Assembly: GCF_000807255.1 (NCBI RefSeq)
Contig: NZ_CP009268.1
Coordinates: 2,820,384-2,884,383 of the forward strand
Length of the DNA: 64,000 nt
Reading direction: 5' to 3'
Source of the DNA: Clostridium pasteurianum DSM 525 = ATCC 6013
GTDB lineage: Bacteria > Bacillota > Clostridia > Clostridiales > Clostridiaceae
Every line of letters starts with the position of its first letter. The stretch's first letter is position 1. The notes below the pieces were generated by a model. That model was not told the origin of the DNA, did not search any database, and saw only the letters and a list, made by a program, of their open reading frames with translations. The translations under genes were made by a program, and so were the position numbers. Shown here one piece after another: positions 1-64,000 of the stretch.

Positions 1-367
1 TATCCGTAAGCTCAATGTAGATGATTTTTTTATCCTGTTTATTTTTTTCTATGAATTCAATTTTACCTTTTCTCTCTATGCCTTTCTCTCTTAATTTCTT
101 TAAGTAAAGTAACACCTGCCACTTTACAGCCTCAGAATCTGCATCTGATTTTTTAATTTCAACTAAATAGTCCTCAGTAATTTTGTCTATTTTAATGTTG
201 TCTATAGATATCTCTGTATTTTTCTTTCCTTCTGCTTTTAGTTCATGCAAAACTTTACCTATCCTAACTTCTTCGCTGTTATCTTCGAGATTTATTCTAT
301 TTGCGTGAAGCCAGCATTGACGTTTACAGTGGAAATAGTAGTTTATTATTGTACCTGTGATTTTCAT
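1..367 (-). CDS. cas4: Cas4 exonuclease, partial (runs off left edge)
   Basis: The minus strand read from 367 opens with MKITGTIINYYFHCKRQCWL and stays open to the edge, about 122 codons. The early Cys pair in FHCKRQC is the start of the Cas4 iron-sulfur ligand set. VEIKKSDADSEAVKWQVLLY, near residues 75-95, has the E-x-K and Q-x3-Y residues of the RecB-family nuclease core. Cas4 trims and selects prespacers with Cas1-Cas2. It follows cas3 by 136 nt, a longer gap than elsewhere in the operon. That gap is very AT-rich and contains a small TTCATATATGAA palindrome, so a separate promoter for cas4 and the presumed cas1-cas2 is possible. The C-terminal Cys cluster is outside the window. Confidence 0.9.
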   Translation of the reverse strand, partial: MKITGTIINYYFHCKRQCWLHANRINLEDNSEEVRIGKVLHELKAEGKKNTEISIDNIKIDKITEDYLVEIKKSDADSEAVKWQVLLYLKKLREKGIERKGKIEFIEKNKQDKKIIYIELTD

Positions 368-503
368 AGGAATGCCCCCTTGGAAGCTTTGTTCATGTGT
401 TGATTTAAAATTATAGATACTCAATCTCATAATTAAATATTATTTTAATATATAGGTTCATATATGAAGTTTCTTATCTATATTTAAAACATCATTTTAT
501 TTT

Positions 504-3131
504 TTATAGTATCAAATTAGCCTGATCTGGTGTTTCTCCAATAAACTTTTCATTATTAAATCTTCCATTTACTATATACTCTTCTCCATTTTCAATATAG
601 AAAATATTTCCTAACACTTCATTATATTGTTCAACTCTTTTAACCTTATAAATGAAATAATTTAATTTTGAATTTATCTCAGAAAGTCTTACTCTTTTTT
701 CAGCATAATCTATTTTATTATCCATCAATAAATTCTCATACTCTTTCCATATTTCATTACCATGAATTATATTTCCATGCAGGTCCTTTATTTCCCTTGA
801 AAGAAAAATAGTATATTTATTTTGATCAACTTTTTCATCTATAAGCTTCATGTAGTCTTTTATTTTATCAAAATTTAATCTATTAAGCTCTTTAATAAAA
901 GCTAAATATCCACTGTCATTTTTTCGCTTTTTTCTTACTTCAATTTCAGATATAATATTTTTATAATAACTTTCAAAATCCTTATTTCTCAAAATTCCCT
1001 GTATATTCTCATCCTCAAGAGTGAATCTTTTTTCTTTTCTAACATCGCTTTGATAAAGTATTCCACAAGAATCTAATTTAAAAAACTTAACTCTTCCCGC
1101 ATTGAGACAGGATCTATTTATTCTTCCCATAAACTGTTCTTCTGAATCCAATATTGATATATTTTTGTACCCTAAATCCATGTCAATATCAACACCAGCC
1201 TCTATAACTTGAGTTGCCACAATAATAACTTTACGATTTTTTTCTTTAGCTAAATTTATAATTTCTAGTCTATCTATCTTATTATCATCAGAGGTTATAA
1301 TTTTAATTTCATGTCCAGTAGTATTTTTAAAATCATAATTACTTTTAAAATAGTCAAAAAATCTATCGGCACTTTTCTTAAAAATAAATTCAATTAAGAT
1401 TTTATCATCAGATTTACTTTCCATTTCTATGTTATCACTTAAGATTTTAAATGCATCTTCATATTTATTGTCCTTATCTACTTTGCTCAAGTCTAAAATT
1501 TCAAATTTTACTCTGTCTTTAAAAAAATGATTTTCAAAATAATGCTTTCTATTATTAATGAGATATACAAAATTATCATTTTCTCCCTCTACAAGTTTAT
1601 TTAGTCTTGGAAGCGTTGCTGACATTATGACAAGTTTTATATTTAAAATTTCTGCATAGGAATTAAAAAAATTTATTATTTCTTTCCATATACCATTTTT
1701 ATAACTTTGTATTTCATCAATAATAATTACAGAATTGCATATATCAATTAGAGGAAACCCCTCTTCTCTGCTAGTTCCAAAAAGATAACTAAATAGATTT
1801 ACATGAGTAGTTATAATAAAAGGATAATGTAGAAATATTCTGTTTAACAATGATCTTTTATAGTCAATTTTTTTATTGTCTTCTTTACTTTTAAAATCTT
1901 TATAATCTTCATTTTCGTCAACAGTTTTTATAGGTGTTAAAGAATTAATAACCGATATATTTTGTTTTATTTCATCATTATTTTGAAATATATCCATTAA
2001 CCCTTTCTCTGTCTGTTCTACTAAAGTATTAAATGGAAATACATAAAAAAGCTTATTTAATCTATTATCTGAATTCAACATAAGACTTGCCAGATTTACA
2101 GAAGTTATAGTCTTTCCAGCACCAGTAGGTGCTTCAAGATAAAATATGTTTTTATCTTTATTCTTTAAGTAATTTTTTTCACTTTCTAAGGTAATCTCAC
2201 TTCTAAGCTGATTAATATTTTCATAATTTTCATCTAAAACTGGATTCTTTCCATAATTCCTTATCTCTTTAGTAATTGCATAATTATCAAAAGCATTCTT
2301 AAATTTTCCCTTTAATTCTTCAGTTATTATGCCAATATCCGCTATTTTTTGTCCATCCATAAATTCTGAAGTAGCATAGTAATCAGAAGCTGTTAACAAG
2401 GAAAACAATAATTTAGAGTAAATATATATATTGAAATTAAATTTGTCATTTTTCTTTAATCTATTATATGTTATTTCATTAAAACTATCTTCAAGAAACA
2501 CTTCACAAATGCATTTTTCAAGTACATTAAATTTAAGATCAGGAAAATTATTTTCTTTTTCTTCATTTATTTCTTCTTGTGAATTGCCTTCATGCCCTTC
2601 ATAAGAATTTTTATACTCTCTAAAATCTTTTAAATATCCATGATGCCTAGATATTAGATAAGCATTTATATACATGAAATAAGTTATATAATCTTTATCT
2701 TCCTCAGATAATAAAGAGTTTTGTATTTTTTCGTCAAAGTAACTTATATAAAAATATGAACTTAATAATGAATGCTTGCTATCATCTGCATTATTATGTT
2801 TATATCTTTCATTTTTCATTACATCACATTGAAAGCCAGGATTTATTTTACCTATATCATGCATACATATACAGTTAATTGTCATTTCTTTCCACAAATT
2901 AATTAATTCTATATTTTTATCTTGAAAAAATATCTTTTCCAGATTTATAAATACATTCTCTAGATTCTTTTGCTTAACTAACATAATGAAATAATCGTGA
3001 GTACGCTTCGTATGTTCTGTAAGTTTTTCCTCTTTTTCATTAGGATTTTTATCATTCGTATGGGCATATATATTATCCAAGTTATCTATATGATCCTTCA
3101 CTTTAAAAATATCTATATTATTGAAATACAT
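504..3131 (-). CDS. cas3: CRISPR-associated helicase/nuclease Cas3 (HD + SF2), type I-B
   Basis: This 875-residue protein degrades target DNA after Cascade recognition. The N-terminal HD nuclease is visible as His residues near 40-45, the CMHDIGK pair at 91-92 and a later SRHHGYLKD. The SF2 helicase follows with APTGAGKT near 333 (Walker A), IIIDEIQ near 472 (DExx variant), MSATLP (motif III) and ATQVIEAGVDID near 647 (motifs V/VI). Length and domain order are those of an intact HD-Cas3 fusion. The start follows a GGGGGAT ribosome site, 23 nt after the cas5 stop. No disruption is seen, so interference should be possible if the other subunits are active. Confidence 0.95.
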   Translation of the reverse strand: MYFNNIDIFKVKDHIDNLDNIYAHTNDKNPNEKEEKLTEHTKRTHDYFIMLVKQKNLENVFINLEKIFFQDKNIELINLWKEMTINCICMHDIGKINPGFQCDVMKNERYKHNNADDSKHSLLSSYFYISYFDEKIQNSLLSEEDKDYITYFMYINAYLISRHHGYLKDFREYKNSYEGHEGNSQEEINEEKENNFPDLKFNVLEKCICEVFLEDSFNEITYNRLKKNDKFNFNIYIYSKLLFSLLTASDYYATSEFMDGQKIADIGIITEELKGKFKNAFDNYAITKEIRNYGKNPVLDENYENINQLRSEITLESEKNYLKNKDKNIFYLEAPTGAGKTITSVNLASLMLNSDNRLNKLFYVFPFNTLVEQTEKGLMDIFQNNDEIKQNISVINSLTPIKTVDENEDYKDFKSKEDNKKIDYKRSLLNRIFLHYPFIITTHVNLFSYLFGTSREEGFPLIDICNSVIIIDEIQSYKNGIWKEIINFFNSYAEILNIKLVIMSATLPRLNKLVEGENDNFVYLINNRKHYFENHFFKDRVKFEILDLSKVDKDNKYEDAFKILSDNIEMESKSDDKILIEFIFKKSADRFFDYFKSNYDFKNTTGHEIKIITSDDNKIDRLEIINLAKEKNRKVIIVATQVIEAGVDIDMDLGYKNISILDSEEQFMGRINRSCLNAGRVKFFKLDSCGILYQSDVRKEKRFTLEDENIQGILRNKDFESYYKNIISEIEVRKKRKNDSGYLAFIKELNRLNFDKIKDYMKLIDEKVDQNKYTIFLSREIKDLHGNIIHGNEIWKEYENLLMDNKIDYAEKRVRLSEINSKLNYFIYKVKRVEQYNEVLGNIFYIENGEEYIVNGRFNNEKFIGETPDQANLIL

Positions 3132-3154
3132 TCTTATCCCCCAAGAAATTTAAT

Positions 3155-3892
3155 TTAAAAGAAATATACCACCTTATCAAGTTCATCATCACGGTATAAA
3201 TCTACATTACTATTACTTAATACTTTCTTATTGGTAGCTGTAAAATCTTCAAATTGATACTGATTTAATTCTTCATCAAGAGATACTGGCAAATACTCTT
3301 GATACTTCCATGAAAGTATCTTTCTATTAATGGTAGCATTCCCCACTTGAAAATTCTTAGTAATAAATAGGCTATCTACAGTATTTGAATTGTCTGATTT
3401 TTTTAAATTAAGTCTTTTAGGTTCTGTAATATCTGCAAAATGATCATTTTTACCTAAATAAGGGATAAACATAGCCTTTTTATTTTCAAGCATTTCTGCA
3501 AACTTTTCTGTAGCTTCATCAATTTTTACATATATAATCCACTTAGGTTCTTGAAGCCATTGTTCCTTTACTATAAGATTTCCACCTTGCTCTAAACTTG
3601 CATAACCAACTGAGTTGTTAAAACTTTGAACTTTCTTAGTTATATAACCTTTGTCATTACAAGTTATTATAGCTATTTTTGATTCTTTTAACTTTTCATA
3701 AAATTCAGGATAAACTTCATTTTTACTATTTTCACTTTGCTTATTATATCCACCTAATCCTAAGATACTGCCCATAATACCAAGAACAGCTATTTTGTGT
3801 ATAGTTCCATAAGTAAAATAATAGTAGGTATTTACATCTGGCTTTTTAAAAAATGCCGTCTTACCTGAAAGCTTAAATCTTATAACCTGCAT
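3155..3892 (-). CDS. cas5: Cascade subunit Cas5 (type I-B)
   Basis: A 245-residue Cas5 of the I-B kind, which binds the crRNA 5' handle and bridges Cas7 and Cas8 in the Cascade foot. The N-terminal RFKLSGKTAFFKKPDVNTYY and the following HKIAVLGIMGSILGLGGY segment are characteristic of the family: a first RAMP beta strand, then the helix-glycine loop. The gene starts 3 nt after the cas7 stop with an AAGGAG site overlapping the cas7 end, implying translational coupling. Family assignment is by sequence pattern and position between cas7 and cas3. Confidence 0.9.
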   Translation of the reverse strand: MQVIRFKLSGKTAFFKKPDVNTYYYFTYGTIHKIAVLGIMGSILGLGGYNKQSENSKNEVYPEFYEKLKESKIAIITCNDKGYITKKVQSFNNSVGYASLEQGGNLIVKEQWLQEPKWIIYVKIDEATEKFAEMLENKKAMFIPYLGKNDHFADITEPKRLNLKKSDNSNTVDSLFITKNFQVGNATINRKILSWKYQEYLPVSLDEELNQYQFEDFTATNKKVLSNSNVDLYRDDELDKVVYFF

Positions 3893-3895
3893 TCT

Positions 3896-4840
3896 TTAAA
3901 GCTCCTTTCTAGTAAATATATTAAATTTTCTAGCTCCTTCTAGTGTATCTCCTTTTATGTTTAAACTATAGTTATTGTAATAAATCTCTATGTTCTTAAC
4001 TTTATCTCTAACTCCATCTAATAGACTATTCAATTGCTCAAATTTAAGCGTTCTACTTGATGCTTCATTTCCATCTTCCTCATCAAAGGTTATAAACTGT
4101 GCTAAATTTGGCAGATAAGTATCTTCTTCTGTCTCTATAAATATAGCGAACTCATTTTCGCAGCCTGCTTTTGCATTGGTATTAAGTGCAGTTGCCCCTA
4201 TAAGTGCGGCCTCTTTAAATTTTTTGTAATCTTCCTCCGTATATCCTTCCGTAGCATCCATTTCTACATAATTGTTATAGGATATAGGATTTATATAAAA
4301 TGGATATAAATAGTGTGCTTCGTCAGTAGTAATTTTTGTACCAAGAGTACTTTGATTTGCTTCTTTTGCTTCATCCCCTTTTTTAGGTTTTTTGTCACTT
4401 CTAAAAGGTGAGAGTATCTGCTGTTCTTCTGGAAATGCTTTTTTATAAATGTTAAATCCCTGTCCAATTTGCACTGCACCTATTAGTGATATATTGTTTC
4501 CTTCTTCCGCAAAAGTAGCCCCAAAAGCTTTAACATCTGTAGCTGAAAAAAGATTTTTAATTACTGTAGTACTATCTTCATTTTTTAGTGTTGTATTAAA
4601 TAATTGATTATATCTTTCTTCCAAAGATCTTGGTCTCATCTTATCTTTATCAACTTTATAGGATTTCATATAAAGTATTCTTTCTCCTCTATCTTCCCAA
4701 TACTTTTTTATGCTGTATTTTAAGGCTTTATCACTCCCAAATATACTGCCATCATTAGTTGTTTTAGGATATCCACTAAAATCAGCATTCCAATTTGCCA
4801 TAATTGCTTTAATTCCAATAACACCGTATACTCTATTCAT
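3896..4840 (-). CDS. cas7: Cascade backbone subunit Cas7 (Csh2-like, type I-B)
   Basis: A 314-residue backbone protein that polymerises along crRNA. The start MNRVYGVIGIKAIMANWNAD and the central NLFSATDVKAFGATFAEEG are typical of Csh2/Cas7b, which carry a GxxG-like Ala/Phe motif in the RAMP core. A lysine-rich loop near residues 150-165 (RSDKKPKKGDEAK) lies in the thumb region of the family and is locally charged. A GGAGG site precedes the ATG, 21 nt after cas8b. It should be the most highly expressed subunit, with several copies per complex. Confidence 0.92.
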   Translation of the reverse strand: MNRVYGVIGIKAIMANWNADFSGYPKTTNDGSIFGSDKALKYSIKKYWEDRGERILYMKSYKVDKDKMRPRSLEERYNQLFNTTLKNEDSTTVIKNLFSATDVKAFGATFAEEGNNISLIGAVQIGQGFNIYKKAFPEEQQILSPFRSDKKPKKGDEAKEANQSTLGTKITTDEAHYLYPFYINPISYNNYVEMDATEGYTEEDYKKFKEAALIGATALNTNAKAGCENEFAIFIETEEDTYLPNLAQFITFDEEDGNEASSRTLKFEQLNSLLDGVRDKVKNIEIYYNNYSLNIKGDTLEGARKFNIFTRKEL

Positions 4841-4861
4841 TTAATTTCCCTCCAAGTTTTT

Positions 4862-6598
4862 TTAATTATTTTCTTCTTTCTTTTTTAGTATTAAATTCGG
4901 GCATAAAAATCCAGCTATAAAAGTATCTTGATCTACAACTTCTTTTGATTCATATGCAGACACCATATAATACATATTATTAAATCTTATTGATCCTGTT
5001 ATTGCATAGCTATATTTTACAAATAACCTTTTAAGTTGTTCTTTCATGAATTTATCATCATTTGCAACTAAAAGCGGTCTAAGAAAAGAATAATTTTTAC
5101 TATTAGATTTATTTATTACATAAAAATATCTCATTAATTGACCTATACAAAAATAGTATTCTTTATCATTGTCTATCTCTACTTTATACTCTTCATCTTT
5201 TATTATATTTATTTTCTCATCTACATCTCTTCGAATATTTTCTATAATACGTGCCATATTCTCTCCTCCATTTTTGTTTTCAAAATAATCCAGCAATGTG
5301 TGTCTTAAATTAAATTGGTTAATAGCTCCGTTTATATTGCCTTCACTCATGGAATTATACAAAATTTCCTTGGTTACTTTGTTCCAGAAGGATCTTACAA
5401 TAGAATCGTCTCCTTTATAAAACCATGTATAAAATCCATATCTTAACTGAATAAGTATTCTCTTTAACACACTATCATTTATACTTATTTTTTTTGCCTC
5501 TGTAAATAAATTTCCATTTAACCATTTATAAAAAAACACTTCATCTATTGCTATTTTAAGCTCTCCAATATTCTTTAATTGCCCTTTTAATAATTTAAAG
5601 TCTTTTCCAACTCCATCTTCTAATATAGGAATAACTTTTATAGAATTTATGAAATTATAGTTATATCTAGTAATACTATCACTATCTTCAATTTGAACTT
5701 CTTTTCCTTTAGTTACTCTTAAAAAATATCCTTGAAAATTATTTTTATTGTTTTCCTTTGGAGATACTCCTTCTATCTCTTTATCAATATAAAGATAATT
5801 TTTACCTTGAGCTGAATGATTCATTAAATAATCAAAAAGCTTTTTTTGTATTATTATTTTATCTCTGGCTACCAATATCGGTAGCTTACTTTTTCTTGTT
5901 TTATTTTCTAAGTATGGTTTTTTAGAATTTAATCCCATATTAAAATCAGGAAGTCCATAAACTTTTCCATTAATCTTCACATTGTAATCTGTACTATTAT
6001 AAATGTTAGGAAGAATATATTTTTCACTTTCACCTTTGTAATTTTCCAAACTTGTATCATAAAATAATTTAAGATATGTTTTCTCATTACTGAATTGTTT
6101 CTCCATACTAAATATATTTTCTTTAATCCAAAAATTTATTTTATCAATAAGTTCTATGTTAGGCTTTCCATAAGCCTCTTCCATTTCTAAATATAGTTCC
6201 ATGCTTTTACGTTTGTTTTTATATTTAAGTGATGGATTTTTTAATATATTGTAATATTCATCAATAATGTCATCATTAAGTTTCCCATTTTTAGGATCTA
6301 AATTATCTTTTTTTATGAAAAATGTATATATATTATTGCTGTGAATAATCTTTTTAGAATCAATAGGTTTATTCATTGAAATAAGTGTGCTCATTAAATC
6401 TAATTTTGCAAAATATTTGTAATCATCTTGTTCTACATCTGTATTTTTATCAACTTTGAAAAATTCCAATGTGTCATAGGTATCTTCCAATGTAAACCTT
6501 GCATAGTCACCAAGTGCAAGAGTGTAGTCATCAGTAATCATATTATCTTCTAATTTTTCATATTCTCTATTAAACACTTCACAAATTTCATTTATCAA
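4862..6598 (-). CDS. cas8b: Cascade large subunit Cas8b (Csh1/TM1802-like)
   Basis: A 578-residue protein in the large-subunit position between cas6 and cas7. The large subunit recognises the PAM and recruits Cas3. Cas8 proteins diverge quickly and no catalytic motif is expected. Assignment rests on size, operon position and the overall TM1802/Csh1 look: acidic N-terminus, FFIKKDNLDP region, and a C-terminal helical half with GQLMRYFYVINKS near residue 490. It starts at TTG with GAGGTG upstream, 19 nt after cas6. No frameshift is evident. Confidence 0.85.
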   Translation of the reverse strand: MINEICEVFNREYEKLEDNMITDDYTLALGDYARFTLEDTYDTLEFFKVDKNTDVEQDDYKYFAKLDLMSTLISMNKPIDSKKIIHSNNIYTFFIKKDNLDPKNGKLNDDIIDEYYNILKNPSLKYKNKRKSMELYLEMEEAYGKPNIELIDKINFWIKENIFSMEKQFSNEKTYLKLFYDTSLENYKGESEKYILPNIYNSTDYNVKINGKVYGLPDFNMGLNSKKPYLENKTRKSKLPILVARDKIIIQKKLFDYLMNHSAQGKNYLYIDKEIEGVSPKENNKNNFQGYFLRVTKGKEVQIEDSDSITRYNYNFINSIKVIPILEDGVGKDFKLLKGQLKNIGELKIAIDEVFFYKWLNGNLFTEAKKISINDSVLKRILIQLRYGFYTWFYKGDDSIVRSFWNKVTKEILYNSMSEGNINGAINQFNLRHTLLDYFENKNGGENMARIIENIRRDVDEKINIIKDEEYKVEIDNDKEYYFCIGQLMRYFYVINKSNSKNYSFLRPLLVANDDKFMKEQLKRLFVKYSYAITGSIRFNNMYYMVSAYESKEVVDQDTFIAGFLCPNLILKKKEENN

Positions 6599-6617
6599 TA
6601 ATAATCACCTCACTTCA

Positions 6618-7325
6618 TTATTTAACATACTGATAGTTTATGAATCCGTATCCTCGGGGAGCCATATCTGCCACACCTGTCCCTATAAGCATATAAGATA
6701 TATTTTGTGCTTCATTGCTGGTTTCAATATTTAGAGTTACTTTATCCCCCAAGAGTTTCTTATCTTTAAACTTCGTGGCTATGGGTTTTACGTTGTCTAT
6801 TCGTTCGTAGTTAAAAAGTCTTAATTCCTTATCCAAGACTTCACCAGTCAACATTTCATACTTTTTTATACAACTCTTTCTAATGTATTCAAAGAAATCT
6901 TCTTCATTGTGGTTGTTTCTCCAGTATTGAGTCTTTTCAGTATCAGCAATTTTTACTATCAATGATGAAATACTATAAATTCTATCTATGGGTCTCTTAA
7001 TTATTTTCTTACTGATGGAAGTAAGTATTTTCATATTAGAAGTATATTCATTAGTCAAGTGTCTAATAAAGTGATCTTTTAACTCTTCACCAATACACCT
7101 AACTTGAAAATTATAAATGTAACCTTCTTTATATATTCCATTTTTTTCTACAGGATATAGCTGGTTAAATGAATACTTTTTAATCTTATTTTCATCATGA
7201 AAATTTTTCATACTAGGATTTTCATAAAAAGATTTGTCAATTAGTTTACTTAAACATTCCTGAATATCTTTTTTAAATATATTTTTTAATAAATAAACCT
7301 TGAAATCACATTGAAATATATTCAT
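6618..7325 (-). CDS. cas6: CRISPR pre-crRNA endoribonuclease Cas6
   Basis: A 235-residue Cas6, first gene of the cas operon, which cuts pre-crRNA inside each repeat. The C-terminal glycine-rich loop GTGVADMAPRGYGFINY is the family hallmark (consensus GxGxxxxxGxG before a final beta strand). An N-terminal RAMP fold is likely. Candidate catalytic histidines are in FHDENK near residue 43 and FIRHLTNEY near 88. An AGAGGAG site lies six bases before the ATG. With this repeat, cleavage should leave an 8-nt 5' handle ending in TTTAAAT (inferred from other type I-B systems). Confidence 0.9.
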   Translation of the reverse strand: MNIFQCDFKVYLLKNIFKKDIQECLSKLIDKSFYENPSMKNFHDENKIKKYSFNQLYPVEKNGIYKEGYIYNFQVRCIGEELKDHFIRHLTNEYTSNMKILTSISKKIIKRPIDRIYSISSLIVKIADTEKTQYWRNNHNEEDFFEYIRKSCIKKYEMLTGEVLDKELRLFNYERIDNVKPIATKFKDKKLLGDKVTLNIETSNEAQNISYMLIGTGVADMAPRGYGFINYQYVK

Positions 7326-7492
7326 GTTACTCTCCTCTCATTTTAATTTTTAGACATAATAAAATAAATATATAGATTTTTCTTAAGTAATTTAAGATAA
7401 TTTACACTTGATGTATATTATTCTACCTATATTCTATAATTCCTCCATTTTATACTAATTTTTTTATTTTTTTTATTAAAAATATTTCATTT

Positions 7493-7579
7493 GAAATTTG
7501 TAATAATATCTTATCAAAAGCCTTATTTCTTTAAATTAATAACATAAGGCTTTAATCCTAACTTGAAATTACAAATTTG
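7493..7579. repeat. Nested palindrome upstream of the cas operon; rest of the 7326-7781 gap
   Basis: The 456-base gap between cas6 and the IS holds no gene. Inside it are two nested inverted repeats: outer arms GAAATTTGTAAT (7493-7504) and ATTACAAATTT (7568-7578), inner arms AAGCCTTAT and ATAAGGCTT (about 7516-7551). In RNA this would be a long two-part hairpin. It could act as a terminator shielding cas6 from transcription coming from the array side, or be a remnant of a small palindromic element. No convincing -35/-10 pair for cas6 was found in the very AT-rich 7330-7490. Confidence 0.5.
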
Positions 7580-7781
7580 AGTATTATAGAAAATCTTTGT
7601 GCATTTTTATTTTTTTGCTTTAAAAATAAATTTTATTTGGATTTTTTATCAACTTTCACTAAACTAAATTTTATATCAGACACTACTATGTATAAAATCA
7701 TCATTATTAAAGTTAATGTATTATATTTATCCACTATGCTCTCCCCCACCTTAATGATTTTAAATTGTTTTTCTAATTATT

Positions 7782-9241
7782 ACACCACTTTACAAGTAAT
7801 TAAAAAATACCAAAAAATACAACGTACCAAATACCTCTAAAATATCAATACTAACTTTGAAAGAAACCAGTAGAGAATGGAGGTATCTGGTACTATGGTT
7901 AGTATTGACCAAAAATCATTAATTCAAACAATAAAAGTTTATTTAAGTGAATATAGATCAATTTTTAAGAAGCGAAGCTTTGTTATATTTGTTATACTCA
8001 TTGAAGCTATACTAGAGGTTCAAGAGCTTCGCTCAATAAAATTTTTATATGATAATTTTATAAAAAAATATTGGACTAAAGTTCTAAATAGCTTTTATTA
8101 CTTTTTATCCTACACCAAGTTTTCGGTAGAGAGTTTAATGATAGTTACAGTTAGAATAGCATTAACTCTCATTCCAGAAGATATAAAATCATCTATTACT
8201 ATATTCTTAATTGTAGATGATACTCTTCAACCTAAATTTGGGAACAAATTTGATTGTTATAGTAAACTTTTTGACCATGCGCAGCATAATGGTACTTCGT
8301 ACCTAAATGGACATTGTTTTGTATCTTTAGTCATAAATATACCTGTACTTTTTAACGGTAAAATTAAATATATTAGTTTACCAGTAGGATATAAGCTGTA
8401 TGATAAAACAAAAAGTAAACTTGAAATTGCAGGAAATATGATTGCAAATGTTATGCCACTACTTATAGATTATCAAGTTATTGTACTATACGACAGCTGG
8501 TATACTAAAAAACCATTTTTAGAAATATTAAAAAACTTCAATAACATCGATATAATAGGGGCGGTACGTTCTGATACTTGCTTATATGATTTACAACCTA
8601 AACCTACAGGTAAAAGAGGACGCCCAAGAAAAAAAGGTGAAAAACTCAAGATTAAAAATTTTAACTATGAAAAAGTAGATAACTACTATATAGCAACTAA
8701 AAAAGTAATAACAAACTTATTTGATGAACCAGTATTTGTAACTGTAACTACTACAGATATTGATAAATTCTCATCTGTAAGACTGTACATTAGTTCTATA
8801 GAACCTTCAGAATTGAAAGCTTTTAAAAACTATATTACTGATGATTTAAATATTGATAAAAGTAAACCACATCTTATTCCATTTTATACATACAAAATAA
8901 GATGGAATATAGAAGTTATTTTTTATAAGCATAAATTCTTCTGGTCTTTTGGTAAATATATGGTAAGGTCTCAAGAAGCTATAGAAAAATATGTTAACTT
9001 ACTGGCTGTCGCCTATAGCTTTGCAGTAATATTACCTTTTATTAATAGGAACTTTTTAAAATACAAATTTGAGAGTCCTCAGGTAATAAAAAATGCTGTA
9101 TCTTACCAAATATCCAAAGAGTTAATATTACGCACTTTCGTGCAAAAGCTACAAAAGCACAAAATTCAAGAGGAAGTTCTAAAGGCAATTAATTCCTTAG
9201 CTTCTCTAAATGATGCTAGTTAATTTTATTGTAAAGTGGTG
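7782..9241 (+). mobile_element. Complete IS4-superfamily insertion sequence with target duplication
   Basis: The element is 1460 bp. Perfect 14-bp terminal inverted repeats are ACACCACTTTACAA at 7782-7795 and its complement at 9228-9241. They are flanked by a 7-bp direct repeat AATTATT at 7775-7781 and 9242-9248, read as the target-site duplication. A single transposase gene fills the element in one intact frame. Intact ends plus an exact duplication suggest a recent insertion. It sits about 450 bp upstream of cas6, oriented against the cas operon. Confidence 0.88.
7877..9223 (+). CDS. IS4-superfamily DDE transposase
   Basis: A 448-residue transposase. The acidic triad is visible as VDDT (about residues 113-116), VLYDSWY (D near 206) and the E in YKIRWNIEVIFYKHK near 345. 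The last motif matches the IS4 signature Y-(2)-R-(3)-E-(6)-K exactly. A basic patch KRGRPRKKGEK near residue 250 resembles those of IS701-like members. The gene is full length, inside matched inverted repeats, and shows no stop or frameshift, so it is probably active. Assignment to IS4 versus the closely related IS701 group is not settled here. Confidence 0.9.
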   Translation: MEVSGTMVSIDQKSLIQTIKVYLSEYRSIFKKRSFVIFVILIEAILEVQELRSIKFLYDNFIKKYWTKVLNSFYYFLSYTKFSVESLMIVTVRIALTLIPEDIKSSITIFLIVDDTLQPKFGNKFDCYSKLFDHAQHNGTSYLNGHCFVSLVINIPVLFNGKIKYISLPVGYKLYDKTKSKLEIAGNMIANVMPLLIDYQVIVLYDSWYTKKPFLEILKNFNNIDIIGAVRSDTCLYDLQPKPTGKRGRPRKKGEKLKIKNFNYEKVDNYYIATKKVITNLFDEPVFVTVTTTDIDKFSSVRLYISSIEPSELKAFKNYITDDLNIDKSKPHLIPFYTYKIRWNIEVIFYKHKFFWSFGKYMVRSQEAIEKYVNLLAVAYSFAVILPFINRNFLKYKFESPQVIKNAVSYQISKELILRTFVQKLQKHKIQEEVLKAINSLASLNDAS

Positions 9242-9307
9242 TAATTATTAATATATCATTTAAAGCTAATATTGTCAATTTACCTTTAATAATTTAAGTT
9301 GATATTT

Positions 9308-9349
9308 GTTATTTTATGAATTCTAATTGATTAGAATTCATAAAATAAC
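9308..9349. repeat. Perfect 42-bp palindrome; rest of the 9242-9559 gap
   Basis: Arms of 19 bases (9308-9326 and 9331-9349) are exact complements around a TTGA loop. There is no T-run beside it, so a simple terminator is not the best reading. An 18-base sequence beginning CCTTTAATAATTTAAG occurs on both sides, near 9293 and near 9384. The rest of this 318-base gap is AT-rich with no gene. It could be a binding site, a cruciform, or the hairpin core of a small mobile element. Confidence 0.7.
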
Positions 9350-9430
9350 AATACTTGTTAAGGTTCAAAAAACTTATATCATTCCTTTAATAATTTAAGT
9401 TTTTAAATACAATATTTATTATGGTTTAAA
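9340..9430 (-). repeat. Possible decayed CRISPR repeats
   Basis: Two stretches resemble the array repeat in the same orientation. 9340-9369 matches about 20 of 30 positions, with a contiguous 13-base block ending GTTAAGGTTCAA. 9401-9430 matches about 21 of 30, including TTTAAATACA. The 31-base gap between them is close to spacer length. A third partial match, TTTAAATACAT, begins at 9425. By eye this looks like a worn piece of array some 2 kb from the present array end. In AT-rich DNA chance similarity is possible for all but the 13-base block. Confidence 0.35.
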
Positions 9431-9559
9431 TACATTAACCTTATAAATTGTCGTTTCTATTTTATAATAATTTAATAAAAATTACAAATAAAATAAGAAA
9501 ATAATTATTAATCTTAAAAATCATTTTTTTATTTTTAAAAAGTTTTATTCAAAATTTAC

Positions 9560-10076
9560 TTAAATTAAATTTTTATTTTTAAGTTCCTTTATAACCCCTA
9601 CATCCAATCTAGTCTTCCTTTCAATTGTCTCTACGTCCAATACATCCAATAAATTCTTTGCTATTTCTATAGCCTTATTACTTTTCCCCTTTTCTTTCTG
9701 CAGTTTTTAACTCTGCTTTTTGAATTCTCATACTCTTTAAATCATTTTCATACAATTCTCTTTCTTCACTATCCAAATACATTATATCAAGTTTTTCTAT
9801 AGCTTTTTTCACAGCTTCATCCTGTGATAATTGTTCAGGGATTTTATTTACATCTATTTCATAGGCTTTATTTAAAAATGTTATCCATATATTCAATGTA
9901 TCATTCAAATCCTTATAGTGTTTTTTAAATTTACCGAGTTCTATGAAGTGCATTTCAAATATATTTGATAATTCTTTTCTCGTATTTTCATTATATATTC
10001 TATATACATTATGAAAATGTTCTTCCTACTAGTAGTTGAAATCCAGTATATTTATTGCTATAGTTTTTCTTAAAAT
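9560..10076 (-). pseudogene. Rpn-family nuclease/transposase (PD-(D/E)xK) remnant
   Basis: The minus strand encodes a broken C-terminal half of an Rpn-type recombination-promoting nuclease. The continuous part reads NIFEMHFIELGKFKK and on to ELKTAERKGEK at 9678. Upstream in the same frame is KTIAINILDFNY, then two adjacent TAG stops (10026-10031), then EEHFHNVYRIYNENTRKEL. Downstream the natural end, SNKAIEIAKNLLDVLD to a stop at 9560, is in a different frame. The shift falls in the AAAAGGGGAAAA run near 9685. The N-terminal nuclease half is not recognisable. Only the 91-codon piece 9678-9953 is an open frame. Confidence 0.75.
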
Positions 10077-10242
10077 ATGGAAATCTTATCCACTTTATTT
10101 TCTAGGCTACAAAATAATTTTTTAGAAGCAAAATCTACTTTTGGATTTATCCTACACATTTTTATCACCACATATTTTTTATATAAATCTATCTATTTTA
10201 AATAATATTCAATATGGCTTATACATAATAAACCTTCATTTT

Positions 10243-10275
10243 TAAAAACTATAAAGCATTTATTTATAGTTTTTA
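10243..10275 (-). terminator. Terminator after the AlbA_2 gene
   Basis: On the minus strand AAAAACTATAAA and TTTATAGTTTTT form a stem around a 7-base loop, followed by more A/T. It lies just after the 10298 stop codon. The stem is AT-only, so strength is uncertain. Confidence 0.5.
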
Positions 10276-10297
10276 TATTACACATAACTAATATTTA

Positions 10298-11455
10298 TCA
10301 TTTATACACTGTAAGAATAAATTCCTCTCCTACTTCTCTCAAATCAGGGTCTTTAACTCCCATATCCTTCATTTCTTTCATTATCATAGGAATCCCCCTG
10401 CCAAGCTGATCTATGTATCTCATATTTTCCATATACTTTACTAAGAATGGATTCCTTGCATAAGACACTCCTATTTTCATTTTTTCAATTGTAACAGTAT
10501 TAGGCAGCTTTCCTGGACTATGGAATTCAATACGGTCATCAAACATAAAGACTCTTATTTTAGATCCTGAAATACTATAATTCCTATGAACAAGAGCATT
10601 CACAATAGCTTCTCTTAATACCAATACAGGATACTCCTCTCGTTCTTCTCTCTTTAGCTGATTAATAGTTGAAGGATTTTTCATATTATTTTTTAGTACA
10701 ACTAGAGTCTGTTCTGCTATATCTTGCAATCTTCCATTAATAACCTTTTTATCTATAAGTTCATCAGTTATTTCATTTCCACGAAAATGAGCAAAACTAA
10801 TACCATTCTGTGGCAAAGTATTATCTGGATTTTTACCAAATATCAATAAGCCACCAACAGAACACACTACTTTTCCATCTACTTCTTTTAATATATCTGC
10901 GTTAATTAATATTCTTTCAACACTTTTTTTGTCCTCTTCATATAAATCAAAAGTATTGTACTTGAAGAAGTAATCCCTTATAATATCAAAGTGTAAATCT
11001 TTTATAGAAGTATTATAAACTGGAGATATATCAAAATGAATACTTCCATTGGCTTCAAATAATCTCATTAATTCTTCTCTTGAAGCAATTCGTTTTGTAG
11101 TACCTACTCTTATATAATATTTATTATCAACAGTATAATAAGGTTTATTTAATCCCTTTGAAATAGCAACTACTACAACTTTCAATTGATTAAATTCTAT
11201 TTCTTCATAAAGAGGAATTATATTAGGAATACAATTATTCCTGCAAATATTCATAATCTTCTCTTCTATATTACTATCAGTTACCCCTTTTATGCCTCCA
11301 TCGTCAGCTATTCCTATTAGCACCGTTCCACCTTCGGCATTAGCAAAAGCTACAAATTCTTCTGCCAAATCTTTTGCTTTTATAGCTTCTTCTTTGAATT
11401 CTATATATGAATTTTCTCCATTCTTAATAACATTTAATAACTCTGTTCTATCCAT
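10298..11455 (-). CDS. AlbA_2 (Schlafen-type) domain protein with HATPase-like C-terminus
   Basis: A 385-residue protein of the COG2865 kind. The N-terminal AlbA_2 domain is seen in NSYIEFKEE (near 15-23) and FANAEGGTVLIGIADDG (near 37-53), the usual E-F-K and GG-x-x-x-G-x-x-D pattern. The C-terminal ATPase-like part has REAIVNALVHRNY (near 283) and QLGRGIPMI (near 355), as in histidine-kinase-like ATPases. Such proteins are described as putative transcriptional regulators or DNA-binding ATPases and occur often near mobile or defence genes; the biochemical role is unknown. It starts 80 bp beyond the trailing end of the CRISPR array on the array's strand. A TATAAT at 11502-11497 suggests its own promoter. 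AGGATGGG is the ribosome site. Confidence 0.8.
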   Translation of the reverse strand: MDRTELLNVIKNGENSYIEFKEEAIKAKDLAEEFVAFANAEGGTVLIGIADDGGIKGVTDSNIEEKIMNICRNNCIPNIIPLYEEIEFNQLKVVVVAISKGLNKPYYTVDNKYYIRVGTTKRIASREELMRLFEANGSIHFDISPVYNTSIKDLHFDIIRDYFFKYNTFDLYEEDKKSVERILINADILKEVDGKVVCSVGGLLIFGKNPDNTLPQNGISFAHFRGNEITDELIDKKVINGRLQDIAEQTLVVLKNNMKNPSTINQLKREEREEYPVLVLREAIVNALVHRNYSISGSKIRVFMFDDRIEFHSPGKLPNTVTIEKMKIGVSYARNPFLVKYMENMRYIDQLGRGIPMIMKEMKDMGVKDPDLREVGEEFILTVYK

Positions 11456-11535
11456 AATAAAATCCCATCCTTAATTTAAATATTAGATAATTAATATTAT
11501 AACATATTTATTAATCATTTATCCTTTATTTTAAC

Positions 11536-13997
11536 ATTTAAATACATCCTATGTTAAGGTTCAACGGTGGTAGTTTAGATACAGATATAAGTCAATATGT
11601 AATTTAAATACATCCTATGTTAAGGTTCAACTGATGCTAAAGTTGCATTAACAATCATTTTTTGTGCATTTAAATACATCCTATGTTAAGGTTCAACATG
11701 CAATTTTATACCAAATGCCGCAGATATTTGTATTTAAATACATCCTATGTTAAGGTTCAACTATACTTTTATAATTTCATCCTTTGTAACACCTTCCATT
11801 TAAATACATCCTATGTTAAGGTTCAACCATAGATAAATTCACCTACCTTTCTATTTTTGTTTTATTTAAATACATCCTATGTTAAGGTTCAACGTAGAAG
11901 AATATGAGCTCTTTACAAGTTCATTAATTATTTAAATACATCCTATGTTAAGGTTCAACCATCTCTGCCAGTGCTATGTTTGCAATTGGTAAAGAATTTA
12001 AATACATCCTATGTTAAGGTTCAACTATTTAACTTCTGAACACTCTTCAATCCATATTATATTTAAATACATCCTATGTTAAGGTTCAACCCACTAAATA
12101 AATAAACTCTATCGCCATCTTGTTTGGATTTAAATACATCCTATGTTAAGGTTCAACATTTAGGTGATTGCCAAGTTCCGTTGGAGTTCCAAGATTTAAA
12201 TACATCCTATGTTAAGGTTCAACTTTATATTCAAAACTAATTCCTTTTTAGTCATTACTATTTAAATACATCCTATGTTAAGGTTCAACTACAAATAAAT
12301 TCAATTCTTCCGTAGAAAATGAAAATTTAAATACATCCTATGTTAAGGTTCAACTCAATACATATCTCTTTGGTATAATTAGCTTCTCATTTAAATACAT
12401 CCTATGTTAAGGTTCAACACATATGAGTATGGTCTTTATCACATTCTATTGCAAATTTAAATACATCCTATGTTAAGGTTCAACAAAAACAAGAAACAAG
12501 TCTTATCAAATATGAAATGTCATTTAAATACATCCTATGTTAAGGTTCAACTGATTTTTCATCGCCAAGATCAGCATACCAAATTTGCATTTAAATACAT
12601 CCTATGTTAAGGTTCAACGTACTATTAGCAACTGCAACATCTTCTTCAACTTTTATTTAAATACATCCTATGTTAAGGTTCAACTATAATGTATGCTTTG
12701 GTATTGCACCTATCCTATTTATTTAAATACATCCTATGTTAAGGTTCAACACTTTTTCTATCTCAGTCCAATACACAGTAATAATATTTAAATACATCCT
12801 ATGTTAAGGTTCAACTTTCTTCATCGCAATGAGGACAATCAAATTTTACATTTAAATACATCCTATGTTAAGGTTCAACAAATCACTTCAACTTCCTCAC
12901 TGTTTACAGTTACAAATTTAAATACATCCTATGTTAAGGTTCAACCCTTTTTCTGTCAAGTTCTTTTTTTATTTTTTCACAATTTAAATACATCCTATGT
13001 TAAGGTTCAACCAAACTGGCTAGAAGAAACGAAACGGATGTAATAAATTTAAATACATCCTATGTTAAGGTTCAACAAGAAGTGATTCTTCATCCTGATA
13101 ATTCCACTTAGTATTTAAATACATCCTATGTTAAGGTTCAACTATCTATTGTTACTGGTGTAGCTTTACCTGCTAGCATTTAAATACATCCTATGTTAAG
13201 GTTCAACTATTCTTTAAAATGTCTTTTGTGTTTAATACATTATATTTAAATACATCCTATGTTAAGGTTCAACAAACAAAGGTTAATAGCTTAGCTTTTG
13301 TTTTGAGGATTTAAATACATCCTATGTTAAGGTTCAACTTACCTGTTACACTAAATTCATCAACCAAGATTTTATTTAAATACATCCTATGTTAAGGTTC
13401 AACTTACTTTTTCTCTGCTGTTAGACGGTATATCAACGCAATTTAAATACATCCTATGTTAAGGTTCAACCAGTTTGCCTTTAATTCTTGTTTCTTGCCA
13501 TTCACTATTTAAATACATCCTATGTTAAGGTTCAACACTAGATGCTCTCTACAAGATATTGAGTTCACATATATTTAAATACATCCTATGTTAAGGTTCA
13601 ACGGTAAGGAGCATAAGAGCATAGATAAAGATGACTGATTTAAATACATCCTATGTTAAGGTTCAACCCAACTATACCATCTACAGGAAGATGCAATATA
13701 GTCATTTAAATACATCCTATGTTAAGGTTCAACGCTGACTGGCATTTAATTTTTTAGCAATTTCGACCTGATTTAAATACATCCTATGTTAAGGTTCAAC
13801 CTGTGGTACTTACCTTTAAAGCAATGCTGTTACTCAAATTTAAATACATCCTATGTTAAGGTTCAACGGAGTAAGACCACCAGTAATTGCAATCCCTGTC
13901 CAATTTAAATACATCCTATGTTAAGGTTCAACTAGAGCAAGGTAATGTAATTTAGATACTTAAAATTATTTAAATACATCCTATGTTAAGGTTCAAC
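11536..13997 (-). CRISPR. Type I-B CRISPR array, 38 repeats and 37 spacers
   Basis: Thirty-eight copies of a 30-bp repeat were counted, from 11536-11565 to 13968-13997, all identical by eye. On the transcribed (minus) strand the repeat begins GTTGAACCTTAACAT and ends GTATTTAAAT. Spacers are 34-37 bp and none repeats another. Direction is inferred from similarity to known clostridial I-B repeats of the GTTGAACC...ATTTAAAT kind, so the leader is on the right and the newest spacer is 13933-13967. Identity of every repeat, even at the old end, suggests a well-maintained array. Short translated spacer matches are given under findings. The PAM cannot be derived from the window. Confidence 0.98.
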
Positions 13998-14113
13998 TAC
14001 TTAAAACTAGCCATTCTTTACTATAATTATAATGCTCTATTCATTAAAAATAAAGGATTTAGCAAAAATTTTACCAGCTATTTTTAGTCTTACGTAAATT
14101 TTAATAGAAAAAC
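13998..14113 (-). promoter_or_regulatory. CRISPR leader
   Basis: About 116 AT-rich bases lie between the first (leader-proximal) repeat and the terminator of the macrodomain gene. On the minus strand a TATAAT (complement of 14027-14032) sits about 30 bases before the first repeat and could be the -10 box. The -35 is weak. Leader assignment depends on the inferred array direction. Confidence 0.65.
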
Positions 14114-14147
14114 ACCTATAAGCCTTATGTATAAGTACTTCATAGGT
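14114..14147 (-). terminator. Terminator of the macrodomain gene
   Basis: On the minus strand ACCTATGAAG pairs with CTTATAGGT (one bulge), followed by GTTTTTCT. It lies 74 bases past the stop of the macrodomain gene and would insulate the leader. Confidence 0.65.
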
Positions 14148-14220
14148 ATCTTTATTTTTATCTTACTTGGTAAAATCTTATTGAATATTATCAATTTACT
14201 AAATTAAATTATAGATATAT

Positions 14221-14769
14221 CTATTTTCTAGCACTGTTAAGCATCCCCCTATAAATCCCCCAATTCTCTTCATCAAAACAAACAAAAATAACCTTCTCTA
14301 TGTCTTTATTTTCTTCTACAAATTTTGAAACAGTATTTAGTGCAATCTTTGCCGCTGGTAGCTTTGGAAATCCATATATCCCTGTACTTATATTTGGAAA
14401 AGCTATAGTTTTAATTTTATTTTCAATAGCAAGTTTAAGTGTATTCCAATAGCATTGTGATAGAGTTTCTTCTTCGTTGTTATTGCCGCCTCTCCAAATT
14501 GGACCTACAGTATGAATTATATATTTTGCTTTAAGTTTTCCTGCTGAAGTTATAGCAACTTTTCCTGGAGGACAATTTCCCTTTTCTTCTATTATCTTAA
14601 TACATTCTCTATGGAGTTCTTCTCCTCCAGCAGCTCTGTGAATAGCCCCATCAACACCACCTCCTCCAGCAAGTCTGCTATTAGCTGCATTTACAATGGC
14701 TTCTACTTGAATTTTAGTTATATCACCCTTTATAATTTCTATTTTACTGCTATATTTTTTATAATTCAT
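14221..14769 (-). CDS. Macrodomain protein (YmdB-like ADP-ribose/O-acetyl-ADP-ribose hydrolase)
   Basis: A 182-residue single-domain macro protein. [20 protein letters not shown] (near 25-44) is the ADP-ribose-binding loop with the catalytic-type Asn and Asp of YmdB/MacroD enzymes. [10 protein letters not shown] (near 122) is the second, diphosphate-binding loop. These proteins remove ADP-ribose adducts or deacetylate O-acetyl-ADP-ribose. The start has GAAAGGAAAA upstream. The gene ends just before the CRISPR leader and is co-oriented with the array. Whether that is functional or chance is unknown; macrodomain genes of this kind are common elsewhere without CRISPR. Confidence 0.9.
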
Positions 14770-14885
14770 AACTTATTTTCCTTTCTTTAATTAAATTTAA
14801 TTTTTATATAGATAAACTCCTTTAAATATCAAATTATTCAACAAAATTATATGCAAACAAGAAATTTTTAATATAATATTATAAC

Positions 14886-14898
14886 TTACACCACTTTA
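14886..14898 (+). repeat. Solo match to the IS4-like terminal repeat
   Basis: TTACACCACTTTA here equals the outer end of the IS at 7780-7792, an 11-base match to the inverted repeat proper plus two flanking bases. No partner end or transposase is nearby. It may be the scar of a deleted copy or a chance match. Confidence 0.3.
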
Positions 14899-14952
14899 GG
14901 TATATAATTCTAATATACACATACTGTGATTAAATATGAAAGAAGGCAGCAT

Positions 14953-15735
14953 ATGAATATAAATAGTAAAAATATAATTATAACTGGTGCTTCTTCAGGT
15001 ATTGGAGCAAGACTTTTAAAAAAGTTACTAAATTACGATGTAAAGATAATTGCTGTAGCAAGAAATATTGATATGATACCTAATAACGATAAAGTTATAC
15101 CCTTTTCCTGTGACATATCAAGACAAGAAGAAATTGATAAATTATTTGAATATGCTGTAAATGTATTTAATCATATAGACATATTTATAGCCAATGCCGG
15201 TTTTGCCTATTGTGAAGAAATTGCGGAGGCAAATTGGCAACATACAGAAGAAATATATAAGACTAATGTTTTTTCACCTATATACAGTACTGAGAAAATG
15301 AAAGAGATTAATGTAAACAAACCTTATCATATGGTTATAACTTGTTCTGCAGTAAGTACATTCCCTCTGCCAGGCTATTCTCTTTATTGTTCAACAAAAG
15401 CTGCTATGCATATGTTTGCAAAAACTTACAGGTATGAAATGAGGAATAGAGGAAGACTTACTTTAGTTTATCCAGTAGCAACGAGAACAAATTTTTTTAC
15501 ACGAGCTGGTGGAAATGATGCCCCTATCCCCTGGCCTGTACAATCGGTCAATATTGTTGCTGATATTATAATACTGGGTATAAAATTAAATTTAAAGAGC
15601 ATATATCCTTCCGTTTTATTTATTATCGGCAGTATTATTAACAGAATAGTTCCTATTTTATTTCCTATTTGTAGTAAAATTTTTTCAATAAATTTTTATA
15701 GATGGTTAAAGAAAAATAATATGAAACCACATTAA
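14953..15735 (+). CDS. Short-chain dehydrogenase/reductase (SDR)
   Basis: A 260-residue classical SDR. TGASSGIG (near 13) binds NAD(P), NAG at IANAGF near 82 stabilises the central sheet, and the catalytic Ser (TCSAVS) plus YCSTK (near 149-153, Y-x3-K) are intact. The C-terminus is long and hydrophobic (SIYPSVLFIIGSIINRIVPIL), a possible membrane-associating segment as in lipid-active SDRs. The substrate is not known. The start is ATG 14953, with AGAAGG six bases upstream, not the in-frame GTG at 14926. A strong shared hairpin follows it. Confidence 0.85.
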   Translation: MNINSKNIIITGASSGIGARLLKKLLNYDVKIIAVARNIDMIPNNDKVIPFSCDISRQEEIDKLFEYAVNVFNHIDIFIANAGFAYCEEIAEANWQHTEEIYKTNVFSPIYSTEKMKEINVNKPYHMVITCSAVSTFPLPGYSLYCSTKAAMHMFAKTYRYEMRNRGRLTLVYPVATRTNFFTRAGGNDAPIPWPVQSVNIVADIIILGIKLNLKSIYPSVLFIIGSIINRIVPILFPICSKIFSINFYRWLKKNNMKPH

Positions 15736-15777
15736 AAATACCGTTGATAATTATATTTTTAATTGGAATTAATATAA

Positions 15778-15822
15778 AACAGAGTTCCAAGTATAATAAA
15801 TACCGATACTTAGAACTCTGTT
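15778..15822. terminator. Bidirectional terminator
   Basis: AACAGAGTTC and GAACTCTGTT flank an inner AAGTAT/ATACTT stem. The hairpin lies between two convergent genes (SDR on plus, VOC protein on minus) and can serve both. Confidence 0.8.
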
Positions 15823-15850
15823 AATAAGTCATAAATATATAGTAAAATAT

Positions 15851-16222
15851 TTATTTTTTATTAGGTACAATTTCAATCCAATATCCATCAGGATCCATTA
15901 TAAAATATATTCCCATAGCTTCATTTTCATAACATATGCATCCCATCTTTTTATGATGTTCATGAGCATCTTGAAAATTATCTGTTTTTACAGCTAAGTG
16001 AAATTCACTTTCTCCGAGATTGTAAGCTTCCTTTCTATCTTTAAGCCAAGTAAGTTCTAAGGTAAATCCTGTTTCCTTATCTCCAAGATATACTAAAATA
16101 AAGCTTCCATCCTCTGCATTATGTCTTCTTACCTCTTCAAAACCAAGAGCTTCTCTATAAAATGAAAGACTTCTTTCTAAATCTAAAACATTAAAATTGT
16201 AATGATCAAATTTAAATTTCAT
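15851..16222 (-). CDS. VOC-superfamily protein (glyoxalase I-like)
   Basis: A 123-residue vicinal-oxygen-chelate protein with the lactoylglutathione lyase pattern. DHYNFNVLDLERSLSFY opens the first beta-alpha-beta-beta-beta unit. LELTW carries a candidate metal Glu. ESEFHLAVK carries the His of the second unit, and DPDGYWIEIVP the final Glu. Glyoxalase I converts the hemithioacetal of methylglyoxal; with low-GSH clostridia the real thiol or substrate is uncertain. Start chosen at ATG 16222, behind AAAGGG, rather than the upstream TTG. Confidence 0.85.
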   Translation of the reverse strand: MKFKFDHYNFNVLDLERSLSFYREALGFEEVRRHNAEDGSFILVYLGDKETGFTLELTWLKDRKEAYNLGESEFHLAVKTDNFQDAHEHHKKMGCICYENEAMGIYFIMDPDGYWIEIVPNKK

Positions 16223-16477
16223 TTCCACCAACCCTTTCCTATTTATATATTACAAATATATTATAATATAATATATTTAAAATTTAAAATATTTATTGTA
16301 TATGCTGAATTCATAATTTAAAACTCATAGAAAGATATATTTTTATTTGTTATAAATTGTAAATTAGAACTTCAACTTATGTATAAGGTCTATAGAAATA
16401 TGTATAGATATGTGCAATAATATTTATTAAATAAACATTATATAATATTTAAATCAATCAATGAAAGGATGGTAGTT

Positions 16478-17218
16478 ATGAATAATTATAGAGCAAAAAT
16501 TAATTATCTATATAACAGCGGTTTTACAGTTGAAACAGAAAATTACCTTTTAATATTTGATTATTATAAAGATTCTGTTTCAAAAGGTATAAAATCCATA
16601 GAAAATGGTGCTATTTCAGAATTAAATTTAAAAATTCCAAAAAAAATTATAGTTTTTTCTTCTCACAGTCATTTTGATCACTTTAATCCAGTTATATTCA
16701 CCTGGAAAAAAATAAGACCCGATATTAATTATGTATTAAGCAATGATATTACTAATATAGATAATAAAGATACTAATATTAATATCTTATCTCCTTATGA
16801 AGATTTATATTTAGATAATATATATATTAAAGCTTTTAGTTCCAATGACTTGGGTGTTTCTTTTTTAGTAAAAGTAGACAATATTAATATATTCCATTCA
16901 GGAGACTTAAATTGGTGGAATTGGTGGGATGAAAATGGAGAATTTAATTTAAGTATGGAGAAATCTTTTAAATCAGAAATAAAAAAATTAGAGGGAATTG
17001 ATATAGATATAGCTTTTTGTCCTGTAGATCCAAGGCTTAAGGAATATTATTATATAGGCGGGGAATATTTTATAAAAGAATTGAACCCAAAGTTATTTAT
17101 ACCAATGCATTTTGGAAGCAAATTTTCAATTACTACAAAATTTAAAGAAAAAGTAAAATACACAAATACTACAATTATTGAAATACAAAAAAGAGGCGAA
17201 GAAATAATATATTCATAA
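16478..17218 (+). CDS. Metallo-beta-lactamase-fold hydrolase
   Basis: A 246-residue MBL-fold protein with an intact metal motif SSHSHFDHF (HxHxDH, near residue 67-72). A downstream HSGDLNWW supplies the next His/Asp ligands and IPMHFGSKF the terminal His. It resembles UlaG-like and other small soluble MBL hydrolases. No signal peptide is seen. The substrate is unknown. Start at ATG 16478 with AAAGGA eight bases upstream; the ATG at 16469 overlaps that ribosome site. It is a single-gene unit preceding a spore protein gene on the same strand. Confidence 0.85.
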   Translation: MNNYRAKINYLYNSGFTVETENYLLIFDYYKDSVSKGIKSIENGAISELNLKIPKKIIVFSSHSHFDHFNPVIFTWKKIRPDINYVLSNDITNIDNKDTNINILSPYEDLYLDNIYIKAFSSNDLGVSFLVKVDNINIFHSGDLNWWNWWDENGEFNLSMEKSFKSEIKKLEGIDIDIAFCPVDPRLKEYYYIGGEYFIKELNPKLFIPMHFGSKFSITTKFKEKVKYTNTTIIEIQKRGEEIIYS

Positions 17219-17330
17219 TTTTTCAATATCATCCAAAATGTTTCATTATATATTTATGTACATCTGGGTAATCTAAAAAACGTACTGGTTTTCAGTAAAT
17301 AAAATTTATATTTAAAAGGAGATTACTCAT

Positions 17331-17594
17331 ATGGACAAATCATTAGAAGAAACAAAACAATTAAATCAAAAATCTGCCGCTAATAAAGGCAATGCTAGTG
17401 CTGCTAACTCCAATTTTTCAAATGTTACAGCTGGTTCTAGTCTTGAAGAAACAAGACAATTAAATCAACAATCTGCTGCTAATAGTGGAGCTGCTAATTC
17501 TAGTTTTTCAAATACTACAGCTTCTAATTCCAATCTTGAAGAAACAAGACAACTAAATCAGAAATCTGCTGCTAATAAAGGTACTAGTAAATAG
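17331..17594 (+). CDS. Gamma-type-like small acid-soluble spore protein, three repeats
   Basis: An 87-residue, Gln/Asn/Ser/Ala-rich protein with no aromatic residues beyond two Phe. The unit LEETKQLNQKSAAN occurs three times (about residues 5-18, 38-51 and 70-83). The units are separated by linkers with ANS-x-FSN-x-T. This layout parallels gamma-type SASP, the amino-acid reserve of Bacillus spores (repeats of QQVR-x-QNQQSA with F-containing linkers). AAAGGAGA lies upstream of the ATG. Identity as a spore storage protein is inferred from composition and repeat pattern. Confidence 0.65.
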   Translation: MDKSLEETKQLNQKSAANKGNASAANSNFSNVTAGSSLEETRQLNQQSAANSGAANSSFSNTTASNSNLEETRQLNQKSAANKGTSK

Positions 17595-17673
17595 AATATT
17601 TTTAAAAGTAAATATTTATTAATTTACTTTTAATTTTAGTTATTTACAAAAATCTTGTTTTAATTATTTATAC

Positions 17674-17705
17674 TATGCTACAATGTATTCTTACATTGTA
17701 GCATA
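17674..17705. terminator. Hairpin after the spore protein gene
   Basis: TATGCTACAATGTA pairs exactly with its complement around TTCT. It lies between convergent genes. The flanking T-run is poor, but the 14-bp stem is strong. Confidence 0.6.
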
Positions 17706-17717
17706 GCTTAATATTAT

Positions 17718-17761
17718 CTTACTATTAAAAATAGATATTAGTATATAACTTTAATAGTAAG
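17718..17761. terminator. Second hairpin between convergent genes
   Basis: CTTACTATTAAA and TTTAATAGTAAG form a 12-bp stem around a 20-base AT-rich loop. On the minus strand it follows the stop of the DUF2156 gene; on plus it is a second stop for the spore gene. Confidence 0.5.
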
Positions 17762-17812
17762 AATACTCTCAAGTTTAATCAATATTTATTTTTTAATTAA
17801 TAGCTTTCTTTT

Positions 17813-18703
17813 TTACTGAATTATGTATTTTTTTACGAACTCAAAAGGCTTATATGATTGTTTAGCCTTTCTAAGTCCTTCTTTTCCTAAATCCTGTTCT
17901 CTATTAATTACTTGAACATCACTAAAACATTGTTCAACAAAAGTTTTATTTACAAATGCGTAAAGTCCTCTAATCTCAGGATCTGCCTTTTCAATATGAA
18001 TAATAGCCATTTCTTCATTGACTTTTTCTCCTATAGTTAATCCAACTATATCATCCTTAACATAAACAACTATACCATTATATTCTAATTTATCTTTATT
18101 TTTTAATATCGCTTCTATACCTTGTGCTTCATATTTTAAATATTCATCTATTACATCACCCTTGTGCATAAGCCACTTATTAATAGATTCAATACAATTT
18201 TCTATAGGTACTTCTCTTATATTTTTAACATAATAATCATAATTTTTTACAAATTGATTATAGTGATTTTTCTTGCCATGAAGCTTTTTTCCTGCTAAAG
18301 ATATGAGACTATTGCTTGGATAAATATAATCAAAATTGTCTCTATCTTCAATTATCTCCCTTTCCACAGGGCAATATTCTCTCAGGTCTTCTACAAATTC
18401 ACATTCTAAATCCTTAAATAAATAGTCCATATTGTTTTTTATTTTATAATTATCAAGTACTTGAAAAATTTCTTTTAATTGATTTTTATCATAACCAATT
18501 GGCTGCATAAAATGAGTCTTACCATTAAAATCCATCTTTTTTAATATAAGTACACCATCATATACGGCATACTCTATATTACAGGCTTCTTTCCATATAA
18601 AAAGAGTTGTAAAAGAATACTCACAACTTTTAAAGTTAAAAGGTTTTAAATATTTATCAAATAATTCTTTATCCTCTAAATCAAGCTTTTTAAATTGTAA
18701 CAC
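17813..18703 (-). CDS. DUF2156-domain protein (GNAT-like, LPG synthetase C-terminal fold)
   Basis: A 296-residue protein matching the clostridial DUF2156 pattern. It has an N-terminal YSFTTLFIWKEA, a middle LHGKKNHYNQFVKNY (near 146-160) and a C-terminal NREQDLGKEGLRKAKQSYKP. The fold is that of tandem GNAT domains, related to the catalytic half of phosphatidylglycerol lysyltransferase (MprF). Unlike MprF there is no membrane part. The donor and acceptor are unknown; tRNA-dependent aminoacyl transfer is one possibility. Start at GTG 18703 behind GGAGTG; a TTG three bases upstream is an alternative. Confidence 0.8.
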   Translation of the reverse strand: MLQFKKLDLEDKELFDKYLKPFNFKSCEYSFTTLFIWKEACNIEYAVYDGVLILKKMDFNGKTHFMQPIGYDKNQLKEIFQVLDNYKIKNNMDYLFKDLECEFVEDLREYCPVEREIIEDRDNFDYIYPSNSLISLAGKKLHGKKNHYNQFVKNYDYYVKNIREVPIENCIESINKWLMHKGDVIDEYLKYEAQGIEAILKNKDKLEYNGIVVYVKDDIVGLTIGEKVNEEMAIIHIEKADPEIRGLYAFVNKTFVEQCFSDVQVINREQDLGKEGLRKAKQSYKPFEFVKKYIIQ

Positions 18704-18893
18704 CAAATCACTCCAATTCCATAGTTGGCTAAAAAATAATATCTGTTATCATTTAATACTTATTCAAATTATACTATTTTTTAATTTATAATACAAATAT
18801 AAAACTTATATTTATACTGCCATACTACTTTAATTATTTATAATATAAAAAAATAATAAGAGGATATAACAAAATATAATTAATAAATAATTT

Positions 18894-19727
18894 TTAATTC
18901 CTGTAAGCAGCTACAGACACAACTATATTACCTAAAGAATCACAACTTGTAGTTACAGAGTGACGTAAATTTTGATTACTTTCATTGTTAAAGGAATCCT
19001 TAACAAAAGACATAGCCTGTATACTGGAATCATATTGATCCTCTGGAAATTTAAAATCAACTTTAACTCCCTTTGTAATACTGCTAGTGCTTATAATAGC
19101 ATTATTAATACTGTAAGATGAATCTATTTTTTTAACAATAGTATTATTTACCTCTGCCGAGGATTGTATATCTTTAAAAGATTTACCATTTTTTATCGAG
19201 TCTTCAATGTATCTTATATCTTTTATATTATAATTTTTTATAAGATCAGCAGCTGCTCCAATGGAATCCTCATCTGAAGTAGTTAAAATAATACTGTCTA
19301 TATTTTTTACAGAATGTCCTTTTAAAGAGTCTTCTATATACTTTATATTATCAGTTTTTCCAGAATCAACAAGTATATTCTTACCATCAAATTGAATTAG
19401 CACAGCACCATTCAAACCATTGTTAATAAAGCTTACATTTAATGGATTGTTCTTTATGACACTGCTTACAGCCTGACTATCCATAGCTTCAAGATTGGTT
19501 ATTATTGATCCTTGATCTTTTGACATTGTAACATCATTTTTATTGGAGAGATTATTTTCTGTATTTATAGGAATCTTCCAAAAGCCTATAAATGCTATTA
19601 TAAACGAAATAATTACTCCTATAAAATAAAATTTAGTTTTACTATTTCTTTTAATAATAGAATTCATACCCATAGTAATAAAAAACACTGCAAACGAGCT
19701 TCCAAAAACCAGTAACAATATTTCCAT
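18894..19727 (-). CDS. Membrane-anchored MBL-fold protein lacking metal ligands (ComEC-like pseudoenzyme)
   Basis: A 277-residue protein with two N-terminal membrane segments (about 1-21 and 33-50). It has a linker and then a domain that follows the ComEC/Rec2 MBL pattern: VSFINNGLNGAVLIQF, ILVDSG, then IDSIILTTSDEDSIGAA. In active members the last motif is LTHxHxDHxGG; here TTSDEDS replaces the histidines, so metal-dependent hydrolysis is not expected. It is last in an operon behind rodA, rodA and an FabG-like reductase. A structural, sensing or ligand-binding role is inferred. Start at ATG 19727. Confidence 0.65.
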   Translation of the reverse strand: MEILLLVFGSSFAVFFITMGMNSIIKRNSKTKFYFIGVIISFIIAFIGFWKIPINTENNLSNKNDVTMSKDQGSIITNLEAMDSQAVSSVIKNNPLNVSFINNGLNGAVLIQFDGKNILVDSGKTDNIKYIEDSLKGHSVKNIDSIILTTSDEDSIGAAADLIKNYNIKDIRYIEDSIKNGKSFKDIQSSAEVNNTIVKKIDSSYSINNAIISTSSITKGVKVDFKFPEDQYDSSIQAMSFVKDSFNNESNQNLRHSVTTSCDSLGNIVVSVAAYRN

Positions 19728-19804
19728 AAACAAATCACTCCTTTTAATTCATTTATTAGAAATATTGCCATTTTATCCTCTAACTATTCATATAATAAGA
19801 TTTA

Positions 19805-20548
19805 TTATAACATACCACCATCTATAGTTATAATTTGTGAAGTTATATAACTTGAATTATCACTGGCAAGAAATACTGCTAATTTTCCAATTTCATCACA
19901 CCTTCCAAATCTCATCATAGGAATTTCTTCTTTAATATTTTTTATATCCTCATCACTAAATACACTATTCATGCTCGTATCAATAACTCCTGGCGATATA
20001 GCATTTACCCTTATGTTTGAAGGTGCCAGTTCCTTTCCCAGTGCCTTTGTAAATGAATTTATGGCTCCTTTTGACGCCGAATACAATACTTCACAGGAAG
20101 CTCCAACATTTCCCCATATAGAAGAGATATTTATTATAGAACCTTTCTTTTTTTCCAGCATATACTTTATCACAGCATTAGTGCAATTAAAAACAGATTT
20201 AAAATTAGCATCAAAAACTTCATTGTAATCTGATTCACAATGATCCATAAATAATCCTATTTTTGATACGCCTGCATTATTAATCAATACATCTATTTTA
20301 CCAAAATTCTCTATTATATCTTTCATCATAGCCGTTACAGCTTCAAAATCTCTTACATCTACCCTATATTCTTTTGCATAAACTCCCTCTCTATTTAAAA
20401 TCATCAAAGTTTCTTTTGCCCCAACTTCATCTTTTAAATAATTTATTGCTATTGATGCACCTTCCTTTGCCATTTCTATGGCTATATGTCTTCCTATTCC
20501 TCTAGAAGATCCAGTTACAAGTACAACTTTTCCATCTAAACATCCCAT
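19805..20548 (-). CDS. FabG-like SDR, probable YmfI-type (EF-P 5-aminopentanone reductase)
   Basis: A 247-residue SDR with TGSSRGIG (near 12), NNAG (near 89), and catalytic Ser and YSASK (near 151-155). The segment IWGNVGASCEVLYSASKGAINSFTKALGKELAPS closely follows YmfI-type reductases, which complete a modification of elongation factor P in Bacillus. Generic 3-oxoacyl-ACP reductase is the alternative. GGGGGAG precedes the ATG. It lies 32 nt after rodA and upstream of the degenerate MBL gene, so envelope context rather than a fatty acid operon. Confidence 0.75.
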   Translation of the reverse strand: MGCLDGKVVLVTGSSRGIGRHIAIEMAKEGASIAINYLKDEVGAKETLMILNREGVYAKEYRVDVRDFEAVTAMMKDIIENFGKIDVLINNAGVSKIGLFMDHCESDYNEVFDANFKSVFNCTNAVIKYMLEKKKGSIINISSIWGNVGASCEVLYSASKGAINSFTKALGKELAPSNIRVNAISPGVIDTSMNSVFSDEDIKNIKEEIPMMRFGRCDEIGKLAVFLASDNSSYITSQIITIDGGML

Positions 20549-20579
20549 TAAACTATAACTCCCCCAAAACTCTTTATTA

Positions 20580-21683
20580 TTAAAAGTTTATCTTTTTCTT
20601 TCTCATTCCAACATTTAATACTAATGCCAAAGCCATAAAGTTGGCTATTATAGAACTTCCTCCAGCACTCATAAGCGGAAGAGTTATTCCAGAGATAGGT
20701 GCAAGTCCTATAGTCATTGCTATATTTTGATATATTGAGAAAGTGAGTCCTGCAAATGTTCCTATGCAAATAAACCTTCCCAAATTATCCTTTGAATTTC
20801 TAGCTGTAACCAATATCCTATAGAGAATTATTACATATAATGCTAAAAGTACAATAGCACCAATTAGTCCCCATTGTTCACCTACTGCTGAAAATATAAA
20901 ATCTGTACGGGCTTCTGGTATATATCCTCCTGCTACTTGAGTACCATGTAAAAATCCCTTTCCCAAAATACCGCCAGAACCTATACCTATTTTTGAATTA
21001 GTCAACTGATATCCTGTAGTCTGCTCTGTAAGCTCTGGATGTAAAAAAGATGTTATTCTTGCCATCTGATATGCCTTTAGAATATGTGCTTTCCATACAA
21101 TAAATGAGGCAGGTATAATTAGAGCTATAGCTCCAAATATTATTTTTAAATTAAGTCCTGATATGAAAAGTATGCCAAAGGATATGCAAATACAAATTAT
21201 TGCCATACCCAAATTAGGCTGTTTATAGAGCATTATTGTGGGTATGGCAGTATAAAATAATATCTTAATGAGATTTTTAGGTCTGTTTATATCGCCTTCC
21301 ATATAGCTTATTTTTTTAGCAATAATTAATGCTAATGCCATTCTAAAAAATTCTGCTGGTTCAATAGCTGGTAGTGGGCCTATTTTAAGCCATGAATTAG
21401 CACCATTTACACTCATGTCTTGTATATCTGTAGCTAATAATAAAACAACTCCAATCCAGTATATAATTTCAGAATAATTGCTCATTATATTATAATCAAT
21501 TAATAATATAACATAACAAATTAATATTGCCATAATTATAAAGATAATTTGTGTTCTCAAATAGGAAATACCTGAAGCACTATATATATTCATGACTCCA
21601 AAAATTGAAATTGCAAGTGCTGTAATGATCAAAGTAATATCTAGTTGTCTTAATAATCTAGCATCTATAATCCATTTTCTCAA
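20580..21683 (-). CDS. rodA: RodA-type SEDS peptidoglycan glycosyltransferase (paralogue 1)
   Basis: A 367-residue SEDS protein with ten or so hydrophobic segments. It polymerises lipid II glycan with a partner class B PBP. The conserved ARTDFIFSAVGEQWGLIG (near 250) contains the Asp essential in RodA. The C-terminal ISGITLPLMSAGGSSIIANF is the family signature. It is nearly collinear with the next gene upstream, about two thirds identical by eye. It differs at the otherwise conserved GEEWG (here GEQWG). Start at TTG 21683 behind GGAGG. It shares an operon with its paralogue, an SDR and a degenerate MBL protein. Confidence 0.88.
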   Translation of the reverse strand: MRKWIIDARLLRQLDITLIITALAISIFGVMNIYSASGISYLRTQIIFIIMAILICYVILLIDYNIMSNYSEIIYWIGVVLLLATDIQDMSVNGANSWLKIGPLPAIEPAEFFRMALALIIAKKISYMEGDINRPKNLIKILFYTAIPTIMLYKQPNLGMAIICICISFGILFISGLNLKIIFGAIALIIPASFIVWKAHILKAYQMARITSFLHPELTEQTTGYQLTNSKIGIGSGGILGKGFLHGTQVAGGYIPEARTDFIFSAVGEQWGLIGAIVLLALYVIILYRILVTARNSKDNLGRFICIGTFAGLTFSIYQNIAMTIGLAPISGITLPLMSAGGSSIIANFMALALVLNVGMRKKKINF

Positions 21684-21818
21684 GCTAAGGACCTCCAAAC
21701 AAAATTTTATGCTATTTTCATTATTAATAAAAGTATACTATTTGTCAAATAGAAACTAGAGCCTGTCAGATATTAACTGAAATTATCTGAAAAGCCCTTT
21801 ATCTCCATCTTAATAATA

Positions 21819-22931
21819 CTAAAAATTTATTTTTTTCTTTCTCATACTTATATTTAACACTAATGCCAAAGCCATAAAGTTTGATATTATAGAACTACCT
21901 CCTGCACTCATAAAAGGAAGAGTTATTCCCGATATAGGTGTAAGACCTATAGTCATTGCTATATTTTGATATATTGAAAATGTAAGTGAAGCAAAAGTCC
22001 CCACACAAACGAGTTTACCTAAAATATCTTTTGACATTTTAGATATTTTTAATATTCTATAAAGAAGTATTCCATATGAAATTAAAAGTGTACCAGTACC
22101 AATTAACCCCCATTCTTCTCCTACTACCGAGAATATAAAGTCTGTATGAGCGAAAGGTACATAGCCTCCAGATATTTGAGTACTATTTAGATATCCCTTA
22201 CCCCAAAATCCCCCCGATCCTATACCAATCTTTGAATTGATAAGCTGATAGCCTGTACTCTGTTGATGAGCTTCAGGATTTAAAAATGAGGTTATTCTTG
22301 CTATTTGATAAGGTTGTAACAACACTTCCCAGGCTATAAAACATACAACTATACCTAAAGCTATAGTTCCCAATATTATTTTTAAATTAAGTCCTGATAT
22401 AAATAATATAGAAGAAACTATAAAAATACATATTACAGCTAATCCCATTTCAGGCTGTTTCAGTATTAATATTAGAGGTATCATTGTGTATACTATTATC
22501 TTAATCAAATTTCTAGGTTCATTTATACTTCCATCCATAGTACTTACTTTTTTAGCAATAATAATTATTAATGCTATTTTTAAAAATTCTGTTGGTTGTA
22601 TAGCTGGTAAAGGTCCTAATTTAAGCCATGAATTGGAACCATTTATAACAGTACCCTGTAGTTCAGTTGCCAATAATAATACTATACCAATCCAATAAAA
22701 AACATCTGAATAATTACTTATTAAATTATAATCAATTAATAATATAATATAGCAAATCACTATGGCTACAAGTATATATATAACTTGCGTTCTTAAATAA
22801 AAAGTACCTGAAGAAATTCTAGTTGCACTATATATATTCATAACACCAAAAATAGCTATAGCTAATGTAACAACTACTAATGGTACATCAATTTGTCTTA
22901 ACAACCTAATGTCTATAATCCACTTTTTCAA
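21819..22931 (-). CDS. rodA: RodA-type SEDS peptidoglycan glycosyltransferase (paralogue 2)
   Basis: A 370-residue RodA-like membrane protein, first of the tandem pair. It has the catalytic-type AHTDFIFSVVGEEWGLIG and the C-terminal ISGITLPFMSAGGSSII signature. The N-terminus LKKWIIDIRLLRQID aligns with LRKWIIDARLLRQLD of the downstream copy. A four-residue insertion (near residue 40) is the main length difference. Start at TTG 22931 behind GGGGG, parallel to the start of the second copy. No PBP gene is adjacent, so the partner transpeptidase must be elsewhere. No clear promoter was read in 22932-23080. Confidence 0.87.
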   Translation of the reverse strand: MKKWIIDIRLLRQIDVPLVVVTLAIAIFGVMNIYSATRISSGTFYLRTQVIYILVAIVICYIILLIDYNLISNYSDVFYWIGIVLLLATELQGTVINGSNSWLKLGPLPAIQPTEFLKIALIIIIAKKVSTMDGSINEPRNLIKIIVYTMIPLILILKQPEMGLAVICIFIVSSILFISGLNLKIILGTIALGIVVCFIAWEVLLQPYQIARITSFLNPEAHQQSTGYQLINSKIGIGSGGFWGKGYLNSTQISGGYVPFAHTDFIFSVVGEEWGLIGTGTLLISYGILLYRILKISKMSKDILGKLVCVGTFASLTFSIYQNIAMTIGLTPISGITLPFMSAGGSSIISNFMALALVLNISMRKKKINF

Positions 22932-23089
22932 ATTGGAAACCCCCATACAAAAAATTTACACTAAAGTTATTATCCATAAAAAGTGTATACTTTGTCAATT
23001 AATAAATAATTAAATTTGCATAAAATTTATAATACATACCTCAAAATAAAAATTAAAGGTAATTATAATTATTCCTAATCAGCAAAAAA

Positions 23090-23119
23090 ACTTACTTGAA
23101 TATTTACAATCAAGCAAGT
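23090..23119 (-). terminator. Terminator after the DUF3892 gene
   Basis: On the minus strand ACTTGCTTGA and TCAAGTAAGT (one mismatch) form a hairpin, followed by seven T. It lies 26 bases past the stop. Confidence 0.8.
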
Positions 23120-23144
23120 TCTATAGAATATATTATAATTTAAA

Positions 23145-23363
23145 TCAACTCATACTATTAGGATCTTCAATATTTTTCAAATGTTCATTTCCTTCCGAAT
23201 CAGACTCAATTGTAACTCCTCTAATCAATCCCTGAGATGCCATACTTACTGCCTCTTCCTTCATTATTATATCTCCATTTTCTAACTTATATGCGATAAC
23301 ATCATTATTATTGTTTTTAATAGTATCTTGTATTATATGTGAACTTCTAAAGGCAAATTGCAT
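23145..23363 (-). CDS. DUF3892-domain small protein
   Basis: A 72-residue protein. YKLENGDIIMKEEAVSMASQ followed by GLIRGVTIESDSEGNEHL follows the DUF3892 pattern: an L-x-(D/N)G strand, the EAV-x-(L/M)A helix, then G-(V/I)-x-V with a late NG-x-E-x-L. The domain is small, widespread in Firmicutes and of unknown function. Start at ATG 23363 with AAGGAGGAG four bases upstream, not the upstream 23387 start. It stands alone with its own terminator. Confidence 0.75.
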   Translation of the reverse strand: MQFAFRSSHIIQDTIKNNNNDVIAYKLENGDIIMKEEAVSMASQGLIRGVTIESDSEGNEHLKNIEDPNSMS

Positions 23364-23471
23364 AGAACTCCTCCTTAAGTCATACAATAATATTACAGGT
23401 AAACAGTAACATTCATTTTAATATATATGTTATCCAGATTAGCATTTATTATACTATTAACATATTACTAG

Positions 23472-24119
23472 TTAATTGTTACTATCTTTTAACTTAGCTT
23501 TTAAAAACATAATTTCCATACCTAGATCAGTAAATTTTTTTTCATATTCAGTCATTACATTAGGTTCAAATCCACTCCTATGCAAATCATAAGTATAAAA
23601 CAATAGTTCAAATCCAAAATTATTTAAATATTCTAAAGAAGCATCAAACAATTCTCTATTGTCAGTTTTAAACCAAATTTCCGTACCTGGTTTTATAAAT
23701 TGTTTATATTTTTCTAAAAATCTTGTATGAGTAAGTCTTCTCTTATTATGTCTATCTTTAGGCCACGGATTACAAAAGTTAATATAAATTCTGCTTATTT
23801 CATTCTTATCAAATATTTCAGTTATAAAAGCTATTTCAAGAGGGATTATTCTAACATTATCAAGTTCAGCCTCTTTAATCTTTCTAAGTACATATACTAA
23901 AACTTCATCCTTTAAATCTATGGCTATATAATTTTTATCTGGATTGTCTATTGCATTTTTAGTTATAAATTCTCCCCTGCCACAACCAAGTTCTAAGTAT
24001 ATTTCATTATCATTATTAAATATTTCTTTCCATCTACCTGTGTATTCTCTAGGTTCTGTTATAACTAATGGACTTTCCTCCATTTCAGGTCTAGCCCACC
24101 ACTTTTTTCTAAGTCGCAT
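23472..24119 (-). CDS. trmB: tRNA (guanine-N7-)-methyltransferase TrmB
   Basis: A 215-residue methyltransferase that makes m7G46 in tRNA variable loops with S-adenosylmethionine. ELGCGRGEF (near 43-51) is the SAM loop. [19 protein letters not shown] (near 112-130) contains the NPWPK-x-RH motif typical of TrmB. KTDNRELF and a late TEYE complete the family signature. The ATG follows GGAGG. It is full length and not in an obvious operon. About 270 AT-rich bases upstream (24120-24391) hold no gene or recognised signal. Confidence 0.93.
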
Positions 24120-24391
24120 TGTTTTTCCTCCGTTAATCTCATTCTAAGTATATAATATAATAATAAAAAATCTATTGACCTCTACTTAATAAATAATTTA
24201 TATAACACTTTACTTATTAAAAACATAAAAGTACCAGATTTATAGATAATCAATTAATCACAATAAATTCATATAGGCACTAAAATAAAACGATGTCTTA
24301 AAAATATAATAAAACAAATTAACCATTATATTCAAAACACCGTAATATATCTATTGTATATATTTCTCTGGTAATTAAATTATATAATTTC

Positions 24392-25045
24392 TTAACCTAT
24401 AACTACTGAAGCCAAATTTCTAAAAGCTCTATATATGGCATTTGAAGGTATTCCTACGATATAATCAAAAACTGATCTGCCTCCAATTATAGGCATTACA
24501 AAAGCTATAAATATAATTAATTGATATCTATACATAGAATCAGCTATATTGTAAAAAAACTTGGGAAATAAATCCCTTAAAACGTGGAACCCATCAAATC
24601 CAGGTATTGGTATAAGATTTAATATACAAAGCATACAATTTAAATAAGATATAAAAGTACATATAGTTATAATAACAGCAGTAAGATCCGATATTGGTAC
24701 TATCTTAGAAAGTATTGCAGTTACAAATGCAAAAATTAAACCTATTGCTAAATTAGATAATGGTCCAGCAATTGATACCTTTAAATCATCTTTATAATAA
24801 TTCTTATAAGCACTAGGATTAGTTTGTACAGGTTTTGCCCAGCCAAATCCCATCAACAATATCAATATAAATCCTATGGGATCAATGTGTGCTATTGGAT
24901 TTAATGTAAGTCTTCCTTGAAATTTAGGAGTTTTATCACCTAATTTATCTGCTACAAACGCATGAGCATATTCATGAACTGTAAAGGCTAATAATATGGC
25001 TGGTATTAATAAAATTTTATTTAAAAGTGTTGACGAATCAAACAA
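24392..25045 (-). CDS. Site-2 protease family (M50) membrane metallopeptidase
   Basis: A 217-residue integral membrane protease of the short bacterial M50 type, without a PDZ domain. FTVHEYAHAFVADKLGD near residue 20-35 carries the HExxH zinc motif inside a membrane segment. NLIPIPGFDGFHVLRDLFP near 150-168 carries the third ligand in the NPxPGxDG motif. Four or more hydrophobic helices are evident. Start at TTG 25045, preceded by AAAGGAGG at good spacing; an ATG-started longer frame from 25138 has no ribosome site. The substrate is unknown; family members cleave anti-sigma factors or signal-peptide remnants. Confidence 0.85.
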   Translation of the reverse strand: MFDSSTLLNKILLIPAILLAFTVHEYAHAFVADKLGDKTPKFQGRLTLNPIAHIDPIGFILILLMGFGWAKPVQTNPSAYKNYYKDDLKVSIAGPLSNLAIGLIFAFVTAILSKIVPISDLTAVIITICTFISYLNCMLCILNLIPIPGFDGFHVLRDLFPKFFYNIADSMYRYQLIIFIAFVMPIIGGRSVFDYIVGIPSNAIYRAFRNLASVVIG

Positions 25046-25239
25046 AAAATATTCCTCCTTTTTAAACAACATATATTCATTATAACAAATTTTCAATAAA
25101 TATATAATACTTATTGAAAAATAGTAAAATAAGTCCAAAAATCAACTTAGTATTTAATAATTTATGTTAAATAAACAAGTATATACGCTGTTATCTCTAA
25201 CTTATATATAGATAGATAACAACAAATACTAATTAAGAC

Positions 25240-26265
25240 TTATTTATAAATGGTTTTCACTAATTTTCCGTTATCATTAGAAATTATAACCTTTTCATTC
25301 ATTTCAAGTAAATTTCCTGCATAAGCAGTAATTTTATTGCTCTTTAAAGCTTGTACCTGCTTTTTTAATGGACTATCAACATATATTTCTCCATTTTCTG
25401 ATATATATACATCTTTAGTATTAAATGCTTCAGTAGGATTTAATAACTGCCATTGATCTGTAGAGTTTTGTGGACTTCCATAATATATTTTATCTATCTT
25501 ACCGTTAGAAAGATTTCCTATATAAATATTATCATTATTATCACATCCCAAAATAACGGGATTCTGAATATCTTTAAATACTATGCTGTGGTTTTTATTT
25601 GTAGTCTGTATATTATTACTATAGGTATTTTCATAAATCAATTCATCTTCATGAGGAAGAATTTTAATATTCCCAAGCTTAGTACTTATATTAATTTTAG
25701 TTACTTCATTCATGGCATTTACTTCATAAACATCTGTTCTTGAGGAATCTCTTTTAACTTTTAAGAACATCAGATTTGTTATCGGTGAAACTTGTATATC
25801 TTCTACCTCTGATTCACTATTTGACCAAGATATTCTCTCTATATTATCTTTAACATCTTTAGAAGCATCATAATATTTTAATTCAATACTACCGCTATTA
25901 TCACCAGCAGTTTTCTCTGCTATAATAATTCTATGCCTATCCGGTAACCATTTATACATTGATATTTTATTACCTTCAGAGGCCTTTACACTCTTTTCCT
26001 GACCATTAGAAGTATTAATGACTTTAATAATATTATTTTGACAATAAGAAATGAAATTTCCATCATAAGATGCCATTACCTTTTGAACATCTACCGGTAT
26101 ATCTATTGATGCCTCTTGCTTTTTAGTTGATTTTACCTCTATCTTTTTTGTTTGAAAGGCTGCCTCTGCCTGCAAATAATTTTTATTTATATAATATAAT
26201 GTAGTAAATTGTATTGCTAAAGATATAATAATCCATATAGTTATATGTTTTAGTATTTTGCCCAT
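25240..26265 (-). CDS. Membrane-anchored beta-propeller-like protein (copy B)
   Basis: A 341-residue protein with one N-terminal membrane segment (HITIWIIISLAIQFTTLYYI) and an extracytoplasmic region of short beta-rich repeats. Blade-like pieces include KVMASYDGNFISYCQNNIIKVI, YKWLPDRHRIIIAEK and ILGCDNNDNIYIGN, spaced as in a six- or seven-bladed propeller. No enzyme motif is seen. Start at ATG 26265 with AGGAGG upstream; the glycosidase gene ends at 26276. It aligns with the protein at 27447-28487 over most of its length, sharing (Y/A)YKWVPD(T/R)-type and KIYYG motifs. Function unknown; a scaffold or sensor for its glycosidase neighbour is inferred. Confidence 0.65.
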   Translation of the reverse strand: MGKILKHITIWIIISLAIQFTTLYYINKNYLQAEAAFQTKKIEVKSTKKQEASIDIPVDVQKVMASYDGNFISYCQNNIIKVINTSNGQEKSVKASEGNKISMYKWLPDRHRIIIAEKTAGDNSGSIELKYYDASKDVKDNIERISWSNSESEVEDIQVSPITNLMFLKVKRDSSRTDVYEVNAMNEVTKINISTKLGNIKILPHEDELIYENTYSNNIQTTNKNHSIVFKDIQNPVILGCDNNDNIYIGNLSNGKIDKIYYGSPQNSTDQWQLLNPTEAFNTKDVYISENGEIYVDSPLKKQVQALKSNKITAYAGNLLEMNEKVIISNDNGKLVKTIYK

Positions 26266-26275
26266 TGGTTTCCTC

Positions 26276-27304
26276 CTAGTTTTCAACATAGACAACTGAA
26301 GGTACATATCTTTCCCCAACAGCATCACATGGATTATTTATAACATCTCCATTATAATACATTGTAGTTGAAGAACCTCCATCCAAATTTATAGCATTTA
26401 CAGCTCCATACTGCAGCATAGCTGTTCTTACATCTTCATAGGTAGCACCAGCACTCTTTAATTGTCTTCCATCTATAACCAACAAAAGTATAGCGCCATC
26501 TTTTCTCTGTCCTATAGCAGTTCTCGGAGCAATACCACCTTCTTCAGTAATGGGCTGAGGTTTACCATTTATCACCAGCACAGGTCCAAAAGAAATAGCA
26601 TCTGTGACATTACTTGATTTTAAATCTTCAATACTGTAATTTCCGACCAATAATTTTCCATCAACATCAATTCCCATAGTAGGTACTTTCTGAGATAAAT
26701 TTCCCGAATTATTTGATATGACCCTTCCTTTAGACATCAAAATACCTATAGGATTTCCTCCAGTTCCAGTATACTTAGAATTTCCAGAAGAAGATTCATC
26801 ACTAAAACCTCCACCATTAATAGCTGCTATTGCATTATTTTCCTGTGCAATTACACTAGTACATTGACCTTCTTTACCTAGATTCTTTGTATAACCAACT
26901 TTTACCCTAGTTGGATCATGTATGATTAACATATATCCCTTAAATTTTTTACCATCAACATCATATCTTTCTATGTCACTGTCGTTTTTATGCTCAACAT
27001 TTATCTGGTCTACGTTTACCTTCTCTGTGCTCTCACTAAGTTTTTGATGGGCTAAATCAGTGTTAGTAAGTTTATTTATATCTGCATCTGACAAAAACCA
27101 TTTAGCTACATATTGATGTCTGCCAGAAGTCATAAATGCACCAACAACTGTCTTTTTTATATTTAAAAAAGGTCCATAAAATACTATAAATACTAAAGTA
27201 ATAGATGTAAAAATAATCTCAAATAGAAGGAAACCCATTGAATATTTTAATTTACTAAATTTATTTTTCCTCTTACCTTCTTTTTCTAATTTGGAATCAG
27301 ACAT
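26276..27304 (-). CDS. Phosphodiester glycosidase family (NAGPA domain) membrane protein (copy B)
   Basis: A 342-residue protein with a cytoplasmic basic N-terminus, a membrane segment near residues 21-45 and an external NAGPA/DUF2233 domain. Domain motifs are AINGGGF near 158, the GISFGPVL(V)INGK strand, GIAPRTAIGQRKDGAILLLVIDGRQ (near 255-279) and INLDGGGSTTMYYNG near 315. Family members cleave sugar phosphodiesters; the animal enzyme uncovers mannose-6-phosphate, and bacterial members act on wall or exopolysaccharide sugars. The substrate here is unknown. The start is ATG behind GAAAGGAT. It is the second copy of a duplicated two-gene unit. Confidence 0.85.
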   Translation of the reverse strand: MSDSKLEKEGKRKNKFSKLKYSMGFLLFEIIFTSITLVFIVFYGPFLNIKKTVVGAFMTSGRHQYVAKWFLSDADINKLTNTDLAHQKLSESTEKVNVDQINVEHKNDSDIERYDVDGKKFKGYMLIIHDPTRVKVGYTKNLGKEGQCTSVIAQENNAIAAINGGGFSDESSSGNSKYTGTGGNPIGILMSKGRVISNNSGNLSQKVPTMGIDVDGKLLVGNYSIEDLKSSNVTDAISFGPVLVINGKPQPITEEGGIAPRTAIGQRKDGAILLLVIDGRQLKSAGATYEDVRTAMLQYGAVNAINLDGGSSTTMYYNGDVINNPCDAVGERYVPSVVYVEN

Positions 27305-27446
27305 TTTATCTATCCTTTCTAAAATAAATACTACTACATTCTACTATAAATAGACAAAATTTTAAATAGTGTTCATGATTAATTTACTTTTAGGAACATT
27401 CAAATAAATGTCCTCCTCTTTGGCTTTCTATTTATTTTCATATACC

Positions 27447-28487
27447 TTAGAAAGATTTTATAGTAAGTTTATTGTCAACTTTTGAAATAATTGAATTATT
27501 ATTTAATTCTATAAAAGTACCTTTAAAGTTAGTTGTTTTATTATTTTTTACATTTAGGATATTTCCCTGTTCTCTGTCAACTACATATACATTGTTATCT
27601 GGACTTATTATAATGTTATTAATATCTGCTGGAGTATTTAAAGATATTTCTTTCCATTGAGAAGTATTCTCTGTAAGTTTTCCATAGTATATCTTATTAA
27701 TCCTAGATTTTCCAAGTCCCAAATAAAAATTATCATCATCGTCTGAGCCAAGAAGTGAAACACTTGAACCTTTATTAAGCCTTACTGTACTCCTTGGCGT
27801 ATAATTACTATGTATCCCACCATAAGCTAGATCCTCATATAACAACTGATCATTATTAGCAGCTACAGATATATTCCCTATATTCCTTGTTACAGTACTC
27901 TCTCTTTTAAGAGTTTCATTTCTATCTAATCTATATATGCTAGCCAAGACTTTACTATAAGTTATCTTTGCATAGAGTACTCCAGTTAATTCCGAAATTT
28001 GAAAATCTACCCTTTCACCTACTGGCATTGAGTTTTCTACTTTATTCTCGTAATTATATATCTCCGCTTTTTCCTGCTTTTCAGCATCATAGTAGAAAAA
28101 TTTTATAACTTTTCTTCCTCTACTATTATATAATTCCTCTGCTATGATCATTCTATTTGTATCCGGCACCCATTTATAAGCTAGGCATTTTACTCCATTA
28201 CCAAAACTTATCTTTCTCTTTTCTCCTGTACTAGTATCCATTACTTTTACAATTCCATCAGTCAAAGATGCCGTATAGGCAAAATTATCACTTAATGATA
28301 TATTTTCATCACTGCTTAAAAATGTAACATTAGGTTTTATTGTATTTTTTTTATCAAAAGTATTCATTTTTGTAAATTTTATATTTCCTTCTGGAGAGAA
28401 ATAAAAATTATTTAAATAAAAGTAAACAGAACATTGTAATATCAATGAAACTATAACCCATGTAACAATTCTTTTAGAAGCTCTCAC
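27447..28487 (-). CDS. Membrane-anchored beta-propeller-like protein (copy A)
   Basis: A 346-residue homologue of the 25240-26265 protein. One N-terminal membrane helix (IVTWVIVSLILQCSVYFYLN) is followed by a repeat-rich external part. YKWVPDTNRMIIAEE, ISELTGVLYAKITYS, LLGSDDDDNFYLGL and NKIYYGKLTENTSQW match the same order of elements in copy B, including KIYYG and the N-terminal lead. Start is GTG behind GAGGAGG, 17 nt after the glycosidase stop. No catalytic motif is seen. A weak hairpin and 140 bases separate it from copy B of the pair. Confidence 0.65.
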   Translation of the reverse strand: MRASKRIVTWVIVSLILQCSVYFYLNNFYFSPEGNIKFTKMNTFDKKNTIKPNVTFLSSDENISLSDNFAYTASLTDGIVKVMDTSTGEKRKISFGNGVKCLAYKWVPDTNRMIIAEELYNSRGRKVIKFFYYDAEKQEKAEIYNYENKVENSMPVGERVDFQISELTGVLYAKITYSKVLASIYRLDRNETLKRESTVTRNIGNISVAANNDQLLYEDLAYGGIHSNYTPRSTVRLNKGSSVSLLGSDDDDNFYLGLGKSRINKIYYGKLTENTSQWKEISLNTPADINNIIISPDNNVYVVDREQGNILNVKNNKTTNFKGTFIELNNNSIISKVDNKLTIKSF

Positions 28488-28504
28488 TACTTAATCCTCC
28501 TCGT

Positions 28505-29587
28505 CTATTTCACATATATAGCAGTTGGTATTGGTCTTTCACCAAACTTATCACTTGGATTGTTTTGTACGCTTCCATTATAGTATAAAGTAGTTGAAGC
28601 TCCTCCATCAAGATTAACTGCATTTACTGCTCCCTGTTCTTTCATAACTCTTTGTACATCGCCAATAGTTGCTCCCATCTGTAGTCCCTGTCTTCCATCT
28701 ATAGCAAGCATAAGAATTGCTCCATCAGCTCTTTGGCCTATAGCAGTTCTTGGATTAGCTCCCTGGCTATCTATAGGTCTTCCATAACTGTCTCTGGTCA
28801 TCAGTGTCCCTCCTGCTATAAGTGTTGGGCCAAAGCATATAGCTTCTTTAACGTTGTATTTCATTAATTCATTTATACTGTGATCACCTACTACTAAACG
28901 ACCTTCTTTCGTAATACCAGTTACTCCTATGTATTTTTGATTATAATCTACATTTTCTTTTGGATAAATTAGTTTTCCACCTGAAATTATTATACCTGTA
29001 GGTAATGCTCCTGTTCCTGTCCAAGTGGCTGTAGAATTTTTAGCTTTATCCTGAAATCCTCCTCCATTTATAGCCGCTATTGCATCATTATTTTTAGCTA
29101 TTTGGCTAGTCTTTTCTCCTACATCTCCAAGTTTAGAAGAATACCCAATTTTGACCCTTGTGGGATCATGGACAACTAGCATTAAACCGGTAAATTTTTT
29201 ACCATCAACTTTTTCTAGTTCAATAGTATTATCGTGATTTCCTACTTTTATTTTTTGTAAATCTTCCTCTAATGAGCCAATGACTCCAGAATCATTTTGA
29301 TTACCATTGCCTTCACCACTATACAATATATCGTTAATCTGTTTTTCCGATAAAAAAAGCGTAGCTATATATTGATGGCTCATTGTACTCATAGCTTGAC
29401 CTACAATCATCTTTTTAAGCGTAGAAAAGGGCCCATAAAAAACTATAAATGGAGCAGTAGCTATGCCAAAAATAATCTGAAAAATTATAAAGTATATTAA
29501 AAGTCTTGACCTTTTAACTTTTTTTACTCTATTTTTATTAATTCTATTTTTCCTTAAATTGGTTTCATTATTAACTCTCTTTTTCAT
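28505..29587 (-). CDS. Phosphodiester glycosidase family (NAGPA domain) membrane protein (copy A)
   Basis: A 360-residue protein, first of the four-gene cluster. A very basic N-terminus (KKRVNNETNLRKNRINKNRVKK, split by few other residues) precedes a membrane segment at about 27-50. The NAGPA domain then shows AINGGGFQDKA near 173, AICFGPTLIAGG near 245, NPRTAIGQRADGAILMLAIDGRQ near 280-302 and VNLDGGASTTLYYNG near 330. Motifs match copy B closely, so the fold and activity should be the same. GAGGTA precedes the ATG. No promoter was clear in 29588-29870, an AT-rich gap without a gene. Confidence 0.85.
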   Translation of the reverse strand: MKKRVNNETNLRKNRINKNRVKKVKRSRLLIYFIIFQIIFGIATAPFIVFYGPFSTLKKMIVGQAMSTMSHQYIATLFLSEKQINDILYSGEGNGNQNDSGVIGSLEEDLQKIKVGNHDNTIELEKVDGKKFTGLMLVVHDPTRVKIGYSSKLGDVGEKTSQIAKNNDAIAAINGGGFQDKAKNSTATWTGTGALPTGIIISGGKLIYPKENVDYNQKYIGVTGITKEGRLVVGDHSINELMKYNVKEAICFGPTLIAGGTLMTRDSYGRPIDSQGANPRTAIGQRADGAILMLAIDGRQGLQMGATIGDVQRVMKEQGAVNAVNLDGGASTTLYYNGSVQNNPSDKFGERPIPTAIYVK

Positions 29588-29869
29588 TTCTGTACCTCAT
29601 AAAAATTTTTTTTATAGTGTGAATCCCATAAATGTAATTTGTTTTACATACCTAAGTTATATTTTACAACATTTTTAATAGCTTTTCACATATAAATTGT
29701 ATATTTTTTGTAACTAAGAATTAAATCATAATATTTATAAAATTTAAAATACTATAGTCAGATTAAAATTTTATTTTTATTTTGATCACTTTAGCAATTT
29801 GTTTCTAAAATTTAAAACAAAATAATTGTTAATTGTTTTTAACTAGCTGACAATAAGTTACCTAGCAAA

Positions 29870-29900
29870 AAGTACTCTGTAATATATAAACAGAGTACTT
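29870..29900 (-). terminator. Terminator after the PhoH-like gene
   Basis: On the minus strand AAGTACTCTGT and ACAGAGTACTT form an 11-bp stem with a 9-base loop, followed by TTT. It lies eight bases past the stop. The remaining gap to 29588 is AT-rich and otherwise featureless. Confidence 0.8.
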
Positions 29901-29908
29901 GGATATTA

Positions 29909-31285
29909 TTATAACCTTTTAGATGCTTCAAAAGCAAGTGGAGATCTTTCACATTCATCAAACTTTAACGTAACCTGATAGCATATCTTACTTCCCTTCA
30001 TCTTTTCTGCAGCATAACAGAGCCCATTTGATCTTGAGTCTAAAAAAGGATGATCTATTTGGTCCGGATCCCCAATTAATATAAGCTTAGTACCTTCTCC
30101 CACTCGTGTAATTATAGCTTTAACCTGCTTAGGAGATAAATTTTGTGCTTCATCTACTATAACCCAATTTTTCAATATGGATCTTCCTCTAAGAAAAGCT
30201 ACTGCTTCGGTAGTTATTATTCTTCTATCAAAAAGTTCTTTTATTTTATCATTTAGCTCTCCTTCATTTTTATATCTTTCATTTTCATCTGAATCTACAA
30301 GTATCTCCAAATTATCAAAAATAGGTCTCATAAATGGAGAGATTTTATCTTGCTCCGATCCAGGAAGATATCCTATATCCTCATCCATAGTCACATTAGG
30401 CCTGCATACAAGAATTCTCCTGTATTCTGAGTCATTTTCTTCTAATATCTTATAAAGCCCTGCTGCTAAAGAAAATAATGTTTTAGCGGTACCAGCAGGC
30501 CCTTTTATTATTACTAATGGAGCTCTATCCGCATTAGTATAAAGAGCTTCCAGCATAAATTTTTGTCCAACATTCCTTGTGGTAAGCCCCAGAGGTTTCA
30601 TCTCTGTAAATATAAGTGGAACTACTTTTTTTCCATCAAATCTGCCAAGTGCTGTTTGCTTATCGTTATCCATTGAATGGATTATGACAAATTGATTCAT
30701 ATACAACTGAGGTTTATAATATTCTTTATCTTCATAAGAATAGCTTAAAACATTTTGTAAATCCAAATATTTATTTTTAAAAAAATCCTGCAATTTTTCT
30801 GCTGGCACGTAGACATCAATTCTACCAGTATATTGACTGTCATATTCTGGCACTACTTTTTCATAAAAATCTTCTACATTTACGCCTACGCAATCTCCTT
30901 TTATTCTTTCAAATATATCTTTACTAATTAAATATACATCTTCTCCCTGCTCCTTAAGAGCTTTACACACCTGAAGTATTCTATTATCAGCCTTAGATTT
31001 ATCCCAACTTTGAGGAATTACTGTATCATGGTGATTCATCTCAACTCTCAATTTACCTCCACCGGGAAGATTTATGCCTTTATTTATATTACCTTCTTTT
31101 CTCAATTTATCTAATATTCTTGCTGCATGTCTTGCATTAGCTCCTAAATCACTATTGTCTTTTTTAAATGAATCTAATTCTTCAAGAACTACTTCTGGAA
31201 TAACTACATCATTGTCTGCAAAAGAAGTTATTGCTCCTGGAGAATAGAGGATAACATTTGTATCTAAAACATAAGTACGTTTCAA
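29909..31285 (-). CDS. PIN domain-PhoH family ATPase (PhoH2-like)
   Basis: A 458-residue fusion. The N-terminal PIN ribonuclease fold has the acidic residues in YVLDTNVIL, the EVVLEELDSFK segment, and a later DNRILQVCKAL. The C-terminal PhoH ATPase has GPAGTAKT near 263 (Walker A), VIVDEAQNLSP (Walker B) and LIGDPDQIDHP. PhoH2 proteins are known to unwind and cleave RNA, coupling the two domains. The start is TTG 31285 with AAAGGGGGAG six bases upstream; an upstream GTG in frame overlaps it. It is a single-gene unit divergent from the PerR-like gene. Confidence 0.88.
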   Translation of the reverse strand: MKRTYVLDTNVILYSPGAITSFADNDVVIPEVVLEELDSFKKDNSDLGANARHAARILDKLRKEGNINKGINLPGGGKLRVEMNHHDTVIPQSWDKSKADNRILQVCKALKEQGEDVYLISKDIFERIKGDCVGVNVEDFYEKVVPEYDSQYTGRIDVYVPAEKLQDFFKNKYLDLQNVLSYSYEDKEYYKPQLYMNQFVIIHSMDNDKQTALGRFDGKKVVPLIFTEMKPLGLTTRNVGQKFMLEALYTNADRAPLVIIKGPAGTAKTLFSLAAGLYKILEENDSEYRRILVCRPNVTMDEDIGYLPGSEQDKISPFMRPIFDNLEILVDSDENERYKNEGELNDKIKELFDRRIITTEAVAFLRGRSILKNWVIVDEAQNLSPKQVKAIITRVGEGTKLILIGDPDQIDHPFLDSRSNGLCYAAEKMKGSKICYQVTLKFDECERSPLAFEASKRL

Positions 31286-31699
31286 AAAAACTCCCCCTTT
31301 CAAGTTCACCCCAACAAATTAAACACATAAAAACATATAGTATGTTTCAAAGATATTTTAAAAATTATCTTCTTAATAATTTTATTAAAACTTATGAAAT
31401 TGTATAAAACATGCAACTTCTTCATTAGATTTTTGAAGATAATTTTAATTAGCCTTAAAATTAAAGGAATAAATTAACTTTAAATAAATCTTGTAAAAAA
31501 TATATATTCTGATATATTATTTATATTATCTATAAATATATTAAATGTTAATTCATTCTATAAATTATAGCTAATTTTTTTAAAATTAATATTACGTATT
31601 TAAAATTCATTTGAATTTCCAGTTTTTATATTAATATATGTAAAATATGAATTCCATGTATACCTTACTGTTACTTTATTTACTACCAAAATTATCCTT

Positions 31700-31728
31700 T
31701 TGACAACTAATAATGTTTATTATATAAT
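31700..31728 (+). promoter_or_regulatory. Consensus sigma-A promoter of the PerR-like gene
   Basis: TTGACA at 31700-31705 and TATAAT at 31723-31728 are both perfect, separated by exactly 17 bases. The ATG is 31 bases further. The surrounding TTATTATATAATATAATT resembles a Per/Fur-type box, which would fit autoregulation. The rest of the 470-base gap from 31286 is AT-rich with no gene seen. Confidence 0.85.
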
Positions 31729-31758
31729 ATAATTAATTAAAAAATAAGGATGGTGTTT

Positions 31759-32187
31759 ATGAACAGCATAACTAATATATTTAGAGAAAAAAAATTAAAA
31801 TTGACACCTCAACGCATAGCCGTATATAAATATTTACAATCTACTAAAGAACATCCTTCTGCTGAAACTATATACAAAGCTTTACAAACAGATTATCCAA
31901 CTATGAGTTTAGCTACTGTTTATAAAGCACTTAAAACTCTTACAGAAGTAAATTTAGTCAATGAGCTAAATGTTGGTGAAGGTAATTTTAGATATGATAG
32001 TAATGTATGTTCTCATCCACATATACAGTGTGTGTGCTGTGGAAGAGTAGATGATGTAGAGAATGTATCTTTTACTAATTTAAATGATAAAATAGCTGAA
32101 TTTACCGACTATAAAGTATTGACTAATAAAGTTTATTTTTACGGTGTTTGTAAAGATTGTGCGGATAAAGACAATACTGATTTTTAG
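31759..32187 (+). CDS. perR: Fur-family regulator, PerR-like
   Basis: A 142-residue Fur-family repressor. The winged helix is KLTPQRIAVYKYL through TVYKALKTLTE. The regulatory metal site has the PerR-like pattern: His in KEHPSAETIY, Asp in FRYDSN, His pair in CSHPHIQC and Asp after the first CxxC (CVCCGRVDD). The two CxxC pairs (CVCC, CKDC) make the structural zinc site. PerR senses peroxide through iron-catalysed His oxidation. Distinguishing PerR from other Fur members by sequence alone is not final. The start chosen is ATG 31759, eight bases after AAGGA. A perfect promoter is upstream and a strong terminator follows. Confidence 0.8.
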   Translation: MNSITNIFREKKLKLTPQRIAVYKYLQSTKEHPSAETIYKALQTDYPTMSLATVYKALKTLTEVNLVNELNVGEGNFRYDSNVCSHPHIQCVCCGRVDDVENVSFTNLNDKIAEFTDYKVLTNKVYFYGVCKDCADKDNTDF

Positions 32188-32217
32188 AATAGTGTCTACT
32201 AATTTTTTATTTCCCCC

Positions 32218-32248
32218 AATAGATTATGTATTTAATACATAATCTATT
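32218..32248 (+). terminator. Terminator of the PerR-like gene
   Basis: AATAGATTATGTAT and its exact complement form a 14-bp stem around TTA, followed by a T-run (TTTTTTTAT). Confidence 0.92.
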
Positions 32249-32301
32249 TTTTTATACTAACTTAATCATGTTAATCATATATTTTCTATGAGGTGATTAA
32301 T

Positions 32302-33252
32302 ATGAAACTTAAAGTATTTTTTTTCAAAAAACAATATATTTATTACTCTGTTTTAACTATACTTTTAATTATATTGTCAATTTTATTTTTTATTTCAAAA
32401 GATTCTCTACCAACTATCAGTACCATAAACACTAATAAAACTATAAAAAATCATGATATTACTGGTGATGGAATAAAGGACTTGATATCCATAAAATGGA
32501 CTGATAAAGGCTATAATATAGATGTAATTTCTAACGGTAAAAATTACCCTCTAACTCCTAATAAAAAACTAGATACACTTGGTAATCATTATGATTATTG
32601 GCCTTTAAGAGTTACTTTTCTAGATATATCTAGGGACAAAATTCCAGAAGTTTTTATCCAAGCCTCTGAAAATGGTAAATCAATTCAACATACATTTATA
32701 TGGAATAATAATAAATTTAAAGATCTCTTATGTAATGCTAATAATTTAATAGGATTTATAGATCTTCATAATAATAGGACTCCAAAAATAATATCTGGCA
32801 ATATATATAAGAATACTATAACTATGTCTAATTACATATTTTCTCAAGGTAAGCTTATAAATTATTTCAATGATTACAATGATAATTTTTTAGGTAAAGA
32901 TTCTATTCTATCCTTTATAAATTATATTCAGAGTTTACCTGAAAACCAATCTGAAAAGCCACTAGACATATTTTTGCCTGATACTGACGCTGCCTATATA
33001 AATGCTATAAATACATTATCTGCTTCAGACAATACTTTTACATTTCAAGATGGTATTTTTATGGACAACCGTTGCAATAAGGATGGAGATATTACTGAAA
33101 CTAAATGGACACTAAACTTTAAAGCAATTTCCAATAAAGATAAAAATGTAGTAAAAAATTACACTTTAGATCTATTATTAAAGTCACAAGGAGACCCAAG
33201 TGATAAAAATTATTTTAAAATATTATCTATTCAAATTCTCTCTCAAAAATAA
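32302..33252 (+). CDS. Membrane-anchored protein with FG-GAP/VCBS-like repeat
   Basis: A 316-residue hypothetical protein with one N-terminal membrane helix (YSVLTILLIILSILFFI), the rest external. HDITGDGIKDLISIKW (near 51) has the Asp-rich D-x-x-G-D-G-x-x-D calcium-type motif of FG-GAP/VCBS repeats. A second, weaker match is FLDISRDKIPEVFIQ near 113. No catalytic residues are recognised. Start at ATG 32302 behind GAGGTG; a GTG nine bases upstream overlaps that site. It is a single-gene unit after perR. Similar proteins are common in clostridia and have no known function. Confidence 0.65.
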   Translation: MKLKVFFFKKQYIYYSVLTILLIILSILFFISKDSLPTISTINTNKTIKNHDITGDGIKDLISIKWTDKGYNIDVISNGKNYPLTPNKKLDTLGNHYDYWPLRVTFLDISRDKIPEVFIQASENGKSIQHTFIWNNNKFKDLLCNANNLIGFIDLHNNRTPKIISGNIYKNTITMSNYIFSQGKLINYFNDYNDNFLGKDSILSFINYIQSLPENQSEKPLDIFLPDTDAAYINAINTLSASDNTFTFQDGIFMDNRCNKDGDITETKWTLNFKAISNKDKNVVKNYTLDLLLKSQGDPSDKNYFKILSIQILSQK

Positions 33253-33419
33253 TACCAAAAAATTTTATTAAAATAAAAAAGCGGCCACAGCCGCGTTATT
33301 TCGCTTCGCTCAACTTCTTTTGGGCGAAGCCCTTTAATTAGACCCATTTCTTAGCATATCTATTTCATAATATTTTTATAAAGCTAAAACCTTTGCGAAG
33401 CATATTGATGCTCCGCATT

Positions 33420-33689
33420 TTAATACTCATAAGTTATACCATGAACTCCGTCATATTTTCTTGGTTTCATTATAGCTCCGCATTTCTCGCAACTAAATGT
33501 AGGAGGTTCAATTACATTTTCATCATCTATTTCATCAAACATCTCAACTACATCCCTTGGTATATATTCTTCCACTCCACATTCTGTACATATATATAAG
33601 ACTCCGTCTTCTTCAATTAAATTTTCTTTCAATTTAGCTTTATATTTTGCCCTTTGTTTATCTTTTATTTTTTTATTCTTTTTAGCCAT
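33420..33689 (-). CDS. Small zinc-ribbon protein of the IS91-like element
   Basis: An 89-residue protein with a lysine-rich start (MAKKNKKIKDKQRAKYK) and two CxxC pairs, CTECG near 34 and CEKCG near 68, forming a probable zinc ribbon. It follows the transposase by 15 nt on the same strand, with AAGGAAGG upstream of the ATG. No family name was recognised. Its pairing with the IS91-like transposase suggests an accessory role, such as ssDNA or origin binding. The position within the hairpin-bounded element supports it as element-encoded. Confidence 0.6.
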   Translation of the reverse strand: MAKKNKKIKDKQRAKYKAKLKENLIEEDGVLYICTECGVEEYIPRDVVEMFDEIDDENVIEPPTFSCEKCGAIMKPRKYDGVHGITYEY

Positions 33690-33704
33690 AATAACTACCT
33701 TCCT

Positions 33705-34931
33705 TTATACATATAATGGCTCTATTTTATCACGAATTATTCCCTTAATCACACCATAATTGTACATTATCTCTTCAATTTTTATTTTGTTTTCACCTAT
33801 TATTTTCTCTTTAAATTTTTCTCTTACACTTACATTTTTATAGTATATATCATGAAATTTCATCTGTGTTCCACACTTTTCACATTTTAATGGATTCACT
33901 CCAAATGTAAGAAGTATTCTTGTTTGCCAATTATTAATTTTTCTTTTGAACTCAGCAACTTTTTCATTTACCAACTTAAAAAATTTATTTTTATGTCTTG
34001 TGTTTTTAGCATATATTCCATAATATCTTATCATCTTAAAATTCTTTTCTGGTATGTGTCTTATTACTCTACCTATAAAATCAATAACATCTATTTCCTC
34101 TACAACTTCTTCACCATCTTCATGTCTTTCATAACGAAAAGTTACTTTTTTACCATCATACTTTATTATTCTTGATTCAGCGATAGCTGGTCTTGCTGTA
34201 TATCTTCCAACATACTTTCCTGCTTGCTTTGCTGTTTTTATTTCACCTTTTCCATATACATAAAATCCATTCTCTAACCTTTTATATAGCTTATTTTTTA
34301 ATTTTTTAAATTCTTTTTTTCCACTTTTAAGATTAATTCCTATTTCGTCTAACAATATTTTTTGCCATCTTTTCCTTAGTGCTGTATAATTTATATGTTT
34401 TGTATTCCTCCAAATTGTAATTTCTCCAGCACCACCTTCGGTGACAATTAAGTGAACATGTGGATTCCATTTTAAGTCTCTTCCAAAAGTATGAATTACT
34501 GAGATTATTCCTGGTGTAAAACATTCTTTTTTATTTAAATCTCTAAACCAGCTCATAATTGCTTTTGCTGAACATTTAGGTAATAATGATAATAGTTTTC
34601 TATCCCTAGCAAAATATATTCTAAGTTCCTGTGGAATTGTAAATACCATATGTCTATGCTTTGAGTTAATAAGTCTTGCCACCATTTCATCAGACCATTC
34701 TTCAGATTTTTTCTTACCACATGAGGTACAAAATCTACTTTTACAGCTAAATCCAACTCTTTTTATATGACCACAATTTTCACACTTAAACTCAATAAAT
34801 CCATTATCTAAGGATTTACAATTAATCATCTTATCAACTTCTCTACTTATGTTAGCTCTAATTTTCCCTTTATATATCTCACTGAATTTTTCCCAATTAT
34901 CCACAAATATTTGTTTTATAACACCTTGCAT
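33705..34931 (-). CDS. IS91-family Y2 HUH transposase
   Basis: A 408-residue transposase. The N-terminal zinc-binding region has CENCGH, then CKSRFCTSCGKKKSEEW (near 45-70), as in Zn_Tnp_IS91. The HUH motif is NPHVHLIVTEGG near 155. The two catalytic Tyr are in AGKYVGRYTARP (Y-x3-Y near 229). A later zinc pair CEKCGTQM is near 358. It should nick and move single-stranded DNA by a rolling-circle mechanism. Start at ATG 34931. The frame is intact, so activity is plausible. Confidence 0.9.
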   Translation of the reverse strand: MQGVIKQIFVDNWEKFSEIYKGKIRANISREVDKMINCKSLDNGFIEFKCENCGHIKRVGFSCKSRFCTSCGKKKSEEWSDEMVARLINSKHRHMVFTIPQELRIYFARDRKLLSLLPKCSAKAIMSWFRDLNKKECFTPGIISVIHTFGRDLKWNPHVHLIVTEGGAGEITIWRNTKHINYTALRKRWQKILLDEIGINLKSGKKEFKKLKNKLYKRLENGFYVYGKGEIKTAKQAGKYVGRYTARPAIAESRIIKYDGKKVTFRYERHEDGEEVVEEIDVIDFIGRVIRHIPEKNFKMIRYYGIYAKNTRHKNKFFKLVNEKVAEFKRKINNWQTRILLTFGVNPLKCEKCGTQMKFHDIYYKNVSVREKFKEKIIGENKIKIEEIMYNYGVIKGIIRDKIEPLYV

Positions 34932-35091
34932 AATCATCACCAATCACTAAATTTGCTAATAATTATATCAAAAATCCTATTCCAAAATATTACTTGTAAT
35001 ATTTTCCTCAAACTTCTAACATTAGATTTTTCAAGCCCTGCCGGGCAATATTTTTATACAAAAAATTTTTAAATTCCTAATATATTAAAAA

Positions 35092-35110
35092 GGGACCGTT
35101 TTACGGTCCC
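35092..35110 (-). terminator. Terminator of the lon-engB transcription unit
   Basis: On the minus strand GGGACCGT pairs with ACGGTCCC, followed by TTTTTAA. It lies 145 bases past the engB stop. Between them is AT-rich DNA with a G-rich tract (35111-35128) and no gene. Confidence 0.85.
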
Positions 35111-35254
35111 AAGGGGGATGGGGGGTTTTAGTATAAAATAAAGACTACATAATTGCCCTCATTTCACACTCTTGAAGATATTATCTTCAATCACATTTAT
35201 TATAATATCCACTTTTTAAATCCTTATTCAAATTTATTGAAAATAAATAATTTT

Positions 35255-35839
35255 TTATATAACTTCAGAGAAAATTTTATCCAATAATTCCTCTGTACCC
35301 GCTTTTTTTAAGGATGAATAAAAACTTATTTTTTCATTTTCTTGGAGTTTTAAAGTCTTTCTTATGGTATTTTCACTTTTTGATAATTCACTTCTATTTA
35401 GTTTATCACTTTTAGTAGATATTATCATACAGTTATAACCATAATGTTTAATCCAATTATACATGAGTATGTCATCTTCATTAGGTATTCTTCTGCAATC
35501 CAATAAGAGTACGACTTTTTTAAGAGGATTTCTATTCTTTAAATAAGTTTCTATAATTTTTCCCCAATCCTTTTTCTGTTCCTTGGATATTTTCGCATAA
35601 CCATATCCTGGCAAATCCACAAAATATGAATTATCGTTTATTAGAAAAAAATTGATCAATCTAGTTTTTCCAGGAGTACCACTTACCTTCACTAACTTTT
35701 TTCTATTGGTAAGTGCATTTATTATAGAAGATTTTCCCACATTAGATCTTCCTACAAATGCTATCTCTGGCAATTGATCTTTAGGGTATTGTTCTCTCTT
35801 TACAGCTGAAATTATAAATTCAGCTTGTTTTATTTCCAT
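35255..35839 (-). CDS. engB: Ribosome-biogenesis GTPase EngB/YsxC
   Basis: A 194-residue TrmE-Era-family GTPase needed for 50S ribosome assembly. G1 is [12 protein letters not shown] (near 28-39), G2 GTPGKTR (near 54), G3 DLPGYGYA (near 74), G4 STKSDKL (near 142) and G5 follows in YSSLKK. The start overlaps the end of lon by 20 bases, so it is translated with lon. This lon-engB arrangement is common in Firmicutes and the gene is probably essential. Confidence 0.95.
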
Positions 35840-38162
35840 CTATATCACCAACCAATGCAGTTTTTATCACATCTTCAACTTTTTCAGCCAATATAAAGTT
35901 CACTTTGCTTTTCACTGAATTAGGTACATCCTTTAAATCTTTCTTATTATCCTTTGGAATTATAACTGTATCTATACCTGCTCTATAGGCCGCTAAGGAT
36001 TTTTCCTTAAGCCCGCCAATAGGTAAAACTCTTCCTGTAAGTGTAATTTCTCCTGTCATTGCTATATTATGTTTTACCTTTGTATCAGTCAAAGCAGAAA
36101 CCATAGCTGTTATCATTGTTACCCCAGCTGATGGGCCATCTTTAGGTACAGCTCCCTCTGGTACATGGATGTGTAGATCTTTCTCTTTATAAAATTTTTC
36201 ATTAATTCCATATTTACTTGCATTAGTTCTAACATAACTAAAACCTGTCTCTGCAGATTCCTTCATTACATCACCTAATTGACCAGTAAGAGATAATTTT
36301 CCACTACCAGGCATCACTGCTACTTCCACAGGCAAAGTATCTCCACCATAGCCAGTCCAAGCCATACCCGTAACTATACCAACTTTATCATCCTTATCCA
36401 CTTTATCAAAAGTATATATGTCTGGGCCTAAATATTTTTTTACAAGAGTTATTGTTATATTTATATTTCTCTTATCATTTTCTACCATATCAGCAATTGA
36501 TTTTCGTATTACTTTAGCAATGTTTCTCTCAAGATTTCTTACTCCAGATTCTCTAGTATAATTATCTACTATATAATAAATACTGTTATCACTAAAGATA
36601 ATTTTATTGGAATCCACAGAGTGCTCTTGCAATTGTTTTGGTATAAGATAATTTTTAGCTATATGGAATTTTTCTTCTGAAGTATAGCCTGATACTTCTA
36701 TTATTTCCATTCTATCTAAAAGTGGTCCTGGAATCGTATCCAGAGTGTTAGCTGTAGTTACAAACATAACTTCTGATAAATCGAAATCTAATTCTAAATA
36801 ATGGTCTCTAAAAGTATTATTTTGTTCACTATCTAAAACTTCTAAAAGTGCATCTGCAGGATTTCCTTTATAGCCTTCTCCCATTTTATCTATTTCATCT
36901 AATAGAAAAAGGGGGTTTTTTGATTTTGCCTTTTTCATACTATATATTATTCTACCAGGTATTGCACCTATATAAGTTCTTCTATGACCTCTTATTTCCG
37001 CCTCATCATTTACTCCACCAAGGGACATTCTAACAAAATTTTTATTTAGTGCATGGGCTATTGACCTGGCGATAGATGTTTTTCCTACCCCTGGAGGGCC
37101 TACAAGACAGAGTATTGGTCCCTTTAATGAATTACTTATTTTTTTAACCGCAAGGTATTCAATAATTCTATCTTTAACATCATTAAGTCCATAATGTTCC
37201 TTATTAAGAATTTCCCTTGCTTTTTTTATATCAATGTAATCCTTTGTCTTTACATTCCAAGGTAAATCCAAAATCCAATCTAAATAATTTCTTATAGTTC
37301 CTCCTTCTGAGGAATAACTCCCAGAATTTTTTAGCTTATTTAATTCGTACATAGCTTTATCTTTAACTTCTTTAGGAAGTTTGCTTTTTGCTATTTTATT
37401 CTTATATTTCTTTTGTTCCTTTTTATCTTCGTCTTCTTCTCCTAATTCTTCCTGCATAATTTTAATTTGTTCTCTTAAATAATAATCCTTTTGAGATTTA
37501 TCTATTTTATCTCTGACTTTATTTCCTATCTCTTTTTCCACTTCAAGTATATTAACTTCATTTTCTAGTACTTCAAGTACTTTTTCCAATCTATCAATAG
37601 GAGTAATTGCCTCTAACATCTCTTGCTTTTTATCTTGCTTTATTATTAAATAAGAAGACACTATATCTGCAAATCTTCCTGGATCATCAACATTATCCAG
37701 TGGTATTAATGCATCACTAGGTACTGTACCTGAAAGCTTTATATATGTGCTGAAACTTTCCTTTACTAATCTTATCAAAGCTTGAATTTTTTCATCATTC
37801 AATAAATCTTTATTTTCAATTTCTTCTACTTCCACTTTAAAAAATGGTTCTTTTTCAATATACTTATTAATTTTTGCCCTTTTATTTCCCTCAACTAATA
37901 CTCTCATAGTATTGCCAGGTAATTTTAAGAGCTGCTTAACAGTACAAATAGTACCTATGGAATATATATCTCTTTCTTCTGGTGATTCAGTCTTTGCTTT
38001 TTTTTGTGCTACCAGGAATATCTCTTGTTCATTTATCATAGCATCCTCTAAAGCAAGTATTGATTTCTCTCTGCCAACATCAAAATGCATTACCATATAA
38101 GGAAATATAACTATACCTCTTAGCGGAATTAGAGGAAGAATTTTTATATTGTTACTGCTCAT
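35820..38162 (-). CDS. lon: ATP-dependent protease Lon (LonA)
   Basis: A 780-residue LonA. The N-terminal substrate-binding domain covers [27 protein letters not shown]. The AAA+ module has GPPGVGKTS near 355 (Walker A), [10 protein letters not shown] near 418 (Walker B), and the sensor arginines later. The protease domain has the catalytic Ser in [10 protein letters not shown] near 677 and the Lys in the following [10 protein letters not shown] near 718. It degrades misfolded and regulatory proteins. GAGGAG precedes the ATG. It lies 124 bases after lonB and overlaps engB. Confidence 0.96.
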
Positions 38163-38285
38163 ATTTCTCTCCTCACTTTCATTACTATCTAATCATATAG
38201 ATAGTCCTATACATTATACATTTAAAACAAGTTTTTTTCAATTATAAGTACTATTATTTAATTAATTTATTTCTAAATTCAAAAA

Positions 38286-39962
38286 TCAAAATTTCAGTTT
38301 TTGGGCAGCAAGAATTTTTGCATTAGATTCAACTACAATTTTTTCAGATTTATTGTCTGTAGAAAAAGCTATTTTAAATACTTCACTTATATGTTCAATA
38401 GGAAAAATTTCCACACCAGAAATATTATTAAAACTTTCCTGCCAATTTTCTTTAGGTATTATAATTTTATCTGCTCCTGCTTTCACTGCTGCATTTATCT
38501 TGGCATTCATACCTCCTACAGGTTTAACTTTACCATATAGAGATATCTCTCCAGTCATAGCTACATTATTATTTACAGGCATCTCCATTATCGCACTATA
38601 TACTGCTGTTGCCACACTTATACCTGCTGATGGACCATCTACAGGTATTCCCCCAGGGAAATTTATATGTATATCATATTTATCACAATCTATATCAAAA
38701 ATTTTTTCAAGCATTGTAATGACGTTTTCAATAGAACATTTAGCATTACTCTTTCTTAAAATTTTACCTGTAGAATTTTTTATTTCTTCTTCTTCAACGA
38801 TACCAGTTACTTTTAAAATTCCCTTTCTTGATTTTATTTTTTTTGCACTGGCTTCTATCTCCATAACCGCTCCTATGTTTGCACCATACACAGCAAGACC
38901 ATTTACATAACCTATTTGAGGTCTATTATTTATCTTTTTATCAGGTTGCGGTGAATATTGACCATTTTCAATAACCCATTCTACATCTTGTAAATTTATT
39001 TCATTTCTATTTTCATTTATAGCAATACCAGCAGACAATTGAACTAAATTTACAGCATCTCTTCCGTTATTAGCATATTTTCCAATTAAATTTAATGCTC
39101 TTTCCTCTATCTTAGTTCCTACTTTATCAGATGCATTGCTAGCAATTTTTTCCACCTCATCTGGCAGTAATGCCCTAAAAAATATTTCTACACATCTTGA
39201 TCTCAATGCTGGACAAATTTCTTCAGGATTTCTTGTAGTAGCTCCTATAAGTCTAAAATCTGCAGGAAGCCCTTTTTCAAAAATTTCTTTTATATAATTA
39301 GGCATATTACTATTATCGGAATTATAATAGGCACTTTCAAAAAATACTTTTCTGTCCTCTAATACTTTCAAAAGTTTATTCATTTCAATAGGATGTAATT
39401 CACCAATTTCATCGATAAATAGAATTCCTCCATGAGCTTTAGTAACTGCACCAGGCTTTGGCTGAGGTACACCTGCTACCCCAAGGGATCCAGCCCCCTG
39501 ATATATAGGATCATGAACGGATCCTATTAAAGGATCTGCAATTCCCCTATCATCAAATCTCACGGTGGTAGCATCTATTTCAATAAATTTTGCATCTAAT
39601 TTAAAAGGAGAGCAATCTCTTTTCTTAGCATCTTTTAAAACCAATCTAGCTGCAGCAGTTTTACCAACTCCAGGTGGTCCATAAATTATCACATTCTGTG
39701 GATTAGGTCCACAAAGTGCTGCCTTTAAGGCCTTCAAAGCTTTTTCTTGGCCTATTATTTCTTCAAAACTTATGGGTCTGCTTTTTTCTGTTAAAGGAGT
39801 AGTAAGAGTTATTTTTCTGAGTTTTTGAAGATTATTCATTTCTTTTGTAGAATCTTTATTGATTACAATTTTACTGGATTGTTGACTCTTTAAAGCGTTG
39901 AAAAAATATAATCCAACTATAACAGTAAAAATTATTTCTATAGTTAATAAAATATTCGTCAT
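38286..39962 (-). CDS. lonB: ATP-dependent protease LonB
   Basis: A 558-residue, membrane-anchored Lon of the sporulation-associated LonB type. It begins with a hydrophobic segment (NILLTIEIIFTVIVGLYFF), then [12 protein letters not shown] near 119 (Walker A), GGILFIDEIGEL near 205 (Walker B), and the protease dyad Ser in PVDGPSAGIS near 446 and Lys in GGMNAKINAAV near 490. The start at ATG 39962 gives the usual LonB N-terminus. The longer frame to 40067 is not supported by a ribosome site, though the one at 39962 is weak. It sits between clpX and lon, its common place in clostridia. Confidence 0.9.
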   Translation of the reverse strand: MTNILLTIEIIFTVIVGLYFFNALKSQQSSKIVINKDSTKEMNNLQKLRKITLTTPLTEKSRPISFEEIIGQEKALKALKAALCGPNPQNVIIYGPPGVGKTAAARLVLKDAKKRDCSPFKLDAKFIEIDATTVRFDDRGIADPLIGSVHDPIYQGAGSLGVAGVPQPKPGAVTKAHGGILFIDEIGELHPIEMNKLLKVLEDRKVFFESAYYNSDNSNMPNYIKEIFEKGLPADFRLIGATTRNPEEICPALRSRCVEIFFRALLPDEVEKIASNASDKVGTKIEERALNLIGKYANNGRDAVNLVQLSAGIAINENRNEINLQDVEWVIENGQYSPQPDKKINNRPQIGYVNGLAVYGANIGAVMEIEASAKKIKSRKGILKVTGIVEEEEIKNSTGKILRKSNAKCSIENVITMLEKIFDIDCDKYDIHINFPGGIPVDGPSAGISVATAVYSAIMEMPVNNNVAMTGEISLYGKVKPVGGMNAKINAAVKAGADKIIIPKENWQESFNNISGVEIFPIEHISEVFKIAFSTDNKSEKIVVESNAKILAAQKLKF

Positions 39963-40072
39963 ATTAATCTGCACCAAAGATATTATAAAATATCCATTCC
40001 TTTCTAAAAATAATTTTAAGAACAATATTATTTTTAGTATGCACATTTTTATGATAACATATTCCATAATAA

Positions 40073-40103
40073 AAAGAAGAGTAACTAAACATTACTCTTC
40101 TTT
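40073..40103 (-). terminator. Terminator after clpX
   Basis: On the minus strand AAAGAAGAGTAA and TTACTCTTCTTT form a 12-bp stem around a 7-base loop, followed by TTATT. It ends the tig-clpP-clpX unit before lonB. Confidence 0.85.
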
Positions 40104-40108
40104 AAGAT

Positions 40109-41413
40109 TTAAGCAGTTTCTGGACCCTTTTTCTTTTTTATATCCTCAGTCTTTTTTACTTGAGGCTGTAATGCAGGTATTTCACTTGCATCTTTTAATT
40201 CAAACTCTGGTGTCTTTGATTTCAAAGTATCCTCTGTTATAGATACTTTTTTAATATCCTGTCTTGATGGTATATCAAACATTATATCTTTCATCATTTC
40301 TTCTATTATTGCTCTTAATCCTCTTGCACCAGTATTTCTACTTATAGCCTCTTTAGCTATAGCAGTAAGGGACTCTTCTTTAAATTCTAAATCTACACTA
40401 TCCATCTGAAATAATTTTTTATATTGCTTTACCAATGCATTTTTAGGTTTACTCAATATTTCTATCAAAGCCTTTTCATCTAATGCATCCAGCGTAACAA
40501 GAATTGGTAATCTTCCAACAAATTCAGGAATAAGACCAAATTTCAATAAATCTCCTGGCATAATATCTTTTAATAAAACACCAATGTCTTTTTCTTTCTT
40601 TGATTGAACATCTGCCCCAAATCCCATAGAACTAGTTCTAGTTCTATGTTCTATTATTTTATCTATACCATCAAAGGCTCCTCCACAAATAAATAAAATA
40701 TTAGTTGTATTTATTTGTATAAACTCTTGATGTGGATGTTTTCTTCCTCCCTGAGGTGGCACAGATGCAACAGTACCTTCTAAAATTTTAAGAAGTGCCT
40801 GTTGTACACCTTCACCAGAAACATCTCTTGTTATAGATGGATTTTCAGATTTTCTTGCTATTTTATCTATTTCATCGATATATATAATACCTTTTTCAGC
40901 TCTCTCTACATCATAGTCAGCATTCTGTATAAGCTTTAATAAGATATTTTCTACATCTTCTCCTACATAACCTGCTTCAGTCAAAGTAGTAGCATCTGCT
41001 ATAGCAAAAGGAACATTCAAAAACTTAGCTAAAGTTTGAGCTAAAAGAGTTTTACCTGAACCTGTAGGTCCTAAAAGTAAAATATTACTTTTTTGCAGCT
41101 CTATATCCTCATTGGACACATTGGAATTTATTCTCTTGTAGTGATTATAAACTGCTACAGCCAAGGATTTTTTTGCTTCTTCCTGTCCTATAACATATTG
41201 ATCTAAATAATTTTTTATTTCAATAGGTTTTGGTAATGAACCTACTTCTACAGAAGAATTATCTTCAAACTCATCAGCTATTATTTCAGAACATAACTCT
41301 ATGCATTCGTCACAAATATATACTCCTGGCCCAGCAATAAGCCTTCTAACTTGATCTTGACTTTTGCCACAAAAAGAACATCTTAATTGTTTCTTATCCT
41401 CAAATTTTGACAT
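40109..41413 (-). CDS. clpX: ClpXP protease ATPase subunit ClpX
   Basis: A 434-residue AAA+ unfoldase. The N-terminal zinc-binding domain is [13 protein letters not shown] then CDECIELC. The ATPase core has [15 protein letters not shown] near 117 (Walker A), [10 protein letters not shown] near 182 (Walker B), the pore-loop GYVGED near 150, and sensor [11 protein letters not shown] near 304. IGF-type ClpP-binding loop residues fall near 270. It feeds unfolded substrates to ClpP encoded just upstream. Spacing to clpP is 19 nt. Confidence 0.97.
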
Positions 41414-41432
41414 ATCTGCACCCCTTTAAAGG

Positions 41433-42017
41433 TTATTTCTTTTTTGTAATAACTTCGTCTATTAAGCCATACTCTTTAGCAGTTACAGCATCTAGGAAAT
41501 TATCTCTTTCAGTATCTTTTTCTATAATTTCTAAAGGCTGACCAGTTCTTTCACTTAAAATTGAATTCAATTTCTTTTTAATACTCAATATTCTATTGGC
41601 ATGTATCCCTATATCTGTGGCCTGACCTTGAAATCCGCCCAACGGTTGATGAATCATTATTTCACTATTAGGCAGTGCAAATCTCTTACCTTTTGCACCC
41701 GCAGTTAATAGAAATGCTCCCATTGATGCTGCCATACCAACACAGATTGTTGATACATCTGGTTTTATATATTGCATTGTATCATAAATAGCCATACCAG
41801 CAGTTATGGAACCACCTGGACTATTTATGTACAGTGATATATCTTTATCTGGATCCTCACTTTCCAAAAATAGAAGCTGTGCAACAATCAAACTAGCAGT
41901 TGCATCATTTACATCTTCCCCCAGAAATACAATTCTATCCTTTAAAAGTCTAGAATATATATCATAAGACCTTTCTCCTCTATTTGTTTGTTCTACTACC
42001 ATTGGTACTAAAGCCAT
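41433..42017 (-). CDS. clpP: ClpP protease subunit
   Basis: A 194-residue serine protease that forms tetradecameric chambers with ClpX or ClpC. Catalytic Ser is in GMAASMGAF near 97, His in MIHQPLGG near 122, Asp in RDNFLDA near 171. [23 protein letters not shown] is the usual N-terminus. Start at ATG 42017 with GAGGAGG upstream, rather than the longer frame to 42068. A hairpin lies in the 5' leader (42052-42078). Confidence 0.97.
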
Positions 42018-42051
42018 AAAAATTCCCTCCTCATGTATAAATATTAAAATT

Positions 42052-42078
42052 AATTGCCAGAAAATCATTCTGGCAATT
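42052..42078 (-). terminator. Hairpin between tig and clpP
   Basis: AATTGCCAGAA and TTCTGGCAATT form an 11-bp stem with a 5-base loop. On the minus strand AATTTTAATATTT follows. It sits 62 bases past the tig stop and about 35 before clpP, so it could attenuate read-through into clpP. Confidence 0.7.
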
Positions 42079-42140
42079 AACCCCTTTTATATTATGCTAA
42101 CATATAACAGCAAATAATCAATATATAATTAAAAAATTTT

Positions 42141-43436
42141 TTAATCAATTGCCTTACTTTTCTCTACTAATAAATCTATAACTTTGCCATTTGTTAAATC
42201 CTGTTCAAGCATAGGTCTTTGTGCATCTAAAAGTACTTTTGCCATTTTTTCCACATCTTTAGTTCCATATTGCTTAGCTGCCTCTGTTGCCTTTTCTAGC
42301 AATTCTTCTTCTGTAGGTTTAATCTCTGTAACAGCAGCTATTTTTTCAATGACAAGTCTTGTTTTAACCCTCTTTTCAGCAGTTTCTTTCATGTAATCTC
42401 TAACTTTTTCTTCTGAGCTATTTGTAAATTTATAATAAGAATCTAAATCTAATCCTTGATATTTTAATTTCATTTCTAATTCTTTAATCATTTGATCTGT
42501 TTCATTTTTTATCATAACTTCTGGAATATCAACTTTTGCATTATCACATACTGCATCTACTACATGATCTTCATATTCTGCTTTTGCTTTTTCATTATTA
42601 CTTTCTTCTTTTTTTGTCTTTATATCATTTTTAAGTTCTTCAAGAGTATCAAATTCTGATACTTCTTTTACAAATTCGTCGTCTATCTCAGGTAATTCTT
42701 TTATCTTTATTTCCTTTATAGTTACGTTAAATACAGCTTTTTTACCATTTAATTCTTCTTTACCATATTCCTCTGGGAAAGTAACTTCTACATCTTTTGT
42801 TTCACCTTTTTTTAGTCCAATAAGCTGATCTTCAAAATTATCTATAAAGGCACCACTACCTATCTCTAGTGAATAGTCAGTAGCTTCACCGCCTTCAAAG
42901 GCTACTCCATCTACAGATCCTTTAAAATCAATTACTGCTATATTGCCTTTTTCTACGGCTTCATTCTCTTCTTTTGTTTCTATTCTTGCATTTTTTTCCT
43001 GTGTAGCCTTTAATTCGTTATCTATGTCTTCCTCTGTTACAGGATATTCTACTTTTTTAACTTCAACACCTTCGTATTCTCCAAGTTCAACCTCTGGAGT
43101 TACAGTTACTTTAGCTGTATATACAAGATCTTTTCCTTCACCAATTTCAACTATATCAATTTCTGGATAGTCAACAGGGTTTATATCATTTTCTTTTAAA
43201 GCTATTGGATATGTATCGTCACAACAGAAGTTTATTGCATCTTCATAAAATACTCCTTCTCCATAGTATTTCTTAATTATAGATAAAGGTGCTTTTCCTT
43301 TTCTAAATCCAGGTACATTAAACTTTTTGCTGTTCTTTTTATATGCTTTTTGAACTGCTTCATTAAATTTTTCTGCTTCAACTGTTATTTCAAGTTTAAC
43401 CACGTTATTTTCTACTTTTTCCATTTTAGCGTTCAT
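42141..43436 (-). CDS. tig: Trigger factor (ribosome-associated chaperone/PPIase)
   Basis: A 431-residue trigger factor of normal length. The N-terminal ribosome-binding domain contains [16 protein letters not shown] near 38 (GFRxGxxP signature). The central FKBP-type peptidyl-prolyl isomerase domain is around [19 protein letters not shown] near 165-185 and [13 protein letters not shown] near 217. A helical C-terminal arm follows. It binds nascent chains at the ribosome exit. AGGAGG precedes the ATG. It is first in the tig-clpP-clpX cluster. Confidence 0.97.
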
Positions 43437-43659
43437 ACGTAAATTCCTCCTATAAGTACTGCCTTCTTATTTCAACTTTAATATTATAACATATTCTCAT
43501 ACATTTACAAATAATATTAAAAAATAGTCTACTGCAATCTAATGACCATTTATCCAATGCTTACTAATTAAATTTATTGGTAACAAAAACTACTTTAATA
43601 TATTATATAACAAACACCTATTAGTTTACAATTATAAGTTAACTAATTTATTTCTTAAT

Positions 43660-44442
43660 TTAAACAAATTTTTCTAGATATCTTTTAGATTTTTTTATAT
43701 CCTCATAAGAAGTATAATTATTACTGTATACCTCCATTATAGCATTTCCTTTGTAATTTAATGACTTGATTTTACTGAATATGCTTTGAAAATCTACATC
43801 ACCATCTCCAGGCAGCAGACAAGAGTATATATCATTCCTATCATTAATATGGAAATTTATTAAATCTTTATCCATAATATTTAAATATTCTAATGGATTT
43901 ACTCCTGCTCTATAAGCCTGCTTAATATCAAGGGTAAAGTACAAAGGGTATCTACAGTTATCCTTTAAATCCTGTAAATACTCAAGGTTACTGGACATAC
44001 ACCAAGACACATTTTCCTGAGCTAATTTTATATCATTTTCTCCTGCTATATATGTAAGATTATTATACACATCATGTATTAAATCTTTACTTATAAAATC
44101 TGTTGGTCCATTTCTCATGCCATGAAAGGTATAACAACTTGCTCCTAAAGAACTTCCTGCTTTACATACCATTTCAAAAAACTTTAACATATCTCTTCTT
44201 CTCCTTTTATATGCATCGAAAAGATAGGGTTCAAAAGAAGATGAAAAACTATGTACACTATTTATTTTTAATCCACAACTTTCTTTTATATATGTAAGCT
44301 TTTTAATAAAATCATTTTCATACTCAAAAGGACTATTTAGAAACACCTCAGCACAGGTAAATCCTAAATCAGAAATTAATTTTATACTATCCTCTGTCTT
44401 TATATTTGGATAAAAAACTGCTGACGATAACCCAATCTCCAT
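43660..44442 (-). CDS. Sugar phosphate isomerase/epimerase family (TIM barrel)
   Basis: A 260-residue AP_endonuc_2-type TIM barrel. LGFTCAEVFL, LKINSVHSF, YTFHGMRNG, KLAQENVSW, YFTLDIKQAY, DLINFHINDRN and NAIMEVYSNNY mark successive beta strands with the usual metal-ligand Glu, Asp, His and Glu positions (QEN, LDIKQ, HIND, MEV). Members isomerise or epimerise sugars, or cut abasic DNA; the substrate here is unknown. Start at ATG 44442, behind TAGGAG. It follows the anchored hypothetical gene by 23 nt, suggesting co-transcription. Confidence 0.82.
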   Translation of the reverse strand: MEIGLSSAVFYPNIKTEDSIKLISDLGFTCAEVFLNSPFEYENDFIKKLTYIKESCGLKINSVHSFSSSFEPYLFDAYKRRRRDMLKFFEMVCKAGSSLGASCYTFHGMRNGPTDFISKDLIHDVYNNLTYIAGENDIKLAQENVSWCMSSNLEYLQDLKDNCRYPLYFTLDIKQAYRAGVNPLEYLNIMDKDLINFHINDRNDIYSCLLPGDGDVDFQSIFSKIKSLNYKGNAIMEVYSNNYTSYEDIKKSKRYLEKFV

Positions 44443-44465
44443 AAAATCTCTCCTAAACACTGTTT

Positions 44466-45257
44466 TTAATTACTTAAAGAACCGTCTCCTTTTAAATATC
44501 CAGTAATATTATCTACTATTACTTCCAGTCCTTTGCCATTTACAATATTATTTATTTGAATATTTTCACCTGTTATATTTGTGTTCGTATTCGTCTTATC
44601 TTTAATATTATATTTCCATATATATTTATTTGCTTTATTGAGCCATGGCAATTGACTTATATATGCTATATTTTCATCGTCAATAAATTTAGGTAATTGC
44701 TGCCATATGTAATTATTTTTTTGAGCTAATATACTGTCTTTTGTAAATACTTTCCCATTACTTGAAGTATATGAAGTATTTGTTATATCTGAAGATGTTC
44801 CATTTGCATTTATAAGTGTTAAACTCTGTTTGCTTTTCTCGTAGGCAACAGCAAAAGTTCCTGATGGGTTAATATTGAAATCTATATCGGAATCTTGATT
44901 CTGTATATTTGTAATCTTCTTTACATTAGAACTATCATCGTATTTAATATTTAAAACTTTTCCATCAGCTATATTCACAGTAAATATTTTTTCTGATTTC
45001 TCTTCTTGTTTTTTATCAGAATTCTGTTTTTCATCAATTTTAGATGCATCTTTATTAACTGCCGTATTTTGATTTTTATTACTGCTTCCTTGGGATATAT
45101 TTTTCACATCAGAATTATTTTTAGTCCAATTATTTGAAATTACTATTATACCAACTACAACCACAATAATAACTGCTATTATAGTAAGAATAATTCTATT
45201 TCTCCTCTTTCTCATTTCACTTCTATACTGATTGCTAAAAATACTTGGTTTTCCCAT
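44466..45257 (-). CDS. Membrane-anchored hypothetical protein
   Basis: A 263-residue protein of no recognised family. A basic N-terminus (RSEMRKRRNR) precedes one membrane helix (IILTIIAVIIVVVVGIIVI). A low-complexity Asn/Lys/Gln linker (about 45-95) and a beta-rich external domain follow. Elements such as FNINPSGTFAVAYEKSKQSLTLINANG and FIDDENIAYISQLPWLNK resemble propeller blades, as in the proteins at 25240 and 27447, but similarity is weak. AAGGAGG precedes the ATG. It is upstream of, and probably co-transcribed with, the TIM-barrel gene. Confidence 0.6.
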   Translation of the reverse strand: MGKPSIFSNQYRSEMRKRRNRIILTIIAVIIVVVVGIIVISNNWTKNNSDVKNISQGSSNKNQNTAVNKDASKIDEKQNSDKKQEEKSEKIFTVNIADGKVLNIKYDDSSNVKKITNIQNQDSDIDFNINPSGTFAVAYEKSKQSLTLINANGTSSDITNTSYTSSNGKVFTKDSILAQKNNYIWQQLPKFIDDENIAYISQLPWLNKANKYIWKYNIKDKTNTNTNITGENIQINNIVNGKGLEVIVDNITGYLKGDGSLSN

Positions 45258-45350
45258 TTTAAAACCTCCTTACATAAGCATACATTAAATATTATAACTC
45301 ATTGTATAATATTTTAATAATAATTTTTTGTATATTTAAAGTTAACACTA

Positions 45351-45486
45351 TTGAAGCAAATTCTTAATTCAGGTGGGGATTCTTTTACCCCCTCTGAATT
45401 TTAGAACTGCAAATACATGGCTTACTTGGCGTTGGACTCCCACTTGAAGAAGTTGAAGACTTACGCCAAGTTAGTCAGGTGAAAAG
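45351..45486. repeat. Palindromic element family A, copy 1 (IS200/IS605-like MITE)
   Basis: A 136-bp unit nearly identical to 56749-56884 (about 9 differences by eye). It has a first hairpin (TTCAGGTGGGG with CCCC-x-TCTGAA) closed by TTCT/AGAA, and a second (ACTTGGCGT with ACGCCAAGT). The CTCCC inner stem of the second hairpin is broken in this copy. Two subterminal hairpins without a gene resemble the ends of IS200/IS605 elements. It lies between carB's terminator and the anchored hypothetical gene. The rest of 45258-45659 is AT-rich with no gene. Confidence 0.7.
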
Positions 45487-45543
45487 TATCATATCTAAAA
45501 TAAATCTTATTATGTAATTATTAAATTAGAATAATTAAAAATT

Positions 45544-45587
45544 AACACTATCAAAATTATTTTATTAACAATAACTTTGATAGTGTT
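45544..45587 (-). terminator. Terminator after carB
   Basis: AACACTATCAAA pairs exactly with TTTGATAGTGTT around a 20-base loop, followed on the minus strand by AATTTTTAATT. It lies about 70 bases past the carB stop. Confidence 0.75.
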
Positions 45588-45659
45588 TATATATTGCATT
45601 TTAAAATCCCCGTTAAAATTTTTAAATTAAATAGCGGTTTATGTGAATTATAATTTTCT

Positions 45660-48600
45660 TTATTTTACAAAATACTTATTCATAGAAGAATATTCCACAT
45701 CTTTACCTGATATTTTATAGTTTACAGCCGTTACAAATATATTTGCAGTATCTATACAGGTAAATACGGGTATTCTATGTTCTGCTGCCTTTCTTCTAAG
45801 TTTAAATCCTAAAGTATTAATATTATTTCCTTTAGTAGGTGAATCAATTATGAAGGCTATTTTATTTTCAATAAGATTGTCTATTATATCAGATAATGGT
45901 TTTATAGTACACTCTGTATTTTTATCTCTTAAAAATTTTCCTGTTCCTTCAGAGGCAATTATATTGAAGCCTAATTCAATATATTTTTTAATTACTTCTA
46001 AGGCTTCTAATTTATCTATATCTTTTAAAGATACATATATATTACCTTTTTTAGGTATCTGATAATTTGCTGCACAGAATCCTTTATATATTGCAGATTC
46101 AAAATCATGACCTACCCCAAGCACTTCACCGGTAGATTTCATTTCAGGTCCTAGATAAGTATCTACATCCACTAACTTTTCATTAGAAAATACAGGTATT
46201 TTCACTGCACATAATTTATGATTTTCATTAATACCAATACCGTATCCAAGTTCTTTGAGCTTCTTACCAAGTATGATTTCTACAGCAAGTTTTACCATAG
46301 GTATTCCAGTAACCTTACTTAAAATAGGTACTGTTCTAGAGGCTCTTGGATTTACTTCTATTACATATACATTTTCTCCATCAAATACATATTGTATATT
46401 TACAAGTCCTTTGATTGCAAGCGCCTTTACAATTTTCTCTGTATATTCTTTTAATGTATTAAGCACATCTTTTGAAAGAGTTCTAGTTGGATACATTGTT
46501 ATACTGTCTCCTGAATGTACTCCAGTTCTTTCTACATGTTCCATAATACCTGGTATTAATACATTTTCAGCATCTGAAATTGCATCTACTTCTATCTCTG
46601 TTCCCCTTATATACTTATCTATGAGTACAGGGTGCTCTGTAGATAAATTAACCGCTTCTTTCATATATTTTTCAAGAGTATCTCTATCATGTACTACCTG
46701 CATAGCTCTTCCTCCTATTACATAAGAAGGTCTAACCAGTACAGGATATCCTAAAGCTTCAACTGCTTTATAGGCTTCATTCATATTTGTTACCGAAAAA
46801 CCTTTAGGTAATGGTATATCTATATTATTTAAGAGTTCACTAAACTTTTCTCTATCCTCAGCTAAATCTATGGATTTAAAGGAAGTTCCAAGAATCTTTA
46901 TACCTTTTTTATAAAGTTTTTCTGCAAGATTTATAGCCGTTTGACCACCAAATTGTACAATGACACCATAAGGTTTTTCCTTATCAATAATATCAAGAAC
47001 ATTATCTATGTATAGTGATTCAAAGTACAATTTATCTGCTGTATCAAAATCTGTACTTACCGTTTCTGGATTATTATTTATAATTATAGATTTAAACCCA
47101 GCATCTTTAATACCCCAAACTCCATGAACACAGCAATAATCAAATTCAATTCCCTGACCTATTCTTATAGGTCCAGAACCTAAAACTATTATTTTTTGTT
47201 CTTCTGAAATAGTATCTTCTTCTTCCTCTTCATAACATGAATAATAATAAGGAGTATCAGCTTCAAATTCTCCACTGCAGGTATCTACCATTTTATAAAC
47301 TGGTTTAACATTATTATCATTTAAAACATCTAATATTTTACTTTCAGTTATTTTTGTAAGTCTGCTTATTTCTTTTATTGTAAATCCCATTTTTTTGGCA
47401 TCAATTATATTTTCTTCTGATGGATCTTCCTTAAGCTTAAATTCTGTGTTTACTATTAATTTAATGCTTTCTAAGAACCATTTATCTATTTTAGTTACAT
47501 TATGGATCTCATCTATTGAAATACCTTTTCTCATAATTTCTGCTATAGCAAAAATTCTCTCATCATCCTGTTTCTTTATTTTATCTATAAGAGTGTCCAC
47601 ATCTAATGCTTCAAAAGCATCAATTCTAAGGGCACTAAATTTCCCCTCTAAAGATGTAACAGCCTTTAAAAGAGCATTGTGGAAAGTTCTATCTATGGCC
47701 ATTACCTCTCCCGTAGCTTTCATCTGTGTACCAAGTGTTCTAAGGGCTGTACTGAATTTGTCAAAAGGCCATTTTGGTATCTTTACAACACAATAATCTA
47801 AAGCTGGCTCAAAACAAGCACTGGAATTTTTAGTAACATAATTTCTTAGTTCATCTAAACTATATCCAATAGCTATTTTAGCAGCTATCTTAGCTATTGG
47901 ATAGCCTGCAGCCTTAGATGCCAATGCACTGGAACGGCTTACCCTAGGATTTACTTCTATTACTATATAATTATTACTTTTTGGATCCAATGCATATTGT
48001 ATATTACAGCCACCTTCTATTTTAAGATTTCTTATAATCTTTATGGCTGCGTTTCTAAGCATTTGGTATTCTGTATCTCTCAAAGTCTGTGAAGGTGCTA
48101 CAACTATACTGTCTCCAGTATGAACACCCACAGGATCAATATTTTCCATATTACATATAATTATACAGTTATCTTTTTTATCTCTAATTACCTCATACTC
48201 AATTTCCTTCCATCCAGCAACACTTTGTTCTAGAAGTATCTGATCTATAGGACTCATTTCGATTCCCATGCTGGCTATTTCAATCAACTCTTCCATATTT
48301 TCTGCTATTCCGCCGCCAGTTCCACCTAGTGTATATGCCGGTCTTATAATTACTGGAAACCCATAATTATTGACAAATTCAATACATTCATCAACATGAG
48401 TAGCAATTATACTTTTAGGTATAGGCTCATTTATTTCTTCCATAAGATTTTTAAATTCTTCTCTATCCTCAGCTTTTTTTATAGCTTCACTATTTACACC
48501 TAGAAGCCTTACATTATATTTTTCAAGAATTCCCTCATCTCTTAGTTTCATAGCAAGATTAAGAGCTGTTTGGCCGCCAAAACCTGCTAATATTCCGTCA

Positions 48601-48848
48601 GGCTTTTCAAAAGCTATTATTTTTTCTAATGCTTCCACAGTCAAAGGTTCTATATATACTTTATCTGATATATGGTAATCTGTCATTATAGTAGCTGGAT
48701 TACTATTTACAAGGACAGTTTCTATTCCCTCTTCTTTTATGGCTTTAATGGCTTCTGTACCTGAATAATCAAATTCAGCCGCTTGACCGATAATTATTGG
48801 ACCTGATCCAATAATAAGAGCTTTTTTTATAGTTTTGTCTAAAGGCAT
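45660..48848 (-). CDS. carB: Carbamoyl-phosphate synthase large subunit CarB
   Basis: A 1062-residue synthetase that uses ammonia from CarA, bicarbonate and two ATP to make carbamoyl phosphate. The two homologous ATP-grasp halves are evident. KALIIGSGPIIIGQAAEFDYSG opens the first and KIIVLGSGPIRIGQGIEFDYC-like sequence opens the second near residue 550. Each has RPSY or RPAY strands, EVNPR motifs (near 298 and 835) and the GGTGGG or GGRAM loop. A C-terminal MGS-type allosteric domain follows 935. Start at ATG 48848, behind GGAGG. It is co-transcribed with carA, 109 bases upstream. Confidence 0.97.
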   Translation of the reverse strand: MPLDKTIKKALIIGSGPIIIGQAAEFDYSGTEAIKAIKEEGIETVLVNSNPATIMTDYHISDKVYIEPLTVEALEKIIAFEKPDGILAGFGGQTALNLAMKLRDEGILEKYNVRLLGVNSEAIKKAEDREEFKNLMEEINEPIPKSIIATHVDECIEFVNNYGFPVIIRPAYTLGGTGGGIAENMEELIEIASMGIEMSPIDQILLEQSVAGWKEIEYEVIRDKKDNCIIICNMENIDPVGVHTGDSIVVAPSQTLRDTEYQMLRNAAIKIIRNLKIEGGCNIQYALDPKSNNYIVIEVNPRVSRSSALASKAAGYPIAKIAAKIAIGYSLDELRNYVTKNSSACFEPALDYCVVKIPKWPFDKFSTALRTLGTQMKATGEVMAIDRTFHNALLKAVTSLEGKFSALRIDAFEALDVDTLIDKIKKQDDERIFAIAEIMRKGISIDEIHNVTKIDKWFLESIKLIVNTEFKLKEDPSEENIIDAKKMGFTIKEISRLTKITESKILDVLNDNNVKPVYKMVDTCSGEFEADTPYYYSCYEEEEEDTISEEQKIIVLGSGPIRIGQGIEFDYCCVHGVWGIKDAGFKSIIINNNPETVSTDFDTADKLYFESLYIDNVLDIIDKEKPYGVIVQFGGQTAINLAEKLYKKGIKILGTSFKSIDLAEDREKFSELLNNIDIPLPKGFSVTNMNEAYKAVEALGYPVLVRPSYVIGGRAMQVVHDRDTLEKYMKEAVNLSTEHPVLIDKYIRGTEIEVDAISDAENVLIPGIMEHVERTGVHSGDSITMYPTRTLSKDVLNTLKEYTEKIVKALAIKGLVNIQYVFDGENVYVIEVNPRASRTVPILSKVTGIPMVKLAVEIILGKKLKELGYGIGINENHKLCAVKIPVFSNEKLVDVDTYLGPEMKSTGEVLGVGHDFESAIYKGFCAANYQIPKKGNIYVSLKDIDKLEALEVIKKYIELGFNIIASEGTGKFLRDKNTECTIKPLSDIIDNLIENKIAFIIDSPTKGNNINTLGFKLRRKAAEHRIPVFTCIDTANIFVTAVNYKISGKDVEYSSMNKYFVK

Positions 48849-48957
48849 ATTTGTTTCCTCCAAAATCATTAGTATTGGGCATCTAAAACTAGAGAGGCCA
48901 AATTATAATAAATATATATCTGTAGTAACTAATTAAATCTTACAGTAAGTAATTTTA

Positions 48958-50043
48958 TTACATTGCTTTGTCATTAATAGTTCCATCCATAATAGTTATG
49001 AATTTATCAAATAAATAAGCTGTATCTATTGGTCCCGGTGCTCCTTCTGGATGAAATTGTACTGAAAAAACTGGTAAAGATTTATGTTTCATTCCTTCAA
49101 CAGTGTTATCATTAAGGTTTCTATGAGTCACTATCATACCTTTGCTTTCTATACTTTTCTCATCTACTGCATAGCCATGATTTTGAGAAGTTATATAAGC
49201 TTTATCTCTTTCAATATCATAAATTCCATGATTTCCACCTCTATGACCAAACTTCAACTTGTAAGTATCTCCACCTACAGCTAGTGCTAATATTTGGTGT
49301 CCAAGGCATATACCAAAGGTAGGTAAAACCTTCATTAAATGACTTACTGTTTCAATTGTTTCTGGTATAGCTTTTGGATCTCCAGGACCATTGCTTAAGA
49401 ATAATCCATCTGGGCTTATATCCATAATATCATTATAAGTAGCATCATAGGGAAATATTGTAATATCACAATTTCTCTGCTTTAAGTTTTCAATTATATT
49501 CTGCTTAGCTCCAAAATCCATTAATGCAACTTTAGAACCGGTTCCTGGAATATGCTTAACAGCTTTTGGACTTACATCTCTAACATAACTTTTGCTAAGT
49601 TCTGTTTTTTCCATAATATCCTTAAGTTTTTCTACAGAGAATTCTTCATTTGATATTACACACTTCATAGATCCTACATTTCTTACTTTTTTTGTAATAG
49701 ACCTAGTATCTACATTGTAAACTCCAACTATATTCATACTTTTAAGCATATCATCCAAGCTAGCCTCATTCATATAATTTGATGGATTATTACATACAGA
49801 TTTTACCACAAAGCCTTTAGCATATACCTTATCTGATTCATTTTCAAAAGAATTTGTTCCGTAATTACCAATCAAAGGATATGTCATATTTATTATTTGT
49901 CCTGCGTAAGATGGGTCAGTAAGTACTTCCTGATATCCAGTCATACAGGTATTAAAAACTAATTCACCAACAGATGTTCCAATTTTTCCAAAACCATCTC
50001 CGTTATATATTGTTCCATCTTCCAAATATAATATGCCTTTCAT
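48958..50043 (-). CDS. carA: Carbamoyl-phosphate synthase small subunit CarA
   Basis: A 361-residue glutaminase subunit. KGILYLEDGTIYNGDGFGK opens the N-terminal domain. The class I glutamine amidotransferase site is GICLGHQILA near 240 (nucleophile Cys), followed by HRGGNHGI and SQNHGYAVDE, with the catalytic His and Glu in FHPEGAPGP near 325. It passes ammonia to CarB. Start at ATG 50043 with GAGGTGG upstream; the GTG nine bases earlier overlaps that site. Its leader carries a PyrR attenuator. Confidence 0.97.
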   Translation of the reverse strand: MKGILYLEDGTIYNGDGFGKIGTSVGELVFNTCMTGYQEVLTDPSYAGQIINMTYPLIGNYGTNSFENESDKVYAKGFVVKSVCNNPSNYMNEASLDDMLKSMNIVGVYNVDTRSITKKVRNVGSMKCVISNEEFSVEKLKDIMEKTELSKSYVRDVSPKAVKHIPGTGSKVALMDFGAKQNIIENLKQRNCDITIFPYDATYNDIMDISPDGLFLSNGPGDPKAIPETIETVSHLMKVLPTFGICLGHQILALAVGGDTYKLKFGHRGGNHGIYDIERDKAYITSQNHGYAVDEKSIESKGMIVTHRNLNDNTVEGMKHKSLPVFSVQFHPEGAPGPIDTAYLFDKFITIMDGTINDKAM

Positions 50044-50196
50044 AAAATCCACCTCTTCTTTATATTAAAAAACCTTGTCATTAATATTTATACAGCTTTT
50101 TTTATATTTATTCATACATTAACATAAATTCATTTTCCCTGTCAACCTACGTTATGTGCTTATATTTCTTACTTTATGCTCATTACATAAAAATAA

Positions 50197-50222
50197 GAGC
50201 CTTCTACTATGGCAGAAGGCTC
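50197..50222 (-). terminator. PyrR-controlled attenuator hairpin of carA
   Basis: On the minus strand GAGCCTTCT and AGAAGGCTC form a 9-bp stem with an 8-base loop, followed by a T-rich run (TTATTTTTATG). It lies about 150 bases before carA and 63 bases after the PyrR box. Confidence 0.85.
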
Positions 50223-50284
50223 GTTGCATACGAAATAAAGCTATACATAAAAATGCTGCTTTTACACAATTATATACAATCTTA

Positions 50285-50316
50285 CCTTTTCAGCCTCTCT
50301 GGACCAAATTTAAAGG
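50285..50316 (-). promoter_or_regulatory. PyrR binding loop in the carA leader
   Basis: The minus strand has CCTTTAAATTTGGTCCAGAG directly followed by AGGCTG and AAAAGG. GTCCAGAGAGGCT matches the known anti-antiterminator loop bound by UMP-loaded PyrR. The 32-bp layout is shared with the two pyrB-leader sites. A TATAAT for the promoter is at 50342-50337. The 345-base gap 50044-50388 has no other gene. Confidence 0.88.
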
Positions 50317-50388
50317 TCGTATTTAATTTTCTATATATTATAATACACTATTATTACATATATATCAATTATTTATTTTAAAAATAAT

Positions 50389-51906
50389 TTATTCACCTTT
50401 TAACCATTTATTAAAATATTCATTCCAATCTTTCCCCGTAATTTCATTTGATACTTTTATGAAGTCTTCCGTTCTGGTAACCTTATATTTGTATCTGTTG
50501 TAGTAAGTTTGAATTATTTTAAAGAAATTTTCATTTCCTACCTTTTCTCTAAAATCGTCCAGCATGACAGCTCCTTTATAATAAACCAGAATTGAATACT
50601 CCATGTCATCTTTAAAATCCTGTACTGGCTTTAACATAACTTTTTTATCAGGGTTATTTTTAGAATATATATAGTAATAATCTTTTAATTGTAAGAAATA
50701 TTCTCTGCTATTTTTTATACTTTCATTATATATATTTTCAGAATAGCAGGCAAAACTCTCATCTAGCCAAGCTTCATTGACCTCATCATCACCTATGACA
50801 CCATACCACCACTGATGAGCTGTTTCATGGACTACAATAGCTTCATAATAACCGCCTTTTTTATATACTGGATTATCGGATATAAAAACTATACCAGGAT
50901 ACTCCATACCTGTTAAAAAGCTACTTTCTGCTACAGAGTAAGTTTTATAGGGATACTTACCATAAAATCTATTAAAGATCTTTATAGAATTCGTTGCATA
51001 ATTCATTTGCTCTGAGAGCTCTTTATCTGTACCAAGACTATAGCATTTTATATTTATGCCATCTACCTTTTCTTCCTTAACTTTAAATTTGTTGCTAGTA
51101 GTAAAGGCAAAATCTCTTACATTAGATTCACTAAAAGAATAGGTCTTTAGACCTTTTTTTAGCTTTTCCCTGGCAGACTCCCCTGTAGCCGCCACTACAT
51201 AATCCTTAGGCACTGTTATATTTACCTTGTAGTCAGAAACTGTACTATAAAAAGGATCTCCCATACTATAATATGAATCTAAATGCCATCCTTTATCGTC
51301 ATATTCTGCAGCTATAGGATACCAATTTCCAAAATTATAAGAACTATTATAATAACTTAATCTATCTTTCCCTTTAGGAACTTTCACCGTAAAATTTAAA
51401 TTAAAATTAACTTTACTTCCCGGTTTTAATTCTTTTTTTAATGGTACTCTTAATATTGTCTTATCTTTTCCACTTATTTCGAAATCAGAAACTTTTCCAT
51501 TTACATATATGTCCTTTATGTTCATATTTCCTTCACTAAATCCCTCTGGGAAGGTTTCATTAAAGCCAAATTGAGCAGGTGTAGTTTCTTTTTCTCTATA
51601 GGCATTGGGGTAAATATGAAAATACACTTCTTTAAGTGAAATTTTACTCTTATTTATATAAGTTAGTTTTTCTTCACCTGTTAACATTTTTGATTTAGTA
51701 TCCAAATTTACATCCATCTTATATATATTTTTAGGAAAATCAACTTTTGTGCTGCTTTCTACTGCAGGTTTTATAGAGTTTATACTTTTTATTGCAGGGC
51801 TACTGGGATTAAAAGTTTGTGCACTTTCACTTCCTCTTCCACAGGAAGAGGTTAATAATACTATAACTGTAACTATACATATAATCTTACACAATTTTTT
51901 CAACAT
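50389..51906 (-). CDS. M1-family aminopeptidase-like lipoprotein
   Basis: A 505-residue gluzincin peptidase. The N-terminal signal MLKKLCKIICIVTVIVLL ends in the lipobox LTSSC, so it should be lipid-anchored outside the cell. The substrate loop is TGMEYPGIVF near 331, the GxMEN-type motif. VVHETAHQWWYG near 362 is HExxH, and the third zinc ligand Glu lies in NEAWLDESFACY 18 residues on. Start at ATG 51906, behind AGGAGG; the earlier in-frame Met abuts that site. It lies between pyrE and carA on the same strand but has no obvious pyrimidine role. The gap to pyrE is about 210 bases. Confidence 0.85.
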   Translation of the reverse strand: MLKKLCKIICIVTVIVLLTSSCGRGSESAQTFNPSSPAIKSINSIKPAVESSTKVDFPKNIYKMDVNLDTKSKMLTGEEKLTYINKSKISLKEVYFHIYPNAYREKETTPAQFGFNETFPEGFSEGNMNIKDIYVNGKVSDFEISGKDKTILRVPLKKELKPGSKVNFNLNFTVKVPKGKDRLSYYNSSYNFGNWYPIAAEYDDKGWHLDSYYSMGDPFYSTVSDYKVNITVPKDYVVAATGESAREKLKKGLKTYSFSESNVRDFAFTTSNKFKVKEEKVDGINIKCYSLGTDKELSEQMNYATNSIKIFNRFYGKYPYKTYSVAESSFLTGMEYPGIVFISDNPVYKKGGYYEAIVVHETAHQWWYGVIGDDEVNEAWLDESFACYSENIYNESIKNSREYFLQLKDYYYIYSKNNPDKKVMLKPVQDFKDDMEYSILVYYKGAVMLDDFREKVGNENFFKIIQTYYNRYKYKVTRTEDFIKVSNEITGKDWNEYFNKWLKGE

Positions 51907-52117
51907 AAACATTCCTCCTGAATGAAAGTTTATGTAAAATCTACTTATATCATACATAGATTAAAATAAAAAAATATGATTTCATAAGTTAAAATTCTTC
52001 TATAAATCTAAACCTATAAAATCATATTAAAGTTATAAATTTGTATTTAATTCAACAATTACAAATCAAACAATTATGTTTTAAATAAAGTCAATTATAC
52101 TAAAAATATTTGATAAA

Positions 52118-52699
52118 TCAAACTATATTTCTGCTGCCAGGTTTTATGTATGGTATACCTTTTTTGCAAAGAGGACAATTTTCTTTTTCATAACTTTCAA
52201 TTTCAAGCTTAACGGCACTGTATATAGGGAATTCAGTTTTTACATCTTTAGCTCTTCTATCTACTATACAGCATAGTGCTACTACTTCCGCTCCAATGTT
52301 TCTTAAAATTTTTACGACTTCAAGAGAAGATTTTCCTGTAGTAATAACATCTTCTGAAATTATTACCTTATCTCCTTTTTTAACTTCAAATCCTCTTTTA
52401 ATAGTCATTTTACCATCTACTCTTTCAGCAAAAATTCCTGGTTTTCCTGTTTGTCTTGCCAGTTCATAAGAAACCAAAACTCCTCCCATAGCAGGTCCAA
52501 CGATTATATCAAAATCTACATCTTTTATTTTATCTTTAATTACCTGTATAACTTTTTCTGCCTTATCAGGGTGCTGTAAAAGTTTAGCGCATTGACAATA
52601 TCTTTCACTATGTCTCCCTGATGATAGTAAAAAATGTCCTTCTAAAAGAGCCTCTGACTCTTTTAGTATTTCTATAACTTTGTTATCTGTATTTTCCAT
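52118..52699 (-). CDS. pyrE: Orotate phosphoribosyltransferase PyrE
   Basis: A 193-residue enzyme that joins orotate and PRPP to make OMP. The PRPP loop is [20 protein letters not shown] near 108-127 (type I PRTase). The flexible-loop and phosphate-binding residues [12 protein letters not shown] near 22 and [11 protein letters not shown] near 62 are intact. The ending [19 protein letters not shown] has a Cys pair common to this longer PyrE group. Last gene of the pyr operon, 145 bases after pyrD. Confidence 0.95.
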
Positions 52700-52844
52700 A
52701 ATTTAAACACTCTCCTAAAATTTATCCTAAATAATTTTGTAAAAACTAAATTAGCTTATAGCAGCCAAAAATTCTTAAATATTTCATGTAAAACTAATTT
52801 TAGTAAAAAATCCTGATACTTAATATTGTTAACACTATATTAAG

Positions 52845-53744
52845 TTATTTAATTATACCGATTATTTCTGAAAGATTATTTATTCCTTCTCTTTCCATAA
52901 ATTTTTCAATATCCTCTATTATATCAACACATATATCCGGTTTCATAAAATTAGCTGTTCCAACCTGCACTGCAGTTGCTCCTGCCATGATAAATTCTAT
53001 AGCATCCTTTCCATTAGATATACCACCCATACCAACTACAGGTACATCTACCGCTTTTGCTACCTCATATACCATTCTTAAAGCAATAGGTTTTATACAG
53101 GGACCAGAAAGTCCTGCGCTTACATTGTCAAATACAGGTCTCCTTTTATTTATGTCAATTGCCATAGCCTTAAAAGTATTAACCAAAGATATAGAATCAG
53201 CTCCTGCTTCAGTACATTTAACGGCCATATCCACTATATCCTCAGCATTAGGTGACAATTTTACCATAAGAGGTTTATGACAAAGTTTTCTCACTTTGCT
53301 GACTACATCAAAGGCAACTTTAGATTTTATGCCAAAAGCCATTCCACCATGCTTAACATTTGGGCAAGATATATTTAATTCTATAATATCTACATCTGTC
53401 TTATCAAGCAATTCAATGCCCTTTTCATAATCCTCCGTTGTTCCTCCGCCTAAATTAGCTATTACTACAGTATTGAGCTTTTTCATATCTTCTAGTTCCT
53501 CTTTTATGAAATGCTCAACACCCGGATTCTGTAATCCTACACTATTCATTATTCCACTAGCTACTTCATAAATTCTCATACCATTATTACCTTCTTTAGG
53601 CATAATAGTCAAGCCTTTCGAAGAAATTCCCCCAAGTCTACCTACATCAAAATAATTCATATACTCATTTCCAAAACCAAAAGTTCCAGAGGCAGCAATT
53701 ACAGGATTCTTAAAATCAACTCCAGAAATACTAACATTAGTCAT
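52845..53744 (-). CDS. pyrD: Dihydroorotate dehydrogenase type 1B, catalytic subunit PyrD
   Basis: A 299-residue FMN enzyme oxidising dihydroorotate to orotate, with NAD as final acceptor through PyrK. The catalytic Cys is in [11 protein letters not shown] near 128-138, the type 1 loop. KLSPNAEDI near 162 and [13 protein letters not shown] near 246 are FMN- and phosphate-binding. The start overlaps the pyrK stop by 8 bases, consistent with the PyrD-PyrK complex of low-GC Gram-positives. Confidence 0.96.
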
Positions 53745-54477
53745 TTATTACTAGCTCCTCTCCTAAGAATACAGGACCTTCTTTACAAGATCTCTTTCTT
53801 CCATCTTTAGTTTTACAAGTACATACAAGACATGCACCGATTCCACAGGCCATTCTATTTTCCATAGATACATATAATGGCACCTTTTTTTCATCACACA
53901 TTTTAATTATCTTTGACATCATTATTTCTGGTCCACAGCAAACTACCACATCATAATTTTCCACATTAAGCAAATCTGTTACATATCCTTTATGTCCAAC
54001 TTCACCATTTTCTGTGGATAAGTATAATTTATTAACATTTTTTCCCACATCATCCACAGTTTTACTACCGCTTCTAAACCCAGCATATAAATCCAATGAA
54101 GAATTTTTTAATTTCTTGGCTAAATACAGCATTGGTGCAATACCAATACCTCCTGCCACTAAAGCAACTTTCCCCTTCAATTTTTCCAAAGGGAAACCAT
54201 TTCCAAGCGGTCCTGTAAGTTTTATTTCGTCACCTTTTTTTAATTTAGTTAAAATTTCTGTTCCTCTGCCGCACACTCTATATAAAAATTTTATTTTTTC
54301 CTCATCTTTATCATATATGCTTATAGGCCTGGATAATACAGGTTCTTCATCCCAAGCTCTTAACAGATAAAACTGACCAGGATTACCCTCAAATTTCCCA
54401 TCTATAGTAATCTCATATATATCTTCCTCTATCTTTTCATTACTAAATACGTTTTTCACCATATATTTTTCGCTCAT
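53737..54477 (-). CDS. pyrK: Dihydroorotate dehydrogenase electron-transfer subunit PyrK
   Basis: A 246-residue FAD/[2Fe-2S] subunit. [19 protein letters not shown] near 42-60 binds [14 protein letters not shown] near 107 binds NAD, and [17 protein letters not shown] then SCKEG near 206-232 supply the four iron-sulfur Cys. It takes electrons from PyrD to NAD. It overlaps pyrD by 8 bases. The 185-base gap to pyrF contains the family B palindromic element. Confidence 0.95.
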
Positions 54478-54513
54478 GAGTTCCCTCCAAATATAAATAT
54501 TTTAGGCATGTGA

Positions 54514-54652
54514 AAATAAATAGTAAGTCAAAGATGCGACGAATATTTTGAATCCAACATGGAAGCAGGTGACCAGGATAGTGGGCTATCTGAGGGTTCT
54601 GCCGACGCAGTAGGATTCAAAATAGGCTAGCATACTGACTAGTTATTTATTT
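54514..54652. repeat. Palindromic element family B inside the pyr operon
   Basis: About 139 bp with nested inverted repeats. Outer arms AAATAAATAGTAAGTCA (54514-54530) and TGACTAGTTATTTATTT (54636-54652) match at 15 of 17 positions. Inside are ATGC/GCAT, ATTTTGAATCC/GGATTCAAAAT, GCAG/CTGC and GATAG/CTATC with a TGGG loop. It has no gene. The layered stems, higher GC core and placement suggest a miniature inverted-repeat element or a structured RNA. No second copy was seen in the window. Confidence 0.7.
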
Positions 54653-54661
54653 GAATATGCC

Positions 54662-55525
54662 TTAACTTATGTGCTTTAAAATATCATCCCGCATATTTAT
54701 AGAAGCATTTCTTGCAGCTTTTTCAAAACTATGCTCTCCATTCTCAACTTTCTTATACGCAAGAAGTATACCCCTTGAAGAGTTTACAATTCCTCCATTA
54801 CCCTTTGATAAGTAATTAGCCACATCTTCAGCAGTTCCTCCTTGTGCACCATAACCTGGTATTAAGAAAAATGTTGATTCATATTTATCTCTTATCTGTT
54901 TTCCTTCAAAGCCAGTAGTACATCCAACTACAGCTCCTATAGAACTGTATCCACATTCTCCAAGACAATCTTTACCAATTTCATATATCTTATCACCCAC
55001 AGCATTATACACTCTTTCACCGTTTTCAACATCTATATATTGAATATCCTTTGAACCAGGGTTTGATGTTCTAAGAAGAATAAACGCTCCCTTTTCCTTG
55101 TTTTTAATATACGGAACATATGATTCTACACTATCAAAACCCATATAAGGATTTAAAGTAACAAAATCACTTTCAAAATCTCCTTCAAAATGAGCTTTTG
55201 CATACATTTCGGCAGTTTTTGCTATATCCCCTCTTTTTATATCAGCTATAGATATAGCATTCTCATTCTTTATGTACTTTAAAGTCTTTTCATAAGCTTT
55301 GAGACCATTGATTCCATAAGCTTCATAATATGCAATTTGAACTTTATAACAGGCAGCCACATCAATAGTTTCATCAATTATTTTTTTATTAAAATTAAAT
55401 ATTGCATCTTCCAAATTATCGTATTTATTCAAAAACCATTTTGGTATGTATTCTATATCAGTATCTAGTCCCAAGCAAACATGCCCATTTTTTTCAACTC
55501 TTTGGTAAAGTTCATCTATAATCAT
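54662..55525 (-). CDS. pyrF: Orotidine-5'-phosphate decarboxylase PyrF (long type)
   Basis: A 287-residue OMP decarboxylase of the longer type 2 group. CLGLDTDIEYIPKWF is the N-terminal motif of that group. ISIADIKRGDIAKTAEMY near 92 carries the catalytic Asp-Lys pair. FFLIPGYGAQGGTAEDV near 219 is the phosphate loop. It makes UMP from OMP, the last step of the pathway. It starts 11 nt after pyrC, and is separated from pyrK by a palindromic element. Confidence 0.95.
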   Translation of the reverse strand: MIIDELYQRVEKNGHVCLGLDTDIEYIPKWFLNKYDNLEDAIFNFNKKIIDETIDVAACYKVQIAYYEAYGINGLKAYEKTLKYIKNENAISIADIKRGDIAKTAEMYAKAHFEGDFESDFVTLNPYMGFDSVESYVPYIKNKEKGAFILLRTSNPGSKDIQYIDVENGERVYNAVGDKIYEIGKDCLGECGYSSIGAVVGCTTGFEGKQIRDKYESTFFLIPGYGAQGGTAEDVANYLSKGNGGIVNSSRGILLAYKKVENGEHSFEKAARNASINMRDDILKHIS

Positions 55526-55536
55526 AATAAATCCTC

Positions 55537-56724
55537 CTACATGTTTTGAAAAACAATTTTACCTGCTCTTATAGTTTTAATAACTGTTCCATATAACTCC
55601 ATCCCATTAAAAGGTGTATTTTTTCCTTTTGAGTGGAATTTTTGTGAATCAACAGTATATTTATTATCCAAATCTATGATTGCTAAGTCTCCTTCATATC
55701 CTATAGATATTTTTCCCTTATTGATATTTAGTATATCAGCAGGATTTTTTGACATTATCTCTGAAAGCTTATTTATAGTTAAATTTCCCTCTTTAACAAG
55801 TTTTGTATAACATACAGAAAATGAAGTTTCTATCCCCGATATTCCACAGGCTCCCTTTTCCTTATCCTCTTTACTATGAGGTGCATGATCTGTTCCTATA
55901 GCATCCACATACCCTTTTCTAATGGCATTTATAATATAATCTACATCTTCAGCCTCTCTTATTGGCGGATTAACTTTGTATAAATTTTCCCCGGTTAAAG
56001 CTATATGATGTGGTGTTACTTCACAGGTTATATTAAAACCTTCTTTTTTAGCTTCAATAATGTCTTTCATAGCTTCTTTTGTACTAACATGAGATAGATG
56101 CAAATGACATCCAGTAAATTTAGCCAGTGTAATATCTCTTTCTGTCATCATATTTTCTGACAATCTTGTACTTATAGGAGTAATTTCTTCATCCTCTGCA
56201 TGGGACATGACCACAAAATTTCTCTTATTTGCTACAACCATAGCATCATGCATTATCCTGTCGCTGTTTACACCTTTTCCATCATCAGATATGCACTTTA
56301 CAGAATCATCAATTTTTTCAAGATGGCTTATATCTTTACCTTGAAGATCTCTGGTAATACTAACAGTTTGATATGCATCCACAAGACCTATCTCTTTGGC
56401 TTTATTTACAACATAATTTACTGTTCTCATATCACTGCATACAGGCTTAGTGTTTCCCATAAGATTTACAGTAGTGTATCCACCTCTTACTGCCGCTCTA
56501 CTTCCTGTTTTTATATCCTCTTTGTATTCTAATCCCGGATCTCTAAAATGGCTGTGCAAATCTACAAAGGCAGGTGTAACTACATATCCCTTTGCATCAA
56601 GAATATCACAATCTTTTTGTAAATTATAGCCTATTTCTTCTATAATTCCATTATTAATATATATATCACCAACAAAATCTGAGGTATAATCTATAACTCT
56701 TCCGTTCTTTACTAACAGTTCCAT
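55537..56724 (-). CDS. pyrC: Dihydroorotase PyrC
   Basis: A 395-residue type I dihydroorotase of the amidohydrolase fold. FVDLHSHFRDPGLEYKEDI near 53-71 supplies the first two metal His and the substrate Arg. VMSHAEDEE near 172 and HLHLSHVST near 205 supply later His. AIGTDHAPHSKEDK near 276 supplies the Asp. It closes carbamoyl aspartate to dihydroorotate. The 215-base gap upstream contains family A copy 2. No fused domain is present. Confidence 0.96.
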   Translation of the reverse strand: MELLVKNGRVIDYTSDFVGDIYINNGIIEEIGYNLQKDCDILDAKGYVVTPAFVDLHSHFRDPGLEYKEDIKTGSRAAVRGGYTTVNLMGNTKPVCSDMRTVNYVVNKAKEIGLVDAYQTVSITRDLQGKDISHLEKIDDSVKCISDDGKGVNSDRIMHDAMVVANKRNFVVMSHAEDEEITPISTRLSENMMTERDITLAKFTGCHLHLSHVSTKEAMKDIIEAKKEGFNITCEVTPHHIALTGENLYKVNPPIREAEDVDYIINAIRKGYVDAIGTDHAPHSKEDKEKGACGISGIETSFSVCYTKLVKEGNLTINKLSEIMSKNPADILNINKGKISIGYEGDLAIIDLDNKYTVDSQKFHSKGKNTPFNGMELYGTVIKTIRAGKIVFQNM

Positions 56725-56748
56725 TTTTTTCGCTCCTTATATCACATT

Positions 56749-56884
56749 TTGAAGCAAGTTCTTAATTCAGGTGGGGATTCTTTTACCCCATCTGAATTTT
56801 AGAACTGCGAATGCATGGCTTACTTGGCGTTGAACTCCCACTTGAAGAAGGGGGAGACTTACGCCAAGTTAGTCAGGTTAAAAG
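56749..56884. repeat. Palindromic element family A, copy 2 (IS200/IS605-like MITE)
   Basis: Collinear with 45351-45486. Both hairpins are intact: TTCAGGTGGGG pairs with CCCCATCTGAA, and ACTTGGCGT with ACGCCAAGT. The inner CTCCC/GGGAG pair is complete here. It lies between pyrI and pyrC, so it is transcribed within the operon. The second hairpin's CTCCC-ACTT-x-AAG-GGGGAG layout resembles right-end hairpins of IS200/IS605 elements. The rest of the gap (56885-56939) holds no gene. Confidence 0.72.
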
Positions 56885-56939
56885 AAAATCTTTATTAAAT
56901 ATATAAGCTATTTTGTTAATTATTTTTATTTTATATACT

Positions 56940-57362
56940 CTATATTGTCTCTATTTCATCACAATACTCACATCTGTATTCCCCTTTTTCTTTATCTACC
57001 AAATGAAATATATGAGGAACATACTTTTCAACAGAAGTTATACACCTTGGATTTTTACACTTAATTACATTTTCAACTCTTTCCGGTAAACTGAGCTTTT
57101 TCTTTTCCTTGATTTTTTCGTCCTCTATTATATTAACCGTAATATTAGGATCTAAGAGACCAAGCATTTTAAAATCTAAATCTATTACATTTTCAATTTT
57201 AATAATGTCTTTTTTCTTATCTTTTGTACTATTTACATTCATAATCAAAGCTGTAGGAAAGTCCGCATCTAGTAAATTCAGATAATTATAAATCTTTATT
57301 CCATGACCTGCTTTTATGTGATCTATAACTATGCCATTTTTTATACTATTTATAGTAATCAA
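56940..57362 (-). CDS. pyrI: Aspartate carbamoyltransferase regulatory subunit PyrI
   Basis: A 140-residue regulatory chain that binds nucleotide effectors and joins PyrB trimers. The N-terminal allosteric domain has [19 protein letters not shown] near 7. The C-terminal zinc domain has four Cys in [11 protein letters not shown] near 106-116 and YRCEYCDE near 132. The start is TTG at 57362, directly after the pyrB stop, so it is translationally coupled. PyrI in clostridia supports feedback control by CTP or ATP. Confidence 0.94.
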
Positions 57363-58286
57363 TTAGCACACCCCCAAAAGCTTAGCTATTAACGCCATTC
57401 TTACATACATACCAAATTTCGCCTGTATAAAATAACAAGCTCTTTTATCTTCATCTACTTCATAATCTATTTCATTAACTCTAGGAAGAGGATGCAGTAT
57501 TATCATATCATCTTTTGCATTATCAAGTTTTTGCCTATCCAATATATAACTGTCTTTTAACCTTATATAATCTTCTTCATTAAAAAATCTCTCTCTTTGA
57601 ACTCTTGTCATATAAAGTATGTCTAATCCATCTATTACATCTTCCAAATTTTCTGCTTCCACATATTCTATATTGTTTTTTTCAAGTATTTCTTTTTTTA
57701 TGTACTCTGGTATTGTTAACTCTTTAGGAGAAATTAATACAAGTCTATTATTTTCATATCTAGATATTGCCTTTATAAGAGAGTGAACTGTTCTTCCAAA
57801 TTTCAAGTCACCACATATACCAATGGTAAAATTTGAAAGACTTCCTTTCATTTTTCTTATAGTTAAAAGATCTGTCAGTGTCTGAGTTGGATGTTGATGT
57901 CCTCCATCACCTGCATTTATCACAGGAATCTCTGAATACATGGAGGCTATTTTAGGTGCTCCTTCTTTTGAATGCCTCATAGCAGTTATGTCCGCATAGC
58001 AAGATACTATTCTGATAGTATCTGCTACAGTTTCTCCTTTTGACACGGAACTGGAATTAGGCTCTGAAAAACCAACCACCTGTCCTCCAAGTCTTAGCAT
58101 AGCAGCCTCAAAACTAAATCTAGTTCTTGTACTAGGTTCATAAAAAAGCGTTGCTAAAATTTTTCCTTCTGCTACATGCAAATATTCTTTGGGATTTTCT
58201 ATTATATTATCAGCCAGAGAAAATATTTCTTCAAGCTCTTCTATAGTAAAATCCATAGGATCAATAAGACTTCTTCCCTTTAACAT
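57363..58286 (-). CDS. pyrB: Aspartate carbamoyltransferase catalytic subunit PyrB
   Basis: A 307-residue catalytic chain making carbamoyl aspartate. [13 protein letters not shown] near 50 is the carbamoyl-phosphate motif. [18 protein letters not shown] near 128 and [11 protein letters not shown] near 262 complete the active site. Start at ATG 58286, six bases after AAGGAGG; an ATG six bases earlier also lies within that site. The 3' arm of a PyrR-box motif overlaps the Shine-Dalgarno. First gene of the pyr operon. Confidence 0.96.
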
Positions 58287-58295
58287 AATCATCCT

Positions 58296-58327
58296 CCTTC
58301 TTAGTCTCCCTGTACTAAATTTAAAGG
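58296..58327 (-). promoter_or_regulatory. PyrR-box motif overlapping the pyrB ribosome site
   Basis: The minus strand reads CCTTTAAATTTAGTACAGGG and then AGACTAAGAAGG, running directly into AGG and the pyrB start. It shares the 32-bp frame of the other two PyrR boxes (CCTTTAAATT...AGACT...GAAGG). No terminator lies between it and the gene. Occupancy would hide the Shine-Dalgarno, so translational repression is inferred. Confidence 0.75.
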
Positions 58328-58389
58328 TATTAAAATTGATAAGATAAAATCAATCTTTTTCTTGTATATTTATTTTAGTGCATTAAAAA

Positions 58390-58411
58390 ATGCCTCCACA
58401 AAAGAAGGCAT
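58390..58411 (-). terminator. Attenuator hairpin in the pyrB leader
   Basis: On the minus strand ATGCCTTC and GGAGGCAT (one G-T pair) form an 8-bp stem with a 6-base loop, followed by six T. It lies 20 bases after the first PyrR box. Confidence 0.85.
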
Positions 58412-58430
58412 AAAAATTCCATTACTTTTA

Positions 58431-58462
58431 CCTTCCCAGTCTCACGGAACTGAATTTAAAGG
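58431..58462 (-). promoter_or_regulatory. PyrR binding loop in the pyrB leader
   Basis: The minus strand has CCTTTAAATTCAGTTCCGTG followed by AGACTGGGAAGG. It corresponds to the anti-antiterminator loop bound by PyrR, upstream of a terminator, as in the carA leader. The core differs slightly from the carA site (TTCCGTGAGACT versus GTCCAGAGAGGCT). Confidence 0.82.
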
Positions 58463-58478
58463 CTATCTCACTTATAAT

Positions 58479-58507
58479 ATGATATCATTATAGTCTAAAA
58501 TTGTCAA
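58479..58507 (-). promoter_or_regulatory. pyr operon promoter
   Basis: On the minus strand TTGACA (complement of 58502-58507) and TATCAT (complement of 58479-58484) are 17 bases apart. Transcription would start about 10 bases before the PyrR loop. Beyond it, 58508-58740 is AT-rich without a gene. Confidence 0.75.
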
Positions 58508-58758
58508 TGAACATCTATTTAACTATTTCACAATTTATACAAGCTGGATATCTATATTACAAATTGTATTTTATTAAAAATTATTATAGAAAATTTCTTA
58601 TTAAAATATTAAAATATAATTATAGCATATTTTACATAAATTAATTTAAATAACTAAAGCAAAATTTAAAATTTTATTTATTAGATAATCAAAATATCAA
58701 TTCATCTTAAATAATATTTATTTGCTGGTTATTATTATAAGAAGGGACTGCATTAAAA

Positions 58759-59364
58759 TTGGTAGAAAACATCATAAATATATTAATAAGTATATTGGAT
58801 AAGCTTGGTTACTTAGGAACATTTTTAGGTATGTTATTTGAAAGTGCTTGTATACCTATCCCCAGTGAAATTATTTTACCCTTTGGTGGATATTTAAGCT
58901 TTCAAGGACATTTAAATTTAGTAATAGTAATAATTTCGGGGACCTTAGGTGGAACTACTGGATCTATTATAGCTTATTTCATAGGTTCTCTAGGGGGAAG
59001 ACCACTTGTAGAAAAATATGCAAGCAAACTCCATTTATCAAAAGAAAAAATTGAAAAGAGTGATTCCATGTTTAACAGGTATGGTGATAAGATAATATTC
59101 TTTTCAAGGCTTCTACCTGTTATTAGAACATTTATATCTCTCCCAGCTGGAGTTGCTAAAATGAATTTTTCAAAATTTGTATTATACACAGTAGTAGGAT
59201 CTGCAATATGGAGTACATTTCTGGTATATTTGGGATTTATAATGGGTGAAAACTGGGAAACTATACATTCTTATTATCATTATGCAGATATAGCCGTAGT
59301 AATATTACTAGTAATTTTTATAATTTATAAAGTGGTTACTAGAAAAAAAGCTGTAAGAGAATAA
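58759..59364 (+). CDS. DedA-family membrane protein
   Basis: A 201-residue DedA/SNARE-associated-type protein with about five hydrophobic segments. FESACIPIPSEIILPFGGYLS near 28-48 is the DedA E-x3-P-x-P-(G/S)E motif. FSRLLPVIRTFISLPAGVAKM near 113-133 is the conserved R-x3-P-x-(V/I)R-x3-x2-AG motif. Bacterial DedA proteins act as undecaprenyl- or lipid-phosphate flippases. Start at TTG 58759, with GAAGGGA upstream. A terminator shared with xpt follows it. Confidence 0.9.
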   Translation: MVENIINILISILDKLGYLGTFLGMLFESACIPIPSEIILPFGGYLSFQGHLNLVIVIISGTLGGTTGSIIAYFIGSLGGRPLVEKYASKLHLSKEKIEKSDSMFNRYGDKIIFFSRLLPVIRTFISLPAGVAKMNFSKFVLYTVVGSAIWSTFLVYLGFIMGENWETIHSYYHYADIAVVILLVIFIIYKVVTRKKAVRE

Positions 59365-59410
59365 GTGAATATCAGAAATTTAGCAGTTTAATATTTAGCA
59401 GCTTATAAAA

Positions 59411-59453
59411 AGAGCTGTCTCACCATATATATGCATAAATGTGAGACAGCTCT
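59411..59453. terminator. Bidirectional terminator between dedA and xpt
   Basis: AGAGCTGTCTCAC pairs exactly with GTGAGACAGCTCT around a 17-base loop. T-runs flank it on both strands, serving the convergent genes. Confidence 0.9.
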
Positions 59454-59541
59454 TTAGCTATTCTACTATTAAAAGAATCATTAAAATCCAATTTTCAACA
59501 GCCAAATGAGTACATTTTCAAATTCAATGAATATTTTGATA

Positions 59542-60114
59542 TTATTTAAAAATTAATCTGTTATCTTTCATATCCTCTATTATTGCCAGAGATTCAAGAT
59601 ATACACCGCATTCCTCTATCATTTTTCTTCCACCCTGAAAATATTTTTCAATTACAATTCCTATGCCGCAAACTTCAGCTCCAGCTTGTCTAATTATGTC
59701 AATTAATCCAAGTGCTGCACTGCCACTAGCAAGAAAATCATCAATGATAAGAATCCTATCACCACTATTTATGTACTTTTTTGAAACTCTTATTTTATAA
59801 GATTCTTCTTTAGTAAAAGAATATACTTCTGACTCATAGGCATCTTTATCAAGATTTGTAGCACTATATTTCTTTGCAAATATTACAGGTACATTATTGA
59901 AATGTTGAGCTGCTATACATGCAATTCCAATACCAGAAGCTTCAATTGTAAGTATTTTTGTTATATTTTTGTGCTTGAATCTATTTTTAAATTCTTTTCC
60001 TATTTCATTAAATAGTTCTATATCCATTTGATGATTTAAAAAACTGTCAACCTTTAATATTCTATTCTTAATGACAATTCCATCTTTTAATATTCTTTTC
60101 TTTAAAAGTTCCAT
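59542..60114 (-). CDS. xpt: Xanthine phosphoribosyltransferase
   Basis: A 190-residue purine-salvage PRTase converting xanthine and PRPP to XMP. The PRPP loop is [19 protein letters not shown] near 121-139. [10 protein letters not shown] near 22 and [10 protein letters not shown] near 56 are the group's substrate motifs. It starts 43 nt after the ABC exporter gene on the same strand. No guanine riboswitch was seen in the available leader, which belongs to the exporter gene. Confidence 0.92.
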
Positions 60115-60156
60115 ATCTTTAATCCTTTCACTATATAATTTTAATATCTAATTATC

Positions 60157-61896
60157 TTATTTTAATATATCAAATTGCATATTATAAAGTGTCGCATATA
60201 ATCCATTTTTTGCGATTAACTCTTTATGACTTCCCTTTTCCTTTACACCATTATCAGTTAATACTATTATCTGGTCTGAATTTCTTATAGTACTTAATCT
60301 ATGAGCAATAACTATAGTTGTTCTATTTTTTGAAAGTTCCTCTAAAGACTGCTGTATAAATCTTTCACTTTCATTATCAAGAGCAGATGTAGCTTCGTCA
60401 AGTATTAATATTGGAGGATTTTTAAGAAAAACTCTAGCTATAGATATTCTCTGCTTTTGTCCACCTGAAAGCTTAACCCCTCTTTCACCTACATGAGTTT
60501 CATATCCATATTCCAAGTTCTCAATAAATTCATGTATATTTGCCCTTTTAGCTGCTTCTATTATATCTTCATCTGTAGCATCCTGTTTACCATAAGCTAT
60601 ATTTTCTTTTATAGTTCCACCAAACATATATACATCCTGCTGTACTAGTCCTATAGCATTTCTCAAAGAATTTAATTTTATATCTTTTATATCTATCCCA
60701 TCTATAGTTATATCCCCCTTAGTAGCCTCGTAAAATCTCGGTATAAGATTACAAAAAGTAGTCTTTCCACCTCCTGAAGGACCTACCAAAGCAATATTTT
60801 TTCCAGCTGATATTTCAATATCTATATCCTTTAAAACATCATTTTTGTCATCATATCCAAAAGAAACATTATTAAATTTAATACTTCCCCTTGGATTAAA
60901 TACTTCTATTGCATCTTCTTTATCTACAATTGCAGGCTTTGTATTAATTACTTGTAAAAATCTTTCAAAACCTGTAATACCTCTTTGAAACTGTTCTGTA
61001 AAATTAACTAATTTATCAATTGGATTTAAAAATATATTTATATATAGAATATAAATTACCAAATCTGACACACTTAACAATGACTTACTTATTAATATTC
61101 CTCCAAACAGTATGGCAGCAAGATATAATATTCCCTGAAAAAAACCATTTCCGCTATAATATTTTCCCATTATGAAATAGCTTTCTTCCTTGGTTTTTAA
61201 AAATTGCTTATTTCCCTTTTTAAATTTCTTTTCTTCAACATTTTCGTTAGCAAAAGATTTTACCACTCTTATGCCTGCAAGACTATCCTGTACAACTGCA
61301 TTAACCTCTGCAATTTCCTTTCTATTTCTCATAAATACATGTTTCATTTTCCTATTATAAAAAACAGAAAAATATACCATTCCCAAAGTAATAACTAAAA
61401 GCACAAGTGTTATTGGAAGGTTAATACTTGAAAGTATAATAAACGAGCCTACTATCTTCAATATGGAAATAAATAAATCTTCCGGACCATGATGTGCCAA
61501 TTCAGATATATCAAAAAGATCTGTTATTATTCTCGACATAAGTGTTCCCGTATTATTATTATCGTAATATGAAAATGGTAACTTTTGAAATTGATTAAAA
61601 AGGTCTTTCCTCATATTTGCTTCCATCTTTGCACCCATAATATGTCCCCAAGAGGTTATAAAATATTGACAAAAATATCTTACTATGTACATTATAAGTA
61701 AAGCTGCTCCAATTATAAAAACATATTTTAGTATCTTATTTTCATTCTTCAAGACATATACATCATTCAATAAAAATCTTACTATAATAGGAAAAATAAG
61801 ATCTATAGCTGATAAAAGCAAAGCACAAAACATATCTGCAAAAAATAATCCTCTATAGGGCTTATAATATTGGAAAAATTTGTTCAAGCTTTTCAT
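60157..61896 (-). CDS. ABC exporter, fused permease-ATPase
   Basis: A 579-residue half-transporter. Six hydrophobic segments occupy about residues 18-300. The nucleotide-binding domain has VGPSGGGKTTFCN near 369 (Walker A), GVKLSGGQKQRISIAR near 473 (signature), ILILDEATSALD near 493 (Walker B) and IVIAHRLS near 528 (switch His). It resembles lipid or multidrug exporters of the MsbA/BmrA group. The substrate is unknown. GAAAGGAGAT precedes the ATG. The 270-base gap upstream has no recognised gene. Confidence 0.9.
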   Translation of the reverse strand: MKSLNKFFQYYKPYRGLFFADMFCALLLSAIDLIFPIIVRFLLNDVYVLKNENKILKYVFIIGAALLIMYIVRYFCQYFITSWGHIMGAKMEANMRKDLFNQFQKLPFSYYDNNNTGTLMSRIITDLFDISELAHHGPEDLFISILKIVGSFIILSSINLPITLVLLVITLGMVYFSVFYNRKMKHVFMRNRKEIAEVNAVVQDSLAGIRVVKSFANENVEEKKFKKGNKQFLKTKEESYFIMGKYYSGNGFFQGILYLAAILFGGILISKSLLSVSDLVIYILYINIFLNPIDKLVNFTEQFQRGITGFERFLQVINTKPAIVDKEDAIEVFNPRGSIKFNNVSFGYDDKNDVLKDIDIEISAGKNIALVGPSGGGKTTFCNLIPRFYEATKGDITIDGIDIKDIKLNSLRNAIGLVQQDVYMFGGTIKENIAYGKQDATDEDIIEAAKRANIHEFIENLEYGYETHVGERGVKLSGGQKQRISIARVFLKNPPILILDEATSALDNESERFIQQSLEELSKNRTTIVIAHRLSTIRNSDQIIVLTDNGVKEKGSHKELIAKNGLYATLYNMQFDILK

Positions 61897-62167
61897 TCTA
61901 TCTATCTCCTTTCTTAAATAATTTTTGTTTTCAAAAATTATATAATAAAAACCATACTTGTTAGATTAACATTTTATAAAAAAATAATCAATATAGTAAT
62001 GCAGAATATACTTTCATTTTATATATTGAGAATTGAAAGTTTTTATACAAACACTTTACAGCTTGGATTTATTTCCTGTCCCACCTTCAATTCCCTAGAA
62101 TACGATTATTCAAACTACACAATATACTATTGTAACATAAATAATTAATTAAAAGGAGATGGAACAC

Positions 62168-62371
62168 ATGGCAAGTAGAAGTAATAGAATTTTAGTACCA
62201 GAAGCAAAAGAAGGTTTAAACAGATTTAAAATGGAAGCAGCTCATGAAGTTGGTACTCCTTTAACTGAAGGATACAATGGGGATCTTACTTCAAGACAAA
62301 ATGGTTCTGTTGGCGGTCAAATGGTTAAAAAGATGGTTCAGGAGTACGAAAATAAATTAAGTGGTAAATAG
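62168..62371 (+). CDS. Alpha/beta-type small acid-soluble spore protein
   Basis: A 67-residue DNA-binding spore protein. LNRFKMEAAHEVGTPLTEG is the family's conserved segment and contains the GPR protease cleavage region (E-x-A-x-E-(L/V)G). GDLTSRQNGSVGGQMVKKMV is the second conserved block. These proteins coat and protect spore DNA and are degraded at germination. Start at ATG 62168, ten bases after AAGGAG; the ATG at 62159 abuts that site. Confidence 0.95.
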   Translation: MASRSNRILVPEAKEGLNRFKMEAAHEVGTPLTEGYNGDLTSRQNGSVGGQMVKKMVQEYENKLSGK

Positions 62372-62401
62372 TCTAGAATCTTTTTGATATGTAATTTAGG
62401 A

Positions 62402-62441
62402 GCTGTCGCATTAGCATAAAAAAGTATGCTAACGCGGCAGC
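62402..62441 (+). terminator. Hairpin after the spore gene; may also be an IS end
   Basis: GCTGTCGCATTAGCATA and TATGCTAACGCGGCAGC pair with two mismatches, followed by GTTTTTTG. It is a good terminator for the spore gene. IS1182-like elements have comparable GCTGTCGC-type ends, so it may instead bound the neighbouring element. Confidence 0.75.
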
Positions 62442-62576
62442 GTTTTTTGTGTGTGTCATAGAAAATTTAATGATATTTTAATCCCCAATAAGCTCGATAA
62501 TTAAAAAATGGCGCACTTTAATAAACCTTTGATATTAAGGCCTTTTTTGATTTGCAGAGTTTTTAAGATTTTAAAA

Positions 62577-64000
62577 TTAAGCACTCTTTTTAAGTGGAAA
62601 AAGATGTGTTCCAGTTCTATCTGACTGGATTTTATTATGTAGCTTATTTATATTATGTGCCATAGCTAACAGAATACTTTCCGCCAAAACATTCTTTTTA
62701 CCTCTACTTAGATATCTACGAAATCCCATATCCTGTTTTATCTCTGCAAAAGAGCCTTCGGCTTGAATACTTCGATTCATTCTTAACTCGCAACCTTCTT
62801 CACTTACAATTCTTTCAAGATTCTCTTTGCGAAGCATGTTGAAGAGCTTTGAAGTTTCAAGATTTTTAACTCTATCCTCTAATGGCGTTTTACAGTTATG
62901 TCCTTTTATACATTTATTTTTTTGATTACAATTACTGCAATCCTCACATGTGTAGATTGTTTTTTTCACTTACATAACCAGTCTTACTTTTTCTTTTTAT
63001 TATTCTATTTACTGTTAGCTTCTTATTATTTTTGCAAGTATAATAATCACCAAATTCATCATAGTCCATGTTTTCTATTCGGCTTATATCATCCTTATAT
63101 TTTCTTGTTTTAGCTATTTCATAATTTGCTGGCTTAATATATGATAACTGTCCATTTTCTTTAGTATAAACATAATTTTCTTCACTCTCATAGCCTGAGT
63201 CTGTAGTTATTTTTAAATATCTAAAATACAAGAAGTTCTCCATGCTTTTTAGAAATGGAATCAACGTTGTGGTGTCCGCAGGCTGATCGCCTACAGTAAG
63301 CCACACTATATATTCAGAATCAACTCCATGCTGCACATTGTAAGCAGGTTTTAACTGACCGTTTTTCATGGCGTCTTCTTTCATCCTCATAAAAGTTGCA
63401 TCTTTATCTGTCTTCGAATAGCTATTACGCTTACCGCAGATATGGATTTTCTGTGTGTATTCTTTTAGCTTATTAAGATATTCCTCGAGTTTTTCAATAG
63501 AACGTTGAATTGGAGTTTTCCTTTTACCACATCCATGTACAAATTCAATATTTTCTTCTTGTTTCAAGGCATAAAGTTTCTTGCGTAGCTTCTTTACATG
63601 CTTTATTTTTACTCTGTTTTCATATACGAGCTTTAGTCCGTATAGTTCTTCGCATTCAGCTACAAAATCAGCTAATTTATAAAGTAGTCTCTCCAAATTT
63701 TTTGAAACTGCTTTTTTCCAAACGAAAGTATACTTATTGGCACATGCCTCTATCTTTGTACCGTCAATAAATATAGCGTCCCCTAATATTTCTCCAATTT
63801 CATAAAGAAAGTTTGTCATTTCTGCCATAATTGTTTCTGCGCATTGAGAAAGGTGGATACTACGGAATCTTGCAAAGGTAGAATGATCTGGTACTGGTGA
63901 ACCCTCTAAAAGGTACATGAAATTTACATCTCTTTTGCAGGAGGTTTCCATTTCCCTAGAAGAATATCTATGATTCATGTAAGAATAAAGTACAATCTTC
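62577..64000 (-). pseudogene. IS1182-family transposase, frameshifted and partial
   Basis: The upstream frame runs from the edge (codons KIVLYSYMNHRYSSREMET before and after 63978) to a stop at 62944. It includes SPVPDHSTFARFR near the start, the DDE-type FIDGTKIEACAN near 63765, and TDSGYESEENYVYTK near 63190. The rest, YTCEDCSNCNQKNKC to 62577, is in the +1 frame. The break is in a run of seven A near 62965. Six A would restore one protein. It may be dead, or the run may vary. Confidence 0.88.

What the first reader, a model, noticed from the sequence alone, without database searches (positions are those of the whole stretch)
58286..58507. Two PyrR boxes in one pyrB leader: transcription attenuator plus a box on the Shine-Dalgarno
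The leader has a promoter, a PyrR loop (58431-58462), a terminator (58390-58411), then a second copy of the same 32-bp layout (58296-58327). The 3' arm of that second copy merges with the pyrB Shine-Dalgarno, and there is no second terminator. PyrR attenuation is established in Bacillus, and PyrR translational repression in mycobacteria. Both layers in one clostridial leader would give stepped control of the entry enzyme of the pathway. Conserved ends and core in all three boxes of this window argue against chance.
Basis: partly seen in the sequence, partly recalled or inferred. Interest (0 to 1): 0.75.

Follow-up and report, generated by a model that had tools for sequence, protein, structure and literature searches.

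The report
Double PyrR switch before pyrB
The first gene of the pyrimidine-making operon in this clostridium carries two copies of the docking site for the regulator PyrR, one set up to stop the RNA being made and one sitting on the ribosome start signal, and the pair is kept in most of the related clostridia examined, so one sensor probably controls the pathway at two successive steps.

Summary
On the minus strand the pyrB leader has a promoter, PyrR box 1 (58462-58431), an antiterminator/terminator pair (terminator 58411-58390), then PyrR box 2 (58327-58296), whose 3' arm AAGG is the start of the Shine-Dalgarno AAGGAGG. No terminator-like site follows box 2. It is neither chance nor peculiar to this genome. 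With a covariance model of the box, 136 of 150 fetched same-family pyrB leaders hold both boxes, 10 only the upstream one, 4 only the SD one. A terminator lies between the boxes in 133 of 136, after box 2 in 0 of 136. Box 2 shows compensatory changes and is better conserved than its flank (0.82 against 0.41 identity, 13 genera). pyrR is in the genome. The three strongest boxes of the genome are these two and the carA one. Best reading: Bacillus-type PyrR attenuation plus PyrR occlusion of the pyrB ribosome site on read-through mRNA. Each layer is known or proposed elsewhere; I saw no account of the two in one leader, but the main PyrR papers are not held. PyrR binding and any effect on translation remain untested.

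The parts
58479..58507 (-). Promoter of the pyrB operon (TTGACA, 17 nt, TATCAT with TG before it); transcription would start a few bases before box 1
   Evidence: consensus scan, 11 of 12 matches; start site inferred, not mapped
58431..58462 (-). PyrR box 1 (anti-antiterminator) CCTTTAAATTCAGTTCCGTGAGACTGGGAAGG
   Evidence: RF00515 41.2 bits
58403..58436 (-). Antiterminator: 3' arm of box 1 pairs with the 5' arm of the terminator; excludes both
   Evidence: minimum-energy fold
58390..58411 (-). Intrinsic terminator ATGCCTTCTTTTGTGGAGGCAT followed by a T run
58296..58327 (-). PyrR box 2 CCTTTAAATTTAGTACAGGGAGACTAAGAAGG; its 3' arm AAGG is the first part of the pyrB Shine-Dalgarno
   Evidence: best R1 hit of the own genome, 48.4 bits (R1 was built from sequences that include this one); conserved and covarying
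58293..58299 (-). Shine-Dalgarno AAGGAGG of pyrB
   Evidence: sequence; spacing in relatives
57363..58286 (-). pyrB, aspartate carbamoyltransferase (start at 58286 preferred; a second ATG lies at 58292)
   Evidence: ORF; many relatives start MLKGR; name by reading the sequence
56940..57362 (-). pyrI, regulatory chain of ATCase, start codon directly after the pyrB stop, so probably coupled in translation
   Evidence: identity by reading the sequence, not searched
52118..56724 (-). Rest of the pyr operon in order pyrC, pyrF, pyrK, pyrD, pyrE
   Evidence: ORFs; names by reading the sequence
50285..50316 (-). Third PyrR box, classical attenuator before carA
   Evidence: RF00515 62.9 bits over 50189-50320

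Best explanation
The pyrB leader is a two-stage PyrR switch. Stage 1, transcription: PyrR with UMP holds box 1, which frees the 5' arm of the terminator from the antiterminator, and RNA polymerase stops before pyrB. Stage 2, translation: RNA that reads through carries box 2; PyrR with UMP clamps its weak lower stem CCUU/AAGG, which contains the first part of the SD, so ribosomes cannot start pyrB and, by coupling or by loss of the untranslated mRNA, probably pyrI and the genes behind. Stage 1 can act only on nascent RNA, stage 2 also on mRNA already made. Shown here: the anatomy, its conservation, base-pair covariation in the upper stem, terminator placement, presence of pyrR. Inferred: PyrR binding to either box, occlusion of the SD, which affinity comes first, and the effect on downstream genes.
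For: Both boxes in 136 of 150 same-family leaders, in 34 of 35 genera sampled; gap between boxes 55-438 nt, median about 94. Terminator between boxes 133 of 136, after box 2 0 of 136; resampled intervals 6 of 272. In box 2, 21 cells carry a change on both sides of a pair against 7.5 in shuffles (0 of 500 as high), spread over three pairs, and paired cells fall from 95.8% to 68.4% or less when slid. A version without any box score, anchored only on the SD of all 150 leaders (48 rows after thinning), also shows excess pairing in the upper stem: 0.767 against a shuffled mean of 0.658 and maximum of 0.719. Box 2 identity across 13 genera is 0.82, its 5' arm 0.96, the 32 nt upstream 0.41. The box end lies 8-14 nt before the chosen start in 116 of 140 leaders and 3-6 nt in 24; the own leader is among the 24 because the first of its two ATGs was taken. 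Folded with its flanks, the upper stem of box 2 is stable (median pair probability 0.99, 32-nt boxes) but the lower stem with the SD is marginal (0.195, n 136), as wanted for a site that a protein closes. pyrR: 247.9 bits, cut-off 138; nearest solved chains are PyrR proteins; pyrR found in 194 of 206 family genomes. Two boxes with the second on the SD also in named Caloramator, Fonticella, Thermobrachium, Peptoclostridium, Tepidibacter and Vallitalea loci, in four loci of family f20 and in L302 of family f99.
Against: No binding or expression data. In box 2 the number of pairs with a change on both sides (3) is reached by 99 of 500 shuffles and the number of further pair types (10) by 39 of 500. 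Lower stem pairs of box 2 never vary (3 of 4) or vary on one side, so they give no covariation support, and the SD itself would keep the 3' arm constant. The SD is already partly paired without PyrR in the model (median unpaired probability 0.35), so some occlusion may not need PyrR. The pair closing the loop is not formed in 9 of 33 box 2 sequences against 1 of 30 box 1 sequences, so box 2 may bind PyrR weakly. 10 of 150 leaders, 8 of them among the 43 of genus g3, lack a box 2 found by the model. 45 of 80 named loci, many of them outside the Clostridia, have no box found near pyrB. Ribosome-profiling papers on Clostridium ljungdahlii and acetogens mention neither pyrB nor PyrR in their main text.
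Confidence: 0.8

Rival explanations
1. Box 2 is a PyrR-independent SD-sequestering hairpin that only sets a low basal translation rate of pyrB.
For: The SD is partly paired in the predicted ensemble without any protein.
Against: Selection on an SD hairpin alone would not keep the PyrR loop CNGNGA and the 5' arm CCTTTAA (0.86 and 0.96 identity across 13 genera), nor the same layout as box 1 and the carA box.
Confidence: 0.07
2. Box 2 binds PyrR but serves mainly to raise its local concentration for box 1 (cooperative or bridging binding by PyrR oligomers); SD overlap is a by-product of the AAGG arm.
For: Several PyrR entries among the solved structures hold more than one chain; two sites per leader.
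Against: The gap between boxes varies from 55 to 438 nt; box 2 is made only after the terminator, too late to help box 1 on the nascent RNA; box 2 lies on or directly against the SD in the 27 named two-box loci (read by eye) and ends 3-14 nt before a start codon in the 140 family leaders that have it.
Confidence: 0.06
3. Box 2 belongs to a ribosome-dependent attenuator: PyrR blocks a leader ORF whose translation would stop a downstream terminator from folding (the Thermus-type scheme, recalled).
For: That layout does exist in other lineages: SD-box on short ORFs of 6-31 aa with a T-run hairpin overlapping or touching the ORF, before carA, pyrC or pyrB, in L290, L291, L295, L296 and L300.
Against: In the window the ORF behind box 2 is pyrB itself, and 0 of 136 two-box leaders have a terminator after box 2 within the stretch examined, up to 61 nt into pyrB.
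Confidence: 0.03
4. Box 2 is a decaying duplicate of box 1 without function.
For: 8 of 43 leaders of genus g3 have no box 2 found by the model.
Against: Kept in 140 of 150 leaders and, over 13 genera, more conserved than box 1 (0.82 against 0.71).
Confidence: 0.03

Closest known systems
Bacillus subtilis pyr attenuators (PyrR anti-antiterminator, Rfam RF00515)
   Same: Box 1: binding hairpin, overlapping antiterminator, intrinsic terminator, pyrR in the genome. The PyrR mechanism was read in passages of PMC4347634.
   Different: Box 2 has no antiterminator or terminator and lies on the SD of the structural gene; neither pyrB box reaches the Rfam gathering score.
Mycobacterium smegmatis pyr leader: PyrR translational repression (Fields and Switzer 2007; title seen in a reference list, content recalled, paper not held)
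   Same: A PyrR box covering the ribosome site with no terminator (recalled).
   Different: Here it comes second, behind a complete transcription attenuator in the same leader.
Thermus ZO5 pyr leader (Van de Casteele 1997, recalled only): PyrR with a translating ribosome instead of an antiterminator
   Same: PyrR box proposed near a ribosome site.
   Different: There it is said to govern a leader peptide and a terminator; the window has neither behind box 2. A layout of that kind was met in L290, L291, L295, L296 and L300.
c-di-GMP riboswitch Bc1 with dual regulation (PMC11218506, title and start of abstract seen in a listing)
   Same: One ligand and, by its title, dual regulation in one leader.
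   Different: A riboswitch, not a protein with two separate sites.

Membership tests
PyrR binding site / pyr attenuator (RF00515) | PyrR hairpin with CNGNGA loop and CCUU/AAGG lower stem | tested here: met
   box 1, box 2 and the carA box
PyrR binding site / pyr attenuator (RF00515) | Score at or above the Rfam gathering cut-off of 54 | tested here: not met
   box 1 41.2, box 2 30.4 bits; only the carA leader passes with 62.9
PyrR binding site / pyr attenuator (RF00515) | Terminator after the box and antiterminator overlapping both | tested here: met
   for box 1. Not met for box 2: 0 of 136
PyrR binding site / pyr attenuator (RF00515) | pyrR gene in the genome | tested here: met
PyrR binding site / pyr attenuator (RF00515) | UMP-dependent binding by PyrR | not testable with these tools
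   needs gel shift or filter binding
PyrR translational repression (mycobacterial type) | PyrR box overlaps the SD of the regulated gene | tested here: met
   box 2 in the window and 140 of 150 family leaders
PyrR translational repression (mycobacterial type) | No terminator between that box and the gene | tested here: met
   0 of 136
PyrR translational repression (mycobacterial type) | Protein falls with pyrimidines while mRNA does not | not testable with these tools
   needs reporters or ribosome profiling with and without uracil
Thermus-type ribosome-mediated PyrR attenuation (recalled) | Box on the SD of a short leader ORF followed by a terminator | tested here: not met
   the ORF is pyrB; no terminator. 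Met in five loci of other lineages

The most novel reading that the evidence does not exclude
One regulator and one ligand acting twice in series on the same leader, first on transcription and then on translation, is the old and standard control of pyrB across Clostridiaceae and neighbouring families; box 2, with its often unpaired loop-closing position, is tuned to a different affinity from box 1, which gives two thresholds and lets the cell silence pyr mRNA that has already been made.
Probability: 0.4. Interest if true: 0.65.

Novelty: new variant of a known kind. Interest (0 to 1): 0.52.

Why it matters
PyrR is a textbook RNA-binding attenuation protein, and the two output modes are usually told as belonging to different bacteria (recalled). 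Here both stand in one leader, and the pair is kept through most of a family and is met in others. It gives a natural, conserved system in which transcriptional and translational control by the same protein could be separated by point mutations, and a possible reason why pyr expression in acetogens would not follow mRNA alone. The two pyrB boxes score below the Rfam cut-off, so annotation that relies on it would miss them.

Tried and rejected
Chance: rejected. Relic of duplication and PyrR-free hairpin: see rivals. A DNA operator is unlikely because changes in box 2 are compensatory RNA pairs. Second attenuator behind box 2: no terminator found. The genome hit L004 was read and I saw no PyrR box in it. 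The box before pyrR (L003) is degenerate but is followed by a terminator, by eye. Long-range pairings in the minimum-energy fold of the whole leader (box 1 5' arm with pyrB codons) were taken as spurious and not pursued. Literature: ten searches, read as capped listings of titles and abstract starts, showed no paper on two PyrR boxes in one leader; passages were read in PMC10672894, PMC3766115, PMC2965389, PMC4347634, PMC6203783 and PMC11651100 (PMC10684804: no occurrence of the terms). The main PyrR review and two PyrR papers are not held, so a prior description cannot be excluded.

Limits of the counts. Of 189 family genomes with pyrB at the threshold (206 searched) I examined 150 leaders; for the other 39, whose pyrB is least similar, no leader was fetched. 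From (117, 121 and 57 rows) I carried 286 of 295 rows into; the 9 left out were weak (18.2 bits or less). One weak upstream box at 17.2 bits (L168) was kept; without it the two-box count is 135. For the covariation counts I used 33 of 35 thinned box 2 and 30 of 37 thinned box 1 sequences, dropping mostly those out of register, all pre-selected at consensus score 18.5 or more; 30 of these were picked by hand for model R1. One search is the check without that selection; its rows include leaders without a box and some one base out of register. R1 contains box 2 sequences, so its bit scores do not compare boxes fairly, and the conservation figures rest on 13 genera with 32-nt boxes. In whole-genome searches R1 scored only 150 of thousands of candidates per genome and missed the pyrR box, 22 of 30 relatives had a match, and G123 and G153 had none although searches find their boxes. 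The class search (66 of 293 genomes with a box) used stricter filters and missed G002 and G005, whose upstream boxes one search finds, so its blanks mean little. The phylum pattern hit 24 of 398 genomes; 8, the own one included, have the rest of a box, 16 look like chance. Shuffles in my scripts are first-order Markov resamplings.

Full report
What is there. The window lies in a single-contig genome of 4,352,101 bases; the size fits Clostridium autoethanogenum (recalled, not tested). Genes pyrB, pyrI, pyrC, pyrF, pyrK, pyrD and pyrE run on the minus strand from 58,292 to 52,118, and carA has its own leader at 50,320 (names by reading). The pyrB leader reads, in order: promoter 58507-58479, box 1 58462-58431, terminator 58411-58390, box 2 58327-58296, AAGGAGG 58299-58293, ATG 58286. 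The minimum-energy fold pairs the 3' arm of box 1 with the 5' arm of the terminator, the antiterminator of the Bacillus scheme.

Is it more than chance. A search with a model of the box (R1) finds three strong places in the genome: box 2 48.4 bits, carA 46.6, box 1 44.6; the next is 21.1 (150 of 6661 first-look candidates were scored, and box 1 and box 2 were among the sequences of the model). The leader of pyrR has a degenerate box followed by a terminator, found by Rfam at 31.3 bits but not by R1. In 30 relatives 22 had a match; where the place of pyrB is known, the best match lies just before pyrB. pyrR is present, 179 aa, and its nearest solved chains are PyrR proteins.

Conservation. pyrB was found in 189 of 206 genomes of the family and pyrR in 194 of 206. 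I examined 150 pyrB leaders (30 as loci, 120 fetched). A consensus scan already showed the pair (2 of 1500 resampled leaders reached the threshold). With R1 the count is 136 with both boxes, 10 with only the upstream box, 4 with only the SD box; both boxes occur in 34 of 35 genera. Some exceptions are soft: G114 keeps a degenerate box 2, and the three SD-only leaders of genus g23 still show a terminator-like T-run hairpin upstream, by eye. Eight of the ten leaders without box 2 fall in genus g3. A terminator-like hairpin lies between the boxes in 133 of 136, and after box 2 in none; in resampled intervals it is found in 6 of 272.

Selection on box 2 as RNA. Between 13 genera, box 2 is 82% identical, box 1 71%, the 32 nt before box 2 41% and those before box 1 39%. 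The upper stem of box 2 carries changes on both sides at three pairs, e.g. G-C to A-U and U-A to C-G, in 21 cells; box 1 at five pairs, in 40 cells. The cell counts exceed every shuffle; the counts of pairs do not (99 and 147 of 500 shuffles reach them). When I took the sequence before the SD of all 150 leaders without any score for the box, the excess of pairing remained (0.767, shuffled maximum 0.719). The lower stem hardly varies and says nothing.

How box 2 would work. In the predicted ensemble its upper stem is formed and its lower stem, which holds AAGG of the SD, is not firmly formed, though the SD is partly paired in other ways. A protein that clamps the whole hairpin would close the SD. 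The box lies behind the terminator, so it exists only on RNA that has escaped attenuation. That makes it a second lock on leakage and on mRNA made before UMP rose. These last points are inference.

A difference between the boxes. The pair that closes the CNGNGA loop is standard in 29 of 30 box 1 but in only 24 of 33 box 2 sequences; in all 32-nt boxes, 2 of 39 unique box 1 and 19 of 60 unique box 2 sequences have A opposite G there. This may mean weaker binding and thus a different threshold.

Beyond the family. Among 80 named loci, 27 have both boxes, including Caloramator, Fonticella, Thermobrachium, Peptoclostridium, Tepidibacter and Vallitalea; box 2 lies on or directly against the SD in these. 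In family f20 of the class, L259, L273, L275 and L277 show the same tandem at pyrB. At phylum scale, L302 shows the tandem at pyrB, L294 the SD box alone, and L290, L291, L295, L296 and L300 show the SD box on a short ORF that overlaps or touches a T-run hairpin (-11.7 to -24.4 kcal/mol), ahead of carA, pyrC or pyrB. So SD-placed PyrR boxes appear in two uses: on the enzyme gene itself, or on a leader ORF whose translation would keep a terminator open.

Relation to what is known. PyrR attenuation in Bacillus is established (passages of PMC4347634; PMC3766115 lists RF00515 with the number 211, passages). PyrR translational repression in M. smegmatis is known to me from the title in a reference list and from recall. 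In C. [quoted passage not shown] PMC11651100 lists a PyrR RNA of Clostridioides difficile in a table (passage). I saw no account of two PyrR boxes in one leader, within the searches named under Tried and rejected. Verdict: a real, conserved, two-level variant of a known kind of regulator, with function inferred.

Noticed in passing
L290, L291, L295, L296, L300 (position about 1500 in each): In other lineages of the phylum the SD-overlapping PyrR box governs a short leader ORF (9, 15, 31, 26, 6 aa) that overlaps or touches a terminator-like hairpin before carA, pyrC or pyrB: a layout for ribosome-dependent PyrR attenuation.
   Followed up: partly
L295 and L296, upstream of the SD box: A second PyrR-like hairpin with the loop CCGAGA but with AAUUUU-type arms instead of CCUU/AAGG stands before the SD box of the pyrC leader ORF (by eye).
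   Followed up: no
window 56730-56885 (-): The gap between pyrI and pyrC holds a 156-nt hairpin-rich intergenic element; 40 places including itself, 90% identity or more, are listed in the genome (40 of 163 candidates scored, so there may be more).
   Followed up: partly
L003:1505-1600 (G000:C1 about 2011200): The leader of pyrR has a degenerate PyrR box and a terminator-like hairpin, so pyrR may regulate itself.
   Followed up: partly
window 11536-13997 (+): CRISPR array of 38 repeats matching Rfam CRISPR-DR3.
   Followed up: no
window 62577-63978 (-): Two overlapping ORFs in different frames read like the two parts of one transposase, apparently frameshifted (identity from reading only).
   Followed up: no
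L264:about 1500: In family f29 an SD-placed PyrR box precedes a 23-aa ORF about 270 nt before pyrB; the terminator scan found nothing there, although by eye a long A+T-rich hairpin ends in a T run.
   Followed up: partly
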